Assembly: GCF_009708215.1 (NCBI RefSeq)
Contig: NZ_CP046175.1
Location: 5,270,001 to 5,334,000 of the forward strand
Reading direction: 5' to 3'
Length of the DNA stretch: 64,000 bases
DNA from: Occultella kanbiaonis
GTDB lineage: Bacteria > Actinomycetota > Actinomycetes > Actinomycetales > Beutenbergiaceae
The notes beneath the pieces are model-generated. The model saw nothing but the letters and a program-made list of their open reading frames with translations, was not told the origin of the DNA and ran no database searches. Below, piece after piece: positions 1 through 64,000 of this stretch. Position 1 is the first letter of the stretch; every line of letters begins with the position of its first letter. The translations under genes and the position numbers were made by a program.

Positions 1-5
1 AATAC

Positions 6-35
6 TGACGGTATCTGCGTACCGTCGGTACGTCA
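6..35. promoter_or_regulatory. Overlapping dyads, candidate TetR operator
   Basis: Two nested inverted repeats lie just upstream of the TetR-family gene. GACGGTA (7-13) pairs with TACCGTC (20-26). GTACCG (19-24) and CGGTAC (26-31) flank a single central T. The outer ends TGACG (6-10) and CGTCA (31-35) also match. A -10-like TAGCAT at 52-57 sits 6 nt before the ATG at 64, so a protein bound here would cover the -35 region. TetR regulators commonly bind dyads next to their own gene; autoregulation is inferred. Confidence 0.5.
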
Positions 36-63
36 ATCGTCGGATCCCGCCTAGCATGGGCCG

Positions 64-774
64 ATGACCACCGCCCCCCGCTCCCGCCGCGACCAGCAGC
101 AGCAGACCCGGGACGCGCTCGTGGTCGCCGCCCGGGGCGCCTTCGCCGAGCAGGGCTATCACGGCGCGAACCTCGAGACGATCGCGCGAGATGCGGGCTT
201 CTCCAAGGGCGCCGTGTATTCCAACTTCGACGGCAAGGCGGACCTGTTCCTCGCGGTCATCGACGCCAATATCGAGGTGGCGTTCGCCGAGGGAGGCTGG
301 AACGTCGGTGAGCACCACCAGGCATTCGAGGGCGGCCCCGAGGAGTCACACGGCGAGGAGGCCTCGGAACTGATCGCGGGATTCGCACTTGCCACCCTCG
401 AGTTCATCGCGACCGCCGCCCGGGACACGCGCCTGCGCGAGCAGATGGGCAAGCGCATGACGATCCTCGTCGAGGGCTACACCACCGTCGCGGCGCAGTC
501 CCGATCCGAGCGCGACCCGTTGCAGTCCAACGAGCTGGGAGCGCTCCTGGCCGCCCTGGACGAGGGTGCGGCACTGCTGTCCCTCGGCGGCAGTCACGCG
601 ATCGACCAGCGTGCCCTGCGCATCGGAATGCGCCGACTCCTCACGCCCGGACCGATCGAGGAGTCGACCGCGGGAGTCGGCGAACCGGCGCTGCACGACG
701 ACGCGCTGCGGCAACGGTTCGCCGATGCGATCAGGGCGGGGCACGCCGGTCCCGATGCAGCCGACGAACGTTGA
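64..774 (+). CDS. TetR/AcrR family transcriptional regulator
   Basis: The product is a 236-residue DNA-binding repressor of the TetR type. The N-terminal helix-turn-helix is clear at residues 15-60: a helix around ALVVAARGAFAEQGYHGANL, then IARDAGFSKGAVYSNFDGKADLF, with the usual Y-x-N/H-F-x-x-K-xx-L ending. The C-terminal two thirds is the variable helical ligand and dimer domain and does not identify a ligand. The ATG at 64 lies 6 nt after a TAGCAT box, which suggests a leaderless mRNA, and there is no Shine-Dalgarno. Palindromes at 6-35 are a likely autoregulatory site. The gene that would normally be its divergent target lies outside the window, so its function is unassigned. Family assignment is secure. 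Confidence 0.9.
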   Translation: MTTAPRSRRDQQQQTRDALVVAARGAFAEQGYHGANLETIARDAGFSKGAVYSNFDGKADLFLAVIDANIEVAFAEGGWNVGEHHQAFEGGPEESHGEEASELIAGFALATLEFIATAARDTRLREQMGKRMTILVEGYTTVAAQSRSERDPLQSNELGALLAALDEGAALLSLGGSHAIDQRALRIGMRRLLTPGPIEESTAGVGEPALHDDALRQRFADAIRAGHAGPDAADER

Positions 775-848
775 ATGATTTACGGATTGGCGACGTTACG
801 TTAATGCCGTAGGGCTTTCGCATTGCGGCTGTGAGGTTAATGCAGGAA

Positions 849-879
849 TTGGACTTAGGCAGTACTGCCTTGCTATACA
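849..879 (+). promoter_or_regulatory. Promoter with 19-bp spacer holding a perfect palindrome (MerR-type architecture)
   Basis: A -35-like TTGGAC (849-854) and a -10-like TATACA (874-879) are separated by 19 nt. Inside that spacer is the perfect 14-bp palindrome AGGCAGTACTGCCT (857-870). MerR-family activators (MerR, CueR, SoxR) act on exactly this layout: an overlong 19-20 bp spacer with the dyad between the hexamers. The downstream gene encodes a Cys-rich DUF1540 protein. No MerR-family gene is present in this window, so the regulator would act from elsewhere. Confidence 0.5.
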
Positions 880-943
880 CCGTGGCATTTCGGGTTTACC
901 TTGAGGTTATTCCTGGTTCGAACCTCGCCCCAAGGAGAACGTC

Positions 944-1243
944 ATGACCTCGCTCGCCGATCTCCCCTCCGTCACCGAGTGCACGGTGGCAGGCTGCTCC
1001 TACAACCACGACGGCTGCCACGCCGCGGCGGTGACGATCGGTGGCACCGGCGTCGACGCGCAGTGCGCCACCTTCATCCCACTCACCACGAAGGGTGGGC
1101 TGTCCACGGTGCTCGCCGCAGTGGGCGCCTGCCAGCGCGTGGACTGCGTGCACAACGTCGACCTCGAGTGCAGCGCCCCCGCCGTCCGGATCGGCGCCGG
1201 CACCGACCTGGCCGACTGCCTCACCTTCGAGCCGCGCACCTGA
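944..1243 (+). CDS. DUF1540 protein, two Cys4 modules
   Basis: The product is 99 residues long and consists of two copies of the DUF1540 module. Cysteines fall at 13, 18, 25 and 41 and again at 63, 68, 76 and 92, so each half has the pattern C-x4-C-x6/7-C-x15-C. The spacing suggests that each module binds one metal ion, but no biochemical role is established for the family. The start is supported by AAGGAG at 931-936 in front of the ATG. It is monocistronic, and the 170-nt leader upstream contains the dyad promoter at 849-879 and a GGTTCGAACC palindrome at 915-924. A metal or redox role is inferred from the cysteines and the MerR-like promoter. Confidence 0.85.
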   Translation: MTSLADLPSVTECTVAGCSYNHDGCHAAAVTIGGTGVDAQCATFIPLTTKGGLSTVLAAVGACQRVDCVHNVDLECSAPAVRIGAGTDLADCLTFEPRT

Positions 1244-1372
1244 GGCACGCGCACGGCCCCCGTGGCCCAGCGCTTCTGTGTGCCCTCCGGCGACCTTCCC
1301 ACTGTCTCACCGGCGTGACAGCCTTGCACCGAGTCGCTGCCCCATGCGCGCGACCGGACGAGGGGAAGACCG

Positions 1373-1753
1373 ATGCTGAGAGCACTCAACCCGGCGAGCG
1401 TGCCGGTGTCGCCGTTCTACGCCCAGGGCATCGAAGTCACTGGGCCACAGAAGCTGGTATTCGTCTCGGGCCAGGTCGGCGTCGACGCGCAGGGGCGGAC
1501 CGCCGAGGGCATCGCCGCACAGGCAGCCCAGGCGGTCGCCAACCTGGGCGCCGTACTGGCCGAGGCGGGCCTCGGCCCTGAGTCGATCACCAAGATCACG
1601 ATCTACCTGACCGATCCCGCGAACGTGGAACCGTTCATGGCCGCGGCCGGACCGACCCTCCCGCCCGACCCGCCCGCGACGACCCTGCTCATCGTCCAGG
1701 GTCTGGCCGCGCCGGACCTGCTCGTCGAGATCGAGGCCATCGCGGTCGGCTGA
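1373..1753 (+). CDS. RidA-family (YjgF/YER057c/UK114) protein lacking the catalytic Arg
   Basis: The 126-residue product has the length and layout of the Rid family: LVFVSGQVGVDAQG near residue 28, the conserved segment QAAQAVANLGAVLAEAG, and a C-terminal VEIEAIAVG. Canonical RidA hydrolyses reactive enamine/imine intermediates using an Arg in a P-x-R-T/S motif before the last strands. Here the matching segment reads DPPATTLL, with no Arg, so deaminase activity is doubtful and the protein belongs with the non-RidA Rid subfamilies. A GGGGA Shine-Dalgarno precedes the ATG. It runs in the same direction as the DGPF/sigma factor pair downstream, with an 81-nt gap. Confidence 0.85.
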   Translation: MLRALNPASVPVSPFYAQGIEVTGPQKLVFVSGQVGVDAQGRTAEGIAAQAAQAVANLGAVLAEAGLGPESITKITIYLTDPANVEPFMAAAGPTLPPDPPATTLLIVQGLAAPDLLVEIEAIAVG

Positions 1754-1770
1754 ACGGTGCTGCCGGCACC

Positions 1771-1797
1771 TGTCCATCGGGCCGACGCTCGATCGTC
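1771..1797 (+). promoter_or_regulatory. Candidate ECF-type promoter upstream of the DGPF gene
   Basis: TGTCCA (1771-1776), a 17-nt spacer and CGTC (1794-1797) lie about 40 nt before the DGPF start. From memory, ECF42 promoters carry TGTCGA at -35 and a CG-rich CGTC/CGAC-like -10. This site fits with one mismatch in the -35. Autoregulation by the adjacent ECF42-type sigma factor is inferred. Confidence 0.35.
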
Positions 1798-1834
1798 ATG
1801 GGTGTGTCACCACCCACGAGGAAACGAGAGACCA

Positions 1835-2212
1835 ATGCGATACACGATCCTGCTGCACTACTCGGAAGAGACCGACGAGACGCTCGGCGAGGAGGTCATG
1901 ACCGAGGGCCGACGGGCGTTCTCCGCCTACGCCCTGGCACTGCACCAGGCCGGGGTCCTGCTCTCCGGCGAGGTGTTGCAGCCATCCACCAGCACCACGA
2001 CGCTGACCACCGTCGACGGTGAGCTCCGGATCCAGGACGGCCCGTTCGCCGACACGAAGGACCAGCTCGGTGGCACGTTCGTCATCGACGTGCCAGATCT
2101 CGACGCCGCACTCGAGTGGGCTCGGCAGGCCCCGGGCGTCGCCTGGGGCGCCGTCGAGGTCCGCCCGGGCGCGACCTACGTGCGCGACGGCGGGTGGGAA
2201 CCGAACGCGTGA
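1835..2212 (+). CDS. DGPF/YCII-domain protein paired with ECF42 sigma factor
   Basis: The 125-residue product is a YCII-related (DGPF) protein. It starts RYTILLHYSEE and carries the diagnostic QDGPFADTKDQLGG, followed by a conserved D-x-x-x-ALEWA helix near the C-terminus. The fold is a small alpha/beta barrel dimer; enzymatic activity is unproven. The ATG at 1835 is preferred over one at 1757 because homology begins there and GAAACGAGAG lies just upstream. Its stop overlaps the GTG of the next gene (GTGA). The pairing of DGPF genes with ECF42 sigma factors is well documented, so co-regulation is likely. Confidence 0.88.
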   Translation: MRYTILLHYSEETDETLGEEVMTEGRRAFSAYALALHQAGVLLSGEVLQPSTSTTTLTTVDGELRIQDGPFADTKDQLGGTFVIDVPDLDAALEWARQAPGVAWGAVEVRPGATYVRDGGWEPNA

Positions 2213-3447
2213 ACACGACCGAGGCGCGGGCGGCCGCCGAGCGCGCCGCCCGCACCTCCTACGGCCGGCTGGTCGCGATCCTGGCGGCACCCACCGGGGA
2301 CCTCATGCTCGCCGAGGACGCCCTGTCCGACGCGCTCGAGCGTGCCCTGCGGACGTGGCCCGAGCACGGTGTGCCCGCCAACCCGGACGGCTGGCTCCTT
2401 GCCGTCGCCCGCAATCGCCAGCGCGACGTGTGGAAGTCGGCCGCCCACCGCACCAGGGCACCGCTCCCGGCCGACCCGGGTGACACCGCGCCGCTGACGT
2501 CGCCGCTGGACGCCCTCGACCCCGACGCCATCGGCGAGCGCCGACTGGCACTGCTGTTCGTGTGCGCGCACCCGGCCATCGACGCGGCGGCCCGCACCCC
2601 ACTCATGCTGCAGGTGGTGCTCGGCCTCGACGCCGCCAGGATCGCGCGGGCGTACGGGGTGGGCGCGGCGGCGATGGCCAAGCGTCTGGTCCGGGCCAAG
2701 CGCCGGATCGCCGACACCCGGATCCCGTTCGCCGTTCCGGGACGCGGTGACCTGGCGCAGCGGCTGCCCGGCGTCCTCGAGGCCGTGTACGGCAGTTATG
2801 CGGTCACGCTCACCGGCGGTCCGGAGGAGGCGCCACTGCGGTCCCCGGACTCCCTGGCCGGCGAGGCCCACTACCTCGCCGTCACGCTCGCCACGCTGCT
2901 CCCGGACGAACCCGAGGTGCTCGGCCTGGCCGCGCTGATCTCGCTGTCGCTGGCCCGGTCGCCGACTCGGCGGGCGGACTTCGTCCCGCTCGCCGAGCAG
3001 GACCCGGCAGCCTGGGACACGGACCTGATCGCCGACGGAGAGGCGTACCTCCGGCGGGCGTCGGCCACCGACCGGCTCGGACGGTTCCAGCTCGAGGCAG
3101 CGGTCCAGGCCGTGCACTGCGACCGGCGCCGCACCGGAGTGACGGACTGGCAGGCGCTGCGCACCCTCTACTCGGCGCTCGTGCTGCTCGCGCCGACCCT
3201 CGGCGCGCAGGTGGCACTCGCGGCAACGGTCGGCCGCCTGGACGGCCCCGAGGCCGGCCTCGCTGCGCTGCCCGATGGCGCCGACCTCTTCCAGCCCGCC
3301 TGGGCGACTCGCGCACACCTGCTCGGCGCAGCCGGGCGCGGCGAGGAGGCCGCGGTGGCGTTCGACCGGGCGGCCGCACTCACCGTCGACCCTGGGACCC
3401 GGCGCCACCTCAACGATCGGGCCGCCGAGTTCCGAGGTCCACGCTGA
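2209..3447 (+). CDS. ECF42-type RNA polymerase sigma factor with C-terminal TPR-like extension
   Basis: The 412-residue product is much longer than a plain ECF sigma factor. Residues about 10-80 form sigma region 2 (YGRLVAILAAPTGDLMLAEDALSDALERAL, then NPDGWLLAVARNRQRD). Residues about 110-180 form region 4 (RLALLFVCAHPAIDAAART, then ARAYGVGAAAMAKRLVRAK). The remaining 230 residues are the helical TPR-like extension typical of ECF42 (DUF6596). The start is the GTG inside the GTGA overlap with the DGPF gene, so translation is coupled. ECF42 proteins have no anti-sigma factor and the extension is thought to be needed for function. No anti-sigma gene is seen here, consistent with that. Confidence 0.88.
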   Translation: MNTTEARAAAERAARTSYGRLVAILAAPTGDLMLAEDALSDALERALRTWPEHGVPANPDGWLLAVARNRQRDVWKSAAHRTRAPLPADPGDTAPLTSPLDALDPDAIGERRLALLFVCAHPAIDAAARTPLMLQVVLGLDAARIARAYGVGAAAMAKRLVRAKRRIADTRIPFAVPGRGDLAQRLPGVLEAVYGSYAVTLTGGPEEAPLRSPDSLAGEAHYLAVTLATLLPDEPEVLGLAALISLSLARSPTRRADFVPLAEQDPAAWDTDLIADGEAYLRRASATDRLGRFQLEAAVQAVHCDRRRTGVTDWQALRTLYSALVLLAPTLGAQVALAATVGRLDGPEAGLAALPDGADLFQPAWATRAHLLGAAGRGEEAAVAFDRAAALTVDPGTRRHLNDRAAEFRGPR

Positions 3448-3548
3448 CGAGTCCGGCACGGCAGCTCCGGCGGATTCCGCGATCGAGGCCGGCACAGCGT
3501 GGCCCGCACTCCCCGAAGGCCACGGTTGCGACTCGGTACCGTGGACCG

Positions 3549-4403
3549 ATGACGACCGAGACCCGCTACGTCCGGCCGCCGCGGGAGACCCTCGACGCGC
3601 TGCTCGAGGAGGGATTCCGCGCCGCCGGCGAGAGCGCGCGCCCTCCGGACGCGACCTGGATCGAGGTCGGCTCGAGCACCCTCGTCGTGCTCGCCGGCCG
3701 CACCGCCCTGCGCGTCGCGCGCCAGCCGTCCGTTGCCGGCGAGCTGCGCCGGGCCCAGGCCCTCGTCGACGCCCTGCCGGCCCTGCCGTTCGCGGTGCCG
3801 GAGTCCACCGGCGAACCCGTGACCATCGACGGTTTCCAGGCCATCCCGACGCTGCTGGTCGAGGGCGAGCCGCATCCGCCGAACGAGGGCGACCCGGAGC
3901 CGATCCGAGACCTGCTGGAGGCCGTGCACTCCCTCGACCCCGGACCGCTCCGACCGCACCTGGCGCAGCCGCGATCGTTCATGGGCGGCGCCGACTGGGA
4001 GCAGGTGCTGCGCGATCGCGTCGTGGAGTTGCTGAGCCCGAACCTGCAGGACGAGGCCCGACGGCGCATCGATGCCCTTGCAGGTCTCGAGCCTCCGTCG
4101 GTGGTCGTCAACCACGGCGACCTCGCCGGCTCGAACGTGCTCTGGCACGACGGCCGGGTCAGCGGGGTCCTCGACTGGGACCTGACCGCCCTGGACGACC
4201 CTGCCGAGGACCTGTCCAGCCTCGCGTCCTGGCATGGCTGGGCGCTCGCGCCAGCACTCGCCGATCCCGCCACCGTTGCGCGCGCGGAGGTGTTCCGGCG
4301 GTCTGTCGGGTTGCAGCAGGTCGCCTTCAGCGTGCTGCACGACCGCCCGGCGGACGAGGTGGCCCGGGTCGTGGCGCGCGCCGAGCGGCACCTGGCCGCG
4401 TGA
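3549..4403 (+). CDS. Aminoglycoside phosphotransferase (APH)-family kinase
   Basis: The 284-residue product has the APH/choline kinase fold. The catalytic loop is VVNHGDLAGSNVLWHDGR (HGDxxxxN) around residues 190-205, and the metal-binding motif VLDWDLTALDDPAEDL follows. The N-lobe includes VLAGRTALRVAR. The family phosphorylates aminoglycosides, macrolides or small metabolites; nothing in the sequence names the substrate, and chromosomal members in actinobacteria are usually not clinical resistance genes. TACCGT at 3537-3542 ends 6 nt before the ATG, suggesting leaderless transcription. It converges on the ECF41 gene with a 32-nt gap. Confidence 0.85.
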   Translation: MTTETRYVRPPRETLDALLEEGFRAAGESARPPDATWIEVGSSTLVVLAGRTALRVARQPSVAGELRRAQALVDALPALPFAVPESTGEPVTIDGFQAIPTLLVEGEPHPPNEGDPEPIRDLLEAVHSLDPGPLRPHLAQPRSFMGGADWEQVLRDRVVELLSPNLQDEARRRIDALAGLEPPSVVVNHGDLAGSNVLWHDGRVSGVLDWDLTALDDPAEDLSSLASWHGWALAPALADPATVARAEVFRRSVGLQQVAFSVLHDRPADEVARVVARAERHLAA

Positions 4404-4435
4404 GCCCACTGGGCCGGCGGACCCGAGCGGCCCGC

Positions 4436-5326
4436 TCAGCCACCGAACGGCGGCAGCTCGAGGTCGGCCAGCCGGCGCGGGTCGGCGAGCACGTCGATGG
4501 CCACGACCAGCCCGTCCCGGACCGTGAACGCCATCACGAACTGCGGCGTCCCGTGCGGTGCGACCACCACCCCGGCGGCGCCGTTGACGAGGATCGGATG
4601 CACGAACGGTGAGAGCCGCGACGCGGTGAAGGCCTGCCGCGATACGGCAGCCGGCCCGTGCAGCGTCATCGACATCTGCGGACGGGACCGGCCGCCGTCG
4701 GACCGGAGCACGACGTCGGGGTGCAGCACGGCCACCAGCGCGTCGAGGTCACCGTCGCGGGACGCCGCGAAGAAAGCGTCCACGACCGCGCGCTGCGCCC
4801 GCACGTCCGGGTCGGGCTCGGTGGCCGAGGCGGCCACGCGCCGGCGTCCCCGGCTCGCGAGCTGCCGCGTCGCGGCCGACGAACGTTCGAGCATCGGGGC
4901 GATCTCGTCGAACGGTACGGCGAACATGTCGTGCAGCACGAACGCCAGCCGCTCGGCCGGCGGCAGCGTCTCCAGCACGACCATCAGCGCGAGGCCCACC
5001 GAGTCGGCCAGCACCGCCTCCTGCTCCGGGTCCGCTCCGGCCGCCGGCCCGAGCAGCGGATCCGGCACGAGAACGGCGTCATCGAGCCCGTCCTCGCGAC
5101 GGTTCGTCCGCGCCCGGAGCCGGTTCAGGCAGGTGCGCACCACCACCGTGGTGAGCCAGCCCGCCGGGTTCTCGACCCCGGCCAGGCCCGCCCGCTCGGC
5201 GCGCAGCCAGGCGTCCTGCAGCGCATCGTCCGCCTCGGCGAGTGAGCCGAGCATCCGGTACGCGACCGCGCGCAGTCGCGGTCGCTCCCGTTCGAACAGC
5301 CCGGTGAGGTCGTCGCCGCCGTCCAT
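4436..5326 (-). CDS. ECF41-type sigma factor with SnoaL-like C-terminal domain (SigJ-like)
   Basis: The 296-residue product has sigma region 2 at residues 5-75 (FERERPRLRAVAYRMLGSL, then AEDALQDAWLRAE), region 4 around 115-170 (ETLPPAERLAFVLHDMFAVPFDEIAPMLERS), and a C-terminal SnoaL/NTF2-like domain from about residue 185. In ECF41 this domain both activates and inhibits the sigma factor in place of an anti-sigma protein. SDGGRSRP resembles the family's DGGGR motif and the C-terminal ADPRRL resembles NPDKL. An AAGGGA Shine-Dalgarno precedes the ATG. It is divergent from an NAD(P)-binding oxidoreductase, one of the standard ECF41 targets, which strengthens the assignment. Confidence 0.9.
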   Translation of the reverse strand: MDGGDDLTGLFERERPRLRAVAYRMLGSLAEADDALQDAWLRAERAGLAGVENPAGWLTTVVVRTCLNRLRARTNRREDGLDDAVLVPDPLLGPAAGADPEQEAVLADSVGLALMVVLETLPPAERLAFVLHDMFAVPFDEIAPMLERSSAATRQLASRGRRRVAASATEPDPDVRAQRAVVDAFFAASRDGDLDALVAVLHPDVVLRSDGGRSRPQMSMTLHGPAAVSRQAFTASRLSPFVHPILVNGAAGVVVAPHGTPQFVMAFTVRDGLVVAIDVLADPRRLADLELPPFGG

Positions 5327-5348
5327 GTCACATCCCTTCGTCCGTGCG

Positions 5349-5355
5349 TGTCACA
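5349..5355 (+). promoter_or_regulatory. TGTCACA, possible ECF41 -35 element
   Basis: TGTCACA is the -35 sequence I recall for ECF41-dependent promoters. It lies 67 nt before the oxidoreductase start on the same strand. The expected CGTC about 16 nt downstream is not present; the next CGTC is at 5389-5392, which is too far. A second TGTCACA at 5326-5332 overlaps the sigma gene's own start. The match is therefore only half of the motif. Confidence 0.25.
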
Positions 5356-5422
5356 GAAGTGACCCGCCGCGCCGGCCCGGTGTGACGGCGTCCGAATCCA
5401 CCACGACCCACAGGAGACCATC

Positions 5423-6217
5423 ATGACCTCCCCGATCCTGCTCACCGGCGGCACCGGCACCCTCGGCCGCCTCGTCCTGGCCCGGCTGCGCGCCGCCGAC
5501 CACGATGTGCGTGTGCTCAGCCGTAGGCCGCATGACGACGAGCCGGGCGTCACCTACGTGCTCGGTGACGTCGCGACCGGCGACGGCCTCGAGGCAGCGT
5601 TCGAGGGCGTCCACACGGTGCTCCACCTGGCCGGCGGACCCAAGGGGGACGCCGCCGCCGCGCAGGTGGTCACGGAGCACGCACGACGTGCCCGGGTCGG
5701 TCACCTGGTCGCGATCTCGGTCGTCGGTGCCGACGCGATGCCGCTGCGGTACTTCCGGGAGAAGGCCGGGCTGGAGCGCGCCGTCGCCGCGGCCGAGGTC
5801 CCGTGGACGGTGCTGCGCGCGGCCCAGTTCCACGATTTCGTGCTGACGCTGGCGCGGTCCTTGGCGAAGCTGCCGGTCGCACCGGTTCCCCGGATGCGGC
5901 TGCAGTCCGTCGATGCGGACGAGGTCGCCCACCGGCTGGTGGACCTCGCCCTCGCAGGTCCGGCCGGCCCGGTGCCCGACCTCGTCGGCCCGGCGGTCTA
6001 CGACGCGCCCGACGCGGTCCGGGCCTACCTTCGGGCCCGGGGCTCGCGACGCCCGGTCCTCCCCTTCGGGCTGCCGGGCAAGGTCGGCCGCGCCTACCGC
6101 GACGGCGCCAATCTCGCGGTCGAGCCGGTCATGCACGGCGAGCGCAGCTGGGCCGACTTCCTCGAGGATCGGGGCGGAGCCGACGCCGTGCCGCAGCCGC
6201 CGATCGCCGCGGCCTGA
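5423..6217 (+). CDS. NAD(P)-binding atypical SDR / NmrA-like oxidoreductase
   Basis: The 264-residue product begins ILLTGGTGTLGRLVLARL, a glycine-rich Rossmann motif (TGGxGxxG) for NAD(P). VLSRR follows at the end of the second strand, where Arg residues favour NADP. The segment YFREKAGLERAVAAAEVPWTVLRAAQF is typical of the NmrA/COG0702 group, with no classical Y-x-x-x-K pair visible. The substrate is unknown. GGAGA precedes the ATG. It is divergent from the ECF41 sigma gene, and such oxidoreductase or epimerase genes are the usual ECF41 regulon, so it is probably the direct target. Confidence 0.87.
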   Translation: MTSPILLTGGTGTLGRLVLARLRAADHDVRVLSRRPHDDEPGVTYVLGDVATGDGLEAAFEGVHTVLHLAGGPKGDAAAAQVVTEHARRARVGHLVAISVVGADAMPLRYFREKAGLERAVAAAEVPWTVLRAAQFHDFVLTLARSLAKLPVAPVPRMRLQSVDADEVAHRLVDLALAGPAGPVPDLVGPAVYDAPDAVRAYLRARGSRRPVLPFGLPGKVGRAYRDGANLAVEPVMHGERSWADFLEDRGGADAVPQPPIAAA

Positions 6218-6219
6218 CG

Positions 6220-6834
6220 TCAGAAGTCGATCCGCATGACGACCCGCCGCGGGCTCGGCTCACCGATCGCGACGAGTCCCGCCGCGGCGAACGCTGCGAT
6301 GGTACCGACGTGCAGGTCCTGCTCGATCGTGCCCGCGGTCCTGGTCGGGTAGCCCTCGAGGGCGCGGGCGCCACGCTCTCGCGCATGGTCGACGGCGGCC
6401 CGCACCAGGGCATGGCTGATCCCCCTGCGACGGTGGCCGGCTCGGGTGAAGACGCAGGTCACGGCCCAGATCCCCGCATCGGCGCGATCCTCGTCACGCC
6501 CGGTCCACGGCACCCGCGCGACGCGGACCAGCCCGTCGTAGTGGGGGCGTGGTTCGACCGCGCACCACCCGACGGGTTCACCGTCGTCATAGGCGACGAG
6601 TCCGCTGGTGGTCTCCGAGCCGGGATTCTCGCACTCGGTCTGCTCCCGCAGCCGGGCCGCGCGCTCGGCGACCGGGAAGTTGGCGAACGCCTCGCCGCGG
6701 GCGAGCTTGTACCGCTGGCACTGGCACCGCGATCCTTCGCCGCGGGTACCGAGGATCGCCGCCAGGTCATCCCAGGTTGCCTCGTTCGCGGGCACGATCC
6801 GAAGGTCCGTGACCGCTTGGACGGTCCGTGGCAT
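6220..6834 (-). CDS. GNAT family N-acetyltransferase
   Basis: The 204-residue product has the GNAT core: an early C-x-C-x-R-Y segment (SRCQCQRYKLARGEAFANFP), the strand LVAYDDGEPVGWCAVEPRPHY, and the acetyl-CoA loop CVFTRAGHRRRGISHALV (R-x-x-G-x-G/S-like) near residue 145. This subgroup with the CxCxxY segment is common in actinobacteria but its acceptor is unknown. I chose the ATG at 6834 because homology to the family begins a few residues later and the upstream extension would overlap the methyltransferase gene. Its stop lies 2 nt from that of the convergent oxidoreductase gene. Confidence 0.85.
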   Translation of the reverse strand: MPRTVQAVTDLRIVPANEATWDDLAAILGTRGEGSRCQCQRYKLARGEAFANFPVAERAARLREQTECENPGSETTSGLVAYDDGEPVGWCAVEPRPHYDGLVRVARVPWTGRDEDRADAGIWAVTCVFTRAGHRRRGISHALVRAAVDHARERGARALEGYPTRTAGTIEQDLHVGTIAAFAAAGLVAIGEPSPRRVVMRIDF

Positions 6835-6890
6835 CGCACCGCTCCCCTCGTCAGGACTCGGCCCGCACGCCCGAACCGCTTCCGGCGAGC

Positions 6891-7646
6891 CTACGCGGGC
6901 AGCCGGTACACCGATACGTGGGACCGGGACTCGGCCGTGAACTCCGCACCGGCGAAGTCCGCGTGCCGGCTCTCCAGCGCGAACCCGGCGAGCCGGGCCA
7001 TCAGGTCCAGCTCCGCTGGCCAGATGTAGCGGTGCGGGCTGCGGCCCAGCGTGGCCTCGCGACCGTCCCCGAACCGGAAGTGGTGGGAGACCACCCGCTG
7101 GTTCAACACGTCGTAGGTGTCCAGGCCCACGTAGCCGTCGTCGGCCTGCCACAGCGTGCCCGGGGCACCCGGCGGGAGCTTGCGCAGTTCGGGCACCCAC
7201 AGCTCGATGACGAACGCACCGCCCGGCCGCAGGTGACGGGCCGCATTCGCGAAGCAGGCGACCTGCTCGTCCTGCGTGAGCAGGTTCGAGATCGTGTTGA
7301 ACACGAGATAGACGAGACCGTAGTCGCCCAGGCCGGCGTCCGCCGTCGCCATGTCCCCGACGACCACGGGGAGCTCGGCCTCGCCGACCTTGGTGCGCAG
7401 CTGCGCGACCATCGGCTCCGAGAACTCGATGCCGGTGACCGGCACGTGCTCGGCCAGCGGGATCGCGACCCGGCCGGTGCCGATCGCGAACTCCAGGGCA
7501 CGTCCGCCGTCGGCCAGCGCCGCGAGCCGCTCGACGGTGGGGCCGAGCACCTCCGGGGCGAACATGCCCTCGCCGGGGGTGTCGTAGTCGGCGGCCGCGG
7601 TCGCGTCCCAGAGCTCGGACTGGGTCAGGTCCTCGATGCGGGTCAT
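6891..7646 (-). CDS. Class I SAM-dependent methyltransferase
   Basis: The 251-residue product has the class I methyltransferase motif I (ALEFAIGTGRVAIPLA, residues about 50-65), an acidic residue at the end of the next strand (VTGIEFSEPMV) and a D-x-x-x-L-V-Y-L-V-F-N motif after it. This arrangement with an E-x-A-x-G-T-G-R signature is typical of small-molecule methyltransferases. The acceptor cannot be named. It is transcribed in the same direction as the GNAT gene 56 nt downstream, so the two may be cotranscribed. Upstream it is divergent from the DUF4349 lipoprotein. Confidence 0.86.
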   Translation of the reverse strand: MTRIEDLTQSELWDATAAADYDTPGEGMFAPEVLGPTVERLAALADGGRALEFAIGTGRVAIPLAEHVPVTGIEFSEPMVAQLRTKVGEAELPVVVGDMATADAGLGDYGLVYLVFNTISNLLTQDEQVACFANAARHLRPGGAFVIELWVPELRKLPPGAPGTLWQADDGYVGLDTYDVLNQRVVSHHFRFGDGREATLGRSPHRYIWPAELDLMARLAGFALESRHADFAGAEFTAESRSHVSVYRLPA

Positions 7647-7798
7647 GACCGCGATGCTCGTCGCAAGGTCCCTACGGCGTCCAACGGTTTTCGAGTGGGG
7701 TCACCGCCGGCGGATCCTGGTCACGCTCGCGGCACGGTTGGGCCACAACTTGGCAACAGCCGTTCCCCGCAGCCCGTTCGGCCCGTACGGTCCCGGTC

Positions 7799-8716
7799 AT
7801 GACGCGACTGCGGTGGGGCCTCGCATTCCTTCTCGGCACGCTGCTCGTGGCCGGGTGCTCGAACGCCGGATCGGGATCCGGATCGGAGGGTGCAGGCGGC
7901 GATGCCGGCCACCTGTCGGGCGGCGACGGCGGCAGTGTCGCCGAGCAGGAGGCGGCCGACCGCGACATCAGCGGCGACACCCAGCGGCAGATCATCACCA
8001 CCGGGTCCGCGACCGTGGTGGTCGAGGACCCGGCGGAGGCCGCGGACCGGGTGGCCCTGCTCGCCGAGACGGCCGGCGGCCGGGTGGACCAGCGTTCGGA
8101 GCGGGCCGCCGGATCCGACGGGCCGGACTCCCTCGGCTCGGCGCACCTGACCATCCGGGTGCCGGCCGACGAGGTCAACGCGCTGATCGACGAGCTGGAC
8201 GAGCTCGGCGAGGTCCACGACCTGAACCAGAGCGCCCAGGACGTCACTCAGGTCGCGGTGGATCTGGACGCCCGGATCCTGGCGCTGCAGGCCTCCACCG
8301 ACCGGTTGCTGCAGATCATGGCGGACGCCGCGGACAGCGGTGACCTGCTCGCGGCCGAGTCGGCGCTGAGCGAGCGGCAGGCGGAGCTCGAGTCGCTGCA
8401 GGCCGAGCGCGCGTATCTCGCCGATCAGGTCTCGATGTCCACGCTGGACGTCAACCTGGAAGCGCAGTACGAGCCGACCATCGAGACCGGGGGCTTCCTC
8501 GGCGGCCTCGAGACCGGCTGGCGAGCGCTGGTCACGTTCGCGAGCGGACTGCTGGTGTTCCTCGGTGTGATCGCACCTTGGCTGCTCATCGTGGGCGTGC
8601 CGGTGGCCGCCATCGTGTGGGTGACCCGGCGGCGGCGCCGGCGGGCGTCCGCGACCACCCCCACCCCCGGGAGCCCGGCGCCCACCGACGGCGAGGCTGC
8701 CCCCGATCTGACCTGA
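7799..8716 (+). CDS. DUF4349 lipoprotein
   Basis: The 305-residue product is a secreted, membrane-anchored lipoprotein. The signal sequence GLAFLLGTLLVAGC ends in a lipobox with the modified Cys at residue 20, followed by a Ser/Gly-rich linker. The DUF4349 domain spans about residues 60-235, with ITTGSATVVVEDPAEAADRV and a coiled-coil segment of LLAAESALSERQAELESLQAE type. A transmembrane helix (about 245-275, FLGVIAPWLLIVGVPVAAIVWV) and a basic tail follow, giving a second membrane anchor. The function is unknown. TACGGT at 7786-7791 lies 7 nt before the ATG. Confidence 0.87.
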   Translation: MTRLRWGLAFLLGTLLVAGCSNAGSGSGSEGAGGDAGHLSGGDGGSVAEQEAADRDISGDTQRQIITTGSATVVVEDPAEAADRVALLAETAGGRVDQRSERAAGSDGPDSLGSAHLTIRVPADEVNALIDELDELGEVHDLNQSAQDVTQVAVDLDARILALQASTDRLLQIMADAADSGDLLAAESALSERQAELESLQAERAYLADQVSMSTLDVNLEAQYEPTIETGGFLGGLETGWRALVTFASGLLVFLGVIAPWLLIVGVPVAAIVWVTRRRRRRASATTPTPGSPAPTDGEAAPDLT

Positions 8717-8758
8717 CGCCGATGTGACACGGCCGGACCGGCGTGGTTGGGTCGCGAT

Positions 8759-9727
8759 ATGAACGAACGTCCCCGCGCCGTCGTCGCCGGCGGATCCGGC
8801 TTCATCGGTACCGCCCTGATCGCCGACCTGCGCCGCCGCGGCTACGACGTGGACCGGATCGGGCGGTCCGGACCGGACGCCCGCTGGGGCGATCAGGCCG
8901 AGATCAACGCGCTCGTCGACGGTGCGGACCTGCTCGTGAATCTCGCCGGCAAGAGCGTCGGCTGCCGCTACCACGACCGGAACCGCAACGAGATCTACCG
9001 GTCCCGGATCGAGACCACGCTGGCCCTGCACCGTGCCGTCGGGCGCGCCGCGCAACCGCCCCGACTGTGGCTGAACGCGAGCACCGGGACGATCTACCGG
9101 CACGCGATGGACCGGCCGCAGACCGAGGCCGCGGGCGAGCTCGGTGGCGGGTTCTCGGTGGACGTGGCCCGCAACTGGGAGCGTGTGTTCAGCCACGGCG
9201 ACCTGCCCCGGACCCGCCGAGTGGCGTTACGGATGGCGATCGTCCTCGGCGACGACGGGGCGCTGCCGATGCTGCGCACCGCCGCACGGTTCGGGCTCGG
9301 CGGGCCGGAATACGACGGCTGGTGGCTGCCCCATCGCCGCTACCGCGGGATCGGGCCGCACCCCACCACGTCGAGGGGGGTCGATCACCACACAGGTGGG
9401 CGGCAGCGGTTCAGCTGGATCCACATCGACGACGTGCTCGCGGCCGTCGAGTTCATCGACACCCGTGCGGACCTCGAAGGTCCGGTGAACCTGGCCGTCC
9501 CGGCGACGAGCGACAACACCACGCTGATGGCAGGGCTGCGCCGGGCGGTCGGCGCCCGCGTCGGGCTGCCGGCGCCGCGATGGCTCCTCGAGATCGGGAT
9601 GCTCGTGCTGCGGCAGGAGTCCGAGCTCGTGCTCAAGAGCCGGTGGGTCGCCCCCGAGAAGCTCCTCGCCGCCGGGTTCGAGTTCCGGCACACCGACCTC
9701 GAGGCGGCCCTGCGCGACCTCGCGTGA
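8759..9727 (+). CDS. TIGR01777-type NAD-dependent epimerase/dehydratase
   Basis: The 322-residue product has the N-terminal Rossmann motif VVAGGSGFIGTALIADL, and the segment LVNLAGKSVGCRYHDRNRNE is diagnostic of the TIGR01777 (YfcH/SulA-like) group of extended SDRs. FSWIHIDDVLAAVEFI and the C-terminal DUF1731 region with RWVAPEKLLAAGFEFRH complete it. No substrate is established for this group. The ATG at 8759 is chosen over a TTG at 8747 because the NAD motif follows at normal distance. Its 3' end faces the coiled-coil gene at 9807 across a 79-nt gap. Confidence 0.87.
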   Translation: MNERPRAVVAGGSGFIGTALIADLRRRGYDVDRIGRSGPDARWGDQAEINALVDGADLLVNLAGKSVGCRYHDRNRNEIYRSRIETTLALHRAVGRAAQPPRLWLNASTGTIYRHAMDRPQTEAAGELGGGFSVDVARNWERVFSHGDLPRTRRVALRMAIVLGDDGALPMLRTAARFGLGGPEYDGWWLPHRRYRGIGPHPTTSRGVDHHTGGRQRFSWIHIDDVLAAVEFIDTRADLEGPVNLAVPATSDNTTLMAGLRRAVGARVGLPAPRWLLEIGMLVLRQESELVLKSRWVAPEKLLAAGFEFRHTDLEAALRDLA

Positions 9728-9806
9728 GCGGGGTCGCGGTGAGCGACGCCGTCGTCGCCCGGCAGCGAGGCGGGTGGTCGCCGTTCACCGTCGCATGCGG
9801 CTGCCC

Positions 9807-10484
9807 TCAGCGCGGCGGCTGGTCGAGCCCCGTGATCAGCCGCTGGTTCGCGGCGATCGTGCGCTCCAGGTCCGCGAACGCGGCTCGCACCTGCGGGGAG
9901 TCCGGGTCGTCCCAGGCGATCTCGTCCCGGGCGGCCGCCTCGGCCTGGATACGGCGCATGTGGTCGCGGGCCTGCGCGGTCTGGTCCGCCTGAGGCCCGG
10001 CGGCGCCGAGCGCTGACTGGATGTTCAGGGCTGCGGTGGCGGCGTCCCGGTCGGCGCGCAGGTCGTGCAGTTGTGCGGTGGCGTGGTGCAGCTGCGACTC
10101 GAGCAGGTCCAGGCGCTGCTCGAGGTGGGTGACCTGGTCGTCCAGGGTCGCGAACCGCGTGCGCAGCGCGTCCCGGCGACGCTCGGCGTCGATCGCGTCG
10201 GTCAGGTGTCGCCTGCCGATCTCGTCCTGCCCGTCCGCGACGGCCCGGCGGGCCCGCTCGGTCGCGGCCCGCGCCTCGTCCTCGGCGCGTCCCGCCTGCA
10301 GTTCCGTGCGGCGGCGGCTCACGCTCAGGTCGACGAGCGAGCGCCGCGCGGTGGCGAGCAACGCCTGCTGCTCGGACAGGTGGGCCGCGAGCCGCTCGGC
10401 TGGGTCCCCCTTGGGGGTACCCGCGCGGCGCACCCGCACCAGGCGCACCAGCCGCGTACGGATCCTGCTCTCAGCCACGGCCAC
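9807..10484 (-). CDS. PspA/IM30-like coiled-coil protein
   Basis: The 225-residue product is almost entirely charged helix. About residues 25-175 are predicted coiled coil rich in A, E, R and L heptads (for example ERARRAVADGQDEIGRRHL and LDDQVTHLEQRLDLLESQL). The pattern resembles PspA/IM30 membrane-stress proteins, though it is not a strong match. Two in-frame GTGs (10484 and 10478) are possible starts; GGGGA lies just upstream of the first, so I used that. It overlaps the upstream gene's 3' end by 14 nt, so the two are translated together. Function is inferred only from shape. Confidence 0.7.
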   Translation of the reverse strand: MAVAESRIRTRLVRLVRVRRAGTPKGDPAERLAAHLSEQQALLATARRSLVDLSVSRRRTELQAGRAEDEARAATERARRAVADGQDEIGRRHLTDAIDAERRRDALRTRFATLDDQVTHLEQRLDLLESQLHHATAQLHDLRADRDAATAALNIQSALGAAGPQADQTAQARDHMRRIQAEAAARDEIAWDDPDSPQVRAAFADLERTIAANQRLITGLDQPPR

Positions 10485-11079
10485 CGGTCCCCGGATCGGG
10501 CAGGGCGTCACGATCGGCGCGTCGGTCCCAGGTGCGCAGGGCCTCACCCTCGATCTGCAGCCGCTCGGCGGCGGCCCCCAACTCGGCAGCGGCGCTGTGG
10601 TTGCCCATCGCGGACTCCCGCACCGCGGTGGCGAGCCGCCGGTACTCACCGACCTCGCCCGAGATCCGTTCGGTGAGACGGGCCCGCAGCGCCGGGTCCG
10701 GCTCGCGCTCGACGAGTCTGAGCCGCTCGTCCAGGCCGGCGGCGACCGTCTCCAGGTGCTCGGCGATCGCGGGCAGCTCCCCGACCGGGCGACCCTGCGC
10801 GCCGGCGGCCGTGAGCGCCCGGGTGGTCGCCTCCCGCTCCCGCGCGATCGCCAACTGAAGGCGTGCGCCCTGGCGACCTGCGCCGTCGGACACCACGCTG
10901 CGAGCGCCGAGCAGGCCGCGGTCCACCCCGCGACGCAGCGCCTTCGAGCGGCGCACCCGGCGAACCACCAGCCAGAACGCGGTCCCCACGGCCGCGACGC
11001 CCACGGCGGCGGTGCCCGCGAGCACCGCGAGGGTCGTCACCACGAATTCGGTGGCAGCGGTGATCGTCTCGGCGGGCAT
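10471..11079 (-). CDS. Membrane-anchored coiled-coil protein
   Basis: The 202-residue product has one N-terminal transmembrane helix (about residues 10-35, VVTTLAVLAGTAAVGVAAVGT) followed by basic residues VVRRVRRSK, so the rest lies in the cytoplasm. The cytoplasmic part is Ala/Glu/Arg-rich helix with probable coiled coil. I do not recognise a named family. Its 3' end overlaps the PspA-like gene, and the pairing of a membrane-bound and a soluble coiled-coil protein suggests an envelope-associated complex. That role is inferred. Confidence 0.72.
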   Translation of the reverse strand: MPAETITAATEFVVTTLAVLAGTAAVGVAAVGTAFWLVVRRVRRSKALRRGVDRGLLGARSVVSDGAGRQGARLQLAIAREREATTRALTAAGAQGRPVGELPAIAEHLETVAAGLDERLRLVEREPDPALRARLTERISGEVGEYRRLATAVRESAMGNHSAAAELGAAAERLQIEGEALRTWDRRADRDALPDPGTGGRG

Positions 11080-11255
11080 CTGCTCTCACCTCGATCTCGG
11101 CCGCTGGGGTGGGGATTCCACTCTACGACGCCGCGGCGGGCCACCCGAAGGCGATTCGTTTCCAACCACGTCCGACCCGCGCCGAGAAGCGGCCAGGATC
11201 TGACCTGTTCGGCTCCTAACGTTGTCCTCATCAGCCACCGATGAAGGAGCAGCAC

Positions 11256-11672
11256 ATGTTGCGCGGACTCACCACGATCACCTACCTCGCCGACGACGTC
11301 GCGGCGGCGGCCCGCTGGTACGCGGAACTGCTCGGGACCGCGCCCTACTTCACCCGCCCCGAGACCGGCGACCCGGCCTACGTCGAGTTCCGGATCGGCG
11401 ACTACAGCCACGAGCTCGGAATCATGTCCGCCGCATACTCCCCACACCCGCACGGCGAGCCCGCCGGCGCCACCGCGTACTGGGCCGTGGATGACCTCGA
11501 CGCCGCCGTGGCCCGGGCCCTCGCACTCGGTGCCACGGCCCACGAACCGATCACGACCCGCGGCGACGGCTTCGTGACGGCCTCCGTGGTCGACCCGTTC
11601 GGCAACATCCTCGGGCTCATGTTCAACCAGCACTACCTGGACGTGCTCGCCCAGCGCGACCGGACCGACTGA
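11256..11672 (+). CDS. VOC (glyoxalase/bleomycin resistance) family protein
   Basis: The 138-residue product has a single vicinal-oxygen-chelate unit pair: LTTITYLADDVAAAARWYAELLGTAPYF at the N-terminus and VDDLDAAVARALALGATAHEPI in the second half, ending VVDPFGNILGLMFN. These proteins bind a metal and act as lyases, dioxygenases or resistance proteins; the target is not evident. The ATG at 11256 is chosen over the one at 11241 because GAAGGAG (11243-11249) is an ideal Shine-Dalgarno for it, and it would otherwise be coding. It converges on the ABC ATPase gene with a 24-nt gap. Confidence 0.85.
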   Translation: MLRGLTTITYLADDVAAAARWYAELLGTAPYFTRPETGDPAYVEFRIGDYSHELGIMSAAYSPHPHGEPAGATAYWAVDDLDAAVARALALGATAHEPITTRGDGFVTASVVDPFGNILGLMFNQHYLDVLAQRDRTD

Positions 11673-11696
11673 CCCCGCCTCGGCGCGAGTGCACCA

Positions 11697-12377
11697 TCAG
11701 GCCGGGGCGAGCGCGTGGGCGCGGCCGTCGATGATCTCGACCACCCGGTCGGCGTGGGCGAGGTGGTCCCGGTCGTGGGTCACCATCACGGTGGCCAGGC
11801 CGCGTTCGGTCGTGAGCCGGCGCAGCAGGTCAAGGATCGCCGCGCCCCGCTCGGAGTCCAGGGCGCTCGTGGGCTCGTCGACGAGCAGCACGGATGGTTC
11901 GTTCATCAGCCCGCGCGCGATCGTGACGCGCTGGCGCTGGCCGCCGGAGAGCTGGTGTGGGCGGCGGCCGGCCTGGGCGGCGAGCCCGACGGCGTCCAGT
12001 AGTTCCAGCGCCCGCTCGCCTGCCGCCGTGGGTGACTCACCGGCGAGGTGGGTCATCACCGTGAGCTGCTCGAGCGCGGTGAGGGAGGCGAGCAGGTTCG
12101 CGGACTGGAACACGATCCCGATCCGGTCCCGGCGCACCCGGGTGCGCTGCTTCCGATTCAGGCCGACCAGGTCGGTGCCGTCGAGCAGCACCTGCCCGGA
12201 GTCGGGGGTGATCAGCGTGGCGGCGACGGCGAGCAGGCTGGACTTGCCGGACCCGGACGGGCCGACGACGGCGGTGAGCTCGCCAGGTTCGGCGTGCAGG
12301 GTGACGTGGTCGAGCGCGGTGAGGCGGCCGTCGCCGTCGGGGTAGGTGAGGGTGACGTCGTTGAGGTGCATGGTCAT
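11697..12377 (-). CDS. ABC transporter ATP-binding protein (MacB/LolD type)
   Basis: The 226-residue product is a complete nucleotide-binding domain. Walker A is GPSGSGKSSLL (about residue 39), the Q-loop is FQSANLL, the signature is LSGGQRQRVTIARGL, and Walker B is VLLVDEPTSALD, followed by a His switch in VMVTHDRDHL. The length and sequence place it with MacB/LolD/FtsE-like ATPases that partner FtsX-type permeases rather than importers. It lies downstream of such a permease (60-nt gap), so the two form one exporter or mechanotransmission complex. The two-component system divergent from the permease is the likely controller. Confidence 0.9.
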   Translation of the reverse strand: MTMHLNDVTLTYPDGDGRLTALDHVTLHAEPGELTAVVGPSGSGKSSLLAVAATLITPDSGQVLLDGTDLVGLNRKQRTRVRRDRIGIVFQSANLLASLTALEQLTVMTHLAGESPTAAGERALELLDAVGLAAQAGRRPHQLSGGQRQRVTIARGLMNEPSVLLVDEPTSALDSERGAAILDLLRRLTTERGLATVMVTHDRDHLAHADRVVEIIDGRAHALAPA

Positions 12378-12437
12378 GACAGGTGCTCCGGTTCCGGTGG
12401 GTTGGCGATGGTGGTGATGGGGCGGGTGCGCCGCTGC

Positions 12438-13499
12438 CTACCTGGCGGCGCCGAGGGCGGTGAGGGGATCCACGGTCGCGATCCGGCGCAGCGAGGCGGC
12501 CGCCCCGACGAGGCCGAGCACCACCAGCAGCGCCGCGGGCAGCAGGACCGTGGCCGGATCCAGCACGAACGGCACCGCGGTGGCGGCGAGCGCGCCGAGT
12601 CCCGCGGCGAGGGCCGCGCCGAGGCCGGTCCCGAACAGCAGCAGGACGAACGCCTGCCCGACGGCGTCGCGCACCAGGTACCCGGTGGAGGCGCCGACCG
12701 CCTTGAGGATCGCGATCTCGGGGCTGCGCTGCACGGTCCAGACCGTGAAGAACGCGCCGATCACGAGCGCCGAGATGGCGAGCAGCAGGCCGCGCATGAG
12801 CTGCAGGGACCCGTTCTCCGAGGAGTAGGAGCCGATCGCGTTCAGGGAGTCGGCCACGGTGACGGTCTCGGTGCCGAGGGCGGCGTCGGCGGCGGCGAGG
12901 TCGGCGGTGCCGGCCCTGATCGCGAGCACGGTCGCGGCGTCCGGTGCGGTCCCGGTCATCGGCCGGTCCGCGTCCGAGATCCAGGCGACGGGCGCGTGGG
13001 AGTAGGAGTCCCGCCCGGCGACGGCCGCCACCTCGAGGTCGACGCCGCCCACGGTGACGGTGTCCCCGGCGACCACACCGAGGTCCTCTGCGGCCTGCTC
13101 GGCGAGCACCACCTCGCCGCTGCGCACGGCGACGGGCGGCAGCGTGGAGGCGTCGGCGACGGCGAAGAACGCCACGCCCGTGGTGCGCGCGCCGGACTCG
13201 GCGCGGGTCATGCCGAGCGTGAGCGGTTCGACCGCGTCCACGCCGGCCACGTCCGCCCAGTCCGCCTGGGTCTGCGCGGGGATCGCGGAGTCGGAGAACG
13301 AGATGTCCTGGTCCGCCGCCGGTGCGGCGAACACCAGGTGATCGGCGTCCAGGTCCGCGACGGCCGAGATGTTCTCGCGGCCGAGACCGGCGGTCAGCCC
13401 GGACAACAGCACGACGAGCAGGGTGATGAGGGTGACGACGGCGCCCATCAGGGCGAATCGTCCCTTCGCGAACTTCAGGTCCCTGAGGGCTACGAACAC
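12438..13499 (-). CDS. FtsX-like ABC transporter permease
   Basis: The 353-residue product has the MacB/FtsX topology: one transmembrane helix near residues 12-35 (FALMGAVVTLITLLVVLLSGL), a large extracytoplasmic domain (about 40-230), then three helices in the C-terminal third (GLLLAISALVIGAFFTVWTV, then two more up to LLVVLGLVGAAASL). The segment RSPEIAILKAVGAST is the standard coupling region of this family. I use the GTG at 13499, because TTGGAGA lies just upstream; an ATG at 13541 has no support. It probably works with the ATPase at 11697, exporting or sensing an envelope-active compound. Confidence 0.88.
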   Translation of the reverse strand: MFVALRDLKFAKGRFALMGAVVTLITLLVVLLSGLTAGLGRENISAVADLDADHLVFAAPAADQDISFSDSAIPAQTQADWADVAGVDAVEPLTLGMTRAESGARTTGVAFFAVADASTLPPVAVRSGEVVLAEQAAEDLGVVAGDTVTVGGVDLEVAAVAGRDSYSHAPVAWISDADRPMTGTAPDAATVLAIRAGTADLAAADAALGTETVTVADSLNAIGSYSSENGSLQLMRGLLLAISALVIGAFFTVWTVQRSPEIAILKAVGASTGYLVRDAVGQAFVLLLFGTGLGAALAAGLGALAATAVPFVLDPATVLLPAALLVVLGLVGAAASLRRIATVDPLTALGAAR

Positions 13500-13714
13500 G
13501 GGGAATCTCCAAGGTATGGCTGGGTGGTGGCGAGCGGCCACGGGTGATCCGGCACGGCCGGTGCCGCCTCGTCGGCGACCTCACTCAGCGTCTCTCCCGG
13601 GCCGGGTGCGCCACATCGCTCGCCGGATGGCTTCCCGGACGGCGAAGGTCGGAGCGAGCGATCCAACGTTCGATGGATGCCGGACGAACCCATGCTCCGT
13701 ACGCTGGGACGGTC

Positions 13715-15070
13715 ATGACGACCGCTCACCGCACCCCCGGGCCCGCCAGCGGCGCGGCGACCCCCGTGCCGTGGCTGCTCCAGCTGTGCCTGCACCTGCT
13801 CGTCGCGGTGCTGCTGATCCTCGCCGCCGTGCGGGCGTTCAACTCCGACGGCGGAGCACCTGTCGCGGTGATGGTCGTCGCCATCGTGGTGGGCCTGGTG
13901 TACGCGGCCGGTCCGCTGACGTCCGCCGTGCAGCCGGGCACCAGGGCCGCCGGCCTCTGGCTCGGTGCGCTGCTCGTGACCTGGCTGGTGCTGCTGTGGC
14001 TCACCCCGGATGCGATCTGGCTGGCGTTCGCGTGGTTCTTCCTGCTGTTGCACCTGCTGTCCTGGCGCACCGGGCTGGTCATGGTGGCGCTGACGGCCGT
14101 CGCCGCGGTGGCCGGGTTCGCCTGGCACCAGCCGGCGTTCACTCCGGCGATGGCGATCGGCCCGTTCCTCGGTGCGGCGGTCGCGGTGGCCACCGTGTGG
14201 GGGTTCCAGCAGCTGAGCACCGAGTCCGAGCGGCGCCGGGCCCTGATCGCCGAACTCCTGCAGACGCGCGCCGAACTCGCCGCCGCCGAGCGGGAGCAGG
14301 GTGTCCTCGCCGAGCGCGAGCGCCTGGCGCGGGAGATCCACGACACCCTGGCCCAGGGCCTGTCCAGCATCCAGTTGCTGCTGCTCGCGTCCGGGCGGCG
14401 TCTCGCCGATCACCCCGAGCTGGCGGACGTGGCCGCGCATGTGGAGCAGGCCCGCAGCACCGCCCAGGAGAACCTCGGTGAGGCCCGGCGCCTGGTCGCG
14501 GCGCTCGCCCCGGCGGACCTGCAGGGCGGCTCGCTGATCGGGGCGCTGCGCCGGCTGTGCGCCACCACCACCGAGCGCGCCGGACTCCCGGTGGCGTTCC
14601 GCCTGGAGGGTGGCCCGGTCGCACTGCCGACACCGGTCGAGGTGGCACTGTTGCGGATCGCGCAGTCCGCCCTGGCCAACACCACCCGGCACGCCGGGGC
14701 GACCCGCGCCGCCGTGACGCTGACCGTGATGGACCAGCAGGTCGCCCTCGACGTCGTGGACGACGGCGTCGGTTTCGATGCCGCGGCCCTCACCTCGCCG
14801 GGTGCGGACCGCCCGACGCCGGGTCCCGACGGAGGGTTCGGCCTGGCCTCGATGCGTTCGCGGGCCGTCGAGCTCGGTGGCACCCTGACGGTGGAGTCCA
14901 CCCCGGGGCACGGCACCGCCCTGGCCGTGACGTTCCCGATCGGGACGGAGCGGACCGACCCGGCCACCGCCGTCGGGCCAGAGGACCTACCGACCACCAC
15001 CGAACCCGCCAACCCGGCCATCGCCGTCGCGCCCGGTGCCGACCACCCGATCGAACGGCCACGCTCGTGA
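13715..15070 (+). CDS. NarL-type sensor histidine kinase
   Basis: The 451-residue product has about five N-terminal transmembrane helices (residues 15-165) and no large extracytoplasmic loop, like intramembrane-sensing kinases. A coiled-coil linker leads to a HisKA_3 box [22 protein letters not shown], with the phosphoacceptor His near residue 208, and a HATPase domain with [10 protein letters not shown] and [11 protein letters not shown]. The C-terminal 45 residues are a Pro/Thr/Ala-rich tail with no clear function. The ATG is coupled to TACGCT at 13700-13705. Its stop overlaps the GTG of the response regulator. It is divergent from the FtsX/ATPase pair, an arrangement typical of kinases that control the neighbouring transporter. 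Confidence 0.9.
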
Positions 15071-15717
15071 TCTCGATCCTGCTCGCGGACGACCATCCCG
15101 TGGTGCGCGCCGGCCTCAAGGCCGTCCTGGAGACCGAGCCGGACCTACGCGTGGTGGCGCAGGCGGGCACGGCCGACGAGGCGGTGCGCGCCGCCGTGGA
15201 TCTCACGTCGTCCGAACCGTCCGGGCTGGACGTCGTGCTGATGGACCTGCAGTTCGGCAACGTGACGACCGAGATGGCCGGGGTCGCAGCCACCGCGCGG
15301 ATCGCGGCGCTGCCCCGGGCACCCCGGGTCCTCATCCTGACCACCTATGACACCGACGCGGACATCCTTGCGGCCGTCGAGGCGGGGGCGTCGGGGTACC
15401 TGCTCAAGGACGCCCCGCCCGAGGAGCTGCTCGCGGCCGTGCGGGCGGCGGCAGCGGGGCAGTCGGCACTCGCGCCGGCCGTCGCACTCCGGTTGATGGA
15501 CCGGATGCGGGCTCCGGACCGGTCGCTGTCGCGGCGGGAGACCGAGGTCCTCACCCTGGTGGCCGCCGGTCGCTCGAACCAGCAGATCGCCCGGGAGCTG
15601 TTCATCTCCGAGGCGACGGTGAAGTCCCACCTGGTGCACATCTTCACCAAGCTCGGTGTGGACTCGCGGACCGCGGCGACCGCGGCGGCGCGCAGCCTGG
15701 GGCTGATCAGGCGGTGA
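15067..15717 (+). CDS. NarL/LuxR-family response regulator
   Basis: The 216-residue product begins with the receiver domain ([19 protein letters not shown], acidic pair at residues 8-9). The phosphoacceptor Asp lies in [12 protein letters not shown], the Thr in ILTTYDTD, and the Lys in [15 protein letters not shown]. The C-terminal LuxR helix-turn-helix is [24 protein letters not shown], then [19 protein letters not shown]. The GTG start lies in the GTGA overlap with the kinase stop, so kinase and regulator are translationally coupled. Its stop TGA and the stop of the convergent gene meet in TGATCA (15715-15720). Confidence 0.92.
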
Positions 15718-16425
15718 TCACTGCGCCAACGGGTCGTACCCGACGTTCAGCCACAGGTGCCGTGGGATCTGCTCGATGAACCCGTAGAGCAGGTTGAGAT
15801 AGGGGTCGGTGTTCTCGGACCGCTGCGCGCCGTAGCTCCAGAGGATGAGGTCGCGACCCTCGATCGTGATGTTCCGGCCGACGGCGTCCGGCTGCAGCAG
15901 TCGATGCATCATCCGGGGATGGATCAGGTCGAACGGGAACTGGCCCGGCGGGCCCTGGATCCGCCAGACCTCGTTGAAGGCCGCGGACTCGAACTCGATG
16001 TCCTGACCGCCGAAGAACTTCGCGATCGAGGTGCCCGCGCCGTCCGGGCTCAGTTGGATCCAAGGCAGGGGCACCGGCAGCTGCAGGGCGACCACGTGGT
16101 GGGTGTGCGTGGTGCTGCTCTTGCCGTTGCTGGTGACGTAGGTGTACGTGAAACTCAGTGCCTGCCGGCCGTGGAAGTCGCCGGTGAAGACCTCCGAGGC
16201 GCGTCGGGATCCTCCTCGCCCGAACGGCGGGCTCTGCCACCGTCGCTCCAGGCCGTCCACCCGCGGCGTGTACTGCCAGCCGCGAGCCGCGGCCCACTGG
16301 CGGTTCGCGGCATGGCGCCGCTTGTTCGCGCGGTGCACCAGCACAACGACGAGGACGATCAGCGCCATCGGAACCACGAAGACCAGCGAGACGATCCCGC
16401 CGGCGAAGATCGCCCCTAGATCCAT
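15718..16425 (-). CDS. Conserved membrane protein of unknown function, paralogue A
   Basis: The 235-residue product has one N-terminal transmembrane helix (about residues 8-30, GGIVSLVFVVPMALIVLVVVLV) and a basic stretch, then a soluble domain. Motifs shared with the neighbour at 16474 are GWxYT at about residue 50, WQSPPF, RRASEV, SFTYTYVTSNGKSSTTH, KFFGGQDIEFESAAFN, IHPRMMHRLLQPDA and IPRHLWLNVGYDPLAQ at the C-terminus. It resembles DUF3137-like proteins with a beta-rich body, but I cannot name a family with certainty. The two genes run in the same direction with a 48-nt gap and are clearly a tandem duplication. No role is known. Confidence 0.75.
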   Translation of the reverse strand: MDLGAIFAGGIVSLVFVVPMALIVLVVVLVHRANKRRHAANRQWAAARGWQYTPRVDGLERRWQSPPFGRGGSRRASEVFTGDFHGRQALSFTYTYVTSNGKSSTTHTHHVVALQLPVPLPWIQLSPDGAGTSIAKFFGGQDIEFESAAFNEVWRIQGPPGQFPFDLIHPRMMHRLLQPDAVGRNITIEGRDLILWSYGAQRSENTDPYLNLLYGFIEQIPRHLWLNVGYDPLAQ

Positions 16426-16473
16426 GCGCTGTCTCCCCTGCCTCTGGTCGTGATGATCGTGTTTCCGGGCCGG

Positions 16474-17172
16474 TCAGCCGGCGAGCGGATCGTGCCCCAC
16501 GTTGAGCCACAGGTGCCGTGGGACCCGTTCGACGATGCCGTACAGCAGGTTCAGGTAGGAGTCGATGTACTCGATCCGCTGCCTGCCGTTCGCCCACAGA
16601 TAGATGTCCTGGCCCTCGACGGTGATCGCCTTGCCGACGGCGTCCCCCTCGAGCAGTCGCTCCATCATCCGGGGGTGGATCAGGTCGTAGGCGAACCGGG
16701 AGGAGGCGGTCTTCACCCGCCACGCGTCGTTGAAGGCCGCGGACTCGAACTCGATGTCCTGGCCGCCGAAGAACTTCGCGATCGCCGCGCCGGCCCCTTC
16801 CGGGGTCAGCTGTACCCAGGGCAGCTCCGCCGGCAGATGCAGCGACACCACGTGGAAGGGGTGGGTGCTCCTGCTCTTCCCGCTGCCTGTCGTGTAGGTG
16901 TAGTTGAAGCTGAGGGCCTGCTCGCCCTGGAATACCCCGGTGAGCACCTCACTCGCGCGTCGGGAGCTGCCCTGCCGGAACGGCGGGCTCTGCCACCTGT
17001 TCACGAGGGCGGGGACGGTCGCGGTGTAGGACCAGCCGCGTCCGGCGGCCCAGGCCCGCAGCGCCTCCTGGCGCTTCTTGTTCGCACGCCAGCCGAAGAT
17101 GGCCACGACCGCGAAGATCACGACGAAGACGATCCAGAACCCGCCCTGGAAGAAGCCTGAGTCCCCTGACAT
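16474..17172 (-). CDS. Conserved membrane protein of unknown function, paralogue B
   Basis: The 232-residue product is the paralogue of the protein at 15718. One transmembrane helix (residues 10-28, GFWIVFVVIFAVVAIFGW) is followed by RANKKRQEALRAWAAGRGW and the same soluble domain: WQSPPFRQGSSRRASEVLTG, then KFFGGQDIEFESAAFNDAW and HPRMMERLLEGDAVGK. The C-terminal VPRHLWLNVGHDPLAG matches the paralogue nearly residue for residue. An excellent AGGAGGG precedes the ATG at 17172. It is the upstream gene of the tandem pair. Conservation of the FFGGQDIEFES block suggests a functional site; the activity is unknown. Confidence 0.78.
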   Translation of the reverse strand: MSGDSGFFQGGFWIVFVVIFAVVAIFGWRANKKRQEALRAWAAGRGWSYTATVPALVNRWQSPPFRQGSSRRASEVLTGVFQGEQALSFNYTYTTGSGKSRSTHPFHVVSLHLPAELPWVQLTPEGAGAAIAKFFGGQDIEFESAAFNDAWRVKTASSRFAYDLIHPRMMERLLEGDAVGKAITVEGQDIYLWANGRQRIEYIDSYLNLLYGIVERVPRHLWLNVGHDPLAG

Positions 17173-17355
17173 CCGGATCCCTCCTGTTCGCGGTCGTCGG
17201 CCGGTGCCGACAAACGTCCAGCAGCGTAACAACGAAAGTTCCGTCGGCCGGCGCGCGAACCGGGGCAGAACTCCCCAGCGGCCGCGTCCCGCCGGCCACC
17301 GGTGGAGCACGTAAATGTCTGGCGCACCGGGCGGGAGGAGGTTCACCCTCAAGTC

Positions 17356-18474
17356 ATGGACACCATCGCCACCACGTTCCGGATCAGCGAGGCACCGACG
17401 CCCGCTCGTTCCGACGAGACCCCCGACTGGCGGGTTCGCGGCGCCGTCGCCGTGAGCGCCGCAGGTGTGCTCGAGATCCTGGGCAACACCGACCTGGCCG
17501 ACACGGCCGAGACCATCACCGCCTCGCGCGCCAACCAGAAGACCGCCGAGAAGCACCTGCTCGTCGGCCTCGACGCAGATGCCCCCGACGGCGACCCCGA
17601 CTCCGTCCTCGGCGTCGCGTGGGTGTACCTGCCGCTGAAGGACAACACCCACATGGCCTTCATCGAGGTCGAGGTCCTCGCCAGGGCGCGTCGGCACGGC
17701 CTCGGCGCCCAGCTCTGGGATGCCGCCGTGGTGATCGCGCGCGGTGCGGGACGCACCAAGGCCATGGCCGACGCGGGCATCACCACCGAGCCCGACGCCG
17801 ATTCCCCGGATGCGCTGGTCCCGCCGACCGGAACCGGCCGCTTCGACAGCACCACCCCCGGCGCCCGGTTCGCACTGTCCCGCGGCTTCACGCTGGAGCA
17901 GGTGGAGCGCCACTCGCAGGTGCAGCTGCCGGTGGATCCCGAGACCCTGGTGCGGTACCGGCGGGAGTCGCAGGCGAAGGCGGGGTCGGATTACGACCTG
18001 GTCACCTGGCAGGGGCCGGTGCCGCCGGAGTGGGTCGAGCAGTACTGCGTGCTGCAGACCCGGATGAGCACCGACGCACCGTCCGCCGGTCTCGACCTGC
18101 AGGAGGAGGTGTGGGACGCCGAGCGGGTCGCCAACCTCGACCAGACGCGTGCGGCGATGGGCAAGATGACCTACGCCACGGCCGCCCGGCACATCCCCAC
18201 CGGCACCCTCGCCGGCTACACCGAGATCGACACGGCACCCGGCAAGCCGGACGTGCTCTACCAGGAGAACACCCTGGTACTGGCCGAGCACCGCGGCAAG
18301 CGGCTGGGCATGTTGGTCAAGGCCGCGAACCTCGAGGTGATCGCCCGCGAGGTGCCGGACGCCCGCCGGGTGCACACCTGGAACGCCGAGGAGAACAACT
18401 ACATGCTCGACATCAACGTGGCCCTCGGCTTCCGCCAGGCCAGCGTCTGGGCCGCCTGGCAGCTCACCCTCTGA
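17356..18474 (+). CDS. Tandem-domain GNAT N-acetyltransferase
   Basis: The 372-residue product has two GNAT domains. The first (about residues 20-190) contains AFIEVEVLARARRHGLGAQLW with an R-x-x-G-L-G acetyl-CoA loop. The second (about 200-372) contains TLVLAEHRGKRLGMLVKAANL and the usual T-x-N-A-E-x-N (HTWNAEENNYML) of the mycothiol synthase/EIS-like group. Double-GNAT proteins of this kind acetylate small amines; the acceptor here is not known. GGAGGAGG lies 13-20 nt upstream of the ATG, rather far, but no closer start is in frame. It converges on the VOC dioxygenase gene across the long hairpin at 18536. Confidence 0.83.
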   Translation: MDTIATTFRISEAPTPARSDETPDWRVRGAVAVSAAGVLEILGNTDLADTAETITASRANQKTAEKHLLVGLDADAPDGDPDSVLGVAWVYLPLKDNTHMAFIEVEVLARARRHGLGAQLWDAAVVIARGAGRTKAMADAGITTEPDADSPDALVPPTGTGRFDSTTPGARFALSRGFTLEQVERHSQVQLPVDPETLVRYRRESQAKAGSDYDLVTWQGPVPPEWVEQYCVLQTRMSTDAPSAGLDLQEEVWDAERVANLDQTRAAMGKMTYATAARHIPTGTLAGYTEIDTAPGKPDVLYQENTLVLAEHRGKRLGMLVKAANLEVIAREVPDARRVHTWNAEENNYMLDINVALGFRQASVWAAWQLTL

Positions 18475-18535
18475 GCCGCCCCGCCCGGCTCGGCCCGCCC
18501 GGATCCGCACCAGACACGCCTCCCCGGCACCCGCT

Positions 18536-18604
18536 GACGTAGCACCCGCCACGTCGAAATCGGACGGTCACGATGTTCGATCTCGACGTGGCGGGTGCTA
18601 TGTC
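18536..18604. repeat. Long inverted repeat (hairpin) between convergent genes
   Basis: TAGCACCCGCCACGTCGA (18540-18557) is perfectly complementary to 18583-18600. With one G-U pair the stem extends to 18536-18604. After one mismatch it continues inward (18559-18562 with 18578-18581, then 18564-18565 with 18575-18576), leaving a loop of about 9 nt. It lies between the convergent GNAT and VOC genes and can serve as a two-way terminator, but it has no U-tract and is longer than usual. A mobile or REP-like repeat is an alternative. Confidence 0.75.
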
Positions 18605-18654
18605 GACGGACGGGCCGGGCTCCTCGCGGGAATCGCCAGCCGGCGGCCCGGCCG

Positions 18655-19536
18655 TCACACCGCGGCCGGGCGTACCTCGACGAGGGTCTTCCACGGGTCG
18701 TCGAACCTGAGCACGGCGCCATCGTGGCGGCGGTCGATGCCCTGCGCGGCGAGGCGGGCGGCGAGCGCGTCCAGGTCGTCGGCGGTCGGCACCTCGATGC
18801 TGACCTGGCCGAGGCCGAGCGAGGCGGCGCGCGGGCCGGCGCCGGCGCTGTTCCAGGTGTTCATGCCGATGTGGTGGTGGTAGCCGCCGGCGGACACGAA
18901 CAGTGCCTGGGCGCCGTACCGGGCCATCACGTCGAAGCCGAGGACGCCGACGTAGAACTGCTCCGCCACCTCGATGTCGCCCACCTGCAGGTGCACGTGG
19001 CCGATGTTGGCGACGGCGAGCTCCGGCTTGGTCAGCGCCTGGTCGGTGAGGTGGGTGCGCAGGTAGGAGTTCGGGTCGAGCGGCAGGGTGGCCATCTGCA
19101 CGCCACCTCCGGTGGTGCGCGTCCACGCCTCACGCGGGCGGTCCCAGTACAGCTCGACGCCGTTGCCCTCGGGGTCGTCGAAGTAGAACGCCTCGGAGAC
19201 GAGGTGGTCGGAGGATCCCGTGAAGCTGCGCGGAGCGAACCGGGCGGTGCTGTTCACGGAGCCGGCGAGCCCGGCCTGGGTGTCGAACAGGATGGCGGTG
19301 TGGAACAGGCCCGCGTCACGACGGTTGAACTCGGGCAGGTCCTTCTCCTGGCGCAGGTGCATGATCGGCGTGGTGCCGCGGCCGAGAATGGCGCTCGGGC
19401 CCTCGTGCGTGATCACGTCGAGGCCGACGCCGGTCGAGTAATAGGCGATCATCGCGTCCAGGTCGCGGACCATGAGGTCGACGACGCCCATGGCGGTGTC
19501 CTGCGCGAGCTGATCGTGGTGGGCGATCGTGGTCAT
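18655..19536 (-). CDS. Two-domain VOC dioxygenase-like protein (catechol 2,3-dioxygenase type)
   Basis: The 293-residue product has two VOC repeats: residues about 15-130 (VVDLMVRDLDAMIAYYSTGVGLDVI) and about 155-290 (IGHVHLQVGDIEVAEQFYVGVLGFDVM). Candidate metal ligands are His in the second-domain HVHLQ and HHHIGMNTW and a Glu near the C-terminus (LVEVRP). The layout matches the CatE/extradiol dioxygenase-like group, but many members have no known substrate. AAAGGAG precedes the ATG at 19536, and the start is clear. A 12-bp dyad at 19554-19565 in the promoter region could be a MarR-type operator. Confidence 0.85.
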   Translation of the reverse strand: MTTIAHHDQLAQDTAMGVVDLMVRDLDAMIAYYSTGVGLDVITHEGPSAILGRGTTPIMHLRQEKDLPEFNRRDAGLFHTAILFDTQAGLAGSVNSTARFAPRSFTGSSDHLVSEAFYFDDPEGNGVELYWDRPREAWTRTTGGGVQMATLPLDPNSYLRTHLTDQALTKPELAVANIGHVHLQVGDIEVAEQFYVGVLGFDVMARYGAQALFVSAGGYHHHIGMNTWNSAGAGPRAASLGLGQVSIEVPTADDLDALAARLAAQGIDRRHDGAVLRFDDPWKTLVEVRPAAV

Positions 19537-19553
19537 GTCTCCGGCTCCTTTAG

Positions 19554-19565
19554 TTGAGTCTTCAA
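19554..19565. promoter_or_regulatory. Short dyad TTGA-N4-TCAA, candidate operator
   Basis: TTGA (19554-19557) and TCAA (19562-19565) flank 4 nt about 20 nt upstream of the VOC dioxygenase start. The region is AT-rich compared with its surroundings. MarR-family repressors often bind such half-sites near glyoxalase/dioxygenase genes. The repeat is short and could be chance. Confidence 0.3.
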
Positions 19566-19795
19566 GTATCTTACTCCGGAGAACGTCGGAGCGCCACAGG
19601 TATTCCCGTGAGCCCCGCCACGACCGGTACGCCGAGCACGGCCACGTGCGGACCGGCACGACGCCCACCTAGTCACTTGACCGTCGATCCAGTCCTGAAG
19701 AACCGGCTACCTCGACGCCTAGGTGACTGCCTCGACGAGGTCACCACCGACAGCGCCGGCGCCGGCTGACCGGGAACCGCTGGGAGGCGCCGCGC

Positions 19796-20794
19796 TCAGA
19801 GCTCGACGATGCCGGCCGGGTCCAGTCGAAGCCGCACCAGGTCGCCGGTGCCGATCGCGGCGATGCCCGCGGCGACGGCGCGCTGCTCGCCCCAGTCCGG
19901 CAGGTCCACCGTCACGGTGGTGCGCCCGCGCGAGAACCCGACGGCGGTGACTCGCCCGGTCAGGCGACCGTCGCCGGCCGAGCCGGACGCTTCCACGGAA
20001 GCGCCCGCGCCATCCGCCATCCCGACCACCTCGAGCGCCTGCGGCCCGAGCCCGAGCCGTCCGCCACCGCGGGCCGGCACCACCCGGTACCCGAGGAACG
20101 CGGCGACGTCGGCGTCCGCGGGTTCGGCCCACAACTCGGCGGGACTGCCCACCTGGACGAGTTCCCCGGCCCGCATGACCGCGACCCGGTCCGCGACGGT
20201 GAACGCCTCGTCGTGGTCGTGCGTGACGTACAGGGACGTCGTCCCGGCGCGGCGGAGGATGTCGTGCAGGTCGCTGGCGAGGCGCTCGCGCAGCGACCGG
20301 TCCAGCGCCGAGAGCGGCTCGTCCAGGAGCAGCAGCCGCGGGCGGGGCGCGAGCGAGCGAGCCAGCGCGACCCGCTGCTGCTCGCCACCGGACAGCGTCG
20401 CCACCGGGCGCCGCTGGTACCCCGCGAGGCCGACGAGCTCCAACAGCTCGTCCACCCGGTCCCGGCGCTCGGCGGCAGGGATCCGGGCCATCTCGAGCCC
20501 GTAGGCGACGTTGCCGGCGACGTCCCGGTGCGCGAACAGCTGCCCGTCCTGGAACATCAGCCCGAACCCGCGCCGGTGCACCGGGACGTCGCGCAGGTCG
20601 GCTCCGTCCCACGCGACCCGGCCGGCGGTGAGCGGCTCGAGCCCGGCGACGGCACGCAGCAGCGAGGACTTGCCACACCCGGACGGTCCGAGCAGGGCGA
20701 CCACCTCACCGACCGCCACGTCGAGATCCACGCCGGCGACCGCCGTCGTACCGGCGTAGCTGACCACGGCCCCGGCGACGCTCAGACCACTCAT
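19796..20794 (-). CDS. thiQ: Thiamine-type ABC importer, ATP-binding protein
   Basis: The 332-residue product is an ABC ATPase: Walker A GPSGCGKSSLLRA, Q-loop MFQDGQLFAHRDVAGN, signature LSGGEQQRVALARSLAP, Walker B LLLLDEPLSALD and the His switch VTHDHDEAF. A C-terminal TOBE-like regulatory domain follows (about residues 240-332), longer than the classic ThiQ. The ATG overlaps the permease stop (ATGA). With the double permease and the binding protein behind a TPP riboswitch, this is the ATPase of a thiamine or thiamine-precursor importer. The gene symbol rests on context; the substrate could also be another thiamine moiety. Confidence 0.87.
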   Translation of the reverse strand: MSGLSVAGAVVSYAGTTAVAGVDLDVAVGEVVALLGPSGCGKSSLLRAVAGLEPLTAGRVAWDGADLRDVPVHRRGFGLMFQDGQLFAHRDVAGNVAYGLEMARIPAAERRDRVDELLELVGLAGYQRRPVATLSGGEQQRVALARSLAPRPRLLLLDEPLSALDRSLRERLASDLHDILRRAGTTSLYVTHDHDEAFTVADRVAVMRAGELVQVGSPAELWAEPADADVAAFLGYRVVPARGGGRLGLGPQALEVVGMADGAGASVEASGSAGDGRLTGRVTAVGFSRGRTTVTVDLPDWGEQRAVAAGIAAIGTGDLVRLRLDPAGIVEL

Positions 20795-22536
20795 CAGAAC
20801 TCCCCCGTCCCTTCGCGGCGCAACCGTTCGGCCACGCCCATGATGGTCGCGGTGAGCACGGCCAGCACCACGGACGCGGCGAGCGCCATGCCGTAGTTCT
20901 CCGGGCCCGGCCGCCCGATCAGCCGGAAGATCACCACGGGCAGGGTGGGCCGGTCCGGGCGGGACAGGAACGACGTGGCCCCGAACTCACCGAGGGAGAC
21001 GGCGAACGCGAACCCGATGGCAAGCCCGAGGGAGCGGATCAGGAACGGTCCGTCCACGGTGAGCAGGACCCGCCACGGCGCCGCACCGAGCACCCCGGCG
21101 GCCTCGCGCAGGTGCGGGTCGATGGCGCGCAGCACCGGCAGCACGGTCCGCACCACGAGCGGGATGGCCACCACGGCCTGCGCGATCGGGATCAGGACCG
21201 CCGAGCTGCGCAGGTCCAGCGGTGGGTGGTTCAGTGTGATCAGGAACCCGAACCCGACCGTCACGGCCGAGACGCCGAGCGGCAGCATGAACACGGCGTC
21301 GAGCCACCACACCGCGCGCCGCCCGAGCGGGTTGCGGGGCCGGCGCGAGACCACGAGCGCCACGAGCGTGCCCATCACCACGGCGAGCACGGTGGCGTCG
21401 ACGGCGATCCGCAGCGAGTTCGCCGCGGCCTCCCAGACCGTGACGGTCAGCGCGTTGTCCCCACCGGCGGTCCCGAGCGCCGTGTAGTTGCCAAGGCTCC
21501 ACCCGTCCGGGGTGCGCAGGGAGCGCACGAGCAGGTTCCCGAGCGGGAGTGCGAGCAGCACGATGACGACGGCGCAGGTCACCACCGTGGGAAGGAGGTC
21601 ACCCCCGGGGCGGCCCCGGTTCCACAGGCGCAGCCGCTGCGCGGTCTGCTCGTCGGCGGGCCGGCCCTGCAGGTCGAGCGCACGTTCGCGGCGCGCGCGG
21701 GCACGCGAGAACAGGGCGAGGGACACCCCGACCACCACGAGCTGGACCACGGACAGCACGGCGGCGGTGCGCAGGTCCAGGAACTGCGTGGTCTGGATCC
21801 AGATCTCGGTCTCGATGGTGCCGTACCGGGTGCCGCCGAGGACCATGACCACCCCGAACGCGGTGGCGCAGAACAGGAACACCACGGACGCGGCAGAGAC
21901 GATGGCCGGTGTCAGCGCGGGCAGGGTCACCGTCAGGAACGCCCGCCACGGTGGGGCGCCGAGGGCGCGGGCGGCCTGCTCGGTGCGCGGGTCGAGGCGC
22001 TCCCACAGACCGCCGACGGTGCGCACCACCACCGTGTAGTTGAAGAACACGAGCGCCAGGACGATCGCGGTGAACGTGCCGTCCAGGTGCAGGAAGCCGA
22101 GCGGACCGCCCTCGGTGAGCAGGGACCGGAACGCGACGCCGACCACCACCGTCGGCAGCACGAACGGCACCGTCACGAACGCCCGCACCAGCGCCCGGCC
22201 GCGGAACGTGCGCCGGTACAGCAGGTACGCGCCGGGCAGCCCGAGCAGCACCGCGAGCGCGGTGCCGAGCAGGGCCTGGACCAGGGTGAGCCGGATGATC
22301 CGCCAGGTCCTGGGGCGGGCGAAGACCTCCGCGAACCCGGAGAGGTCGAGGGCGCCGTCGGTGGTGAAGCCGCGCGCGACCAGCGTCGCGACCGGCCACG
22401 CGAAGAACACGGCGAGGAACGCGAGCGGGATCGCGCCCGCCACCACCCAGGCGACGGCGCTGCGCCGTCGGGCCATGCCGGCCCGGCCCCGGGTGCGCAC
22501 CACCGTGTTCCCCGTGTCCTTCACGCGGCCGGACAT
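20794..22536 (-). CDS. thiP: Thiamine-type ABC importer, double permease
   Basis: The 580-residue product has two BPD/MetI transmembrane domains in tandem, about residues 20-270 and 320-570, each with six helices. The coupling loops are ARALGAPPWRAFLTVTLP in the first half and EAAGVLGAAPWRVLLTVDGP in the second. This fused architecture matches ThiP and the Fe(III) importer FbpB. The TPP riboswitch decides for thiamine. The ATG at 22536 is supported by GAGGA about 8 nt upstream; it lies 11 nt after the stop of the binding-protein gene. Its stop overlaps the ATPase start. Confidence 0.88.
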   Translation of the reverse strand: MSGRVKDTGNTVVRTRGRAGMARRRSAVAWVVAGAIPLAFLAVFFAWPVATLVARGFTTDGALDLSGFAEVFARPRTWRIIRLTLVQALLGTALAVLLGLPGAYLLYRRTFRGRALVRAFVTVPFVLPTVVVGVAFRSLLTEGGPLGFLHLDGTFTAIVLALVFFNYTVVVRTVGGLWERLDPRTEQAARALGAPPWRAFLTVTLPALTPAIVSAASVVFLFCATAFGVVMVLGGTRYGTIETEIWIQTTQFLDLRTAAVLSVVQLVVVGVSLALFSRARARRERALDLQGRPADEQTAQRLRLWNRGRPGGDLLPTVVTCAVVIVLLALPLGNLLVRSLRTPDGWSLGNYTALGTAGGDNALTVTVWEAAANSLRIAVDATVLAVVMGTLVALVVSRRPRNPLGRRAVWWLDAVFMLPLGVSAVTVGFGFLITLNHPPLDLRSSAVLIPIAQAVVAIPLVVRTVLPVLRAIDPHLREAAGVLGAAPWRVLLTVDGPFLIRSLGLAIGFAFAVSLGEFGATSFLSRPDRPTLPVVIFRLIGRPGPENYGMALAASVVLAVLTATIMGVAERLRREGTGEF

Positions 22537-22547
22537 CGACGCGATCC

Positions 22548-23666
22548 TCAGCCGATCACCGTGTCGGTCCAGGTCTGGATCCAGGCATCCCGGTTCGCGG
22601 CGATGTCCTCGGGTGCGACCTCGAACGGCTCGGGCGCGAGCGGTGCGAACGTGGTCCAGGACTCGGGCAGCTCGACGCGGTCGTCCACCGGGTAGACGTA
22701 CATCTGGCCGGGAATGTCGGCCTGCACCGCCTCCGTGAGCAGGAAGTCGATGAACGCCCTTGCCCCCTCGGGGTTCTCGGCCCCGGCGAGCACCCCGGCG
22801 TACTCGACCTGCCGGAAGCAGGTGTCCAGGAGCGCCCCGGTGGGGGCGGAGTCCGCACCCTCGGCCACCTCGAACGCCGGCGACGTCGAGTAGGAGAGCA
22901 CGATCGGGTAGGCGCCGGCGCCGGTGGACCCGGAGAAGTCCACCGAGTATGCGTCCGACCAGCCCTGCACCACCTTGAGGCCGTTCGCGGACAGGTCCGC
23001 CCAGTAGTCGACCCAGCCGTCCTCGCCGAACGCGCCGACGGTGGCGAGCAGGAACGCGAGCCCGGGCGAGGAGGTGGCCGGGTTGGGCACCACGGTCAGG
23101 CCCCGGTACTCGGGGGCGAGCAGGTCCTCGAGCGTGGCCGGTTCGGCGATGCCGTGCTCGGTGAACCAGGTGTGGTCCACGTTCAGGCACACGTCGCCTA
23201 CGTCGATCGGGGTGAGCGAGCCGGCGTCGTCGGCGAGGTACTGCTCGGCGCTGCCGGGTAGGTCCGCGGGTGTGTACGGCTCGAACACCTCGGCGTCGAT
23301 CGCCCTGCTCGCGAAGGAGTTGTCGACGCCGAACGCGACGTCGCCGAGCGGGGAGTCCTTGGTGAGGATCAGCTGGTTCACGAGGGCGCCGCCGTCGCCG
23401 GGGGCGCTGAACTCGAGGGTGTAGCCGGAGTCGGCCTCAAACGCCGTGATCAGGTCCTCGGAGAGGCTGAACGAGTCGTGGGTGACGACCCGCACGACAC
23501 CGCCGCCGTCGGCGCTCGGGTCGGCTCCGCCGTCGTCCCCGCCGCCGCCGGCGAGCGAACATCCGGCGAGCGCGATCGCGGCGAGGGCGGTCAGCCCCGT
23601 CGCGGCGCGACGGCGCCTCACCGTCGCGGGCCGCGGGCCGCGGGATCTACGTGCATGGTGGAACAT
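22548..23666 (-). CDS. thiB: Thiamine-type ABC importer, substrate-binding lipoprotein
   Basis: The 372-residue product is a lipoprotein: a basic N-terminus, a hydrophobic stretch TGLTALAAIALAGCS with the lipobox Cys, then a Gly/Asp-rich linker. The body matches thiamine-binding proteins: VVRVVTHDSFSLSEDLITAFEADSG, then GDVAFGVDNSFASRAID and LVLSYSTSPAFE-like text (IVLSYSTSPAFEVAE). AGGAGG lies 6 nt before the ATG at 23666. It is the first gene of the operon, directly behind a TPP riboswitch, which makes thiamine (or a phosphorylated form) the likely ligand. Confidence 0.9.
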   Translation of the reverse strand: MFHHARRSRGPRPATVRRRRAATGLTALAAIALAGCSLAGGGGDDGGADPSADGGGVVRVVTHDSFSLSEDLITAFEADSGYTLEFSAPGDGGALVNQLILTKDSPLGDVAFGVDNSFASRAIDAEVFEPYTPADLPGSAEQYLADDAGSLTPIDVGDVCLNVDHTWFTEHGIAEPATLEDLLAPEYRGLTVVPNPATSSPGLAFLLATVGAFGEDGWVDYWADLSANGLKVVQGWSDAYSVDFSGSTGAGAYPIVLSYSTSPAFEVAEGADSAPTGALLDTCFRQVEYAGVLAGAENPEGARAFIDFLLTEAVQADIPGQMYVYPVDDRVELPESWTTFAPLAPEPFEVAPEDIAANRDAWIQTWTDTVIG

Positions 23667-23735
23667 GTGCGTCCTCCTCAACTGGAATTGAGAAGGGGTC
23701 CAAGCGGTGCGTGAACACCACATGGGAGAGGAACT

Positions 23736-23819
23736 CGACTCCCTTCGCCGGTGCTAGCCGGAGCAGGTTCGAGGGTCTGCGGCGGACCGCACTCTCAGCG
23801 CCGGTGGCGCTCCCCTGTC
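23736..23819 (-). promoter_or_regulatory. TPP (THI-box) riboswitch
   Basis: Read on the minus strand, the segment contains the THI-box landmarks in order: GGGGAGCGCC at the start, CTGAGA (23798-23793), a short variable hairpin, ACCTG (23768-23764) and the closing GGGAGTCGA that pairs with the start. It lies in the 5' leader of the thiB-like gene about 70 nt before the start codon. TPP riboswitches switch off thiamine import and synthesis when TPP binds. In actinobacteria this is usually by sequestering the Shine-Dalgarno, and the leader here has a free AGGAGG at the gene. Confidence 0.95.
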
Positions 23820-23840
23820 GTTATGGCCCAACGGTACACC

Positions 23841-23867
23841 GCGCCCGGGTCACCGGTGCCCGGGCGC
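23841..23867. repeat. GC-rich dyad upstream of the TPP riboswitch
   Basis: GCGCCCGGG (23841-23849) is complementary to CCCGGGCGC (23859-23867), and the loop contains CACCGGTG (23851-23858), itself a perfect palindrome. It lies in the divergent region between the riboswitch-controlled thiamine operon and the DUF4235 gene, near a TACCGT box (rc 23838-23833). A terminator is unlikely between divergent genes; an operator overlapping the thiB promoter is more plausible. Confidence 0.4.
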
Positions 23868-23940
23868 CGACTCACCGGGCGGAAGCCGGTCCGCGCCGGA
23901 TAGGGTGACCAGAGCCGATCCGCAATCACCAGGAGTGCTC

Positions 23941-24195
23941 ATGAACGCCCAGAAGATCGTGACCACCGTCGCCGCCATCGCTGCCGGGTTCGCGGCCAAC
24001 AAGCTCATCTCCCTGGTGTGGAAGGGCGTCACCGGGCACGAGCCACCGACCGGTGACGCGGACGACGGCGAGATCAGCCTCGGCGAGCTGGTCGTGTTCG
24101 CGGCGGTCAGCGGCGCCATCGTCGCGTTCGCGCGCACGTTCGCCACCCGGACCGCAGGCAAGTGGATGGCACGCGGGGACATCGAGAAGGCCTGA
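23941..24195 (+). CDS. DUF4235 membrane protein
   Basis: The 84-residue product has two hydrophobic segments: residues 5-25 (IVTTVAAIAAGFAANKLISLVW) and about 50-68 (LVVFAAVSGAIVAFARTFA), separated by an acidic loop DADDGEISLGEL. This is the DUF4235 pattern, an actinobacterial integral membrane protein of unknown role. The ATG at 23941 follows CAGGAGTGCTC; a TAGGGT at about 23902-23907 may be its -10. It is a single gene, convergent with the Mrp operon end. Confidence 0.85.
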   Translation: MNAQKIVTTVAAIAAGFAANKLISLVWKGVTGHEPPTGDADDGEISLGELVVFAAVSGAIVAFARTFATRTAGKWMARGDIEKA

Positions 24196-24219
24196 GCCCC
24201 TGCGCTGTGCGGCCCGCTC

Positions 24220-24585
24220 TCAGCGGTCCGCGTCCTCCCGGGCGGCCCGCAGGTCGTCGGTGAGCTCGTCGACCACGAGCAGGTCGGAGCGCACCTTGCC
24301 GGTGCGGTAGCCGGCCCGGCCCACCATGTGCGCCGACACCGGCGCGGTGATCAGCTGGAACAGCACCACGAGGGTGAGCTTCCAGGTCACCTGTGAGGTG
24401 CCGAGCGCCAGGGCAAGGCCGGTCATCATGAGCACCAGGCCGAGCACCTGGGGCTTGGTCGCGGCGTGCATCCGGGCGAGCAGGTCGGGGAACCGGGTCA
24501 CGCCGATGGCGGCGATCAGGGTGAGCAGGCTGCCCAGGACCAGGAACACCGAGGAGGCGACCATGGCAATGTCCGACCAGTTCAC
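24220..24585 (-). CDS. mnhG: Na+/H+ antiporter subunit G
   Basis: The 121-residue product has three hydrophobic helices and the MrpG signature: VFLVLGSLLTLIAAIGVTRFPDLLARMHAATKPQVLGLVLM. The segment GVTRFPDxxxRMHAxTK is diagnostic. A charged C-terminal tail is longer than in Bacillus MrpG. The GTG at 24585 overlaps the mnhF stop (GTGA) and has GGAGGAG upstream. As the last gene of the operon it forms part of the MrpE-F-G module of the multisubunit cation/proton antiporter. Confidence 0.92.
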   Translation of the reverse strand: MNWSDIAMVASSVFLVLGSLLTLIAAIGVTRFPDLLARMHAATKPQVLGLVLMMTGLALALGTSQVTWKLTLVVLFQLITAPVSAHMVGRAGYRTGKVRSDLLVVDELTDDLRAAREDADR

Positions 24586-24923
24586 GACTCCTCCTCCAGC
24601 TCGGCCCGCACCTTGGCATCGGCCTCGGCGATCTCCTCGGGGGTGAGGATGTGCCGCTCCGCTTCGGGCTCCGCGGCCGCGAATCGGGCCAGCGTCACCG
24701 ACCCGACGAACCCGACGAGCGCGAGCACCATGAGGACGGGCACCAGGTCCACCCGGCCGGACCAGGCGGACAGGATCGTCAGGCAGCCGATGATCGCGGC
24801 CACCATGACGTCGATCGCGACGATGCGGTCGAGCATGCTCGGCCCACGCTCGACCCGGCTCATGGCAAGGATGGCCGCCGCCGTCAGCAGCACCCCGCAC
24901 GTGATCAGCACACCCACGCTCAT
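24582..24923 (-). CDS. mnhF: Na+/H+ antiporter subunit F
   Basis: The 113-residue product has three transmembrane helices and the MrpF motif RVERGPSMLDRIVAIDVMVAAIIG, where the R-G-P-x-x-x-DRIxAxD pattern is diagnostic. The C-terminal 35 residues are strongly acidic (EAERHILTPEEIAEADAKV), an extension not seen in Bacillus MrpF. The start overlaps the mnhE stop (ATGA, 24920-24923) and its stop overlaps mnhG. Confidence 0.92.
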   Translation of the reverse strand: MSVGVLITCGVLLTAAAILAMSRVERGPSMLDRIVAIDVMVAAIIGCLTILSAWSGRVDLVPVLMVLALVGFVGSVTLARFAAAEPEAERHILTPEEIAEADAKVRAELEEES

Positions 24924-25555
24924 CGGGTCACCGTCCCTTCACCATCGGTCGGGCGGGCATGGTCGACGGCGGGGGTTGCGTTCGGCCCGTCGCCGCGGCC
25001 ACGCTTCCACGGCCGGGGCGGCAGGCCCGCCGCGGCGATGTCGGCGTCCGTCGCGAGCGCGTAGAGCACGCGCCGCTCCTGGGCGAGGACGTCGGCCTTC
25101 GCCTTCTCGACCCCGCCCGCGGCCGGCACGTCCAGGACGTGCACGTACAGGGTGCCGGAGAGCCGGTGGGCCTCCACGATGATGGAGCCGGGCACGAGCG
25201 AACACAGCACCGCGGTCAGGGTCAGGAACAGGTCGGAATGCCCACGCAGCGGCACCCGGATCACGGCGCCGTGCGGGTCGTGACCGAATCGCAGGGCCTG
25301 CCGGGCCACCTGCACCGAGGCCAGCACGACGTCGACCGCGAACTTCCCGAGCAGGATCGTGGTGCCGATGACGGAGACCCGGCCCTCGAAGCCGATCCGG
25401 GGCATCGGCATGACCGTCATGACGAACAGCCCGATGACCGCACCGGCAAGCACGTTCGCCAGGCTCAGCTCGCCCCAGAACAGCACCCAGAGGATCGTCA
25501 GCCACAGCACCATCGGGAGCTTCTCGAGCCACTTGCGTGGTCCGCCCGCCCTCAT
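24920..25555 (-). CDS. mnhE: Na+/H+ antiporter subunit E
   Basis: The 211-residue product is an MrpE protein: two N-terminal helices with VLWLTILWVLFWGELSLANVLAGAVIG, then the conserved segment ALRFGHDPHGAVIRVPL and LTLTAVLCSLVPGSIIVE, where the family's L-x-x-x-P-G-T/S motif is seen. About 50 C-terminal residues (VEKAKADVLAQERRVLYALATDADIAAAGLPPRPWKRG) exceed the usual 160-residue length. The start overlaps mnhD's stop by 4 nt. It belongs to the E-F-G submodule. Confidence 0.9.
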   Translation of the reverse strand: MRAGGPRKWLEKLPMVLWLTILWVLFWGELSLANVLAGAVIGLFVMTVMPMPRIGFEGRVSVIGTTILLGKFAVDVVLASVQVARQALRFGHDPHGAVIRVPLRGHSDLFLTLTAVLCSLVPGSIIVEAHRLSGTLYVHVLDVPAAGGVEKAKADVLAQERRVLYALATDADIAAAGLPPRPWKRGRGDGPNATPAVDHARPTDGEGTVTR

Positions 25556-27090
25556 CCGTCGTCACCCCCGGCCGCGTCGGAGTCACCTTCGCCCCGGTCA
25601 CCACGGACCAGAACCGAGTCGATGTAGGGGGTCTGCGCCTGCAGGTCCCGGGCCGCGGCGTCGGTGTAGCTGTACAGCGGGCCTCCGATCACGGCGAACA
25701 GCACACCGAGGGTGGCCAGGACGGCGGCGGGCCCGAACATCGAGCGGGGCGTGGTGCCCTCGGGGAGTTCCTCGGGGGCCTCCTGCCAGAACGCCTTGTT
25801 CCAGGCCTTGACCACCGCGTACAGGGTCAGCAGGGAGGTGAGCAGACCACCGGCGACCGTCGCCAGGGCCAGCGGCGTCCCGAGTTCCAGACCGGCCTGG
25901 AGCAGGCCGACCTTGCCGAGGAAGCCTGACATCGGCGGGATGCCGGCCAGGTTCATGGCGGGCACGAAGAACAGGATCGCGAGCGCCGGAGCGAGTTTGC
26001 CCAGGCTGCCGAGTTTCTCCAGCGAGGTGCTGCCGCCGCGCCGCTCGATCAGGCCCGCGACCAGGAACAGGGCGGTCTGCACGGTGATGTGGTGGGCGAC
26101 GTAGAAGATGGCCGAGGACAGCCCGGTCTGGTTCGCCAGTGAGATCCCGAAGATCATGTAGCCGATGTGACTGACCAGGGTGAAGGACAACAGACGTTTG
26201 ATGTCGTCCTGGGCCACTGCGCCGATGATGCCGACGAGCATGGTCAGCAGGGCAGCCCACATCAGCACCATGTCCAGGGCGCCGTCGGTGAACAGCAGGG
26301 TCTGCATTCGGATGATCGCGTACACACCGACCTTGGTCAGCAACCCGGCGAAGACCGCCGTGACCGGTGCCGGCGCCGTCGGGTAGGAGTCCGGCAGCCA
26401 GGCCGAGAGCGGGAACACCGCCGCCTTGATCGCGAAGCCCATCAGCAGCATCACCTGCAGGACCAGTCGCACCCCGGGGTCGATGTCGAGCAGCCGCTCG
26501 GACAGCTGGGCGAGGTTCAGGGTCCCGGTGGCCGCGTAGATCATCGCGATGGAGATGAGGAACAGGACCGAGGACAGCAGCGAGACGATCACGTAGATCG
26601 ACCCGGCCCGGATCCGTTCGCCGGTGCCGCCGAGGGTCAGCAGCACGAACGAGGCCGCGAGCAGGATCTCGAAGCCGACGTAGAGGTTGAACAGGTCCCC
26701 GGACAGGAACGCGTTGGCGACCCCGGCGGCGAGGACGAGATACGTCGGGTGGTAGATGGCGACCGGGGCGCCCTCGTTGCCGTCGGCGACGCCCTGCGCG
26801 AGCGAGTACAGGAGCACGCAGAGCAGCACGATGGCCGAGACGAGCAGCATCAGGACGGACAGCCGGTCTCCGACGAGCGCGATCCCGACCGGGGCCGACC
26901 AGCCGCCGACGTTGACCACCTGCGGACCCTGGGTGTGGGTGACGAAGATGAGGCCGACGGCCACGGCGAGGACGAGGCTGAGGGCGGCCACGGAGATCGC
27001 GCCCTGCACCCGGGGCCGGCGGGACATGGCCAGGGCCAGGCCCGCGGCGATCAGCGGGATCACCACGGGCAGCGGAACGAGCCAGTTCAT
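25552..27090 (-). CDS. mnhD: Na+/H+ antiporter subunit D
   Basis: The 512-residue product is a 14-helix MrpD/NuoN-like proton-translocating subunit. Typical parts are YVGFEILLAASFVLLTLGGT, the broken-helix region PLSAWLPDSYPTAPAPVTAVFAGLLTKVGVYAIIRM with its conserved Lys, and LLSFTLVSHIGYMIFGISL. The ATG at 27090 is chosen because the sequence before it does not match the family; it overlaps the mnhC stop. The C-terminal 55 residues are hydrophilic (WQEAPEELPEGTTP and DAAARDLQAQTPY) and are variable. Confidence 0.93.
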   Translation of the reverse strand: MNWLVPLPVVIPLIAAGLALAMSRRPRVQGAISVAALSLVLAVAVGLIFVTHTQGPQVVNVGGWSAPVGIALVGDRLSVLMLLVSAIVLLCVLLYSLAQGVADGNEGAPVAIYHPTYLVLAAGVANAFLSGDLFNLYVGFEILLAASFVLLTLGGTGERIRAGSIYVIVSLLSSVLFLISIAMIYAATGTLNLAQLSERLLDIDPGVRLVLQVMLLMGFAIKAAVFPLSAWLPDSYPTAPAPVTAVFAGLLTKVGVYAIIRMQTLLFTDGALDMVLMWAALLTMLVGIIGAVAQDDIKRLLSFTLVSHIGYMIFGISLANQTGLSSAIFYVAHHITVQTALFLVAGLIERRGGSTSLEKLGSLGKLAPALAILFFVPAMNLAGIPPMSGFLGKVGLLQAGLELGTPLALATVAGGLLTSLLTLYAVVKAWNKAFWQEAPEELPEGTTPRSMFGPAAVLATLGVLFAVIGGPLYSYTDAAARDLQAQTPYIDSVLVRGDRGEGDSDAAGGDDG

Positions 27091-27608
27091 GATCGTCGTC
27101 CCGTCACGTCGTCGTCCTCGGCGCCCAGCTGTGGCCCGTGGCCGGTGATCAGGGGGACCTCCTCGGTCTCGTCGCGCGCCTCGGCGGCCTCGATGGCCAG
27201 GTTGGTGCCGACGTCGTCGGCCCGCTTGTCCACCGCGCCCCGCTCGGCGCGGCGCGCGATCCGGCGGTCCTCGAGGTCGTCCTGCACCTCGTCGTGGCCG
27301 TGCAGCTGCCAGCTCCGGTAGGCCATCGCGAGCACGAACGCGGTCAGGCCGAGGTTGATGACGATCGCGGTGAGGACCATGGCCTGCGGCAACGGGTCGG
27401 CCATGTCCTCGGCGGGGCCGCTGCCCACCAGCGGCGGCCCACCGGCAGCTCCCCCGGCGATCAGCATCAGCACGTTCACGCCGTTGCTGATCAGGGTGAC
27501 CCCGATGATCACGCGGGACAGGCTGCGTTCGAGGAGCAGGTACACACCGGTGCCGACCAGCACCCCGACCACGATCGCGAGCGTGACGTTGGGCGTCATG
27601 TCGATCAC
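27087..27608 (-). CDS. mnhC: Na+/H+ antiporter subunit C with extended C-terminus
   Basis: The 173-residue product has the three-helix MrpC core (VTLAIVVGVLVGTGVYLLLE, LSRVIIGVTLISNGVNVLMLIAGG and ADPLPQAMVLTAIVINLGLTAFVLAMAYR), homologous to NuoK. After residue 115 comes a highly charged tail of about 60 residues (DDLEDRRIARRAERGAVDKRADD) that normal MrpC lacks. The GTG at 27608 is preferred to an ATG at 27599 because GGAGGAGG lies 6 nt before it; it overlaps the mnhA stop as GTGA. Confidence 0.9.
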   Translation of the reverse strand: MIDMTPNVTLAIVVGVLVGTGVYLLLERSLSRVIIGVTLISNGVNVLMLIAGGAAGGPPLVGSGPAEDMADPLPQAMVLTAIVINLGLTAFVLAMAYRSWQLHGHDEVQDDLEDRRIARRAERGAVDKRADDVGTNLAIEAAEARDETEEVPLITGHGPQLGAEDDDVTGRRS

Positions 27609-30583
27609 GGTGCACCTCCTCCGGCAAGAGCATCCTCGAGCGGCTGGGCGTCGTCGGCAGTGGAGCGCGGGGAGTCGTGTGCGACGTCCGGCACCGCCCG
27701 GCCCTCCGCCTCGCCCTGGCGGTCCACCTCGGCGCCGAGCGAGCGCAGGATGTCCAGCATCAGGCCGACGACGACGAGGAACACGCCGATGTCGAAGAAC
27801 AGCGTGGTGACCAGGTGCACGTCTCCGAGGTAGCCGAGGGGGATGTCGATCACGACGGACTGCAGCACGACGCCACCGAAGGCGAGCGGCACCGCCCCGG
27901 CGCCGGCGGACAGGAACAGGCCGCTGCCCAGGAGCAGACCGGGTAGCACCGGAGCGGCTTCGCCGAGCTCGTACCGGCCGCCGGCCAGGTACCGCACCGT
28001 GAGTGCGATGCCGGCCACCAGGCCGGCCACGAACCCGCCGCCGGGGGAGTTGTGCCCGGCGAACAGCAGGTAGACGGCGAACACGAGCATGGTGTGGAAG
28101 ATCAGCCGGGTGGCGACCTCGAAGATCACCGACCGGCGGTGCGGTGCAAGCGCAACACCGGCGCTGATCCAGCGCCGGTTCCGGGTGCTGCGCAACGGGA
28201 TCGTGCGGCCCTGCCGCACCAGCGCGTCGTCGCCCGGGGAGTCGCTGGCCCACACCGAGCCGCGGTCCATGTCATGGTCACGGATCCGCTCGACCCGGCC
28301 CGCGCGGGCCCTCAGGAAGACCAGGGAGGCCACTCCGGTCGCCGCCACCAGCAGCACGGAGATCTCGCCCATCGTGTCCCAGGCGCGGATGTCCACGAGG
28401 GTGACGTTGACGATGTTCCTGCCGTAGCCGTAGTTGTAGGCCTCCTCGGGGAACAGCTCGGCGATGGTGTCGGTGACCCGCGCGTTCGGGATCACCAGCG
28501 CCACGAACGTGACGGTCAGCCCGACCATGATCGCCAGGATGGCGCGCCACCACCGGCTCGCCTTCAGCGGCCGGTTCGAGTAGTAGGCCGGCAGCCGGCG
28601 CAGCACCAGGATGAACACCACCAGGGTGATGGTCTCCACGAGCGCCTGCGTCAGGGCGAGGTCCGGTGCGCCGTGCAGCGCGAACAGCAGGACCACGCCG
28701 TAACCGGTGATGCCGAGCAGCACCACGGCCTTCAGCCGGCGGCGGGCCCGGGCGGTCAGGAACGCCGCCACCGCGATCACGACGGCGACGCCTGCCTGGA
28801 CCGGGTAGTCCCAGGGCTTCACCGCGCCGATGCGCAGGCCCCCGGCGTAGGCGGACGTCCAGATCATCACGACGGTGGTGAGCAGGATCAGGGCCAGGTA
28901 CACGGGCAGCGAACCACGCTGGGTGATGGACGTCACGGCGACGGACATGCTGTCCAGCCGGCGCATCGTGCCCCGGTAGGTCCGGTCCGCGTCCGGTCCG
29001 ACCGAGACCACGTCCTGGACCCGCTCGACGCCCCGACGAGCCAGCATCAGGAGCACCCCGCCGACGATGATCACACCGGTCAGCAGCAGTGGGATCCCGA
29101 AGCCGGCCCAGAGGGTCAGGTGCCCGGGTTCGCCCCGGGGGTAGGTGTCCGCGTAGGGCGCGAGCAGGGTCTCCCCGGCCACCGGGAACAGGCCGGCGAC
29201 GAGGCCGGCGAAGGCGAGCACGTTGGGCGCGATGTAGAGGCCGGTCGCCTCCTTGTCCACCGGGGTGTCCTCGACGCCCTTCTTCCGGGCGAACGCGCCC
29301 CAGAGGAAGCGCATCCCGTAGGCGAACGTGAGGATGGACCCGATCACGACGATCACGAGCAGTGCGAACGTCATCGGATCGTCGCTGTGGACGAGCGCCT
29401 CGAGGGCCGCCTCCTTGCCGACGTACCCGGCGAAGGGTGGCAACCCCACCATCGAGAACGTGGCGAGCACGCCGGGCACGGTGGCCCACGGCAGGTGCTT
29501 GGCGAGCCCGGAGAGCTGGCGCAGATCACGGGTGCCGGCGGCGGCGTCGATGACGCCGACGGTCAGGAACAGCGCCGCCTTGAACATGGCGTGCGCCCCG
29601 ATGAGGGCGAGCCCGGCGAGCGCGATGGCCCGATCGGCCTGCCCGACCAGGAGGATCAGGAAGCCGAGCTGGCTGACGGTGCCGAACGCGAGCAGCAGCT
29701 TCAGGTCGTGCTGCCGCAGCGCGCGGTAGCCGCCGAGGATCATCGTCGCGCCACCGGTGAGCAGGATCATCCACTGCCAGACCGGCACCTCGGCGAATCC
29801 CGGGGCGAACCTGGCCACCAGGTACACACCGGCCTTCACCATCGCGGCGGCGTGCAGGTAGGCGCTCACGGGTGTGGGCGCGGCCATCGCACCCGGGAGC
29901 CAGAAGTGGAACGGCACGAGCGCCGACTTGCTGATCGCACCCACCAGGACCATCACGATCCCGGCGGTCACCAGGGCGCTGCCATCCAGCGGCGGGTTCG
30001 CGATCAGCTCCGAGATCACGTAGGAGCCGCCCTCGGCCTCACCGAGGATGAGGAAGCCGAACAGCATCGCGAGGCCACCGAGGGTGGTCACGATGATCGC
30101 CTGCATCGCTGCGCGGCGAGCGCCCTTGCGGTCGAAGTAGTGCCCGATCAGCAGGTAGGAGAACACCGTGGTGAGCTCCCAGAACACGTACAGCACGAGC
30201 GTGTTGTCCGTGGTGACGAGCCCGAGCATGGCCCCGGCGAACGCGACGAACACGCCGGCGAACCGGCCCAGGAGCTTCGCCCCGGACGCGAAGTACCAGG
30301 CGCAGTAGCCGAGCACGATCGCGCCGACACCGCCGACGAGGATCACCATCAGCCAGGACAGGACGTCCAGCCGGAACGCCAGCGACATGTCCAGCGCCGG
30401 GATCCACGAGGCATCCAGCGTCGGACCCCGCCCGTCCAGCACGGCCCCCGTGTTGGCCACCGCCCACACCGCCGCCGACCCGGGCACCAACGCCAGCGGC
30501 AGGAACCCCTTGCGACCGAACCGCCGCATGATGGCAGGCGCAGCCACGGCGGCGAGAAGGTGCAAAGCGAGTAGCTGCAGCAC
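27605..30583 (-). CDS. mnhA: Na+/H+ antiporter subunit A-B fusion
   Basis: The 992-residue product joins MrpA (residues about 1-790) and MrpB (about 810-960). The MrpA part has NuoL-like helices, VFWELTTVFSYLLIGHYF with the conserved Glu, LVPFHFWLPGAMAAPTPVSAYLHAAAMVKAG with its Lys, and a C-terminal MbhD/E-like region with LKAVVLLGITGYGVVLLFAL-HGAPDLALTQ. The MrpB part has ATRLIFHTMLVFAVYLLFAGHNSPGGGF. The GTG at 30583 has AGGAG 5 nt upstream. This is the first gene of the operon (A/B-C-D-E-F-G), which exchanges Na+ (or K+) for protons and supports alkaline and salt tolerance. Confidence 0.93.
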   Translation of the reverse strand: MLQLLALHLLAAVAAPAIMRRFGRKGFLPLALVPGSAAVWAVANTGAVLDGRGPTLDASWIPALDMSLAFRLDVLSWLMVILVGGVGAIVLGYCAWYFASGAKLLGRFAGVFVAFAGAMLGLVTTDNTLVLYVFWELTTVFSYLLIGHYFDRKGARRAAMQAIIVTTLGGLAMLFGFLILGEAEGGSYVISELIANPPLDGSALVTAGIVMVLVGAISKSALVPFHFWLPGAMAAPTPVSAYLHAAAMVKAGVYLVARFAPGFAEVPVWQWMILLTGGATMILGGYRALRQHDLKLLLAFGTVSQLGFLILLVGQADRAIALAGLALIGAHAMFKAALFLTVGVIDAAAGTRDLRQLSGLAKHLPWATVPGVLATFSMVGLPPFAGYVGKEAALEALVHSDDPMTFALLVIVVIGSILTFAYGMRFLWGAFARKKGVEDTPVDKEATGLYIAPNVLAFAGLVAGLFPVAGETLLAPYADTYPRGEPGHLTLWAGFGIPLLLTGVIIVGGVLLMLARRGVERVQDVVSVGPDADRTYRGTMRRLDSMSVAVTSITQRGSLPVYLALILLTTVVMIWTSAYAGGLRIGAVKPWDYPVQAGVAVVIAVAAFLTARARRRLKAVVLLGITGYGVVLLFALHGAPDLALTQALVETITLVVFILVLRRLPAYYSNRPLKASRWWRAILAIMVGLTVTFVALVIPNARVTDTIAELFPEEAYNYGYGRNIVNVTLVDIRAWDTMGEISVLLVAATGVASLVFLRARAGRVERIRDHDMDRGSVWASDSPGDDALVRQGRTIPLRSTRNRRWISAGVALAPHRRSVIFEVATRLIFHTMLVFAVYLLFAGHNSPGGGFVAGLVAGIALTVRYLAGGRYELGEAAPVLPGLLLGSGLFLSAGAGAVPLAFGGVVLQSVVIDIPLGYLGDVHLVTTLFFDIGVFLVVVGLMLDILRSLGAEVDRQGEAEGRAVPDVAHDSPRSTADDAQPLEDALAGGGAP

Positions 30584-30701
30584 GTCCGCTCCTGATCAGT
30601 GGGCGTGGTCAGATTGTCAGGTCGAGCAAGGGGTCGCGGCGACGGGTCGCCTCTGGTGAACCGATGTGTGTTTAGGTGAGGACAAAGAAGGTACGGCCAC
30701 G

Positions 30702-30728
30702 CACGCCGCCTCTGATTCGAGCGGCGTG
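30702..30728 (-). terminator. Hairpin downstream of the unknown gene at 30820
   Basis: CACGCCGC (30702-30709) pairs perfectly with GCGGCGTG (30721-30728) around an 11-nt loop. On the minus strand the stem lies about 90 nt beyond the stop of the gene at 30820 and before the mnhA start, and is followed by CTTCTTT some 15 nt later. It may end the dcd operon transcript before the Mrp operon. No U-tract directly adjoins the stem. Confidence 0.4.
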
Positions 30729-30819
30729 ATGGTGGGTGGGGACGGTTCGGATACTACCAAGGCGATGGACCCGTTCCGCGCGGCGTCCACGATCTGGGGA
30801 GCGCCCGGACCTGCTCGGC

Positions 30820-31824
30820 TCACGGGTCGACGAGGAACCCGTCGTCGTCGGTGGTCTCGCCGCCGATGGCGTCCAGCAGGGCACGCGCGGCACCTTCCAC
30901 GAGCGCCGTGGCGCGCTCCCGGGCCGCCAGGGCGGGGGCGTCGAGCGGCGCGGAGTGGTGGGCCTCCGGCTCCGCCGGGAACCACCGCAGGTCGTAGCGG
31001 ATCACTCCGGAGCGAGCCCAGTCCAGGCCCTCCAGCACGAGCGGCACGGACACCTCCGCCTCCACCTCGACGGCGATCGTGCCGCCGTCGGGCAGTGCGT
31101 GGACGGCGCCGTAGGCCTCGGTGGCGGGCTCGGCCGCGAGCGCGTGCGCGTCGAACGCGTCCGCCTCGGCGTGGATCCAGGCCCGCTCGCCCTCGTCCAG
31201 GTCCTCGGTGCCGGCGGGCGCGGGCGGCGTGGGTCGGGTCGGCGGCGCCGCGGCGGGCCGCGCGCCCGGGTCCGGGTCCGAGTCCGGGGCGAGATGAAGC
31301 GCCACTCCGGGCAGCGCCGGGGCGAGCACGTGAACCAGCGCGTCGGGGTGCAGCCACACCTCGGAGTGCACGGCCAGGTCCACGCCGGGTTCGGGGGTGA
31401 TCAGGGCGCCGGTCCCGGCAACCCGCACCGCTCCCCCGAGCCGGCGCGCGGCCGCCTGCGCGAACTCGACGACCGCGAGCTCGTGCCCCTCGGGCGGCCC
31501 GTCCGCGAACGCGTCAAGGATCCCGCCGAGACCACGCAGGCCCTCGGGCACCGGGTCGCCCCGCTGGGCGGGGACCGTGATCGCGTAGGCCTGGGTGATC
31601 TCGGGACCGACTCCGAGGGCGGCCGGGTCCGGCACGGCCCAGGGGCCCTCGACGGCGGCCTGCGGCGTGAGCGCGAGGACGGTCGCGTTCACGCGGCCGG
31701 CCTCGGGGAAGCGGCTCAGCACGAGGGCCTCGACCTCGTCGTCGGTGACGTCCGCGCCGAGCAGCAACAGGTGCTTCGACCGGGCGAGGCCGGCGTCGAG
31801 AACTCGGGCTCCGCCGTCGGGCAT
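30820..31824 (-). CDS. Conserved actinobacterial protein of unknown function, dcd partner
   Basis: The 334-residue product is soluble, acidic and Ala/Pro-rich, with no signal peptide or transmembrane helix. A linker at about residues 172-200 (DPDPGARPAAAPPTRPTPPAP) separates two folded halves. The first half begins ARSKHLLLLGADVTDDEVEALV. The second holds VEVEAEVSVPLVLEGLDWA. I do not recognise a family or catalytic motif. It starts 4 nt after the dcd stop, so it is cotranscribed with dcd. A link to nucleotide metabolism is only guilt by association. The start ATG is placed by the gene spacing. Confidence 0.65.
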   Translation of the reverse strand: MPDGGARVLDAGLARSKHLLLLGADVTDDEVEALVLSRFPEAGRVNATVLALTPQAAVEGPWAVPDPAALGVGPEITQAYAITVPAQRGDPVPEGLRGLGGILDAFADGPPEGHELAVVEFAQAAARRLGGAVRVAGTGALITPEPGVDLAVHSEVWLHPDALVHVLAPALPGVALHLAPDSDPDPGARPAAAPPTRPTPPAPAGTEDLDEGERAWIHAEADAFDAHALAAEPATEAYGAVHALPDGGTIAVEVEAEVSVPLVLEGLDWARSGVIRYDLRWFPAEPEAHHSAPLDAPALAARERATALVEGAARALLDAIGGETTDDDGFLVDP

Positions 31825-31828
31825 CGTG

Positions 31829-32410
31829 CTACTGCCCCACGTCGGTGCGGTGGAAGTTCAGGTGCGAACGGGACGCCGTCGGGCCCCGTTGGCCCTGGTA
31901 GCGCGAGCCCTGGGCACCGGACCCGTACGGATGCTCGGCCGGGCTGGACAGCCGGAAGTAGCACATCTGGCCGATCTTCATGCCGGGCCAGAGCAGGATC
32001 GGCAGGGTCGCCACGTTGGAGAGCTCGAGGGTGACGTGGCCGGAGAACCCGGGGTCGATGAACCCCGCGGTGGAGTGCGTGAGCAGCCCGAGCCGGCCGA
32101 GGCTGGACTTGCCCTCGAGGCGGGCCGCGACGTCGTCGGGCAGGCTGATCAGCTCGTACGTGGAGCCGAGCACGAACTCACCGGGGTGCAGCACGAACGG
32201 GTCGCCGGCCGCGGCTTCGACCATCCGGGTGAGCTCGGGCTGGTCCTGGGCGGGGTCGATGACCGGGTACTTGTGATTGTCGAACAGCCGGAAGTAGCGG
32301 TCCAGGCGGACGTCGACGCTTGAGGGTTGGATCATCGACTCGTCGAACGGTTCCAGGCCGATCCGCCCGGTGGTCAGTTCGGCGCGGATGTCACGATCGG
32401 AGAGCAGCAC
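31829..32410 (-). CDS. dcd: dCTP deaminase (bifunctional dCTP deaminase/dUTPase type)
   Basis: The 193-residue product has the full Dcd sequence: [93 protein letters not shown] and [10 protein letters not shown]. The catalytic Glu lies in LEGKSSLGR... HSTAGF as in the trimeric dUTPase superfamily. Actinobacterial enzymes of this type convert dCTP to dUMP in one step. The GTG at 32410 has TACCGT 6 nt upstream, so the mRNA is probably leaderless. It is followed by the unknown gene at 30820. Confidence 0.95.
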
Positions 32411-32492
32411 GCGCCCACGGTAGCGCGCCGGGGTGAAGCCCGACCCCAGCACCGGGTATGCTGGGCCGCGCGTTCGGGTCAGCCGGACGCAT

Positions 32493-32563
32493 GCGGGTGT
32501 AGTTCAGTGGTAGAACTTCAGCTTCCCAAGCTGATAGCGCGAGTTCGATTCTCGTCACCCGCT
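32493..32563 (+). tRNA. tRNA-Gly (anticodon CCC)
   Basis: The acceptor stem GCGGGTG (32493-32499) pairs with CACCCGC (32556-32562) and is followed by a discriminator T. The anticodon arm is TCAGC-TTCCCAA-GCTGA with anticodon CCC, and the T arm has GAGTTCGATTCTC. The length is 71 nt, and the 3' CCA is not encoded. CCC reads GGG codons, which are common in this GC-rich genome. A hairpin terminator follows at 32575. Confidence 0.96.
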
Positions 32564-32574
32564 CGCAAGGAGAT

Positions 32575-32606
32575 GGCCGCCCGACGAAGTCGAGGCGGCC
32601 TTTCTC
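32575..32606 (+). terminator. Rho-independent terminator after tRNA-Gly
   Basis: GGCCGCC (32575-32581) pairs with GGCGGCC (32594-32600) around a 12-nt loop and is followed by TTTCTC. It lies 12 nt beyond the tRNA and has the stem plus T-run expected of an intrinsic terminator. Confidence 0.8.
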
Positions 32607-32760
32607 ATGCGAGCGCGGTGCCGAGGATCGGGAGGAGGAGCGCCCGGCGGGGCACGAGCCGGTCGTCATCCCGCCCTCCCCGCGCTCGGTTCGCGGCCCG
32701 CTCAGATCCGGCATCGCTGGCCTTGACCTCAATGACGGTTGAGGATCTAGGGTCCGGGTC

Positions 32761-33660
32761 ATGACACCTGTTGACGCGAGAACCAGCCCGTCCATGGACG
32801 GGAATGCCTTCGGGCGTCAGGGATTCGGTGCGATGAGGTTGCGCGAGGACACGGCCGCCGATCCTGATCGGGACCCGGTGGCCGTGGTCCATGCCGCGCT
32901 TGACGCCGGCGTCACGATGGTGGACACCGCCGACGCCTACCAGAATGAGGAACTGATCGGCCGGACGATTCGAGGCCGTCGTGGTGAGGTGCTGCTGGCC
33001 AGCAAGTTCGGGCTGGTCTGGGGCGCCGGCATCGCCGGCAGCTTCGAGGTGCGTGCCGACCCGGCTTACGTACAGCAGGCATGCGAGGCCAGCCTGCGAC
33101 GGCTCGACGTCGAGGTGATCGACCTCTACTACCTGCACCATCGCAGCGACACGATCCCGATCGAGGACACCGTCGGGGCCATGTCCGATCTGGTCACCCA
33201 GGGAAAGATCCGCGCCCTCGGCCTGTCCAACGTGACGGCCGAAGACCTGCGCCGCGCGCACGCGGTCCACCCGATCGCGGCTCTCCAGGAGCAATGGTCG
33301 GTGCTGCAGCGCGACGTCGAGACGCAGTTGGTGCCGGCCGCGGCCGACCTCGGGACCGTTGTCGTGGCGCACTCCCCGAACGGTCACGGTCTCATGCACC
33401 AGGTGCAGCGCACGGCCGACGAGCAGCTCCCGAGCGACCTGCGTGCCGCACTGGAGGAGGTCGCCGGTGCGCACGACGCCACCCCTGGCCAGGTCGCCCT
33501 GGCCTGGGTGCATCACCGGCAGCGAGTACACGACGTACCGGTCATCCCGCTTCCAGGAACGACGAGAGTCAGCCACCTACGTGCCAACGTCGCTGCGGCC
33601 GACCTGGACCTGTCCGACGACGAGCTGCGACGGCTCGACCCGACGCAAGCGGCGTCGTGA
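32761..33660 (+). CDS. Aldo/keto reductase
   Basis: The 299-residue product is an AKR barrel: N-terminal GFGAMRL, then the catalytic Asp/Tyr pair in VDTADAYQNEELIGRTI, Lys in VLLASKFGL, His in DLYYLHHRS, and the cofactor segment PVIPLPGTTRVSHLRANVAA. It should reduce carbonyls with NADPH. The substrate is not evident. The ATG at 32761 follows TAGGGT (32748-32753) by 7 nt with TTGACC at 32723-32728, so transcription looks leaderless. It is a monocistronic gene after the tRNA. Confidence 0.9.
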   Translation: MTPVDARTSPSMDGNAFGRQGFGAMRLREDTAADPDRDPVAVVHAALDAGVTMVDTADAYQNEELIGRTIRGRRGEVLLASKFGLVWGAGIAGSFEVRADPAYVQQACEASLRRLDVEVIDLYYLHHRSDTIPIEDTVGAMSDLVTQGKIRALGLSNVTAEDLRRAHAVHPIAALQEQWSVLQRDVETQLVPAAADLGTVVVAHSPNGHGLMHQVQRTADEQLPSDLRAALEEVAGAHDATPGQVALAWVHHRQRVHDVPVIPLPGTTRVSHLRANVAAADLDLSDDELRRLDPTQAAS

Positions 33661-33719
33661 TCTGAGGGACGTATCGCGGGAGGCGACGGAACGCGACGAC
33701 GGCCTCGTCACGCGGTCGA

Positions 33720-34868
33720 TCAGTCTCCGACGCCGGCCGATCCGGACCCGTGCGGGGCCAGGTCCCCGCTCAGCAGCTCGTCGAGATCCTGGATCGCCGC
33801 CTCCTCACGCCGCCGCGCCGCCCGGCGCCGGAAGAACGGCGCGTCCCGGTGCGCGGCCGCCGCGTCGCGGATCTCCTCGCAGACGGCGAGCAGCTGCGCG
33901 AGCCGGGTGTCCGGGTCCTCCTCGACATCCGAGTCCGACTCGGGCGCGAGCGAGAGTCCGGCGTCGGCGACGGACACCGCGACCCAGGACGCGGACACGA
34001 GCATGACCACACCCGCGAACCGGCACCACAGCAGCAGCCCGATGAACACGGCGAACGTCGCCAGCAGCGGGTTCGACGGCGAGCTGGACAGCAGGTAGCC
34101 GGCCCCGAGCTGAAGCACCACGATGGCCGCTCCACCCAGGGCTGCACCGGGCACGATCATGCGCCAGGGCACGCTCGCACCACCGAGGAACTTGAAGATC
34201 GCCGTGAGGGTGAGCGCATCCACGGCGAATGCCACGAGGACCGTGGCCAGCCCGATCAGCACGCTGAACGTGGGCGAACTGGTGCTCAGGCCCAGGGCAT
34301 CGAAGATCGCGCTGAGGAACCAGGACCCGGCGCTGCTGAGCAGGCCGCCGATCAGCAGCATCAAGCTGAACAGCACCGCAAGGACGAAGTCACGCGCCTT
34401 GAGCAGCACGTACTTGCGCGTGTCCGGAGGCAGGTCGAAGATGGCCCGCACGGCGAGCCGGGAGTACGAGATCCACCCGATCGCCGTCCAGATGAACACG
34501 ATCACGGCGATCACGCCGGTGATGCTGAGCAGCGCCGACGCGTCCTGCGCGATCGTGAAGACCTGCTCGTCGGTCAGGACGCCGTTCTCTCCGATCAGGC
34601 CGGGCAGGTACGTGTCGATGAGCTCGATCAGTGCCTCGATCGCGCGGGTGTTGGCGCCGAGCCAGAGGCCGACGGTTGCGAACGCGATGTAGAGCGTCGC
34701 GAAGATCGCGAACAACGCCTGGTAGCTCACACCGGCCGCGAGGACGAACCCGCTGTTCCGGGTGAAGTGCCGCCAGACTCGCGCCGGGAACAGGCCGAGG
34801 GCACGCTCGGCGACGGCGACCACGCTGCGCGCCGGAACGGCGGCCCGGTCTCTCAGGGTGCCGGACAT
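33720..34868 (-). CDS. YihY/BrkB-family inner membrane protein
   Basis: The 382-residue product has six transmembrane helices in the YihY pattern. The first is FVLAAGVSYQALFAIFATLYIAF around residue 45 (the G-V-S-Y-x-x-L-F-A segment is diagnostic), and later ones include YVLLKARDFVLAVLFSLMLLIGGLLSS and RMIVPGAALGGAAIVVLQLGAGYLL. The C-terminal 80 residues are charged and cytoplasmic. The family was misnamed RNase BN; its function is unknown and a transport role is suggested. It converges on the aldo/keto reductase gene. Confidence 0.88.
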   Translation of the reverse strand: MSGTLRDRAAVPARSVVAVAERALGLFPARVWRHFTRNSGFVLAAGVSYQALFAIFATLYIAFATVGLWLGANTRAIEALIELIDTYLPGLIGENGVLTDEQVFTIAQDASALLSITGVIAVIVFIWTAIGWISYSRLAVRAIFDLPPDTRKYVLLKARDFVLAVLFSLMLLIGGLLSSAGSWFLSAIFDALGLSTSSPTFSVLIGLATVLVAFAVDALTLTAIFKFLGGASVPWRMIVPGAALGGAAIVVLQLGAGYLLSSSPSNPLLATFAVFIGLLLWCRFAGVVMLVSASWVAVSVADAGLSLAPESDSDVEEDPDTRLAQLLAVCEEIRDAAAAHRDAPFFRRRAARRREEAAIQDLDELLSGDLAPHGSGSAGVGD

Positions 34869-35133
34869 GCGCTGCCCATCACCTCGTTCCGGCGTTCGGT
34901 CGCGGGCGCCGGTCTCTCGCGGCGCCCTGAAAGGGCCTGGCGAGCCGCATCCTATCGGGGCGTCACGCGAGCGAACGCGTGTCCGTGCGGCTCATTTCCC
35001 GCCCGGCATGGCTCAGCCCCTGGGAACGCTGAGTCCCGAGATCCTCGGCTTCGTCGCGGCGCACGACGAGGGCGTCGCCTGACGAACCGGCATCCGACCG
35101 GCCGCGAGCCAGGTGGCGGGCTAGCCTCGAACC

Positions 35134-36753
35134 ATGCGCGCACTCCCCGCCCTGGCCCCGCTGCTCGGCCGCCGTCCCGGCTCGGGCGCCGAACCGGACC
35201 GGGTGATCCTCGACCTCTCCGGCCCGTACCCAGCGCAGCGCCGATCCGGCCTCGGCGGTCTGCTGCAGCGCAGCACGTCCCTCGAGGCCCTGGCCGGCCG
35301 GCTGGACCGGATCGCCGACGCCGACTGGGTGAGCGCCGTCGTGGTCCGGGTGCGCGGGCTCACCGCCGACCTGGCCACGGCCGGTGCGATCGCGGGGCTG
35401 CTCGCGCGTCTGGCCGAGCGCAAGCACGTGACCGCCTACCTCGAGCAGGTCACGATGACCGCTCTGTTGGCCACCGCCCCGGTCCCGGACGTCGTCGCGC
35501 CGGAGTCCGCGGACGTGTCGGTGCCCGGGTTCGCCGGCGAGCAGGTCTACCTGGGCGCGTTCCTGCGCAGCCACGGCATCGGGTTCGAGAACCTGCGGAT
35601 CGGCGAGTACAAGTCCGCGCTCACCCCGTTCAGCCAGGACCACATGGACGATGCCCAGCGCGAGCAGCTCGGCGCCTACCTCGAGTCGATCGAGGCCTCC
35701 TGGGTGAAGGCACTGGCGAGCGCGCGCGGTGTCTCGCAGGAGGTGGCCGGCGCCTGGCTCGACGCCGGGCTGACCTCGGCCACGGAACTCCTCGAGGCAG
35801 GTCTGATCACCCGGATCGCCTACGACGACGAGATCGTCACCGTGGCCGACGCCCCGCTTGCCCGCACCCTCGACCTGCTGCGACCGCAACGCGCCGGCGG
35901 CGGGCGCCGAACGCCGCTGCGCGGCCAGCCCGACGGCGTCGCTGTCGTCCCCGTGGTCGGCGCCATCGTCTCCGGGCCGAGCGCGGGTGGCCCGCCCGTG
36001 CCGGTGCTGGGCGGTCCACGGGCCGGGTCGGACACCGTGGTGGCGGCGCTGCGGCGGGCCGAGCGCGACGAGCACGCGAAGGCGATCGTGCTGTACGTGG
36101 ACTCCGGCGGCGGGTCCGCGCTCGCCTCGGACCTGATCCACCGGGCGGTGGTCGCGTGCCGTAAGCCCGTGGTCGCCGTGATGGGTTCGGTGGCCGGGTC
36201 CGGCGGCTATTACGTGCTCGCGGGCGCGGACCACGTGCTGACCAGCCCGTTCACCCTGACCGGCAGCATCGGGGTGGTCATCGGCAAGCCGGTGCTGGCC
36301 GAGTTCGCGGACCGGCACGGGTTCAACGCCGAGCCGGTGGGACGCGAGGAGGCACTGGCCCTGAGCACCGCCCGGCCGTTCACCGACGCCCAGCGCGAGC
36401 GGTTCCAGAAGCTGATGGACGAGGTCTACGGCAGGTTCGTGGAGCGGGTGGCGACCGGCCGGGGACTCAGCACGGAACGGGTCGACGAGCTCGGGCGAGG
36501 CCGCATCTGGAGCGGACGCGACGCCGTCGGGCTCGGTCTCGCGGACGCCCTCGGCGACCTGCAGGACGGCCTCGCCTACGCCCGGCGCCTGGCCGGGCTG
36601 CCCGCGGACGCACCGGCCCGGCCGGTGCACGCCCGACCCACACTGCCCGGGATGCCGGCGCTCGGCACCGACCCGGCCGCGGCGCTGGCGGCGCTGTGGC
36701 CGTTCGGCACCGAGCACGTGCTGGCCTGGACGAACCCGGTCCAGATCCGTTGA
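35134..36753 (+). CDS. sppA: SppA-like signal peptide peptidase (S49, two-domain type)
   Basis: The 539-residue product has two S49 domains like E. coli SppA (67K type). The general-base Lys is K160 in GEYKSALTPFSQDHM and the nucleophile is S356 in GSVAGSGGYYVLAG, a spacing of 196 residues, close to that in E. coli SppA. TGSIGVVIGK follows. It should cleave signal peptides and membrane-bound fragments. No N-terminal transmembrane helix is visible, so membrane attachment must be peripheral or is missing. TAGCCT at 35122-35127 lies 6 nt before the ATG. Confidence 0.88.
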   Translation: MRALPALAPLLGRRPGSGAEPDRVILDLSGPYPAQRRSGLGGLLQRSTSLEALAGRLDRIADADWVSAVVVRVRGLTADLATAGAIAGLLARLAERKHVTAYLEQVTMTALLATAPVPDVVAPESADVSVPGFAGEQVYLGAFLRSHGIGFENLRIGEYKSALTPFSQDHMDDAQREQLGAYLESIEASWVKALASARGVSQEVAGAWLDAGLTSATELLEAGLITRIAYDDEIVTVADAPLARTLDLLRPQRAGGGRRTPLRGQPDGVAVVPVVGAIVSGPSAGGPPVPVLGGPRAGSDTVVAALRRAERDEHAKAIVLYVDSGGGSALASDLIHRAVVACRKPVVAVMGSVAGSGGYYVLAGADHVLTSPFTLTGSIGVVIGKPVLAEFADRHGFNAEPVGREEALALSTARPFTDAQRERFQKLMDEVYGRFVERVATGRGLSTERVDELGRGRIWSGRDAVGLGLADALGDLQDGLAYARRLAGLPADAPARPVHARPTLPGMPALGTDPAAALAALWPFGTEHVLAWTNPVQIR

Positions 36754-36761
36754 GACCGCGC

Positions 36762-36800
36762 TCAGCCAGAACCTCCCGCCGTCAACCAGAACCTCACGCC
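36762..36800 (+). repeat. Imperfect 19-bp direct repeat after sppA
   Basis: CAGCCAGAACCTCCCGCC (starting 36763) and CAACCAGAACCTCACGCC (starting 36783) repeat with a 20-nt period, differing at 2 positions. The second copy runs into the hairpin at 36791. The purpose is unknown; the pair may be remnants of a duplicated terminator stem. Confidence 0.55.
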
Positions 36801-36840
36801 TGACCCAGTGCGAACCAGCTGTCTGACTCAGGCGTGAGGT
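36791..36840. terminator. Hairpin between convergent sppA and pgi
   Basis: ACCTCACGCCTGA (36791-36803) pairs perfectly with TCAGGCGTGAGGT (36828-36840) around a 24-nt loop. It lies between two convergent genes and could stop transcription from both sides. The layout (perfect stem, about 24-nt loop, no U-tract) resembles the hairpin at 18536. Confidence 0.6.
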
Positions 36841-36874
36841 ACTTCCTCACGCGGCTGCGAGCGCCCGGTCCCGC

Positions 36875-38557
36875 TCAGTCCCGCTGCGCCAGGTAGTGCC
36901 GGATCAGCGCCTGCGTGGACGCGTCCTGCGCGGCGAGCGCGTCCGCGTCCCCGGTGACCGCCGGGGCGATCTGGGTGGCGAGCTGCTTGCCGAGCTCCAC
37001 GCCCCACTGGTCGAAGCTGTCGATGCCCCAGACCACGCCCTGCACGAACGTGATGTGCTCGTAGAGCGCGATCAGCTGCCCGAGCACCGACGGCGTGAGC
37101 GCCGGGGCGAGGATCGAGGTGGTCGGCCGGTTCCCCGTGAACACCCGGGCCGGGACGATTGCCTCGGCCGTGCCCTCGGCGCGGACCTCGTCCGCGGTCT
37201 TGCCGAACGCGAGCGCCTTGGTCTGGGCGAAGAAGTTCGCGAGGAAGAGACCGTGCACGTCGGTGTCGCCGTCGCGCAGCGGCCGCGCGGGGTTCGCGAC
37301 GGCGATGAAGTCCGACGGGATCACCCGGGTGCCCTGATGGATGAGCTGGTAGAACGCGTGCTGGCCGTTCGTGCCGGGCTCGCCCCAGAACACCTCACCG
37401 GTGGCGGTGGTGACCGGGCTGCCGTCCCAACGCACACCCTTGCCGTTGGACTCCATGGTGAGCTGCTGCAGGTAGGCGGGGAACCGGTGCAGGTACTGCG
37501 CGTAGGGCAGCACCGCGTGCGTGTGCGCGTCGAGGAAGTTGACGTACCAGACGTTCAGCAGCCCCATCAGGACCGGCACGTTCTGCGCGAACGGAGTCGA
37601 GCGCAGGTGCTGGTCGATCGCGTGGAAGCCGCCCAGGAACTCGGCGAACGCCTCCGGCCCGATCGCGATCGCGAGCGAGGTGCCGATCGCGGAGTCCACC
37701 GAGTACCGGCCGCCGACCCAGTCCCAGAACCCGAACGCGTTCGCGGGGTCGATGCCGAACGCGGCGACCTTGTCCAGTGCCGTGGAGACGGCCACGAAGT
37801 GCTTGGCGACCGCGCCGGTGCGCGAGGTCTCGGAGCCGTCGATGGCACCCGCGGACTCCAGGTTCGTCCAGAGCCACTCCCGGGCGAGCCGGGCGTTGGT
37901 GAGCGTCTCCAGGGTGCCGAACGTCTTCGACGCGACGATGAACAGGGTGGTCTCCGGGTCCAGCCCGGCGGTGGTCTCGGCGACGTCGCTCGGGTCGATG
38001 TTGGAGATGAACCGGAGCTCGAGCCCGTCCTGGACGTACGGGGCGAGCGCCTCGTACGCCATCACCGGGCCGAGGTCGGAGCCGCCGATGCCGATGTTGA
38101 CCACCGTGGCGACGCGTTTGCCGGTCACCCCGGTCCACGCGCCCGAGCGCACCTGCTCGGCGAACGCGTAGACCCGCGCCAGCTCGGCGTGCACGTCCGC
38201 GTCCACGTCCTGCCCGTCGACCACGAGGGCGGGGCTCGCGCCGGCCGGGCGGCGCAGTGCCGTGTGCAGCACGGCCCGGTCCTCGGTGACGTTGATGTGC
38301 TCGCCGGTGAACATCGCCTCGAGCCGGCCCTTGAGCCCGACCTCCTCGGCCAGACGCAGCAGCAGGGCCAGGGTCTCGTCGGTGACCAGGTTCTTGGACA
38401 GGTCGACGTGCAGGTCCGCGGCATCGAACGTCAGCCGCTCGGCCCGGCCGGGATCGGCGTCGAACCAGGAGCGCAGATCCGGCTTCTGGGCGGCGGCGTG
38501 GCCGGTCAGCTCCGCCCAGGCGCTGGTGGTGGTGGCGTCGATGGGTGCGGTGCTCAC
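36875..38557 (-). CDS. pgi: Glucose-6-phosphate isomerase
   Basis: The 560-residue product interconverts glucose 6-phosphate and fructose 6-phosphate in glycolysis. Signature 1 is seen as [18 protein letters not shown], the sugar-phosphate loop as [15 protein letters not shown], and the C-terminal catalytic region as [14 protein letters not shown]. Further conserved parts are [15 protein letters not shown] and [19 protein letters not shown]. The GTG start has GAGGAAG upstream. A TACGGT box lies at rc 38622-38617. It is monocistronic between two hairpins or intergenic gaps. Confidence 0.96.
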
Positions 38558-38710
38558 GGGGCTTCCTCACTACAGGCTCGGTGGACGACGGCGGGAGTCA
38601 CCCCCGCCTCTGAGGTAACCGTATTGCGCCGGGCCCGACGGTGCAGCGGGGTCTCGCGGTAGGCGCGCCCCAAGCCCGGCCACCTCCACGACCCCGCCAC
38701 AGCGGAATCC

Positions 38711-39466
38711 TCAGGACATCCTCTCGCCGTCGACGTGGTCGTCGTGCTCGTGGTCGTCGTGGTCGTGGTCGTCGTGGTCGTGCTCGTGGTCGTCGTGGTC
38801 GTGCTCGTGGTCGTGGTCGTCGTGGTCGGCATCGAGGATCAATCCGACGCTCGTGGCGCACGCGTCGCCCTTCCACGCCTCGGCGCCCTCCCGGAGCGCG
38901 AACGCAGCGATGACGAGTCCGGCGATGGCGTCGGCCCACCACCAGCCGAACAGGCTGTTCGCCACGAGGCCGAGCAGCACCGCGGCCGAGAGGTAGGTGC
39001 AGATCAGGGTCTGCTTGGAGTCCGCGACGGCGGTCGCCGAGCCGACCTCGCGGCCGGCCCGGCGCTCGGCGTAGGAGAGGAAGGGCATCACCACGACGCT
39101 CACGGCGGCGAGCACGATGCCGACCGTGGAGTGCCGGACCTCGCCACCGCCGGCCAGTGCCAGCACCGAGGCGACGCTGACATACGCCGCGAGCGCGAAG
39201 AACGCGATCGCGATGACCCGCAGCGCAGCCTTCTCCCAGCGCTCCGGGTCCCGCCGGGTGAACTGCCAGGCGACGACGACGGCGGAAAGCACCTCGATCG
39301 TGGAGTCCAGTCCGAAGCCGATCAGTGCCGTCGACGACGCCGCAGCACCGGCCGTGATCGCGATAACGGCCTCGATGAGGTTGTAGCCGATCGTGATGGC
39401 CACGATCAGTCGGATGCGCCGGTGCAGCACCTCGCGCCGCTCGGCGGTCAGGGTCGGCAGACTCAT
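38711..39466 (-). CDS. Cation diffusion facilitator with His/Asp-rich C-terminal tail
   Basis: The 251-residue product has six hydrophobic helices of the CDF/YfiA-like transporter group: IRLIVAITIGYNLIEAVIAI, then the motif LIGFGLDSTIEVLSAVVVAW and ERRAGREVGSATAVADSKQT. The final 40 residues are mostly His and Asp in the form of DHDDHDHEHDHDDHEHD, a metal-binding tail encoded by a GTC/GTG-rich repeat (38735-38827). The tail replaces the usual cytoplasmic CDF domain. Its ATG overlaps the stop of the ArsR gene (ATGA), so the sensor and the transporter are coupled. Export of a soft metal such as Cd, Pb or Zn is inferred. Confidence 0.87.
   Translation of the reverse strand: MSLPTLTAERREVLHRRIRLIVAITIGYNLIEAVIAITAGAAASSTALIGFGLDSTIEVLSAVVVAWQFTRRDPERWEKAALRVIAIAFFALAAYVSVASVLALAGGGEVRHSTVGIVLAAVSVVVMPFLSYAERRAGREVGSATAVADSKQTLICTYLSAAVLLGLVANSLFGWWWADAIAGLVIAAFALREGAEAWKGDACATSVGLILDADHDDHDHEHDHDDHEHDHDDHDHDDHEHDDHVDGERMS
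38735..38827 (-). repeat. Low-complexity GTGGTCGTC repeat encoding the His/Asp tail
   Basis: Roughly 90 nt of near-tandem GTGGTCGTC/GTGCTCGTG units lie within the 3' end of the CDF gene. Read on the minus strand they give His-Asp and Asp-His codon pairs (GAC/CAC). Such repeats expand and contract by slippage, so tail length may vary among strains. Confidence 0.85.
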
Positions 39467-39801
39467 CAGCAGGTGCAGCCTTCCCCGTCGCAGCAGTCCG
39501 GCTCGACGAACAGGACCACGCGGAGCAACTCGTCGAGCGCCGGGGCGAGGTGCGCGTCCGCGAGGCGGTACCAGGTGCGCCGCCCCTCCGGGACCGCCTC
39601 GACCAGCCCACAGCCGCGCAGGCAGGCGAGGTGGTTGGACATCACCTGTCGGGACACCTCCAGCGCGTCCGCCAGGTCCGACGGGTAGGCGGGCGCCTCC
39701 CGGAGGGCGAGCAGGACGCCCGCGCGGGTCGGGTCGGAGAGTGCGTGGCCGAGGCGCGCGAGCGCGGCGGTGTGGGTCAGCGTTGCGGTGCCGGTGGACA
39801 T
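39466..39801 (-). CDS. CmtR-like ArsR/SmtB metal sensor repressor
   Basis: The 111-residue product is a winged helix ArsR protein: LSDPTRAGVLLALREAPAYP, and the recognition helix VSRQVMSNHLACLRGCGLVEAV. Cysteines at 60 and 64 lie in the DNA-binding helix, and others at 103, 104, 109 and 111 form a C-terminal CC-x4-C-x-C cluster. Mycobacterial CmtR senses Cd and Pb through Cys57, Cys61 and Cys102, so positions and spacing agree closely. It should repress the overlapping CDF gene until the metal binds. The extra three C-terminal Cys are unusual. Confidence 0.9.
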   Translation of the reverse strand: MSTGTATLTHTAALARLGHALSDPTRAGVLLALREAPAYPSDLADALEVSRQVMSNHLACLRGCGLVEAVPEGRRTWYRLADAHLAPALDELLRVVLFVEPDCCDGEGCTC

Positions 39802-39921
39802 GCGACCGACAGTACAGCCATACCTGAATTAAGGAAAGGCTGAACCAAAGCGCGTGCTCTTCACTGCGGTCTCGTGGGCTGCGAACATTGGCCTGACGCT
39901 GGTCCAGGGAGGCGCTGACCG

Positions 39922-40335
39922 ATGCGAGATCTCGTGCTTTCGGGAACAGCCTGCCTGTGCTTGCTCGCTGCTGCCGGCCTGGTCGGCTGCGCGTCGACCG
40001 ATCGGGACGAGGCGACCGACGCCGACATCGCGCACGTGCCCTACGAGGGCACGGAAGGAGCCGACGGGGCACTTGAAGGGACGCTGGCGCGTCAGGGCGG
40101 CTGTACGACGATCGAGACGGCCGCAGGCGACATCTGGGTCCCGGTCTTCCCCGACGACGGCGTTCGGTGGCGTGGCGATGAACTCGACCTCTCCACCATC
40201 GCTGCGTCCCATCTGTCCGTCCGGGCCGGTGACATTGTCCAGGTCGCCGGCGGCGAAGGCGATCCACCCGATGACGCCGTGATTCCCGAGGGGTGCGAAG
40301 CGCACTCCAACGTCTGGCTGGTCACTCCGCACTAG
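39922..40335 (+). CDS. Small secreted lipoprotein of unknown function
   Basis: The 137-residue product starts with a lipoprotein signal (SGTACLCLLAAAGLVGCAST; lipobox Cys at about 23). The mature part is short, acidic and beta-rich, with two Cys (GGCTTIE and PEGCEAH) that may form a disulphide. The segment GDIWVPVFPDDGVRW and AGDIVQVAGGEG suggest a small OB- or beta-barrel fold, but no family is recognised. GGGAGG precedes the ATG. Its stop TAG shares CTAG (40332-40335) with the stop of the convergent LLM-oxidase gene. Confidence 0.7.
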   Translation: MRDLVLSGTACLCLLAAAGLVGCASTDRDEATDADIAHVPYEGTEGADGALEGTLARQGGCTTIETAAGDIWVPVFPDDGVRWRGDELDLSTIAASHLSVRAGDIVQVAGGEGDPPDDAVIPEGCEAHSNVWLVTPH

Positions 40336-42608
40336 CCGACCCGCAGCCCTCGCTCCGCCGGCGCCACGCTGAAGTTGTCCCGGAACACGTTCTCCGGGTC
40401 GAGCCTGCCCTTGAGTTCGCGCAGCCGGGCCAGCGTGGCCGGTGGGAACGCGTCGGTGATCCGCTCGGGCCGGGGGTCGGTCTCGAAGCTCAGGTAGAGC
40501 CCGTTCGCGTGCGGCTGGATCTGGGTGTCCCAGACCGCGTCCAAGCGGGTCCGCCCGGCGCCGAACGCGATCACGGAGAAGTTCGCGGACCGGTGCGCGT
40601 ACGCCGTCGCGTCCGGGGGCACATCCGAGACGGCGCCGCCGACGGACCGGATCTGGAAGAAGTAGCTCACGCCGCTGTGGATGAGCTTGCTGGCCGCGGC
40701 GGCGAGCTCGGGGGTGATGTGGTCCACGAGTGCGGACCGGGTGGCGGGCTCGCCCTGGCCGTGCTGGCCGCCGTCGGGCGTGGCCACGATGGCCGGGTAG
40801 GGCAGGATCTGCACGGCCTGCTGCAGGAGCGGGCCGAGCGTCGCGAACGGCTGGAGCCTGCTGATCACAGTGTCCGGGTCGTCGGAGTCGACCGCCGCCA
40901 TCACAGTGGCCACCACCTGCCCGCCCCGCGGACGGCCGATGATCAGGAAGCTGGTCAGATCCCGCGGCGCCGCCTCCTGCAGGGCGCCCCAGTTCTCGAG
41001 GAACTCGGCGACGTTCCCCGCGTCGAAGGCCAGCTGGGCGAAGCCGACGTCCCCCACCTCGTCCACCTCGAACTCGAACGCGGTGACGATGCCGAAGTTC
41101 GCGCCCGCGCCGCGCACCGCCCAGAACAGGTCCGGGTGGTGCTCGGCGTCGGCCCGCACGAGAGAGCCGTCCGCGAGGACGATCTCGACGGCGCGCACGT
41201 GGTCGATGGTGAGCCCGTGCTCGCGGCCGAGCCAGCCGATCCCACCGGCCGTGGCCAGCCCGCCGACGCCCACGCCCCCGAAGTCCCCGGAGCTGATCGC
41301 CCATCCATGCGGGTGCAACGCCTGCGCCACCTCGCCCCAGCGGGCGCCCGGTTCGATGCGGACCCGTCGGGTCTCGGTGTCGAGGACCTCGATCCGGTTC
41401 AGACGGGACAGGTCGATGACGATGCCGCCGTCGTTCGTGGAGCGGCCGCTGATGCCGTGCCCGGCGCTGCGGACGGCGAGCGGCACCGGCTGGGACCGCG
41501 CGAACGCGAGCGCCTGCACCACCTCGTCGGCACTGCCTGGCCGGAGCACCAGGCCAGGCGAGCCGCCGCGCAGGTAGGTGTTGCGCACGCCCGCGAAGCC
41601 AGCATGGCCGGGCTCGACGGCGGTCGCGGCCAGCGCGGCGGGGACGTCGTCGTAGTCGATGCCCGCGCGCCGCTTGCCGCGGATCGCCAGCGGAACCACG
41701 GCGCCGACCACGGTCTCGCGCGCTGACCTCTCGGCGGCGACGGCCTCGCGCAGGGCGGGTGCCACCTCGGTCGCGAACCTCTCGAGGTCCGGCTCGCCGG
41801 AGGCCGCGAACACGAAGGTGCCCACGCCGTCGTCCAGCGCGTACGGGAGCAGCCGCTCCACCCAGGCCGCGGTCGGTCCACTCAACCCGCCCTCCGCCGT
41901 CGGGCCGAACGAGCCGGTGATGTTGAGCAGGCGACGGATCTCGCGGGGGTCGCGCCCGGCCTCGGTGGCGGCGGCGTCCACGACGGCGTTCCCGGCGGCC
42001 AGGTCACCCGGGCCGAGCCGCCCGAGCGAGGGCCACCAGCCGTCCGCCTTCGCGCCGATGAGGCGCTGCATGCGTGGCTTGAGGGCGCCGATCCACAGCG
42101 AGACGGTGTGCGCGGGCGCGGGGCCACCCTGGGCGCCGTCGAGCGCGTGGAAGGCGCCGGGCAGTTCGATCGGCGTCGAGGCGTCACCGGCCCAGACGGT
42201 GCGGAGCACCTCGATCGCCTCCGCGAGCGCGTCCACCGACTCCCCGGGACTGCGCCGCGGGGTCCCCATCGCGGCGATCGCGTCCCAGATGTGCCCGGCG
42301 CCGAGGCCGAGCTCGAGGCGCCCACCGGAGAGGAGGTCCAGGCTCGCTGCGGCGCGGGCGAGCACGGCGGGCGGGCGGATCGCCATGTTCAGCACGTTCG
42401 GGGCGATCCGGATCCGGTCCGTGCTGCCGGCGATCCAGGACAGCAGGGTCCAGGTCTCCAGCAACGCGGGCTGGTAGGGGTGGTCCTGCACGGTGACGAG
42501 GTCGAGGCCGAGCCCCTCGGCGCGCCGGGCGAGCTCGACGACACCGGCCGGGTCGGCGCTGCCGGGGTTGACGAAGGCCCCGAACTCCAGGGTGTGTCCG
42601 TAGTCCAT
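40332..42608 (-). CDS. Fusion: luciferase-like monooxygenase + BBE-type FAD oxidase
   Basis: The 758-residue product joins two flavoenzymes. Residues about 1-300 form an LLM-class (bacterial luciferase-like) domain: LVTVQDHPYQPALLETWTLLSWIAG, ASLDLLSGGRLELGLGAGHIWDAI. From about 310 onward is a PCMH/BBE oxidase: VRSAGHGISGRSTNDGG carries the FAD-linking His, and GGIGWLGREHGLTIDHV lacks the second linking Cys found in bicovalent BBE enzymes. The C-terminus RLDPENVFRDNFSV is the BBE signature. Substrates are unknown; the two domains may act in sequence. It starts 2 nt after the stop of the stand-alone LLM gene. Confidence 0.87.
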   Translation of the reverse strand: MDYGHTLEFGAFVNPGSADPAGVVELARRAEGLGLDLVTVQDHPYQPALLETWTLLSWIAGSTDRIRIAPNVLNMAIRPPAVLARAAASLDLLSGGRLELGLGAGHIWDAIAAMGTPRRSPGESVDALAEAIEVLRTVWAGDASTPIELPGAFHALDGAQGGPAPAHTVSLWIGALKPRMQRLIGAKADGWWPSLGRLGPGDLAAGNAVVDAAATEAGRDPREIRRLLNITGSFGPTAEGGLSGPTAAWVERLLPYALDDGVGTFVFAASGEPDLERFATEVAPALREAVAAERSARETVVGAVVPLAIRGKRRAGIDYDDVPAALAATAVEPGHAGFAGVRNTYLRGGSPGLVLRPGSADEVVQALAFARSQPVPLAVRSAGHGISGRSTNDGGIVIDLSRLNRIEVLDTETRRVRIEPGARWGEVAQALHPHGWAISSGDFGGVGVGGLATAGGIGWLGREHGLTIDHVRAVEIVLADGSLVRADAEHHPDLFWAVRGAGANFGIVTAFEFEVDEVGDVGFAQLAFDAGNVAEFLENWGALQEAAPRDLTSFLIIGRPRGGQVVATVMAAVDSDDPDTVISRLQPFATLGPLLQQAVQILPYPAIVATPDGGQHGQGEPATRSALVDHITPELAAAASKLIHSGVSYFFQIRSVGGAVSDVPPDATAYAHRSANFSVIAFGAGRTRLDAVWDTQIQPHANGLYLSFETDPRPERITDAFPPATLARLRELKGRLDPENVFRDNFSVAPAERGLRVG

Positions 42609-42610
42609 GG

Positions 42611-43543
42611 TCAGAGCCCGACGGCGGGGGTCGCGTCGGTCTGCTCGGTGCCACGTTCGGCGCGGACGAGTTCGCGGACGGCGGGCGCGACCTCCTGGCC
42701 GAGGATCATCATCGCCTGCGCGTCGTCACCGGAGAGGATGTAGGTGGAGAAGCCGTACTCGAGCGTGAGCGCGGCGAGCTGCTCGGCCCACTGCTCGGGC
42801 GGGCCGGCCAGCAGCCGGTCGCTGCGCTGGGCGGAGAACGTGCCGCCGACGTTCAGCAGCCGGCGCACGTCACCCGGGGTGCGCCCGGCGGCGATCGCGG
42901 CCTCGTCGATCGTCGCGTTGGAGGTGGTCAGGTCGTTCAGGTCCTTGACGTAGCCGAGGGAGGGCAGCCAGCCGTCGGCCTTGCGGCCGATCAGGCGGAG
43001 CATCCGCGGCTTGTAGGCGCCGAGCCAGATCTGGATGTCGTGCGCCGGGGCCGGGCCACGCTTGGGGCCGTCCACCTGGTAGAACGTCCCGTCCACGACG
43101 AGGCGCTCCCGGGTGCTGGTGTCCCAGAGCCCGCGGATGATGTCGATGCCCTCACTCAGGGCGGTGATGGACTCCCCCGGCGTGCGGCGGGGGCCACCCA
43201 TGGCCTCGATGGCGTCCCAGAACGCGCCGGCGCCCAGGCCAAGCTCGAACCGGCCACCGGAGAGCAGGTCGAGGCTCGCGGCGGCGCGGGCCAGCACGGC
43301 GGGCGGGCGCAACGGCAGGTTGATCACGTTGGCGGACAGCGAGATCCGGTCGGTCTGCGCGGCCACGTAGCTGAGCAGCGTCCAGGTGTCGAGGAAGCCC
43401 GCCTGGTAGGGGTGGTCCTGGAACGTGGCCAGGTCGAGCCCGGCCGCCTCGGTGGCCTTCGCGAGTTCCACCACCTTCGCCGGTGCTGCGTTCGTGGGCG
43501 TGATGAAGGTTCCGAAGGTCAGGTCGTGGCCGTAGTCCGGCAT
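42611..43543 (-). CDS. LLM class flavin-dependent oxidoreductase
   Basis: The 310-residue product is a stand-alone luciferase-like monooxygenase: ATFQDHPYQAGFLDTWTLLSYVAAQTDRI, RPPAVLARAAASLDLLSGGRFELGLGAGAFWDAIEAMGG. It is closely related to the N-terminal domain of the neighbour at 40332, so one arose by duplication. These enzymes use FMN or F420; which is not clear from the sequence. The gene is first in the operon with the fusion gene and divergent from a MarR regulator, separated by an operator-like region. Confidence 0.9.
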   Translation of the reverse strand: MPDYGHDLTFGTFITPTNAAPAKVVELAKATEAAGLDLATFQDHPYQAGFLDTWTLLSYVAAQTDRISLSANVINLPLRPPAVLARAAASLDLLSGGRFELGLGAGAFWDAIEAMGGPRRTPGESITALSEGIDIIRGLWDTSTRERLVVDGTFYQVDGPKRGPAPAHDIQIWLGAYKPRMLRLIGRKADGWLPSLGYVKDLNDLTTSNATIDEAAIAAGRTPGDVRRLLNVGGTFSAQRSDRLLAGPPEQWAEQLAALTLEYGFSTYILSGDDAQAMMILGQEVAPAVRELVRAERGTEQTDATPAVGL

Positions 43544-43594
43544 GTGCGCACCTCGTGTGGTCCGGGTCGCCGTGAGCCCGCGGGGACCTTGGCG

Positions 43595-43639
43595 ATATGT
43601 GTTGTCCGACAGATCATATGTCGATCCGATGATTGGATC
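43595..43639. promoter_or_regulatory. Two dyads between LLM operon and marR gene
   Basis: The imperfect dyad ATATG...CATAT runs from 43595 to 43619 (ATATGTGTTGTC, then ACAGATCATAT). A second, GATCC-N7-GGATC, lies at 43623-43639. Both are AT-rich against the surroundings and sit between divergent starts at 43543 and 43669, where a MarR dimer would control both sides. Confidence 0.5.
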
Positions 43640-43668
43640 AACCGCACATCTGGGCGTATCATTCCTTC

Positions 43669-44190
43669 ATGGCGACGAACCCCGAACCGACGCACGAGCG
43701 GTGCCGTGCCCGCCGCGAGGGGGACTTCGGCTGGCACGTCGGGACCCTGCTGCGGGCCTACGAGGCGGCCGTCGCGGAGGTCGTCGCGGACGTTCCGCAC
43801 GGCTCCCGCGGCTACCAGGTGCTCGACGTCGTGGTCCACGGGGACCAGCCGACCCAGGTCGCCCTGGCCGCGCACCTCGGCATCGACCGGACCGTGATGA
43901 CCTACCTCATCGACGACCTGGTCGGGGCGGACCTGGTCCGGCGGGAGCAGAGCCCCACCGACCGTCGCGCCCGCCGGGTCGTGGCCACCGCCACCGGCCG
44001 GGCCACGCTGGCCGAGCTCGAGCGCCGGGTGCGGGCCGCCGAGGACGCCACGATGGGGGTGCTCGCGGCGGACGAGCGAGAGGTGCTGCGCGGCCTGCTG
44101 CGCCGGGTGGCGTGCGGGCTGCGGGACATCGACGTCACCGACGCCGGCGACCCCCCGGTCGAACTCCCCATGGCTGCGGTTCGCTCCTGA
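43669..44190 (+). CDS. MarR-family transcriptional regulator
   Basis: The 173-residue product has the winged helix of MarR: GDQPTQVALAAHLGIDRTVMTYLIDDLVGADLVRREQSPTDRRARRVVATATGR. The D-R-R-x-R wing motif is clear. The ATG at 43669 is chosen, since the alternative at 43633 is a TTG. The divergent LLM operon is its probable target, with dyads at 43595-43639 as sites. The inducer is unknown; MarR/LLM pairs often respond to phenolic or quinone-like compounds. Confidence 0.88.
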   Translation: MATNPEPTHERCRARREGDFGWHVGTLLRAYEAAVAEVVADVPHGSRGYQVLDVVVHGDQPTQVALAAHLGIDRTVMTYLIDDLVGADLVRREQSPTDRRARRVVATATGRATLAELERRVRAAEDATMGVLAADEREVLRGLLRRVACGLRDIDVTDAGDPPVELPMAAVRS

Positions 44191-44216
44191 GCCGCCCGGC
44201 TCCTAGGCTCGGTCGA

Positions 44217-44543
44217 ATGGACTACGCGAAGTTCCGTCAGCGCATGGACGAGATCGGCGCCCGCCTCGAGGCACTCGAACTGTCCGAGCAGGCAGGCCCC
44301 GAGCAGGAGGCCGAGGCGAAGCAGTTGTGGGGCGAGATCATGGCCCTGGCCAACCAGCACAGCCAGGCCGAGATCGACGCCGCGGCCGCCGCGTTCCAGA
44401 CCGAACTGCCCGGCGCGGCACCCACGCTCGACGCCGCGGAGGACGCCGGCCAGGCGACGCTGCCCCCGGAGGAGGCCCACGAGATGCTCCGCCGGGCGGC
44501 GCTGCGCACGGCCGGGGTCGAGGAGCCGCCGGCCGGCGACTAG
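44217..44543 (+). CDS. Small coiled-coil protein of unknown function
   Basis: The 108-residue product is charged and helical: residues about 3-65 (DEIGARLEALELSEQAGPEQEAEAKQLWGEI) are predicted coiled coil, followed by a Pro/Ala-rich acidic tail. No family is recognised. The ATG at 44217 has TAGGCT (44204-44209) 7 nt upstream, suggesting a leaderless mRNA. Its stop shares CTAG (44540-44543) with the stop of the convergent AraC gene. Confidence 0.65.
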   Translation: MDYAKFRQRMDEIGARLEALELSEQAGPEQEAEAKQLWGEIMALANQHSQAEIDAAAAAFQTELPGAAPTLDAAEDAGQATLPPEEAHEMLRRAALRTAGVEEPPAGD

Positions 44544-45367
44544 CGCTCGGTGCGCCGTCGCCAGGCGCGTGGCGGCAGCCCGCTGTCCCGGCGGAACCGC
44601 CTCGAGAAGTACAACGGGTCCGGGTAACCCACGCGCGCGGCGACCTGGGATGCCGTCAGGCCGGTGTGATCGAGCAGCTCGCGGGCGGCGTCCATCCTCA
44701 TTCGCTCGACGACGGCCATCACCGACAGGCCGGTGGCCTGCCTCACCACCCTGCCGAGGTGTGAGGGTGAGACCCCGGCGACCGCCGCGAGCGAGGTCAG
44801 GCTGTGCGGTGCGCCGAGGTGCGTTCCGAGGTGCTCCAGGACCGCCAGCACAGCGGCGTCGGTGCGCCCGCTGAGTGGGTTCTCCGACGCGCTCCACAGC
44901 AACCCCTCCTCGACCGCGTTCATCGCGAGCGCCCGGGACTGCCCGAGCCCGGTCAGGTGGTGCGCGACCGCCCGGGCCAACGCGACCTGGACCCGCGCGG
45001 CGATGACCGCGGAGAGGTCGAGCCGACCGATGCCTGGCGCGCACGGCGCCCACTCCAGCAGCGGCAGCCAGTCGGCTCGCGGGTGCACGTGCATCCACAG
45101 CACGTCCCAGGTGCCGGGGCTCGGTGCGGTGCCGTACTCCTGCGGCACGTGCGGCCGGTAGGCGACGATCGACCGCGGCGGGAGTTCGATCCAGTCGCGA
45201 GACGTGGCCGGGCGCAGCCGGCCACGCCCGCCGACGGTGAGCATGATCAGCCACTCCGGCACCCCTCGGGGCCGGACGGTGTCGAACCCGGTCCCGACGG
45301 TCAACCGGCCGGGCAGCACCCCGTCGATCACGGGACCGCGGTCATCACGGCGGGCACGCGCAGCCAT
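44540..45367 (-). CDS. AraC-family transcriptional regulator
   Basis: The 275-residue product has an N-terminal cupin ligand domain (PRSIVAYRPHVPQEYGTA, then WDVLWMHVHPRADWLPLLEW) and two C-terminal HTH motifs: LTSLAAVAGVSPSHLGRVVR and DHTGLTASQVAARVGYPDPLYFSRRFRRDSGLPP. The ATG at 45367 is used because the cupin homology begins just after it. It is divergent from the phytanoyl-CoA dioxygenase gene, the usual position for an activator and its target. The direct repeats at 45378-45404 are its likely sites. The ligand is probably a sugar or similar metabolite; this is inferred from the family. Confidence 0.88.
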   Translation of the reverse strand: MAARARRDDRGPVIDGVLPGRLTVGTGFDTVRPRGVPEWLIMLTVGGRGRLRPATSRDWIELPPRSIVAYRPHVPQEYGTAPSPGTWDVLWMHVHPRADWLPLLEWAPCAPGIGRLDLSAVIAARVQVALARAVAHHLTGLGQSRALAMNAVEEGLLWSASENPLSGRTDAAVLAVLEHLGTHLGAPHSLTSLAAVAGVSPSHLGRVVRQATGLSVMAVVERMRMDAARELLDHTGLTASQVAARVGYPDPLYFSRRFRRDSGLPPRAWRRRTER

Positions 45368-45377
45368 GAGTCGGATT

Positions 45378-45404
45378 GTCCATGTTTGCAGCCAGACCGT
45401 CCAT
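45378..45404. promoter_or_regulatory. Direct repeats GTCCAT, 21 bp apart
   Basis: GTCCAT occurs at 45378-45383 and again at 45399-45404, exactly 21 bp (two helical turns) apart and in the same orientation, between the divergent AraC and dioxygenase genes. AraC-type activators bind such repeated half-sites. The core is short, so chance is possible. Confidence 0.4.
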
Positions 45405-45438
45405 TCTGGCCGGCACCGATGCAGGTCACGCTGGAGGC

Positions 45439-46254
45439 ATGACAACGCTAGCCGCCAGCCCCGCCACCCGCCGCGAGCAGTACGACCGGGACGGAGTCGT
45501 CCACGTCAGGGGTCTGCTGGACTCGGCGGAGGTGGCCGCCATCCGCGACGCCTACATGGAGCAGGTCGAGCGGGATCGCACCGCCGTCGGAGCGACCGGA
45601 GAGGTCGACGAGGGGGACATCCTCGCCCGCTATCCGCGGTTCATGCAGCCGCACCGCCGACCCGATCTGGCGATCGGTCTGCTCGCCCGGCAGTACCTGA
45701 GCGATCCGCGCATCGTCGACATCACGACCGACCTCGTCGGTCCGGTGTGGGGCGCGCAGTCGATGTTCTACTTCAAGCCGCCGACGGCCCGCGGCCAGGC
45801 GATGCACCAGGACAACTACTTCCTGCGCGCCCACCCCGAGACGTGCGTGGCGGCGTGGATCGCCGTCGACGACTGCGACGCCGAGAACGGCGCGCTCGCC
45901 GTGGTGCCGGGATCGCACGCGATGGAGGTCGTGTGCCCGGAGGAGGCCGACGCCGCAGAGTCCTTCACGACCGGCCTCGTCCGTCCGCCCGAGGGCATGC
46001 AGGCCGTGCAGACCGAGATGCGGGCCGGCGATGTGTTGTTCTTCCACGGCAGCGTGGTGCACGGGTCGCTGCCGAACACCTCCGCGGACCGGTTCCGCCG
46101 GTCGCTGATCCTGCACTTCGTGCCGCAGGCCAGCATGGAGGTCTCGCGGTTCTACCTGCCGCTCGTCGACCCGGGCACCGGTGCGGACGTCACGATCGAC
46201 GAGGCGACCGGCGGCGGCCCGTGCGGCGACACCTGGGAGGGCGGCGCCCACTGA
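45439..46254 (+). CDS. Phytanoyl-CoA dioxygenase family protein
   Basis: The 271-residue product is an Fe(II)/2-oxoglutarate oxygenase. The iron-binding H-x-D is MHQDNYFLRAHPE, and the distal His is in VVHGSLPNTSADRFRRSL, where the Arg binds 2-oxoglutarate. N-terminal REQYDRDGVVHVRGLLD is typical of PhyH. Members hydroxylate diverse substrates such as ectoine, halogenated compounds and polyketides; the substrate here is unknown. The ATG has GGAGG 3 nt upstream. It is divergent from the AraC regulator. Confidence 0.88.
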   Translation: MTTLAASPATRREQYDRDGVVHVRGLLDSAEVAAIRDAYMEQVERDRTAVGATGEVDEGDILARYPRFMQPHRRPDLAIGLLARQYLSDPRIVDITTDLVGPVWGAQSMFYFKPPTARGQAMHQDNYFLRAHPETCVAAWIAVDDCDAENGALAVVPGSHAMEVVCPEEADAAESFTTGLVRPPEGMQAVQTEMRAGDVLFFHGSVVHGSLPNTSADRFRRSLILHFVPQASMEVSRFYLPLVDPGTGADVTIDEATGGGPCGDTWEGGAH

Positions 46255-46352
46255 GGCACCGGGCCGGGGAGTCCGTTCGGCCATGGGCGCCACCCGCCGC
46301 ACCGTCACACCCCGTTAGGCCGCACCACACCCGCACCCCGTACGGTTGCTCC

Positions 46353-47879
46353 ATGCCTGCCGCGTACACCCGCTCGCTCACGCCCCTGACCGCCGCGGAC
46401 ATCGCCGCCCGGCTCGGAGCGCCCGACCTGCCCGAGATCCTGGTCCTGCTCGGCCTGCGACCCGAGGACCTGCCGGAGGCCGAGGCCACCGTCGCCGCGG
46501 CGCTCGCCGAGCCGACGTCCCTCGACCGGGTCGCCGGCTACGCGAACGCCCTCCGCGATCGCCTCGGCGACATCACGATGGACATCTCCGGCCTGATCTT
46601 CCCCCGCGAGCCGGGCACCAGCCGCGGCGGGGACGGGATCGGCGCGTTCCTCGCGTTCGTGGCGACCGCCGGGGACGTGCGGGAGTTCCACCGCGAGCGC
46701 GGCATCTCGGACGCGATCTCGTGGCGCACCCTCGGCGACCTCGGCCAGCAGATGCACGTGCACCGGCTCACCTTCGGCGAGTTCGGGCTGCACACCCAGG
46801 ACTGGCTGATCGGCCACTGGACCGGCGGCAACTACTGGCTCGGCCGGCTGCAGTACACCCCACGCCGCCGCCCCGGCGCCGAGGGCATCGCCCTCTCCGC
46901 CCACATCCCGCGGATCGGGCCGCTCACGCCGTCGGCCGTGGACGCCTCGTTCGCGCGGGCGGTCACGTTCTTCGCCCGGCACTTCCCCGACTACCCGGCC
47001 GCGAGCATCCACTGCGCCAGTTGGCTGCTCGACCCGCAGCTGAGCGAGGTGCTCGCGCCGGGGTCGAACATGGCCTCGTTCCAGCAACGCTGGGAGCTGA
47101 CGCCGGGCCGGGACACCGCGGACACGGAGGTCATGTTCTTCGTGTTCAACCGTCGCGGCGAGGTGGACCTGGACACCCTCCCGCAGCGCACCACGCTCGA
47201 GCGGGCGGTCGTCGCGCACCTGCGCGCGGGCGGGCACTGGTACGCCCGCGAGGGCGAGGTGCCCCTCCCGCAGGTGGCTCTGCTTGACCTGCCTGACGGC
47301 GCTTCGCCCAACCTGCCCGACGGCGGTGGCGCGGTCGGGCGCCCGACGTCACCTGCGCCGTCGGGCACCTCGAACGTGCCAGCCAACGGCTCGCTGCGCC
47401 CGGGACGCGACCCCGAGGTACTGGTCGACGAGTTCCACCGCGTCTACGCGATGCCGCTCTCCGGCGGCGCCCCGGACGTCGCGCGGCCGCGGGTGCCGAT
47501 GCGCCTGGCCCTGGTCGCCGAGGAGCTCGCCGAACTGGTCCAGGCCGTCTACGGCGACGCCGCCGCCGCCGAGCTGGAGGCGGCGTTCGCGCGCGCCGAG
47601 GCCCTCGACGACGGCCGCCGGGACACCGTCGCCACCGCCGACGCGCTCGGTGACCTGGTCTACGTGGTCTACGGGATGGCGATCGAGTGCGGCATCCCGC
47701 TGGAGCACGTGCTCGCCGAGATCCACCGCTCGAACCTGTCCAAGCTCGGTGCCGACGGCCTGCCGATCCTGCGCGAGGACGGGAAGATCCTCAAGGGCCC
47801 CGCCTACACCCCGCCGGACCTGGCCGCGGTGCTCGCCCGGCACGGTTGGACCGGCCGGTCCGACGGCGAGGACCGGTAG
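46353..47879 (+). CDS. Fusion: GNAT-like acyltransferase + MazG/HisE-type pyrophosphohydrolase
   Basis: The 508-residue product has an N-terminal acyltransferase module (about residues 1-310) resembling the actinobacterial NAT_N/GNAT_C proteins, with MDISGLIFPREPG, GDLGQQMHVHRLTFGEFGLHTQDW and IGHWTGGNYWLGRLQY. A Pro/Gly/Ala-rich linker (about 313-360) follows, then an all-alpha NTP pyrophosphohydrolase domain (about 365-505) with EFHRVYAMP, the metal-binding LVAEELAELVQAV and the DALGDLVYVVYGMA motif (E-x-x-x-D pattern). TACGGT (46341-46346) lies 6 nt before the ATG. Fusion of these activities suggests acyl transfer coupled to nucleotide cleavage; the role is unknown. The repeated LPDG segments in the linker are unusual. 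Confidence 0.83.
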   Translation: MPAAYTRSLTPLTAADIAARLGAPDLPEILVLLGLRPEDLPEAEATVAAALAEPTSLDRVAGYANALRDRLGDITMDISGLIFPREPGTSRGGDGIGAFLAFVATAGDVREFHRERGISDAISWRTLGDLGQQMHVHRLTFGEFGLHTQDWLIGHWTGGNYWLGRLQYTPRRRPGAEGIALSAHIPRIGPLTPSAVDASFARAVTFFARHFPDYPAASIHCASWLLDPQLSEVLAPGSNMASFQQRWELTPGRDTADTEVMFFVFNRRGEVDLDTLPQRTTLERAVVAHLRAGGHWYAREGEVPLPQVALLDLPDGASPNLPDGGGAVGRPTSPAPSGTSNVPANGSLRPGRDPEVLVDEFHRVYAMPLSGGAPDVARPRVPMRLALVAEELAELVQAVYGDAAAAELEAAFARAEALDDGRRDTVATADALGDLVYVVYGMAIECGIPLEHVLAEIHRSNLSKLGADGLPILREDGKILKGPAYTPPDLAAVLARHGWTGRSDGEDR

Positions 47880-48053
47880 CCCTCGACGCGACGGCCACGG
47901 ACACGGACCCGTCTCTTCGACGTCGTAGCAGCGGACGCAGTCCGGAGTGGTGGCCTCGAGCTCCCTGCGCGGGCGGCAGTCGAACCGCGTCGTGCGGCCG
48001 AGGCGCCCACTCTCTTGGGCCGCGTCAAACCGCCCAGATTGACGCTTGCATCC

Positions 48054-50039
48054 CTAGTCTGGAACGAACAGAGTGCCGCGTTCGTCGATGGTCTCAGCGG
48101 TGTCGAGCCACATCGTCATGGGCACCGCCCCGCCGCCACGCGGAAGTCGAGACCATGCCAGCTCCCCACCCACCCTGCCGAGACCGCGTGAAACCGCTTC
48201 GAGGACAGCCAACAGCGCCCCCACCTCGGCGTACATGCCTGCTTCGATGAACGGGTGTGAGTCCTGGGCGGTTTCGACCTCCGCAAAGAGCTTCTGCGCC
48301 TGAACTGCCACGTGATGGTCGTCCGGATGCATTCGGTCCGCCGTGAGCACATGGACCCGGCCGAAAGTGCCCATGTTCACCAGCACGCCTAGTTTCTTGG
48401 ACCAATGCTGGTGCGCCTCGAAGCGAAGAGTCTGAGCACCGCCGACGTCGCCGCCGGTTCGGTTGGCTTCTTCCCACGCTCGCTCGCGCAGGGCGACTTG
48501 GTTCGCGGCCGTCTCCAGATCTACGAGCGCGCTCGCGAAACGGTCCCGCGCTGAGATACCGGCTGCGATGCGCAGCACCTCAAACCTCTGCCAGACATCT
48601 TCTATCGCTGTCGGCGAGAGTGCGAGAGTTTCGATCAAGAGCGGGCTGAGTTTCGCGAACAATTCGCGGCCCGCGGGCGCATGCTCGTAGTAGATCTGCT
48701 CGGGCTCGTAGAACTCGGCCAGCGACATCCGATTGTTCGACCTGTGCGGGTGGGTCACCGTGGTGCGGAGCATCGCATCAAGCGCCTTCCACCGGCCGGT
48801 GGCCACGGCGGATACGCCTGCCGCGTAGAACAGCCACAGCCCCGCAACTCGACGGACACTGAGCAGGCGGATGAGCCCGTCGCCGCGGGACCTGTACGAG
48901 AACCGTTCGAGTTCCGGAGCCCACCACGACTGGGTGCCGGCGCCGCCCCAGTACGCGAGCGTCGCGGTTAGTGCAGCCGGCAGACGAACCGACTCCTCGA
49001 TGCGCGCCAGAATCGCGCCGTATCCGCCAGCTTCCTGTTCCTGCTTCGAGTCGCTGTACAAGAAGTCCGGGTGCTGGTGAAGGTCGCTGAACGCGCTGGC
49101 TAGGGCATCGTGCACGCCCACCGCCACGCTCCGCCCAGACAGCTCGCGCTTCGCCGTCGCGACAGCGACCGGAACCGTCAGCGGATGAGCGGCTCCACGG
49201 GTGCGGAGCGCGGTGACCGCATCGGCCAGCCTGGCGAACGCGTCGTCGGCCGTAGTCTGCAACAACGTCCCACGCTTGAGTTGGAGCAGCGCACTCCCCG
49301 CTTCGCTCAACGCGAACGGTTCAATCCACGCCAGGGGGTATCGCACGAAGTTGTGCCGCGCCTCGATGGCGGCACGCAGGGCGATGTCATAGGTCGCGGA
49401 CCAGCCAGCGACTAATAGGCCGTAGTCGTCGAGGATGCGCTCGATGAGCTTCTGGGTCTGCGAGGCGTACCTCTCCAGCTCAGCGTCGGTGTTGAGCATC
49501 GAGTCTGGGTTCTTGTAGTCGCCGTGAAGGTGAATGACGACGCAGTCGAGCTGGTGGAGCGGCCGCATCCCGTCGACCTCGGAGGGGTGGGTGATGACGG
49601 TGGGTTCGATGCCAGCGGCGCGGAGCGCCTGTTCGATGAGTCGGTCGAAGTTCAGGGTGATGATGACCTTGATGGCGCCGTCAGCGACGAGGCGGGCGAT
49701 GCCGTGGTGCGCGGCGGTGGGCTGCTTGAGACCGGCCTCGCGCTCTTCGGCCGCAACCTCGAAGTAGTTCTCCAAGAGGGCCTGACGCAGAGCCGGGGTC
49801 TTTGCGAGCCTTTCGAGGAGCCGGCCGTAGGTCGGTTCTTCGCCACGGGTGCGCTCCCACCACTTCTCGGGCGCTTCCTGCCCGAGGTCGACGCCTTCGG
49901 CGCGCGCGACTTGGCGGCACAGGTCGACCAGAACGCCCCACGCGACGGGGATGCCGGAGGAGTAGGAGGTGCCGGCGCCGATGAGGAGCGCGTAAGCCCC
50001 AGGGTTGGAGTGAAGATGGGCGAGTGTGAGAAGTTCCAT
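48054..50039 (-). CDS. SIR2-domain protein, probable antiphage NADase
   Basis: The 661-residue product has an N-terminal SIR2-like domain. The nucleotide loop is LLIGAGTSYSSGIP (residues 18-31), the catalytic Asn/Asp motif is TLNFDRLIE (N130, D132) and the catalytic His lies in VVIHLHGDYKNPDS (H172). Such stand-alone SIR2-like domains in defence systems (Thoeris ThsA, DSR, SIR2-HerA) cleave NAD to kill the infected cell. Residues about 300-661 are helical with no recognised fold and are probably the sensor or assembly part. The ATG at 50039 has GAGG about 9 nt upstream. Codon use is less GC-biased than in neighbours, suggesting transfer. It is divergent from the ApeA-like gene. Confidence 0.85.
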   Translation of the reverse strand: MELLTLAHLHSNPGAYALLIGAGTSYSSGIPVAWGVLVDLCRQVARAEGVDLGQEAPEKWWERTRGEEPTYGRLLERLAKTPALRQALLENYFEVAAEEREAGLKQPTAAHHGIARLVADGAIKVIITLNFDRLIEQALRAAGIEPTVITHPSEVDGMRPLHQLDCVVIHLHGDYKNPDSMLNTDAELERYASQTQKLIERILDDYGLLVAGWSATYDIALRAAIEARHNFVRYPLAWIEPFALSEAGSALLQLKRGTLLQTTADDAFARLADAVTALRTRGAAHPLTVPVAVATAKRELSGRSVAVGVHDALASAFSDLHQHPDFLYSDSKQEQEAGGYGAILARIEESVRLPAALTATLAYWGGAGTQSWWAPELERFSYRSRGDGLIRLLSVRRVAGLWLFYAAGVSAVATGRWKALDAMLRTTVTHPHRSNNRMSLAEFYEPEQIYYEHAPAGRELFAKLSPLLIETLALSPTAIEDVWQRFEVLRIAAGISARDRFASALVDLETAANQVALRERAWEEANRTGGDVGGAQTLRFEAHQHWSKKLGVLVNMGTFGRVHVLTADRMHPDDHHVAVQAQKLFAEVETAQDSHPFIEAGMYAEVGALLAVLEAVSRGLGRVGGELAWSRLPRGGGAVPMTMWLDTAETIDERGTLFVPD

Positions 50040-50110
50040 CCTCGGGAGACCTCGGCACCTACCCCGAGACCGTCGCACCAACACGCGCTACACCTCATCT
50101 GGGAAACGCC

Positions 50111-50139
50111 CTGAAACAGGTCACGGGGCTGCGTAGATT
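50111..50139 (+). promoter_or_regulatory. Promoter of the ApeA-like gene
   Basis: CTGAAA (50111-50116) and TAGATT (50134-50139) are 17 nt apart, and the ATG at 50146 follows 6 nt later, so the transcript probably starts at the start codon. No Shine-Dalgarno is present. The site lies in the 106-nt divergent region shared with the SIR2 gene. Confidence 0.5.
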
Positions 50140-50145
50140 CGGATC

Positions 50146-51492
50146 ATGCATATCGCTGTGGGGCCTGCGCAGACTCGGGTCGGTCACCTTGTTGATGGCG
50201 CAGCTACCCCTCATCAGGCTGCAACGCTTACATATGAGCCGCAGATGGGCCCTCTCCTCTCGGTGCCCTACATCCGTGGCGACGGCCAGTTTGCACACGC
50301 CGTGGACTGGTTTGACGGCCAGCGGCCACCTGAGTCGCTGATCTTCGCCGATGACCGTGGAGTGGTGACTCTCACCGGGCTGAGATGGCGGGGTCACACC
50401 GGCCACCCGTATCGCGTTGGTCGACTATCGCCTTCAGCCACCTTCAATGGCCGCCCCAGGAGGCTGAACGATTGCTACAGAGTTCGGTCTTTCACCTCCC
50501 AGATTGATGGCCTGGCAGAGTTCGCTGGGATCGGCTCGGTGGAGGTAAGCGAGCCTCGCAGCCGAGCCGAGCCCATCACTGCGATTCTCAGGCCAGACGA
50601 ACACTTCCGCTGGCGACACGATGGCTGCACACACGAGATCCGAACCAGCGCGGTCTGGAGCGCACAGGTTGGTCAGAGCTTTAACGCGAGCACTGAAGCA
50701 TTCCTCAGCAGCACTCGAGCCAGGCGGCAGACTCCCGAGGAGTACCTGGTTTCGCAGTGGCCACTCCGCGCACTCCTTGTCCTCGCCTTCGGTGCGCGGT
50801 TGTCTTGGCGCGGGCACAGCATCAAGGATGAGAGCTTTCCAACATGGACGCTTGATGGCGCGGCCCGCAAACCCGGTGAGGTCGCGGTGCAACTTCAGCG
50901 CACCGCGGAGGACGCCGAGCAGCCATCTCCAAAGTCGTCTGATCTCGCCCTTCCGATGCTCTCGCTTCGAGATCTTGGAACGCCCGGCCTCAAGCGCTGG
51001 TATCGACTATATGACGACACCGTCTTCAGGCGGGCTGTCGAACCGGCCGTCGCTGTCATCAATGGCGCCTCTCGTTTCCTGGAACCTCAGCTCATCATGA
51101 CTGCCATGTCTCTCGAAGCTGCGGGCTACTACCGCGACCCGAATCGGCGTCCGAGAGAGAGATTGGAGCGTCAAGTACAACGCTGCGTTGCGGCAACGGG
51201 CCATGATTGGTCCGCCATCGGATCCGAGCGTGGTATCGCGCGAGCCATAGCGAAGACTACTAATGACCTGAAGCACGCCGACAGACCCGACCGTCCCAAC
51301 GCAGTCGAGCTCAGGGTGATCACCGACCTCGCTAAGCTGATCATGCGGATGCAGATCTTGGACCTCCTTCATACTCCCGCCAAGACCAGGCAGAGCTTCG
51401 TGAGAACGAACGCAGTTCTCCGCGTCATCGAGACGTTCGAACTCAACGGCGTAGTCGTCCTCGAAGACGGTTCGCTCAAGCAGGATGCCTGA
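50146..51492 (+). CDS. ApeA/HEPN-like protein, probable abortive-infection defence
   Basis: The 448-residue product looks like an ApeA-type defence protein. The N-terminal half resembles the ApeA NTD beta domain (SLIFADDRGVVTLTGLRWRG, then AHAVDWFDGQRPP). The C-terminal third is helical, HEPN-like, with MTAMSLEAAGYYRD and KTTNDLKHADRPDRP near residues 370-385. HEPN RNases use R-x4-6-H; here the spot is K370-x6-H377, or N373-x3-H377, so the Arg seems replaced. Codon use is AT-richer than the flanks. The assignment is moderate. Position next to a SIR2 gene supports a defence role. Confidence 0.6.
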   Translation: MHIAVGPAQTRVGHLVDGAATPHQAATLTYEPQMGPLLSVPYIRGDGQFAHAVDWFDGQRPPESLIFADDRGVVTLTGLRWRGHTGHPYRVGRLSPSATFNGRPRRLNDCYRVRSFTSQIDGLAEFAGIGSVEVSEPRSRAEPITAILRPDEHFRWRHDGCTHEIRTSAVWSAQVGQSFNASTEAFLSSTRARRQTPEEYLVSQWPLRALLVLAFGARLSWRGHSIKDESFPTWTLDGAARKPGEVAVQLQRTAEDAEQPSPKSSDLALPMLSLRDLGTPGLKRWYRLYDDTVFRRAVEPAVAVINGASRFLEPQLIMTAMSLEAAGYYRDPNRRPRERLERQVQRCVAATGHDWSAIGSERGIARAIAKTTNDLKHADRPDRPNAVELRVITDLAKLIMRMQILDLLHTPAKTRQSFVRTNAVLRVIETFELNGVVVLEDGSLKQDA

Positions 51493-51762
51493 CGGTTTCC
51501 AGCAGCACCAGAGCAATCAACGGGTCGATAGGTCCGGGCGCGAGCCGCGTCCTTCCGCCGCGATCGGACCAGTTGTCTGGTCGGCGTGGTTTCGTGGCGT
51601 TCATGGCCTCGCCACGCGGGCGGCGGGTGCTGTCGGGCTCCCGATCCCGGCGTTGTTGACCAGCGCAGAGGTGTGTTCGGTGACTAGTGCGATCTCGTCC
51701 GCGAGGTGGTGCCACTGCGTGACCACGCCGCTGTGGGCGCGGACTATCCGTCGGTCGGGTGT
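51493..51762. other. Intergenic stretch with no supported gene
   Basis: The span between the ApeA-like stop and the repeat array shows open frames on both strands, but none has family motifs or a Shine-Dalgarno. I see no terminator hairpin. It may be debris of the island. Confidence 0.5.
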
Positions 51763-51827
51763 TCACGATTGCACAGCGCCCGCCCTCACATTTGCTACGT
51801 TAATGTGTTCACGTTTGCGTAGTTCAC
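51763..51827 (+). repeat. Three repeats TCAC(G/A)(A/T)TTGC at exact 23-bp spacing
   Basis: TCACGATTGC (51763), TCACATTTGC (51786) and TCACGTTTGC (51809) start exactly 23 bp apart, and a partial TCACGGC follows at 51824. The array lies directly upstream of the ATPase pseudogene start at 51834. Copies 2 and 3 match at 13 of 16 positions. It looks like an operator array for a repeat-binding regulator or an iteron-like site. Confidence 0.65.
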
Positions 51828-51833
51828 GGCATC

Positions 51834-53136
51834 ATGTCTGCTAGGTCAGGCGTCCTCGATTCACCCGTGCCACGTAGAGTCAGTGAGCTCCTGGCGGACC
51901 TGGTCACGGCGGAACCGGTGATAGTTCTGCACGGGCCGCGGTCGGTAGGCAAGTCCACGATGCTGCGAAGATTCGCTGCCGGCGCCGAGGGGGGTCGGTT
52001 CTCGACCTGGACGACATCGAGGCGCGTGAGGCGGTCGTTGGGAACCTGGCCGCGGTCGTCGCTGGCCAGGCACCGGTGTGCGTCGACGAGTACCAGCGGG
52101 TGCCCGACATCCTGGATGCGCTCAAAGCCCGGCTGAACCGCGAGGGCAGCCTCCCCGGGACTGCCGTCATCACCGGCTCGACCCGACAGGACGCCTTGCC
52201 CGCCACAGCGCAGGCCCTCACCGGACGCCTGCACTCGTTGACCATCTGGCCGCTGTCCCAGGGTGAGATCGCCAGAGTTCGGGAGAACCTGCTCCAGACA
52301 CTGAGAACCGACCCTGACGGCGTGGTCAGCCAGGTCCCTCTTCCAAAACCACCCGCCAGGACTACGTAGAACGCGTCTGCGCAGGCGGGTTACCCATGGC
52401 TTTGCGACGTTCCGGCCCGGCTCAAACGCGCTGGTTCGACGACTTCGTACGGGCATCGGTCGAACGGGATGCTCTAGAGCTGAGCCGAATCCGCGAACGA
52501 CAAGCCATGACCGACCTGCTGGGCCTGGTCGCCGCGCAGACAGGGCAACTGCTGAACACCTCTGCCGCCGCGGACAAGCTCGGCGTCAGCCGAGCCACCA
52601 CCGAGAATCATCTGCGGCTGCTCGAGGACCTCTTCCTTGTGGTGCGACTGCCGGCGTGGGGCAAGACCCTGCGTTCACGCGTCAGCGTCAAGCCCAAGGT
52701 GCACGTCGTCGACTCCGGACTGGCCGCCCGGCTGCTCCGGCTCACGCCCGACAAGTTCGCGGGACTCGACCCGGCATCACTGTCCGACTTCGGGCACCTG
52801 CTGGAGACCTTCATCGTCGGAGAGATCCGCAAGCAGACCTCCTGGCTCGATGAGCCGGTCACGCTGGGCCATTGGCAGACCAGCGACGGTGCAGAGGTCG
52901 ACCTGGCTATCGAGTACGACGACGGCACAGTCCTCGCCTTCGAGGTCAAGGCCAGCGAACGCGCAACCGGCGCCGATTTCCGCGGTCTGACCCAACTGCG
53001 CGATGCCCTTGGACCACGGTTCGCCGGCGGAATCATCCTCACGACCGGAACTCGCTCATACACCTACGCCGACCGCCTCCACGTCATGCCCATCGACCGA
53101 CTGTGGACTCCCGTCACACCCGAGCCCGCGCACTGA
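51834..53136 (+). pseudogene. AAA ATPase with DUF4143 domain, two frameshifts
   Basis: Three consecutive reading frames together make one ATPase of about 430 residues. Frame one (51834 onward) has Walker A IVLHGPRSVGKSTML. At about 52000 the frame shifts by one base (cggttctcgac reads RFST instead of the expected RFLDLDD). Frame two has Walker B in VCVDEYQRVPDILDALK and the segment LTIWPLSQGEIARV. At about 52340-52355 it shifts again. Frame three has GLPMALRRSG, the winged helix AADKLGVSRATTENHLRLLEDLFLVVRLPAWG, and the DUF4143 core KVHVVDSGLAARLLRLTP, HLLETFIVGEIRKQTSWL, AIEYDDGTVLAFEVKAS. The first shift follows a run of six G, so a sequencing error at one site is possible; two sites argue for real decay. 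Confidence 0.8.
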
Positions 53137-53972
53137 CCCACCACCAAGAGCATCGACGCTCGCTACTGCCGCGAATCGGGAGTTCTTAAGGCACGTCAAT
53201 CCGCCGTGCGACACGGTGGGTCGGGCGGTCGTACCGTGCTGACGCCGACGCCCAGCCAGCCCGCACTGAGCGCTCGCCTCGGGTTCGTGACCTGCTCGGA
53301 CCACGGCCCAGCGTCGACCCAGGCGTTGCCAGGTCCAAGAATGCACGGCGGGCACCGAGCGGGCTTGCCCAACGCGCCCGCCACACGCGCAAGGTGGCGG
53401 TGAAAGCTGTGGTGCCGTGGTCGCCTGCGCTCGTTCTCATTGACCGGCACCGATCGTGGCGACCGTGGAGCGCCTCGGGCGCAAGGGAGGTCATGCGGTC
53501 GTGGCGCGCTGCGCGTGCGGACGCCGACTCGGCCGCCGCCTGCTGGTAGGCCGATTGTCGCGTTTCGCTCCCTTTGCTTGACCGTCGCGATGCAGGTCGA
53601 GTCGGGCGGTAACTCCTGCTGGTGGTGCGCACCGCTTTGACGCCACCGCAACACGCCCGATGAACGTTCGGAGGCCAATGGAACAAGTAGGCTCTGCCCG
53701 AGCGCCCGTTCCAGCGCGCGGTCGTGCCGCTGTCCGGTACGCGTGAGTCACCGATCATCCTCCGGCCGATGCGTGTCTCGCCTTAGCGGCGTGCGGGCAA
53801 CCGCGAGGAAGACTGGTCAGAGCACTTCGGTGTGTTCGGCCTCGGCGCCGTACTCGGTACAGTGCCGGCACCGGCTACGCCCAGAGGTGTCCGTGCCCGT
53901 GTCTGAGACCACATAAACTCACGGGAAGGCCGCGGATAACGGATGCCCGGCGAGCGAGGAGATGCTCGATCG
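53137..53972. other. Gene desert of about 0.8 kb
   Basis: The span between the ATPase pseudogene and the EthD gene shows only low-quality frames with no motif, start signal or homology that I can see. The composition is still GC-rich. It could hold decayed sequence from the island or an RNA that I do not recognise. Confidence 0.5.
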
Positions 53973-54266
53973 ATGCACAAGATCACCGTCCAGTACTTCG
54001 ACCCCGCCGACGGCAACGACTTCGAGACTGCCTACCGCGAGCGGCACGTGCCGCTCGTGCAAGCAATCCCCGGTCTCGAGCGCTTCACCATCAGCCTTCC
54101 CCACGCTGATGGCGCGCCATACTTGGTCGCGGAGTTGTGGTTCGCCGACGGCGACGCCCTGAGCACCGCCCAGACCTCCGCCGAGATGGCTCCGGTGAGG
54201 GCCGATTCGGCGACGTATGACGTGGCCCGGCGGGTCATTTTCGCCGGGAGCGTCGAAGACGTCTGA
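53973..54266 (+). CDS. EthD-family protein
   Basis: The 97-residue product is a ferredoxin-like EthD protein: MHKITVQYFDPADGNDFETAYRERHVPLVQAIPGLERF with the typical Y-x-x-x-H and P-G-L-x-R motifs. EthD proteins are small dimeric barrels needed for ether degradation systems; stand-alone members have no known function. The ATG at 53973 has AGGAG about 12 nt upstream. No catabolic genes are near it. Confidence 0.85.
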   Translation: MHKITVQYFDPADGNDFETAYRERHVPLVQAIPGLERFTISLPHADGAPYLVAELWFADGDALSTAQTSAEMAPVRADSATYDVARRVIFAGSVEDV

Positions 54267-54407
54267 TCCAGCGTGGACTGGCGCTGAACTCCTCCAGATC
54301 CTCGCCAGGCACCGGTCCGGGGTCGACAGAACAAGTAGCCGCGCTGGGTGCGCGTCTCATCGCCGTCTGAGGTGCGTGGCGAAGGCTGACATCGCCGACG
54401 CGCGGAC

Positions 54408-54424
54408 GGGCCCCTAAAGGGCCC
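54408..54424. terminator. Weak GGGCCC hairpin between convergent genes
   Basis: GGGCCC (54408-54413) and GGGCCC (54419-54424) pair around the loop CTAAA. It lies between the convergent EthD and YCII genes. There is no U-tract and the stem is only 6 bp, so its use as a terminator is uncertain. Confidence 0.35.
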
Positions 54425-54448
54425 CCCGAGTTCCCTCGACAAGTGAAC

Positions 54449-54817
54449 TCATTGGCCCGGCGGCACCTGGAAGGCCCTGACCTCGATCCGGCCGCCGAGC
54501 GCCTTCGATGCGCGCGCGGCCCAGTCAAGGGCGGTCTGCTCATCGGCCACGTCGATGACCCAGAAGCCTCCGAGGTACTCGGGGGCCTCGACGAAGGGGC
54601 CATTGACTTTGCTCAGCGACTCGCCGGTGTAGTCGACCGTGATCGCGCTCGAGGGCGGCATCAGCCCGCCGGCGAAGACGAAGGCGCCGGTCGACGTGAG
54701 TTCTTCGATGATCGCACCCGTGGCGGCCATGGCCGCCTCGAGCTCGGCCGGGTCCATGGTCTCCATGGTCGGCTCTTCGTCGGAGTCGTGCGGAACGGAC
54801 AGCAGATATTGGGTCAT
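54449..54817 (-). CDS. YCII-related (DGPF-like) protein
   Basis: The 122-residue product is a second YCII-related protein of the window: TQYLLSVPHDSDEEP, then SKVNGPFVEAPEYLGGFWVIDV and ALDWAARAS. DGPF is replaced by NGPF. Unlike the copy at 1835 it has no adjacent sigma factor; it could still belong to the same ECF42 regulon, but its upstream region shows no clear ECF promoter. Activity is unproven in this family. Confidence 0.85.
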   Translation of the reverse strand: MTQYLLSVPHDSDEEPTMETMDPAELEAAMAATGAIIEELTSTGAFVFAGGLMPPSSAITVDYTGESLSKVNGPFVEAPEYLGGFWVIDVADEQTALDWAARASKALGGRIEVRAFQVPPGQ

Positions 54818-55058
54818 GCCGCGTTAGACCGTCCTGGACGCGGGAACTCATCGGTCGACCCGCAACCTGAGCACAGCAGTACCCACTCGCGGTCTAATTT
54901 CCGGTCTGCGTGCAGAGACCATCGGGTTCACTCCTGCCCTGCCTCGCCAGATGGACCGCGGGCCCAGTCGTCCCCCAGCCGACGATCCGCAGCGAAACGC
55001 GGCGTCGGGTCGAGCCTGGTCCCACGCTACCGAGGGCATCCCTGAGTGCGCGACCGCG

Positions 55059-55766
55059 CTAGCCGCGGAGCGCGAGCACCTCGAGCGCGCACACCCAGGT
55101 GGCTGCGGCACAGACGAGCAGGAAGCTGAAGTTCCAGAGTGCCTTCGGCACCCGGGTCAGGGACGCCAGGACGGCCGGGTCGCTCGATCCGCCGTGATCG
55201 CGCAGCACCGCGCCGACGTGCCGCCACGCCCCGACCACGAGCACCAGACCGGCGCCGATGAGGACCTGCTGCTGCAGCGCGTCGGCGCGCCACCACCACA
55301 GAGCGCCGGTGCCGGCGATCACGCCGATCATCACCACGGCGGTCAGGAGCGAGCGGACGCGGATGAGGGACAGGACCAGCACGAGCAGCACCGCCGTCAG
55401 CACCGGCGCAGCCCAGCCGCGCGCGGCCGCCCAGACCAACAGGGTCCCGATGATCGCGGGTGCCGGGTAGCCGGCCCAGGTACTCGCCGCCCGACCGAAG
55501 CCGCGACTCGGGCCGCGGGTCACCGCGTGCCCGGACATGTCCGCCCGGAGCACGAAGCCCGTGAACTGCCTGCCCACGGCGATCCCCACCAAGGCGTGCC
55601 CGAGCTCGTGCACGAGGGTCACCCCGAGCCGCGCCACGTTCCACGCCGGCCGGATCACCACCACAGCGAGCGCGACGCCGAGCACGATGTACAGCGACCG
55701 GGCGTCGAGTGCGACCGCGCTCGACGACGGCAGCACCCGCTGCATGAGTTCATCCCAGAGATCCAC
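55059..55766 (-). CDS. M50B-like membrane metallopeptidase
   Basis: The 235-residue product has about six transmembrane helices and the zinc-binding motif HELGH at residues 53-57 (VTLVHELGHALVGIAVGRQF). GLGRAAS... YPAPAIIG (residues about 90-105) supports the M50B type of membrane-embedded peptidase. The classical second motif is not obvious, so a role as active protease is inferred only from HELGH. The GTG at 55766 has TACCCT (rc 55779-55774) 7 nt upstream, so the mRNA is probably leaderless. Confidence 0.85.
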   Translation of the reverse strand: MDLWDELMQRVLPSSSAVALDARSLYIVLGVALAVVVIRPAWNVARLGVTLVHELGHALVGIAVGRQFTGFVLRADMSGHAVTRGPSRGFGRAASTWAGYPAPAIIGTLLVWAAARGWAAPVLTAVLLVLVLSLIRVRSLLTAVVMIGVIAGTGALWWWRADALQQQVLIGAGLVLVVGAWRHVGAVLRDHGGSSDPAVLASLTRVPKALWNFSFLLVCAAATWVCALEVLALRG

Positions 55767-55978
55767 GGATGCGAGGGTACGGGTGATTGCTGACCGGACC
55801 GCACCAAGGGCGCATCACACTCGGACAACCGCCCTGCTCCGGAGGAGTCATTCGACGGCCAGGGTTCTATCGACAGTCGAGGCCCGAGTTGCCGAAGCGA
55901 AGCGTCACGGCCCGGAGCCCGCGACCTAGAACGCGCCAGTAGTCAGCCCGATCGAAGCCGACCGAACGACCGTGAGCG

Positions 55979-57220
55979 TCAGCCCGGGGCGCCTTCCGCT
56001 CGGTCTGTTCCGGCGAGTTGGCCGGGCTCCGCGGTGGCCCGGAGGCGTGCGACTTCGGCGCGGGAGTGTTGGACGGTCTCGGTGTCGGCACCCTTGGCCG
56101 CGGCGACGTCGTGGGTGAGGTCGAGGATCGCTCGGCGCAGGTGATTGCGTGCCACGCGGGCTCGATGGTTGGGAGCGGACTTCTTGAACGCCTTGCGTGC
56201 CTTCCGGTCGAGGAGCGCCTCGAGTTCGTCCGAGGAGACCGTGCCGGCCTGGATCTCGGGGGCGAGGATGTCGCGCACGAACTGATGCTCGCGGGGGGCT
56301 GCTCGTCGGAACGCGATGGTCAGGATGGTGAAGCCGAGCACGATGGACGCGAGCATGACCCCGGTCGTCGCGAGGCCGTTGCCGCCGCCGAGCCCACCGG
56401 CGTCGTCCCAGGTGAAGTGGAGGAACATGCCGGCGAGGATGAACGCGATGCCGCGTCCGATCCGACGAGGCTGGGCGACGGTGCCGAGGAGGTAGATGAC
56501 GCCGCTGCAAACCAGGGCACTGAACAAGGGGTGCGAGACGAAGCTGAAGGCGATCCGCGTGAAGGACATGTGCACCGCGTTGCCGATCGGGTCGGTGCCG
56601 AAAGCTGCGGCGGTGGAGTTGGCCGCGTAGAGGAAGTCCTCGAAGGCAGCGAACCCCAGGCCGATGAAGGCGCCGAGGACCAGCCCGTCATTGGCGGTGC
56701 GGACCAACCGTGGTGCCAGACCCATGAGGAGGATGAAGCCGCACAGCTTGGCTGCCTCCTCGGTGAAGGGAGCGGTCAGGCCGGCGGCCCAGTTGGCGGT
56801 CCAGTCCTGGCCGAAGAGCTTGGGGTAGATGCCGAGCATCGCCGTGTTGACGGTCATGGCGAACGCGAACGTCGCCGGGATCGCGCCCCAGACCAGGCCT
56901 GCCAGGACGAGACCTCTGGGCTGACGCTCCCACCGGTCGATGTGTCGGAACCACAGCCACCACGCAACGCCGCACAGCCCGCAGAGCACGGCCGCGATCG
57001 CGAACGCCTCGCCGTAGAAGCCGATCCTCGGGCCGAAGAACGACCAGATCTGGAAGGCACCGATTGCCGTCAGCACGAGGTACACCCAGAAGCAGAGATT
57101 GTGCGGCTGGATGAAGACGAATCGCTCGCCCCACCCGGATACTTCAAGGGCATCGGACTGACGGCGCAGGGCGTCGCTCGAGCCTGGAGCGGCCTGGGTG
57201 TCCACCTGGTGGTTGCTCAT
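55979..57220 (-). CDS. PrsW-family intramembrane metalloprotease
   Basis: The 413-residue product has about nine transmembrane helices and the PrsW motifs: EEAAKL (E154-E155), GLGFAAFEDFLY (E194) and a conserved His in SHPLFSALV (H230). These residues match the Glu/Glu/His set of Bacillus PrsW, which cleaves an anti-sigma factor. The C-terminal 100 residues are charged, with EIQAGTVSSDELEALLDRKARKAFKK, and lie in the cytoplasm. The ATG overlaps the upstream gene's stop. It may activate a sigma factor; the substrate is not in this window. Confidence 0.9.
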   Translation of the reverse strand: MSNHQVDTQAAPGSSDALRRQSDALEVSGWGERFVFIQPHNLCFWVYLVLTAIGAFQIWSFFGPRIGFYGEAFAIAAVLCGLCGVAWWLWFRHIDRWERQPRGLVLAGLVWGAIPATFAFAMTVNTAMLGIYPKLFGQDWTANWAAGLTAPFTEEAAKLCGFILLMGLAPRLVRTANDGLVLGAFIGLGFAAFEDFLYAANSTAAAFGTDPIGNAVHMSFTRIAFSFVSHPLFSALVCSGVIYLLGTVAQPRRIGRGIAFILAGMFLHFTWDDAGGLGGGNGLATTGVMLASIVLGFTILTIAFRRAAPREHQFVRDILAPEIQAGTVSSDELEALLDRKARKAFKKSAPNHRARVARNHLRRAILDLTHDVAAAKGADTETVQHSRAEVARLRATAEPGQLAGTDRAEGAPG

Positions 57221-57861
57221 CCGGCGCCCCCGTCGGTCTCAGCGCCTGTCGTGCGGATGCTGGCGATCATGGCGTTGATGTTCTCGGCCGCGGCCCGCAT
57301 CTGGGTCGGGGGTCCGAAGGCGGTGATCTTCAGGCCGGTGCCGTCAAGGACGAAAGCGGCGACCAGGCCATCACCGCGGACGCTGCTGTAGGTCTGCGCG
57401 ACTCCCACGTCACCGGCCGAGGTGGTGATCGTGATCGGCTCACCTTCGACCCGGAACGTCGGATCGCCGGTGCGGGAGGTGACCTTTTCGATCTGGGCGA
57501 GCAACTCGGCCGGGGTGCCGCTGAACGTGTCCGGCACGATGTCGAAGGTCACTCCGTCGCCGGCGATCGTCGCCTCACCGCTTGCGACTGCGGAGCCTCC
57601 CTCGCCCACCCGGAAGCCGCTCTCGACATTCCAGCCGGTCACGGGGGTGAACGCGATCGTGTCGGACAACGCGAGCTGCTCGCCGGCCTGCACCGGGTCG
57701 TCCCACTCGATCGCGTTGTTGATCCGAGGGATCGCCACGGTCGCGATGAGAAACACGACAATGACGAAGATCGCGTACGGGAACGACCGCTTGTCCAGGC
57801 CGAGCCACCGGTGCTCGGCCGACACCCGCCGCCGGGCCGTCGAGGTGCTGATGGACGACAT
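57217..57861 (-). CDS. Membrane-anchored protein of unknown function, PrsW partner
   Basis: The 214-residue product has a basic N-terminus, one transmembrane helix (about residues 27-46, FPYAIFVIVVFLIATVAIPRI) and an extracytoplasmic domain rich in beta strands (LSDTIAFTPVTGWNVESGF, VFDIVP-like text and ITITTSAGDVGVAQTY). No family is recognised. Its stop overlaps the PrsW start (ATGA), so the two are translated together. Given that coupling, it may be a cofactor or substrate of PrsW, but that is only a guess. Confidence 0.68.
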   Translation of the reverse strand: MSSISTSTARRRVSAEHRWLGLDKRSFPYAIFVIVVFLIATVAIPRINNAIEWDDPVQAGEQLALSDTIAFTPVTGWNVESGFRVGEGGSAVASGEATIAGDGVTFDIVPDTFSGTPAELLAQIEKVTSRTGDPTFRVEGEPITITTSAGDVGVAQTYSSVRGDGLVAAFVLDGTGLKITAFGPPTQMRAAAENINAMIASIRTTGAETDGGAG

Positions 57862-58035
57862 GGACCCCTCCTAGTCGGCTCGCACAGACCAGCCCCAGAC
57901 GCGACACACCGTATCGACTCCCGACCGGTCCCGCCATGCGACCTCATCGGCGATCAGGAGCGCGCACGGCCGCTGGCGATCAGTCGTGCCGACGTGGATC
58001 CAGGCAGCAGGAGGGTTGCGGTTGGTTCTCGGGCA

Positions 58036-58734
58036 TCACCCGGCTGCGCCCACCACCGCATGCCATTGCTGCGGGCTCAGCGGAGCCGGCTCGGTCGTCG
58101 CAAGGCCGGCGCGCTGACGGGCCAGCTCGATCACCTCGGCGAGCAGGGTGCTCAGCCGGGCGGCCGGATCCGGGACGCAGGCCTCGGCGATGCCGCGCAC
58201 GGCGACCTCGACGATCACCTGGGCGGAGGACTGGTTCACCGGGCCGGAGCCCATCCGGGCGGCGAACGCGAGGCCCCACCGCTTGGCGTCGGCGTGCTCG
58301 TCCAGCACCTTGGCGGCGGCCCGGGTCATCTCGGCCGTGGCGCGGGTGCGGTAGGCGTCCACCTGGCCGAGGGTGCGCAGCATCCCGACGGCGAGGCCCC
58401 GCTGCCGGTCCATCGACGCCACCGGCAGCGCGTGCATAGCGGCCACCAGGGCGACCTCGTCCTCGAACCCGGGCCCGAGGTCGCGAAGCCCGATCACGGA
58501 GGGGATGAGGGGCGCGAGCGCGGGCCGGCGGGCGTCCGGGGTGAAGTCGTTGACGAGGCGGGCCAGGTGCGCGAGCGACTCGTCGGTGCAGGCCGGTGAG
58601 TCGGTCCAGGGCTCGCCGGCCAGGTAGGACGCCAGTTCCATGAAGCAGGCGCCGCGGCGCGGGTTGCGGTGTTTGCCCCGCGCGAGCATCGGCAGCACAT
58701 CGGGGACCGGATCGGGAACTCGGCTGGCACTCAT
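58036..58734 (-). CDS. Conserved protein of unknown function
   Basis: The 232-residue product is soluble and helical. The N-terminal part RGKHRNPRRGACFMELASYLAGEPWTDSPACTDESLAHLARLVND resembles small uncharacterised actinobacterial proteins in which the C-F-M-E-L-x-S-Y-L-A-G-E segment is conserved. Further on GLRDLGPGFEDEVALVAAM is typical. The ATG at 58734 is supported by GGAGGTGAGG upstream. No function is known. It is transcribed in the same direction as the methyltransferase at 58821, which lies upstream of it. Confidence 0.72.
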   Translation of the reverse strand: MSASRVPDPVPDVLPMLARGKHRNPRRGACFMELASYLAGEPWTDSPACTDESLAHLARLVNDFTPDARRPALAPLIPSVIGLRDLGPGFEDEVALVAAMHALPVASMDRQRGLAVGMLRTLGQVDAYRTRATAEMTRAAAKVLDEHADAKRWGLAFAARMGSGPVNQSSAQVIVEVAVRGIAEACVPDPAARLSTLLAEVIELARQRAGLATTEPAPLSPQQWHAVVGAAG

Positions 58735-58820
58735 GTGCCTCACCTCCACGGGGCGGATGGCATCCATCATCCGCCACTTCCGGCGCTCGTGCCAGTGGTT
58801 TTCGAGGCGTTCGGGCGCGC

Positions 58821-59789
58821 TCAGCCCCAGCCCTCGCCCCACTGCACCCGGCGGGCCGCCCGGTAGTCGGCACCCTGCTTCTTCGAGACGGTCACCCCGG
58901 CGGCGGTCCCGTCCGCCCGGCACAGCTCCAGCAGCACGTGCCCGGACCGGATCTGCGGGTGCCGCAGCACCCGGGCCGCCGGGCGGGTCACCGGCAGCCG
59001 GGTGGCCGCGATGTAGGCGAACTTCTCGTCCTCGTAGTCCCGGCTGCCGCCCTTGGCCGCCCGGTGGGCGACGGTGCGTTCGAGGCGGGCGACGGCGTGG
59101 CACCAGTCGTCGCCGGTGAGCGGGCACTCCTCGTGGTGCGGGCAGGGCGCGGCGAGCGTCAGGCCGGCCGCGAGCAGCTGCTCGCGCGCGGCCAGGATCC
59201 TCCGGTACCCGGCGGGCGTGCCCGGCTCCACGATGAGGACCGTCGGCGCGGCCGCGACCAGCTCGGCGACCACGGCCGCGCGAGCGGCCTCGTCCAGCTC
59301 ACCCAGGACGAAGCCGCAGACCGCGAGCTCGACGTCCGCTGCGCCGTCGGGCATGGTCGTGCCGCCGAGGCGGCGCCGGGTGGTGACCAGCCGCGGTCCG
59401 GTCCCGGCGAGCAGGCGCTGTGCCAGGGCGAGGGCGTCGGCGGAGTAGTCGACCAGGCGCAGCTCGTCGATGCCGTCGAACGCGTCCGCGACCGCGGCGC
59501 TGACGCCGCCGGTGCCGCAGCCCAGATCGAGTACGCGGCGCGGCTCGAGATCGGGCACGCTCAGGCGGACCTGCTCGACGGCGGCCCGTGCGGCCGCGTA
59601 GGTCGCCGGCATCCTGGTCAGCACGTACGCCGCGGCACGCAGGCCCGAGTCGATGATCGGCGCGGACGCAGCGTGGTCGGCCAGGTAGCGCTCGCTCAGC
59701 GATCGGGCCGCGGCGGCGACCTTCGCCGACGGGTGCTCGGCGACGACGCCGTCGATCGCGTCGGAGAGCGGGGTGGGCAGGCGGTACAC
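58821..59789 (-). CDS. Rsm22-like small ribosomal subunit methyltransferase
   Basis: The 322-residue product has a class I methyltransferase motif I (VLDLGCGTGGVSAAVADAF) and the Rsm22 signature with four Cys/His residues, CPHHEECPLTGDDWCH, which suggests a metal or Fe-S site. RDYEDEKFAYIAA and the C-terminal GADYRAARRVQWGEGW are also typical. The family is linked to mitochondrial and bacterial small subunit assembly. The start is uncertain: I use the GTG at 59789 because homology begins there; an ATG at 59885 is also in frame. Confidence 0.85.
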   Translation of the reverse strand: MYRLPTPLSDAIDGVVAEHPSAKVAAAARSLSERYLADHAASAPIIDSGLRAAAYVLTRMPATYAAARAAVEQVRLSVPDLEPRRVLDLGCGTGGVSAAVADAFDGIDELRLVDYSADALALAQRLLAGTGPRLVTTRRRLGGTTMPDGAADVELAVCGFVLGELDEAARAAVVAELVAAAPTVLIVEPGTPAGYRRILAAREQLLAAGLTLAAPCPHHEECPLTGDDWCHAVARLERTVAHRAAKGGSRDYEDEKFAYIAATRLPVTRPAARVLRHPQIRSGHVLLELCRADGTAAGVTVSKKQGADYRAARRVQWGEGWG

Positions 59790-59927
59790 ACGGGCAAGTA
59801 TGACGTGCAACGACCCTGTGGCGAACGCGTCAATTTCAGGTAAATTCACGGTGCCCACCGGAGGCGGCGCCTTTACTGTTGGCATAGGATCTCCAGAGTT
59901 CCATCCCACGACCGAGAGCTCCGCACC

Positions 59928-62501
59928 GTGACCGATCTGCTGGCCAGCTACCGCGCCGGAGGTCCCGGGCACGACGAGATGCTGCAGTCCAGCGGCGCCG
60001 CCCGGGCCGCGTGGGACCAGCTCGCGGACCTCGCCGGGGTCGGGTCCTGGGAGCAGCTGGCCGGCCGCAGCGCCGATGTGCGCTCGCTCCTGGAGGACCA
60101 CGGCGTCCGCTACGGCGCGGACCCGCAGGACCGGCCGTGGCTGCTCGACCCGCTCCCGGTGCTGATCGACGAGGTGGAGTGGGTCCGGCTCGAGGCTGCG
60201 CTGCGCCAGCGGGCGCAGTTGCTGGACGCGATCCTGACCGACCTCTACTCCGAGCGCCGGCTGCTCAGTTCCGGTGCGATCCCGGCCGAGATCGTGCTGG
60301 CCCACCCCGGGTTCCTGCGCGCCGTGGACGGCATCACGATCCCGGGGCCGCACCAGCTGTTCCTGCACGCGGCGGACCTGGCCCGAAACGCCGACGGCTC
60401 CTGGCTGGCCCTCGCCGACCGGACCCAGGCGCCGAACGGGCCGGGGTACGCGATGGAGAACCGGCGGGTCATCGCACAGGTGCTGGCCGGGCTGTACCGG
60501 CAGGCCAGGATCCGCCGGCTCGGGCCGTTCTACCACGCCATGCGGCTGGCCCTGCATGACGTCGCGCCGCCCTCGGCCGGGGACGCGCCGCGGGTCGCAC
60601 TGCTCACGCCCGGGCCGCACTCGCGGACCACGTTCGACCAGGGTTACCTGGCCACGATGCTCGGCTACCCGATGGTCGAGGGCGAGGACCTGGTGGTCTC
60701 CGACGGGCGGCTCTGGCTGCGCTCCCTCGACGAGCCGGAGCCGGTCGACGTGCTGATCCGGCGGGTCGACGGCAGCTTCTGCGACCCGCTGGACCTGCGC
60801 GGCGACTCCCGGCTCGGGGTGCCGGGACTGGTGCATGCGGCCCGCTCCGGGGCGGTCACCGTGGTCAACACCTTCGGCAGCGGTGTCCTCGAGAACCCGG
60901 CGCTGCTCACCTATCTGCCCCGGCTATGCCGCGATCTGCTCGGCACCGACCTCCTGCTCGGCTCGGCGGTCACCTACTGGTGCGGCGAGCGCAGCATGTG
61001 CTCGCACGTGATCGCGAACCTGGACCGCCTCGTGCTCAAGGCGACCGACGCCGGCGGGCCGGAGCACAACGGCTGGGAGCTGAGCGTCGGCGAGCGCGCG
61101 GACCTGGCCGTGCGGATCTCCGCCGAACCGCACCGGTGGGTCGGCCAGGAACCGGTGGACGCCTCGACCACACCGTCGGTGGGCGCCGGCACCCTCGAAC
61201 CGCGCTCCACGGTGCTGCGCACGTTCGCGGTGGCCCGGCCGAGCGGCTATCAGGTGATGTCCGGCGCGCTGGCCCGGGTCACCCCGGAGCACACCCAGAC
61301 CGTCGCCCGGGTGACCCTCGGGGCGGTGGCCAAGGACGTCTGGATCCTGTCCGCCGAGCCGCAGCCGATCACCGACACCTGGCTGCGGGACGGCACCTCG
61401 GACGCACCCCGGCGGGCGGGCGCGAGCTCGATCTCCGCGGGCGCCGCGGAGGACCTGTACTGGTTCGGCCGGTACGCCGAGCGGACCGAGGCCACGATCC
61501 GCCTGATCCGGGCGGTCACGGACCGGTGGGACGACTACAACCTCGCCCCCGCGAGCACCGGCGGGCGGGCGCTGGCCGTGCTCACCGCCGCGCTCGAGCA
61601 GGTCACCACGAGCGGGAGTCTGTCCGAGCTCGTCATCGACGGCACCCGGCCCGGGACCGTGGCGTACGCCGTGGACGCGATGACCCGGTCCGCGACCGCC
61701 GTGCGCGACCAGCTGGCCGGTGACACCTGGATCGCGATGGGGTCGATCGAGCGCGCCCTGAACCGCGAGCGCGCCCGCCGCTCACCGCTGGGTTCCTCCG
61801 ACGGCGGTCTCGGCCCGGTGCTGACCCGGGCCCTCGAAGGGTCGCTGGCCCTGGCCGGGATCGGCGCGGAGTCGATGGTGCGCGACGTCGGCTGGACCCT
61901 GATGGACATCGGGCGCCGGATCGAGCGCGCCCAGCACCTGGTCCGCACGCTGCTTGCCTCGGTCACCGCGCACCGGGAGCCGGCGGTCGACTCGCTCGTG
62001 CTGGAGTCCCTGCTCATCGCGAGCGAGTCCGTGATCACCTACCGGCGGCGCTGGCAGACCCACGCGCGCCTGGACACGTTCTGCGAACTGCTGCTGCTGG
62101 ACGAGAAGAACCCGCGCTCGCTCGCCCACCAGGTCACCCGGATCGGTGCCGGGTTCGCGACGCTGCCCGCGCCGGCGGCGCGCGTCCAGGCCCGGGACGG
62201 GCTGCTCGCGGACCTCGTCGACCTGCTCGCCGAGTTCGACCCGGCGGGCGCCGTCCAACCCGACGAGACCGGCGCCAGGCCCCGGCTCGCCGAGGCGCTG
62301 GAGTCCCTGCGCTGGCGCCTCGAGGAGCTCGGCGCGGAGATCGCGAAGGCCCACTTCACCCGGCCGATGCCGGCCGAGTGGCTCGACGCGGCGGGCACCT
62401 GGGTACCGCGAGCCGACGAGGTCGACGCAGGCGACGCCGTCGGGCAGGACACGGCGGCGCCCGACGGCGCAGGTTCCGCCGCGTACGGGGGCGCGCCGTG
62501 A
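59928..62501 (+). CDS. Circularly permuted type-2 ATP-grasp protein fused to alpha-E domain
   Basis: The 857-residue product joins a CPATP-grasp domain (DUF404/DUF407, about residues 30-490) with an alpha-E domain (DUF403, about 510-825). The ATP-grasp half has RPWLLDPLPVLIDEVEW, MLGYPMVEGEDLVVSDGRLWLR and VLIRRVDGSFCDPLDLRGDS. The alpha-E half has DLYWFGRYAERTEATIRLIRA and MVRDVGWTLMDIGRRIERAQ. The family is thought to form peptide bonds, often beside a transglutaminase-like protein. The GTG start follows the divergent Rsm22 gene. Its stop overlaps the next gene by 4 nt. Confidence 0.92.
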   Translation: MTDLLASYRAGGPGHDEMLQSSGAARAAWDQLADLAGVGSWEQLAGRSADVRSLLEDHGVRYGADPQDRPWLLDPLPVLIDEVEWVRLEAALRQRAQLLDAILTDLYSERRLLSSGAIPAEIVLAHPGFLRAVDGITIPGPHQLFLHAADLARNADGSWLALADRTQAPNGPGYAMENRRVIAQVLAGLYRQARIRRLGPFYHAMRLALHDVAPPSAGDAPRVALLTPGPHSRTTFDQGYLATMLGYPMVEGEDLVVSDGRLWLRSLDEPEPVDVLIRRVDGSFCDPLDLRGDSRLGVPGLVHAARSGAVTVVNTFGSGVLENPALLTYLPRLCRDLLGTDLLLGSAVTYWCGERSMCSHVIANLDRLVLKATDAGGPEHNGWELSVGERADLAVRISAEPHRWVGQEPVDASTTPSVGAGTLEPRSTVLRTFAVARPSGYQVMSGALARVTPEHTQTVARVTLGAVAKDVWILSAEPQPITDTWLRDGTSDAPRRAGASSISAGAAEDLYWFGRYAERTEATIRLIRAVTDRWDDYNLAPASTGGRALAVLTAALEQVTTSGSLSELVIDGTRPGTVAYAVDAMTRSATAVRDQLAGDTWIAMGSIERALNRERARRSPLGSSDGGLGPVLTRALEGSLALAGIGAESMVRDVGWTLMDIGRRIERAQHLVRTLLASVTAHREPAVDSLVLESLLIASESVITYRRRWQTHARLDTFCELLLLDEKNPRSLAHQVTRIGAGFATLPAPAARVQARDGLLADLVDLLAEFDPAGAVQPDETGARPRLAEALESLRWRLEELGAEIAKAHFTRPMPAEWLDAAGTWVPRADEVDAGDAVGQDTAAPDGAGSAAYGGAP

Positions 62502-63511
62502 GCCGCACCCACCAGGGCGACCTGCACTACCGGCTGACCCACACGACCACGTACACCTACCCGGAGGAGGTCACCTCCTCCTACGGGCGGGCGCTGCTGC
62601 TGCCGCGACGCGGCGCCGGGCAGCAGGTGCACGCGAGCGGGCTCGCGGTCGAACCCGGCGCGGACCTGATCGCCGAGCACAGGGACTGGGGCGGCAACCG
62701 CTCCACCTACTTCCACGTCACGCAGCCGCACCAGCAGCTGCGCGTCACTGGCCACTCCGTGATCTCCACCGGGCGGCGCCGTGCCGATCCGGGCCGGCTC
62801 CCCCCGGTGCCGTGGGAGCAGGTCGCCCAACTGGTCCGGACGCTGCGGCCGGTGGCCCCCGGGGACCCGATGGGCGGGCCGGGTGCGGCGGTCTCGATCG
62901 CCGACTCCCGGCTGGCCTCGCCGATGGTCGAGCTGAGCGAGGAGGTGCGCGAGTACGCGCTGCCGTCGTTCGAACCGAGCCGGCCGGTCGCGGAGGTGGT
63001 GGCCGAGCTCGCCACCCGGATCCACGACGACTTCGCCTACCGGCCGGGCGCGACGTCGGTGTCGACCACGCTGCCGGAGGTGCTCGCCGGGCGCGCCGGG
63101 GTCTGCCAGGACTTCGCGCACCTGCTGATCGGCTGCGTGCGGTCGATGGGCCTGGCGGCGCGGTACGTGTCGGGCTACCTGGAGACCATGCCGCCACCGG
63201 GGCGGGAGAAGCTGCGCGGGGTGGACGCCTCGCACGCGTGGGCGTCGGTCTGGCTGCCCGGCGGTGGCTGGCTGAACATCGACCCCACGAACGACCAGTT
63301 CATCGACGGCCGCTACGTGGTGCTCGGCTGGGGCAGGGACTACCGGGACGTCTCCCCGCTGCGCGGCATCGTGTTCACGCCGGGGTCCGGCTCGACGCTC
63401 GAGGTGGGCGTGGACCTGTGGCCGGTCGACAAGGCCGACCTGGCCGAGCACGTCGCCGAGGTCGAGGCTCTGGTCACCCCGGCGACGCAACTGGCCCCCG
63501 CCCTCCGCTGA
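62498..63511 (+). CDS. Transglutaminase-like protein (bacterial transglutaminase-like, N-terminal + core)
   Basis: The 337-residue product has the N-terminal beta domain (YRLTHTTTYTYPEEVTSSYGRALLLPR) and a transglutaminase core with the catalytic Cys in GRAGVCQDFAHLLIG, His in VDASHAWASVWLPG and Asp in IDPTNDQF. The GTG start overlaps the ATP-grasp stop, so the genes are translated as a unit. The pair occurs in many bacteria and is believed to make and cleave small peptides; no product is known. The C-terminal part ends with a short tail. Confidence 0.92.
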   Translation: MSRTHQGDLHYRLTHTTTYTYPEEVTSSYGRALLLPRRGAGQQVHASGLAVEPGADLIAEHRDWGGNRSTYFHVTQPHQQLRVTGHSVISTGRRRADPGRLPPVPWEQVAQLVRTLRPVAPGDPMGGPGAAVSIADSRLASPMVELSEEVREYALPSFEPSRPVAEVVAELATRIHDDFAYRPGATSVSTTLPEVLAGRAGVCQDFAHLLIGCVRSMGLAARYVSGYLETMPPPGREKLRGVDASHAWASVWLPGGGWLNIDPTNDQFIDGRYVVLGWGRDYRDVSPLRGIVFTPGSGSTLEVGVDLWPVDKADLAEHVAEVEALVTPATQLAPALR

Positions 63512-63541
63512 CCTGATCCCTGGGACGGACCCGAGGACCCA

Positions 63542-64000
63542 TCAGGCCTCGAACGTCACGTCCTCGGTGCGCGCGACGTCGGCAGTCCGGCCCGGAGCCC
63601 GCTGGTTGCGCCAGTAGAGATTGGTATGGGCGATCACCTGTTCCGGCGGCGGCGCGCCCTGCGCGCTCAGGTCCGCGCAGGTGTGGGCGTCCCCGACGAG
63701 CGTCACGTCGTAGCCGCGGACGAGAGCGCCGTGGATCGTGGCGCGCACGCACGCATCGGTATGGGCTCCCGTCACCACCACATGTCCGACCGCAGCGGCA
63801 GCGAGGGCCTGCTCCAGGCCGGTGCCCTCGAACGAGTCCTGATAGCGCTTGTGGATGATGGCCTCCGGGTCCACGTGGACCAGTTCCGGGACTCGTTCCC
63901 ACGCCGGGCTCCCGCGGGGGGTGTCCGCACCGGAGTCCTGGATCCAGACGACGGGCACGCTCCTGCGGCGGGCCCTCTTCACCAGGGTGCCGATGTTCGC
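63542..64000 (-). CDS. Isochorismatase-like cysteine hydrolase (N-terminus beyond window)
   Basis: The frame is open through the window edge. The visible 152 residues carry the C-terminal part of the isochorismatase fold: VVWIQDSGADTPRGSPAWE, HKRYQDSFEGTGLEQAL with the Lys, and VVVTGAHTDACVRATIHGALVRGYDVTLVGDAH with the catalytic Cys. The N-terminal Asp is outside the window. The GTG at 63982 is internal, not the start: ANIGTLVK is encoded before it. The substrate is probably an amide or an ester of an aromatic acid, but that is not shown. Confidence 0.88.
   Translation of the reverse strand, partial: ANIGTLVKRARRRSVPVVWIQDSGADTPRGSPAWERVPELVHVDPEAIIHKRYQDSFEGTGLEQALAAAAVGHVVVTGAHTDACVRATIHGALVRGYDVTLVGDAHTCADLSAQGAPPPEQVIAHTNLYWRNQRAPGRTADVARTEDVTFEA

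Follow-up and report, generated by a model that had tools for sequence, protein, structure and literature searches.

The locus examined here raises the question of whether a SIR2-domain gene and an ApeA/HEPN-like gene, which stand head to head in a 64,000-nt window (the whole stretch of DNA that was analysed), act together as a two-component defence module, as a sequence-only reading had proposed. The features concerned are:

47890..54391, no strand: variable insert, 6.5 kb, 65% GC, between MazG-like and YCII-like genes (names assigned by eye)
48054..50039, minus strand: SIR2-domain gene of the PADLOC family PDC-S65 (PADLOC and Pfam matches), 661 aa from the ATG at 50039
49218..49994, minus strand: SIR2 domain, residues 16-274, presumed NADase (hhalign 99.8%, E 7.2e-29 against three SIR2-APAZ proteins)
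48054..49187, minus strand: C-terminal half, residues 285-661, an unnamed module common to TIR, Schlafen-AlbA_2 and caspase-like proteins, presumed sensor or regulator
50040..50145, no strand: gap of 106 nt that separates the two divergent starts (61 nt if the GTG is used)
50146..51492, plus strand: ApeA-like gene, 448 aa, ApeA_NTD1-like N-terminal half and HEPN-like C-terminal half, judged a separate passenger
51256..51276, plus strand: TTNDLKH, residues 371-377, HEPN motif region with Thr in place of the expected catalytic Arg
51834..53136, plus strand: apparently broken ATPase-type gene (AAA_14/DUF4143), divided among three ORFs

Both genes of the pair are real, open frames, and the sequence-only reading described them accurately: GAGTS (residues 21-25), N130 and D132 (within NFD) and H172 (within LHGDY) are found in one 661-residue protein, the ApeA-like gene lies on the other strand across the 106-nt gap, and the SIR2 gene (65.7% GC) and HEPN gene (61.2%) are AT-richer than the 5 kb to the left (72.9%) and to the right (70.5%). 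An in-frame GTG at 50084 is an alternative SIR2 start, which would give a 676-aa form. A search of 47900-52000 for sigma-70-like promoters gave none, against 0.5 expected, a result that says little for a high-GC genome. Both genes are inside the 6.5-kb insert, whose left edge is uncertain (47890 to 48041), and the same site in three sister genomes holds other, unrelated cargo in two and is nearly empty in one.

If the two genes formed one system, the divergent promoter would co-regulate them and the HEPN protein would serve as sensor, antitoxin or second effector; their adjacency, divergent orientation, short gap and shared low GC are consistent with this. The distribution of the two families argues against it. 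Just one of the 25 genomes or records that carry the SIR2 family (among the matches listed) also carries the HEPN subfamily, and just one of the 11 that carry the HEPN subfamily also carries the SIR2 family. Each time this is the genome of the window itself, so that the pair recurs in none of the other 24 and none of the other 10; absence of the pair elsewhere had been named beforehand as counting against the module. The 25 SIR2 carriers include one gene split over two frames (G118) and two SIR2 halves without the C-terminal module (G276, G414). Counted among the 11 HEPN carriers are a 180-aa fragment only (G125), a Pseudarthrobacter gene in two ORFs (W13) and two genomes admitted by motif (G153, G171), for which the subgroup profile later gave matches of 3.2e-108 and 1.2e-38; one further match (L015 in G065, E 9.2e-4) was dropped because it did not match that profile. 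An alignment of the subfamily (A1) was used for these counts, since Pfam ApeA_NTD1 misses the window's own HEPN gene genome-wide (G000). The nearest SIR2 relative, from Jiangella (G584, 88% identity), tells the same way: its genome lacks the HEPN subfamily altogether, although an IS21-looking element (by eye) lies upstream of its SIR2 gene, and its DNA similarity to the window is confined to 48032-50015, a stretch that covers the SIR2 gene and, beyond its 3' end, a few more bases.

ApeA_NTD1 at large is found in 20 of 199 related genomes (19 above the cut-off) and in 3 of the 25 SIR2 genomes or records, none of the three being of the window's HEPN subfamily. The match is on another contig than the SIR2 gene in G079 and about 69 kb from it in a Streptomyces plasmid. 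Looser pairing is hinted at by a match below the cut-off in a Halobacterium plasmid, where about 7.6 kb separates it from the SIR2 gene, and by a Nocardioides record (L017) in which AbiV, another HEPN family, occupies the same divergent position. Because both families are rare (among 396 genomes of the phylum, 11 have PDC-S65 and 3 the HEPN subfamily), these figures exclude obligatory pairing while leaving room for a loose preference. The two-component module is rejected for want of conserved co-occurrence, and we regard it as very unlikely.

The HEPN protein is, on profile evidence, apparently a remote relative of ApeA, and the name ApeA-like, though correct, is weakly backed by the protein's own match: it matches ApeA_NTD1 at E 0.013 (15.5 bits, under the cut-off of 25.5), whereas that cut-off is passed by all five of its scanned relatives, and the HEPN_Apea cut-off by three of four. 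The HEPN Rx4-6H motif is listed as conserved for ApeA in the part of PMC3710099 that was consulted. The window protein does not match this motif, and the Arg is missing in all 10 subgroup proteins that have the region. Ordinary ApeA relatives read RNxxxH and the window's subgroup [T/Y]Nx2KH; the 22 distinct ApeA_NTD1 loci comprise 14 with the R form, 3 that are members of the subgroup, and 5 in which the motif was unreadable. Thus the ApeA/HEPN kinship proposed earlier stands, and is seen in relatives as well, but the idea that the gene encodes an RNase effector is weakened. An AlphaFold model of the protein alone was too poor for a fold search (pLDDT 33), alignment A1 found no PDB match up to E 0.1, and the protein has no relative in phages and no PHROGs family. 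The gene is probably separate single-gene cargo that shares the insertion hotspot with the SIR2 gene but is unrelated to it.

Each gene taken singly does look like a defence gene, as had been suggested, and for the SIR2 protein a check against defence profiles bears this out. By profile matching it is a member of the PADLOC candidate family PDC-S65 (9.3e-144; Pfam SIR2_2 6.6e-13; both beyond chance), the match spanning profile positions 23-527 of 592 and residues 22-517 of the 676-aa form. PADLOC lists PDC-S65 as a single-gene phage defence candidate, and we found no publication that names the family or reports testing it. The window gene is likewise a lone gene, but it differs from the model by an insert and a longer tail, both in the C-terminal half. 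The catalytic residues N130 and H172 and the conserved D132 are all present. Across the 26 aligned SIR2 proteins (among the matches listed), G21, G23, S25, N130 and D132 are invariant and H172 is replaced by Asn in six, so that the loss of catalytic residues in relatives, raised earlier as a possible objection, applies to the His only. In DSR2 the matching His is required for full activity (PMC10981675, consulted part), which suggests that some PDC-S65 members may not be NADases; the recurrent His/Asn change offers a ready test of whether all are, and it separates L041 and L052, which are closely related proteins. Comparison with the Jiangella gene (dN 0.071, dS 0.431) points to purifying selection on the SIR2 gene.

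The alignment of SIR2 proteins (A2) leaves out weak or broken matches (L006/L011/L040, L007, L008, L009), those with the C-terminal half only (L031, L034), SIR2-APAZ proteins (L032, L033) and plasmid matches (H11, H14-H20), and in addition 18 records beyond those listed. One of the matches left out, L009, appears by eye to be a chance hit on the strand opposite another gene. In PHROGs the SIR2 protein matches two families of unknown function, and phages yielded three weak matches to its SIR2 domain and no relative of the lone C-terminal half; viral contigs gave no relative of the SIR2 or HEPN protein in a search that finds close relatives only. AlphaFold with a three-sequence alignment (the SIR2 protein and two relatives) reached a pLDDT of 40, too poor for a fold search.

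The C-terminal half of the SIR2 protein had been described as lacking a recognised fold, and this is borne out: it has no Pfam match, and its best PDB match (E 0.058) is not significant. All of the 26 aligned SIR2 proteins but L045 and L046, which possess the SIR2 half only, nevertheless carry the module; of these 24, which include the window protein, 23 built the profile (alignment A5, from which L039 was left out as short and L045 and L046 as lacking the module). It is also found fused to TIR_2 (L034, L125, L127), to SLFN_AlbA_2 (L123) and to a caspase-like domain (L124), and standing alone beside a TIR gene (L031). TIR-fused and SIR2-fused modules align by hhalign at 99.9% (E 1.9e-31) and the Schlafen-fused module, a single sequence, at 98.1%, against 0.2% for the APAZ control. 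The window copy is divergent, with 16-21% identity to six non-SIR2 module members. We consider the chances about even that the C-terminal half of PDC-S65, the window protein being one member, is an undescribed immune sensor domain that works without an NTPase or partner and combines with four or more killer domains unrelated to one another (SIR2, TIR, caspase-like and Schlafen-AlbA_2), a commonality that the PDC-S65 model name hides. If so, the many genes that at present bear no more than the label "SIR2 family protein", "toll/interleukin-1 receptor domain-containing protein" or "ATP-binding protein" could be accounted for together by a single structure and a single screen for the trigger, and effector exchange would be seen to extend beyond the STAND, CBASS and CRISPR scaffolds to a simple protein of two domains.

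The genes around the SIR2 relatives vary, and several are of defence type (AbiV, SMODS, ThiF, Mov34), one relative adjoining a SMODS-ThiF-Mov34 cluster. Ten upstream neighbours were scanned: three are above the cut-off for nuclease- or restriction-type families (NERD, two ResIII), two have sub-cut-off matches (Abi_alpha, OLD-like), one is a cell-wall-binding protein and four have no match; neighbours in unannotated genomes were picked by a GC-by-codon-position heuristic, and some may be wrong frames. No gene recurs among the neighbours seen, as judged by product names or by scans of part of them. PDC-S65 genes are lone in plasmids and genomes, and on genomic grounds the family appears to be a single gene without an obligatory partner.

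We think it likely that the SIR2 protein is an NADase that acts on its own in abortive infection, with a sensing or regulatory C-terminal half; it would be one of several effectors that can replace one another on this module, and the HEPN gene would be separate cargo. The N-terminal SIR2 domain, homologous to the NAD+-hydrolysing domain of SIR2-APAZ Argonaute systems, would be the effector, and it looks exchangeable because the same C-terminal half is joined elsewhere to the other domains. This half would keep the NADase inactive as long as no phage cue is present; once one appears, NAD+ would be destroyed and the cell would die or stop before phage release. The protein probably senses such a cue itself rather than a signal produced by a partner, since no recurring gene was seen among the neighbours.

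Two other readings start from the parts of the protein. Its SIR2 domain is closest in the PDB to "Sir2 superfamily" chains of 584-587 residues (E 2.6e-21), which we take to be Geobacter SIR2-APAZ, and this, with the match to the SIR2-APAZ profile and the similar length, would fit a SPARSA-like, Argonaute-associated effector that had lost its Argonaute partner. SIR2-APAZ proteins have an APAZ C-terminal half, however, and that of the window protein is not APAZ (hhalign probability 0.1% against the C-terminal halves of three SIR2-APAZ proteins), matching the TIR-, Schlafen- and caspase-fused proteins instead. The downstream protein was read by eye as pAgo in two of the three SIR2-APAZ loci used (L109, L110), and reading the insert's ORF list revealed no pAgo gene. 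This origin is disfavoured by the nature of the C-terminal half, and we hold it to be highly improbable. Alternatively, as in CBASS or Thoeris, the C-terminal half could be a receptor for a small signal (a nucleotide or ADPR-like) that a distant cyclase or TIR protein produces. Signal-gated systems also employ SIR2, TIR, caspase-like and other effectors, and the lone module beside a TIR gene and the relative beside the SMODS-ThiF-Mov34 cluster point the same way; against these stands the lack of any recurring signal-making gene among the neighbours seen (product names or partial scans), and we consider such a receptor unlikely.

An autonomous NADase of this kind would resemble DSR2 (about 1,000 residues) and DSR1, in which an N-terminal SIR2 domain and a C-terminal sensor likewise share one polypeptide. 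According to the consulted part of PMC10981675, DSR2 senses the tail tube directly. No Dsr model matched the window SIR2 protein in PADLOC up to E 1, and a relative (L041) matches Dsr1 at 5.2e-5 over the SIR2 part. Thoeris ThsA shares the SIR2 core with the window protein at 7.7e-10, its best match being limited to residues 121-215 of the 676-aa form.

The two genes under study are divergent and separated by 106 nt, and an ORF reading returned the coordinates proposed for them in the sequence-only reading:

48054-50039, minus strand, SIR2-domain gene (661 residues)
50146-51492, plus strand, ApeA-like (HEPN) gene (448 residues)

The SIR2 residues named in that reading are all present where it had placed them (GAGTS at 21-25, N130, D132 and H172). 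Both genes are also AT-richer than their surroundings, as it had claimed, and the stretch 47890-54391 has a GC content of 65%, between flanks of 73% and 71%. The Occultella kanbiaonis genome, which consists of one 5.65-Mb contig, contains a single match to each of the two proteins.

When compared with defence profiles, the SIR2 protein matched PDC-S65, a PADLOC model for a single-gene phage defence candidate (E 9.3e-144), and it is a new member of this candidate family. The name PDC-S65 was not found in the literature searched; according to the available part of PMC12988326, guilt-by-embedding is the method behind PADLOC's PDC families, and most of those that one survey includes in its core set have yet to be validated experimentally. 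Relatives of the SIR2 protein are present in Actinomycetota, Pseudomonadota, Bacillota and Archaea, and the family is uncommon, with matches to the protein in 9 of 199 related genomes (E 1e-3), some of them weak; when 396 genomes from the phylum were searched with the PDC-S65 model, 11 matched (threshold 1e-20; two of the eleven are SIR2-APAZ proteins and two match by the C-terminal half only). The closest relatives are from Jiangella aurantiaca (88%) and Nocardioides jensenii (59%), and selection has maintained the gene, to judge by a dN of 0.071 and a dS of 0.431 against the Jiangella gene (661 codons). One genome (G079, locus L037) has two different PDC-S65 SIR2 genes head to head (7363-9147, minus strand, and 9870-11663, plus strand), which belong to distant branches of the tree. 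At a Marinibacterium locus (L126), a PDC-S65 gene has apparently been split by a transposon into pieces at 1754-2842 and 3977-4849, each of which was searched separately.

The best solved relatives in the PDB are SIR2-superfamily chains of 584-587 residues, which we take to be Geobacter SIR2-APAZ. That protein is described in PMC10474274, in the accessible portion of which the entry codes were not found. Residues 16-274 align with the SIR2 domain of three Argonaute-associated SIR2-APAZ proteins (99.8%, profile comparison), and at two of these three loci a downstream protein looks by eye like an Argonaute. Across 26 aligned SIR2 proteins G21, G23, S25, N130 and D132 are invariant, while position 172 is His in 20, including the window protein, and Asn in 6, so that conservation of the catalytic residues among relatives stands for N130/D132 but not for H172. 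On the tree, Asn-172 requires a minimum of five changes, at least three of them forced by well-supported branches, and its clustering is no greater than with shuffled labels. The state has thus changed several times in the family, and two close relatives (loci L041 and L052) differ in having His or Asn here. In DSR2, Ala in place of the corresponding Asn or His lowers NADase activity (PMC10981675, in the part available); the window protein retains the matching His.

Although the SIR2 domain resembles that of SIR2-APAZ, the C-terminal half (residues 285-661) is unlike APAZ (0.1%, no match by profile comparison). The earlier impression that this region has no recognised fold is borne out, in that it has no Pfam match up to E 0.1 and a best PDB match of E 0.058 (a chain named C3HR3_4r); among 23 members the best Pfam match is DUF2972 (0.0094), in one member.

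This C-terminal half, judged by profile similarity, is a module common to four kinds of effector, and it is the part worth following. Two phylum genomes match PDC-S65 by the C-half alone (G088, 5.8e-23; G496, 3.0e-44): one of the proteins has 496 residues with an N-terminal TIR_2 domain, and the other has 294 residues, consists of the C-half alone and is encoded beside a TIR-domain gene. When plasmids were searched with sequences of this kind, four Rhodococcus records proved to encode TIR fusions (at least 95% query coverage), and the other matches were a Mycobacterium intracellulare protein (two records), two Mycolicibacterium records and one Pseudoalteromonas protein. N-terminal domains were scanned in four plasmid proteins, which carry TIR_2 (two Rhodococcus proteins), SLFN_AlbA_2 (Mycobacterium) and a caspase-like domain (Pseudoalteromonas; PADLOC caspase 5.4e-19, PDB metacaspase-4 4.4e-6). 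A profile made solely from SIR2-fused C-halves recovers all six non-SIR2 proteins read (database size 2,880 ORFs): the caspase-like L124 (2e-45), the stand-alone L031 (8.7e-45), the TIR fusions L125 (4.8e-37), L034 (5.2e-30) and L127 (1e-28, matching from profile position 46) and the Schlafen fusion L123 (2e-19, from position 59). In profile comparison with the SIR2-fused C-halves, the TIR-fused set scores 99.9% and the Schlafen-fused C-half 98.1% (single sequence), and a control of TIR-fused C-half against APAZ gives 0.2%. The relationship rests on profiles because identity between the window C-half and the six is low (16-21%). Exchange of the module seems to run in both directions, since two SIR2 relatives (L045 and L046) carry the SIR2 half without it. 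A limited look at listed titles in the open literature found no description of the module. At L121 (6159-9347), an N6 methyltransferase, a stand-alone C-half module and a TIR gene are consecutive on one strand, possibly a split version.

The two-component SIR2-HEPN module proposed in the sequence-only reading is not borne out by the co-occurrence counts. The HEPN alignment matched in one of 25 SIR2-bearing genomes or records, and the PDC-S65 model in one of 11 for the HEPN subfamily, in both cases the window's own genome (plasmid records alone make up 11 of the 25 and 4 of the 11). Because both families are rare, these counts exclude an obligatory pair rather than a loose preference. A Nocardioides locus has AbiV, another HEPN family, divergent from its SIR2 gene in the position of the window's ApeA-like gene (L017, 5177-5857, minus strand), and a Halobacterium plasmid has a sub-cut-off ApeA_NTD1 match, outside the window's HEPN subfamily, about 7.6 kb from a PDC-S65 gene (NZ_CP038633.1, 91363-91629). 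Near four plasmid relatives of the HEPN gene no SIR2-family gene was seen, and the PDC-S65 model matches nothing on those records. SIR2 neighbours vary by locus (SMODS, ThiF and Mov34; a Fic protein; NERD; two restriction-type proteins), and elsewhere comprise transposition, mobilisation and housekeeping genes, one cell-wall-binding protein and four proteins for which no match was obtained. The pairing is most likely an ordinary neighbourhood.

The locus itself is a swap site, which explains two unrelated defence-like genes side by side. Its flanks are retained in all three sister genomes searched, with 248 bp between them in G001 (where the right flank begins further in, at 55055), 2.5 kb in G002, including a gene that by eye resembles a subtilisin-type peptidase, and 6.8 kb in G003, where an IS110 transposase and a 5'-nucleotidase accompany a 785-residue protein (6008-8365 of L082, minus strand). 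The latter has sub-cut-off nucleoside deoxyribosyltransferase-like and ATPase matches and no PADLOC match. G002 and G003 both part from the window at base 47889, directly after the left-hand gene; the true left edge may reach 48041, because the 20 nt at 48022-48041 recur in the G003 insert. The inserts have nothing else of note in common. An AAA_14/DUF4143 ATPase-type gene at 51834-53136 of the window lies across three ORFs and appears broken.

For the HEPN protein, the ApeA-like assignment holds through its relatives (5 of 5 scanned are above the ApeA_NTD1 cut-off, 3 of 5 above HEPN_Apea) and not through the window protein itself, which falls below the Pfam cut-off for ApeA_NTD1. The suggested RNase effector role is weakened: the arginine of Rx4-6H, listed as conserved in ApeA (PMC3710099, in the part available), is absent from all ten subgroup proteins having the motif region, which reads TTNDLKH in the window protein and YNx2KH in the remaining nine. 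RNase activity is uncertain because of this missing arginine. The ordinary R form is present at 14 of 22 distinct ApeA_NTD1 loci; another 3 are members of the subgroup, and the remaining 5 were unreadable with the search pattern. On a Pseudarthrobacter plasmid (L023), the ApeA-like gene is annotated as two ORFs (7971-8783 and 8835-9389) and is apparently broken.
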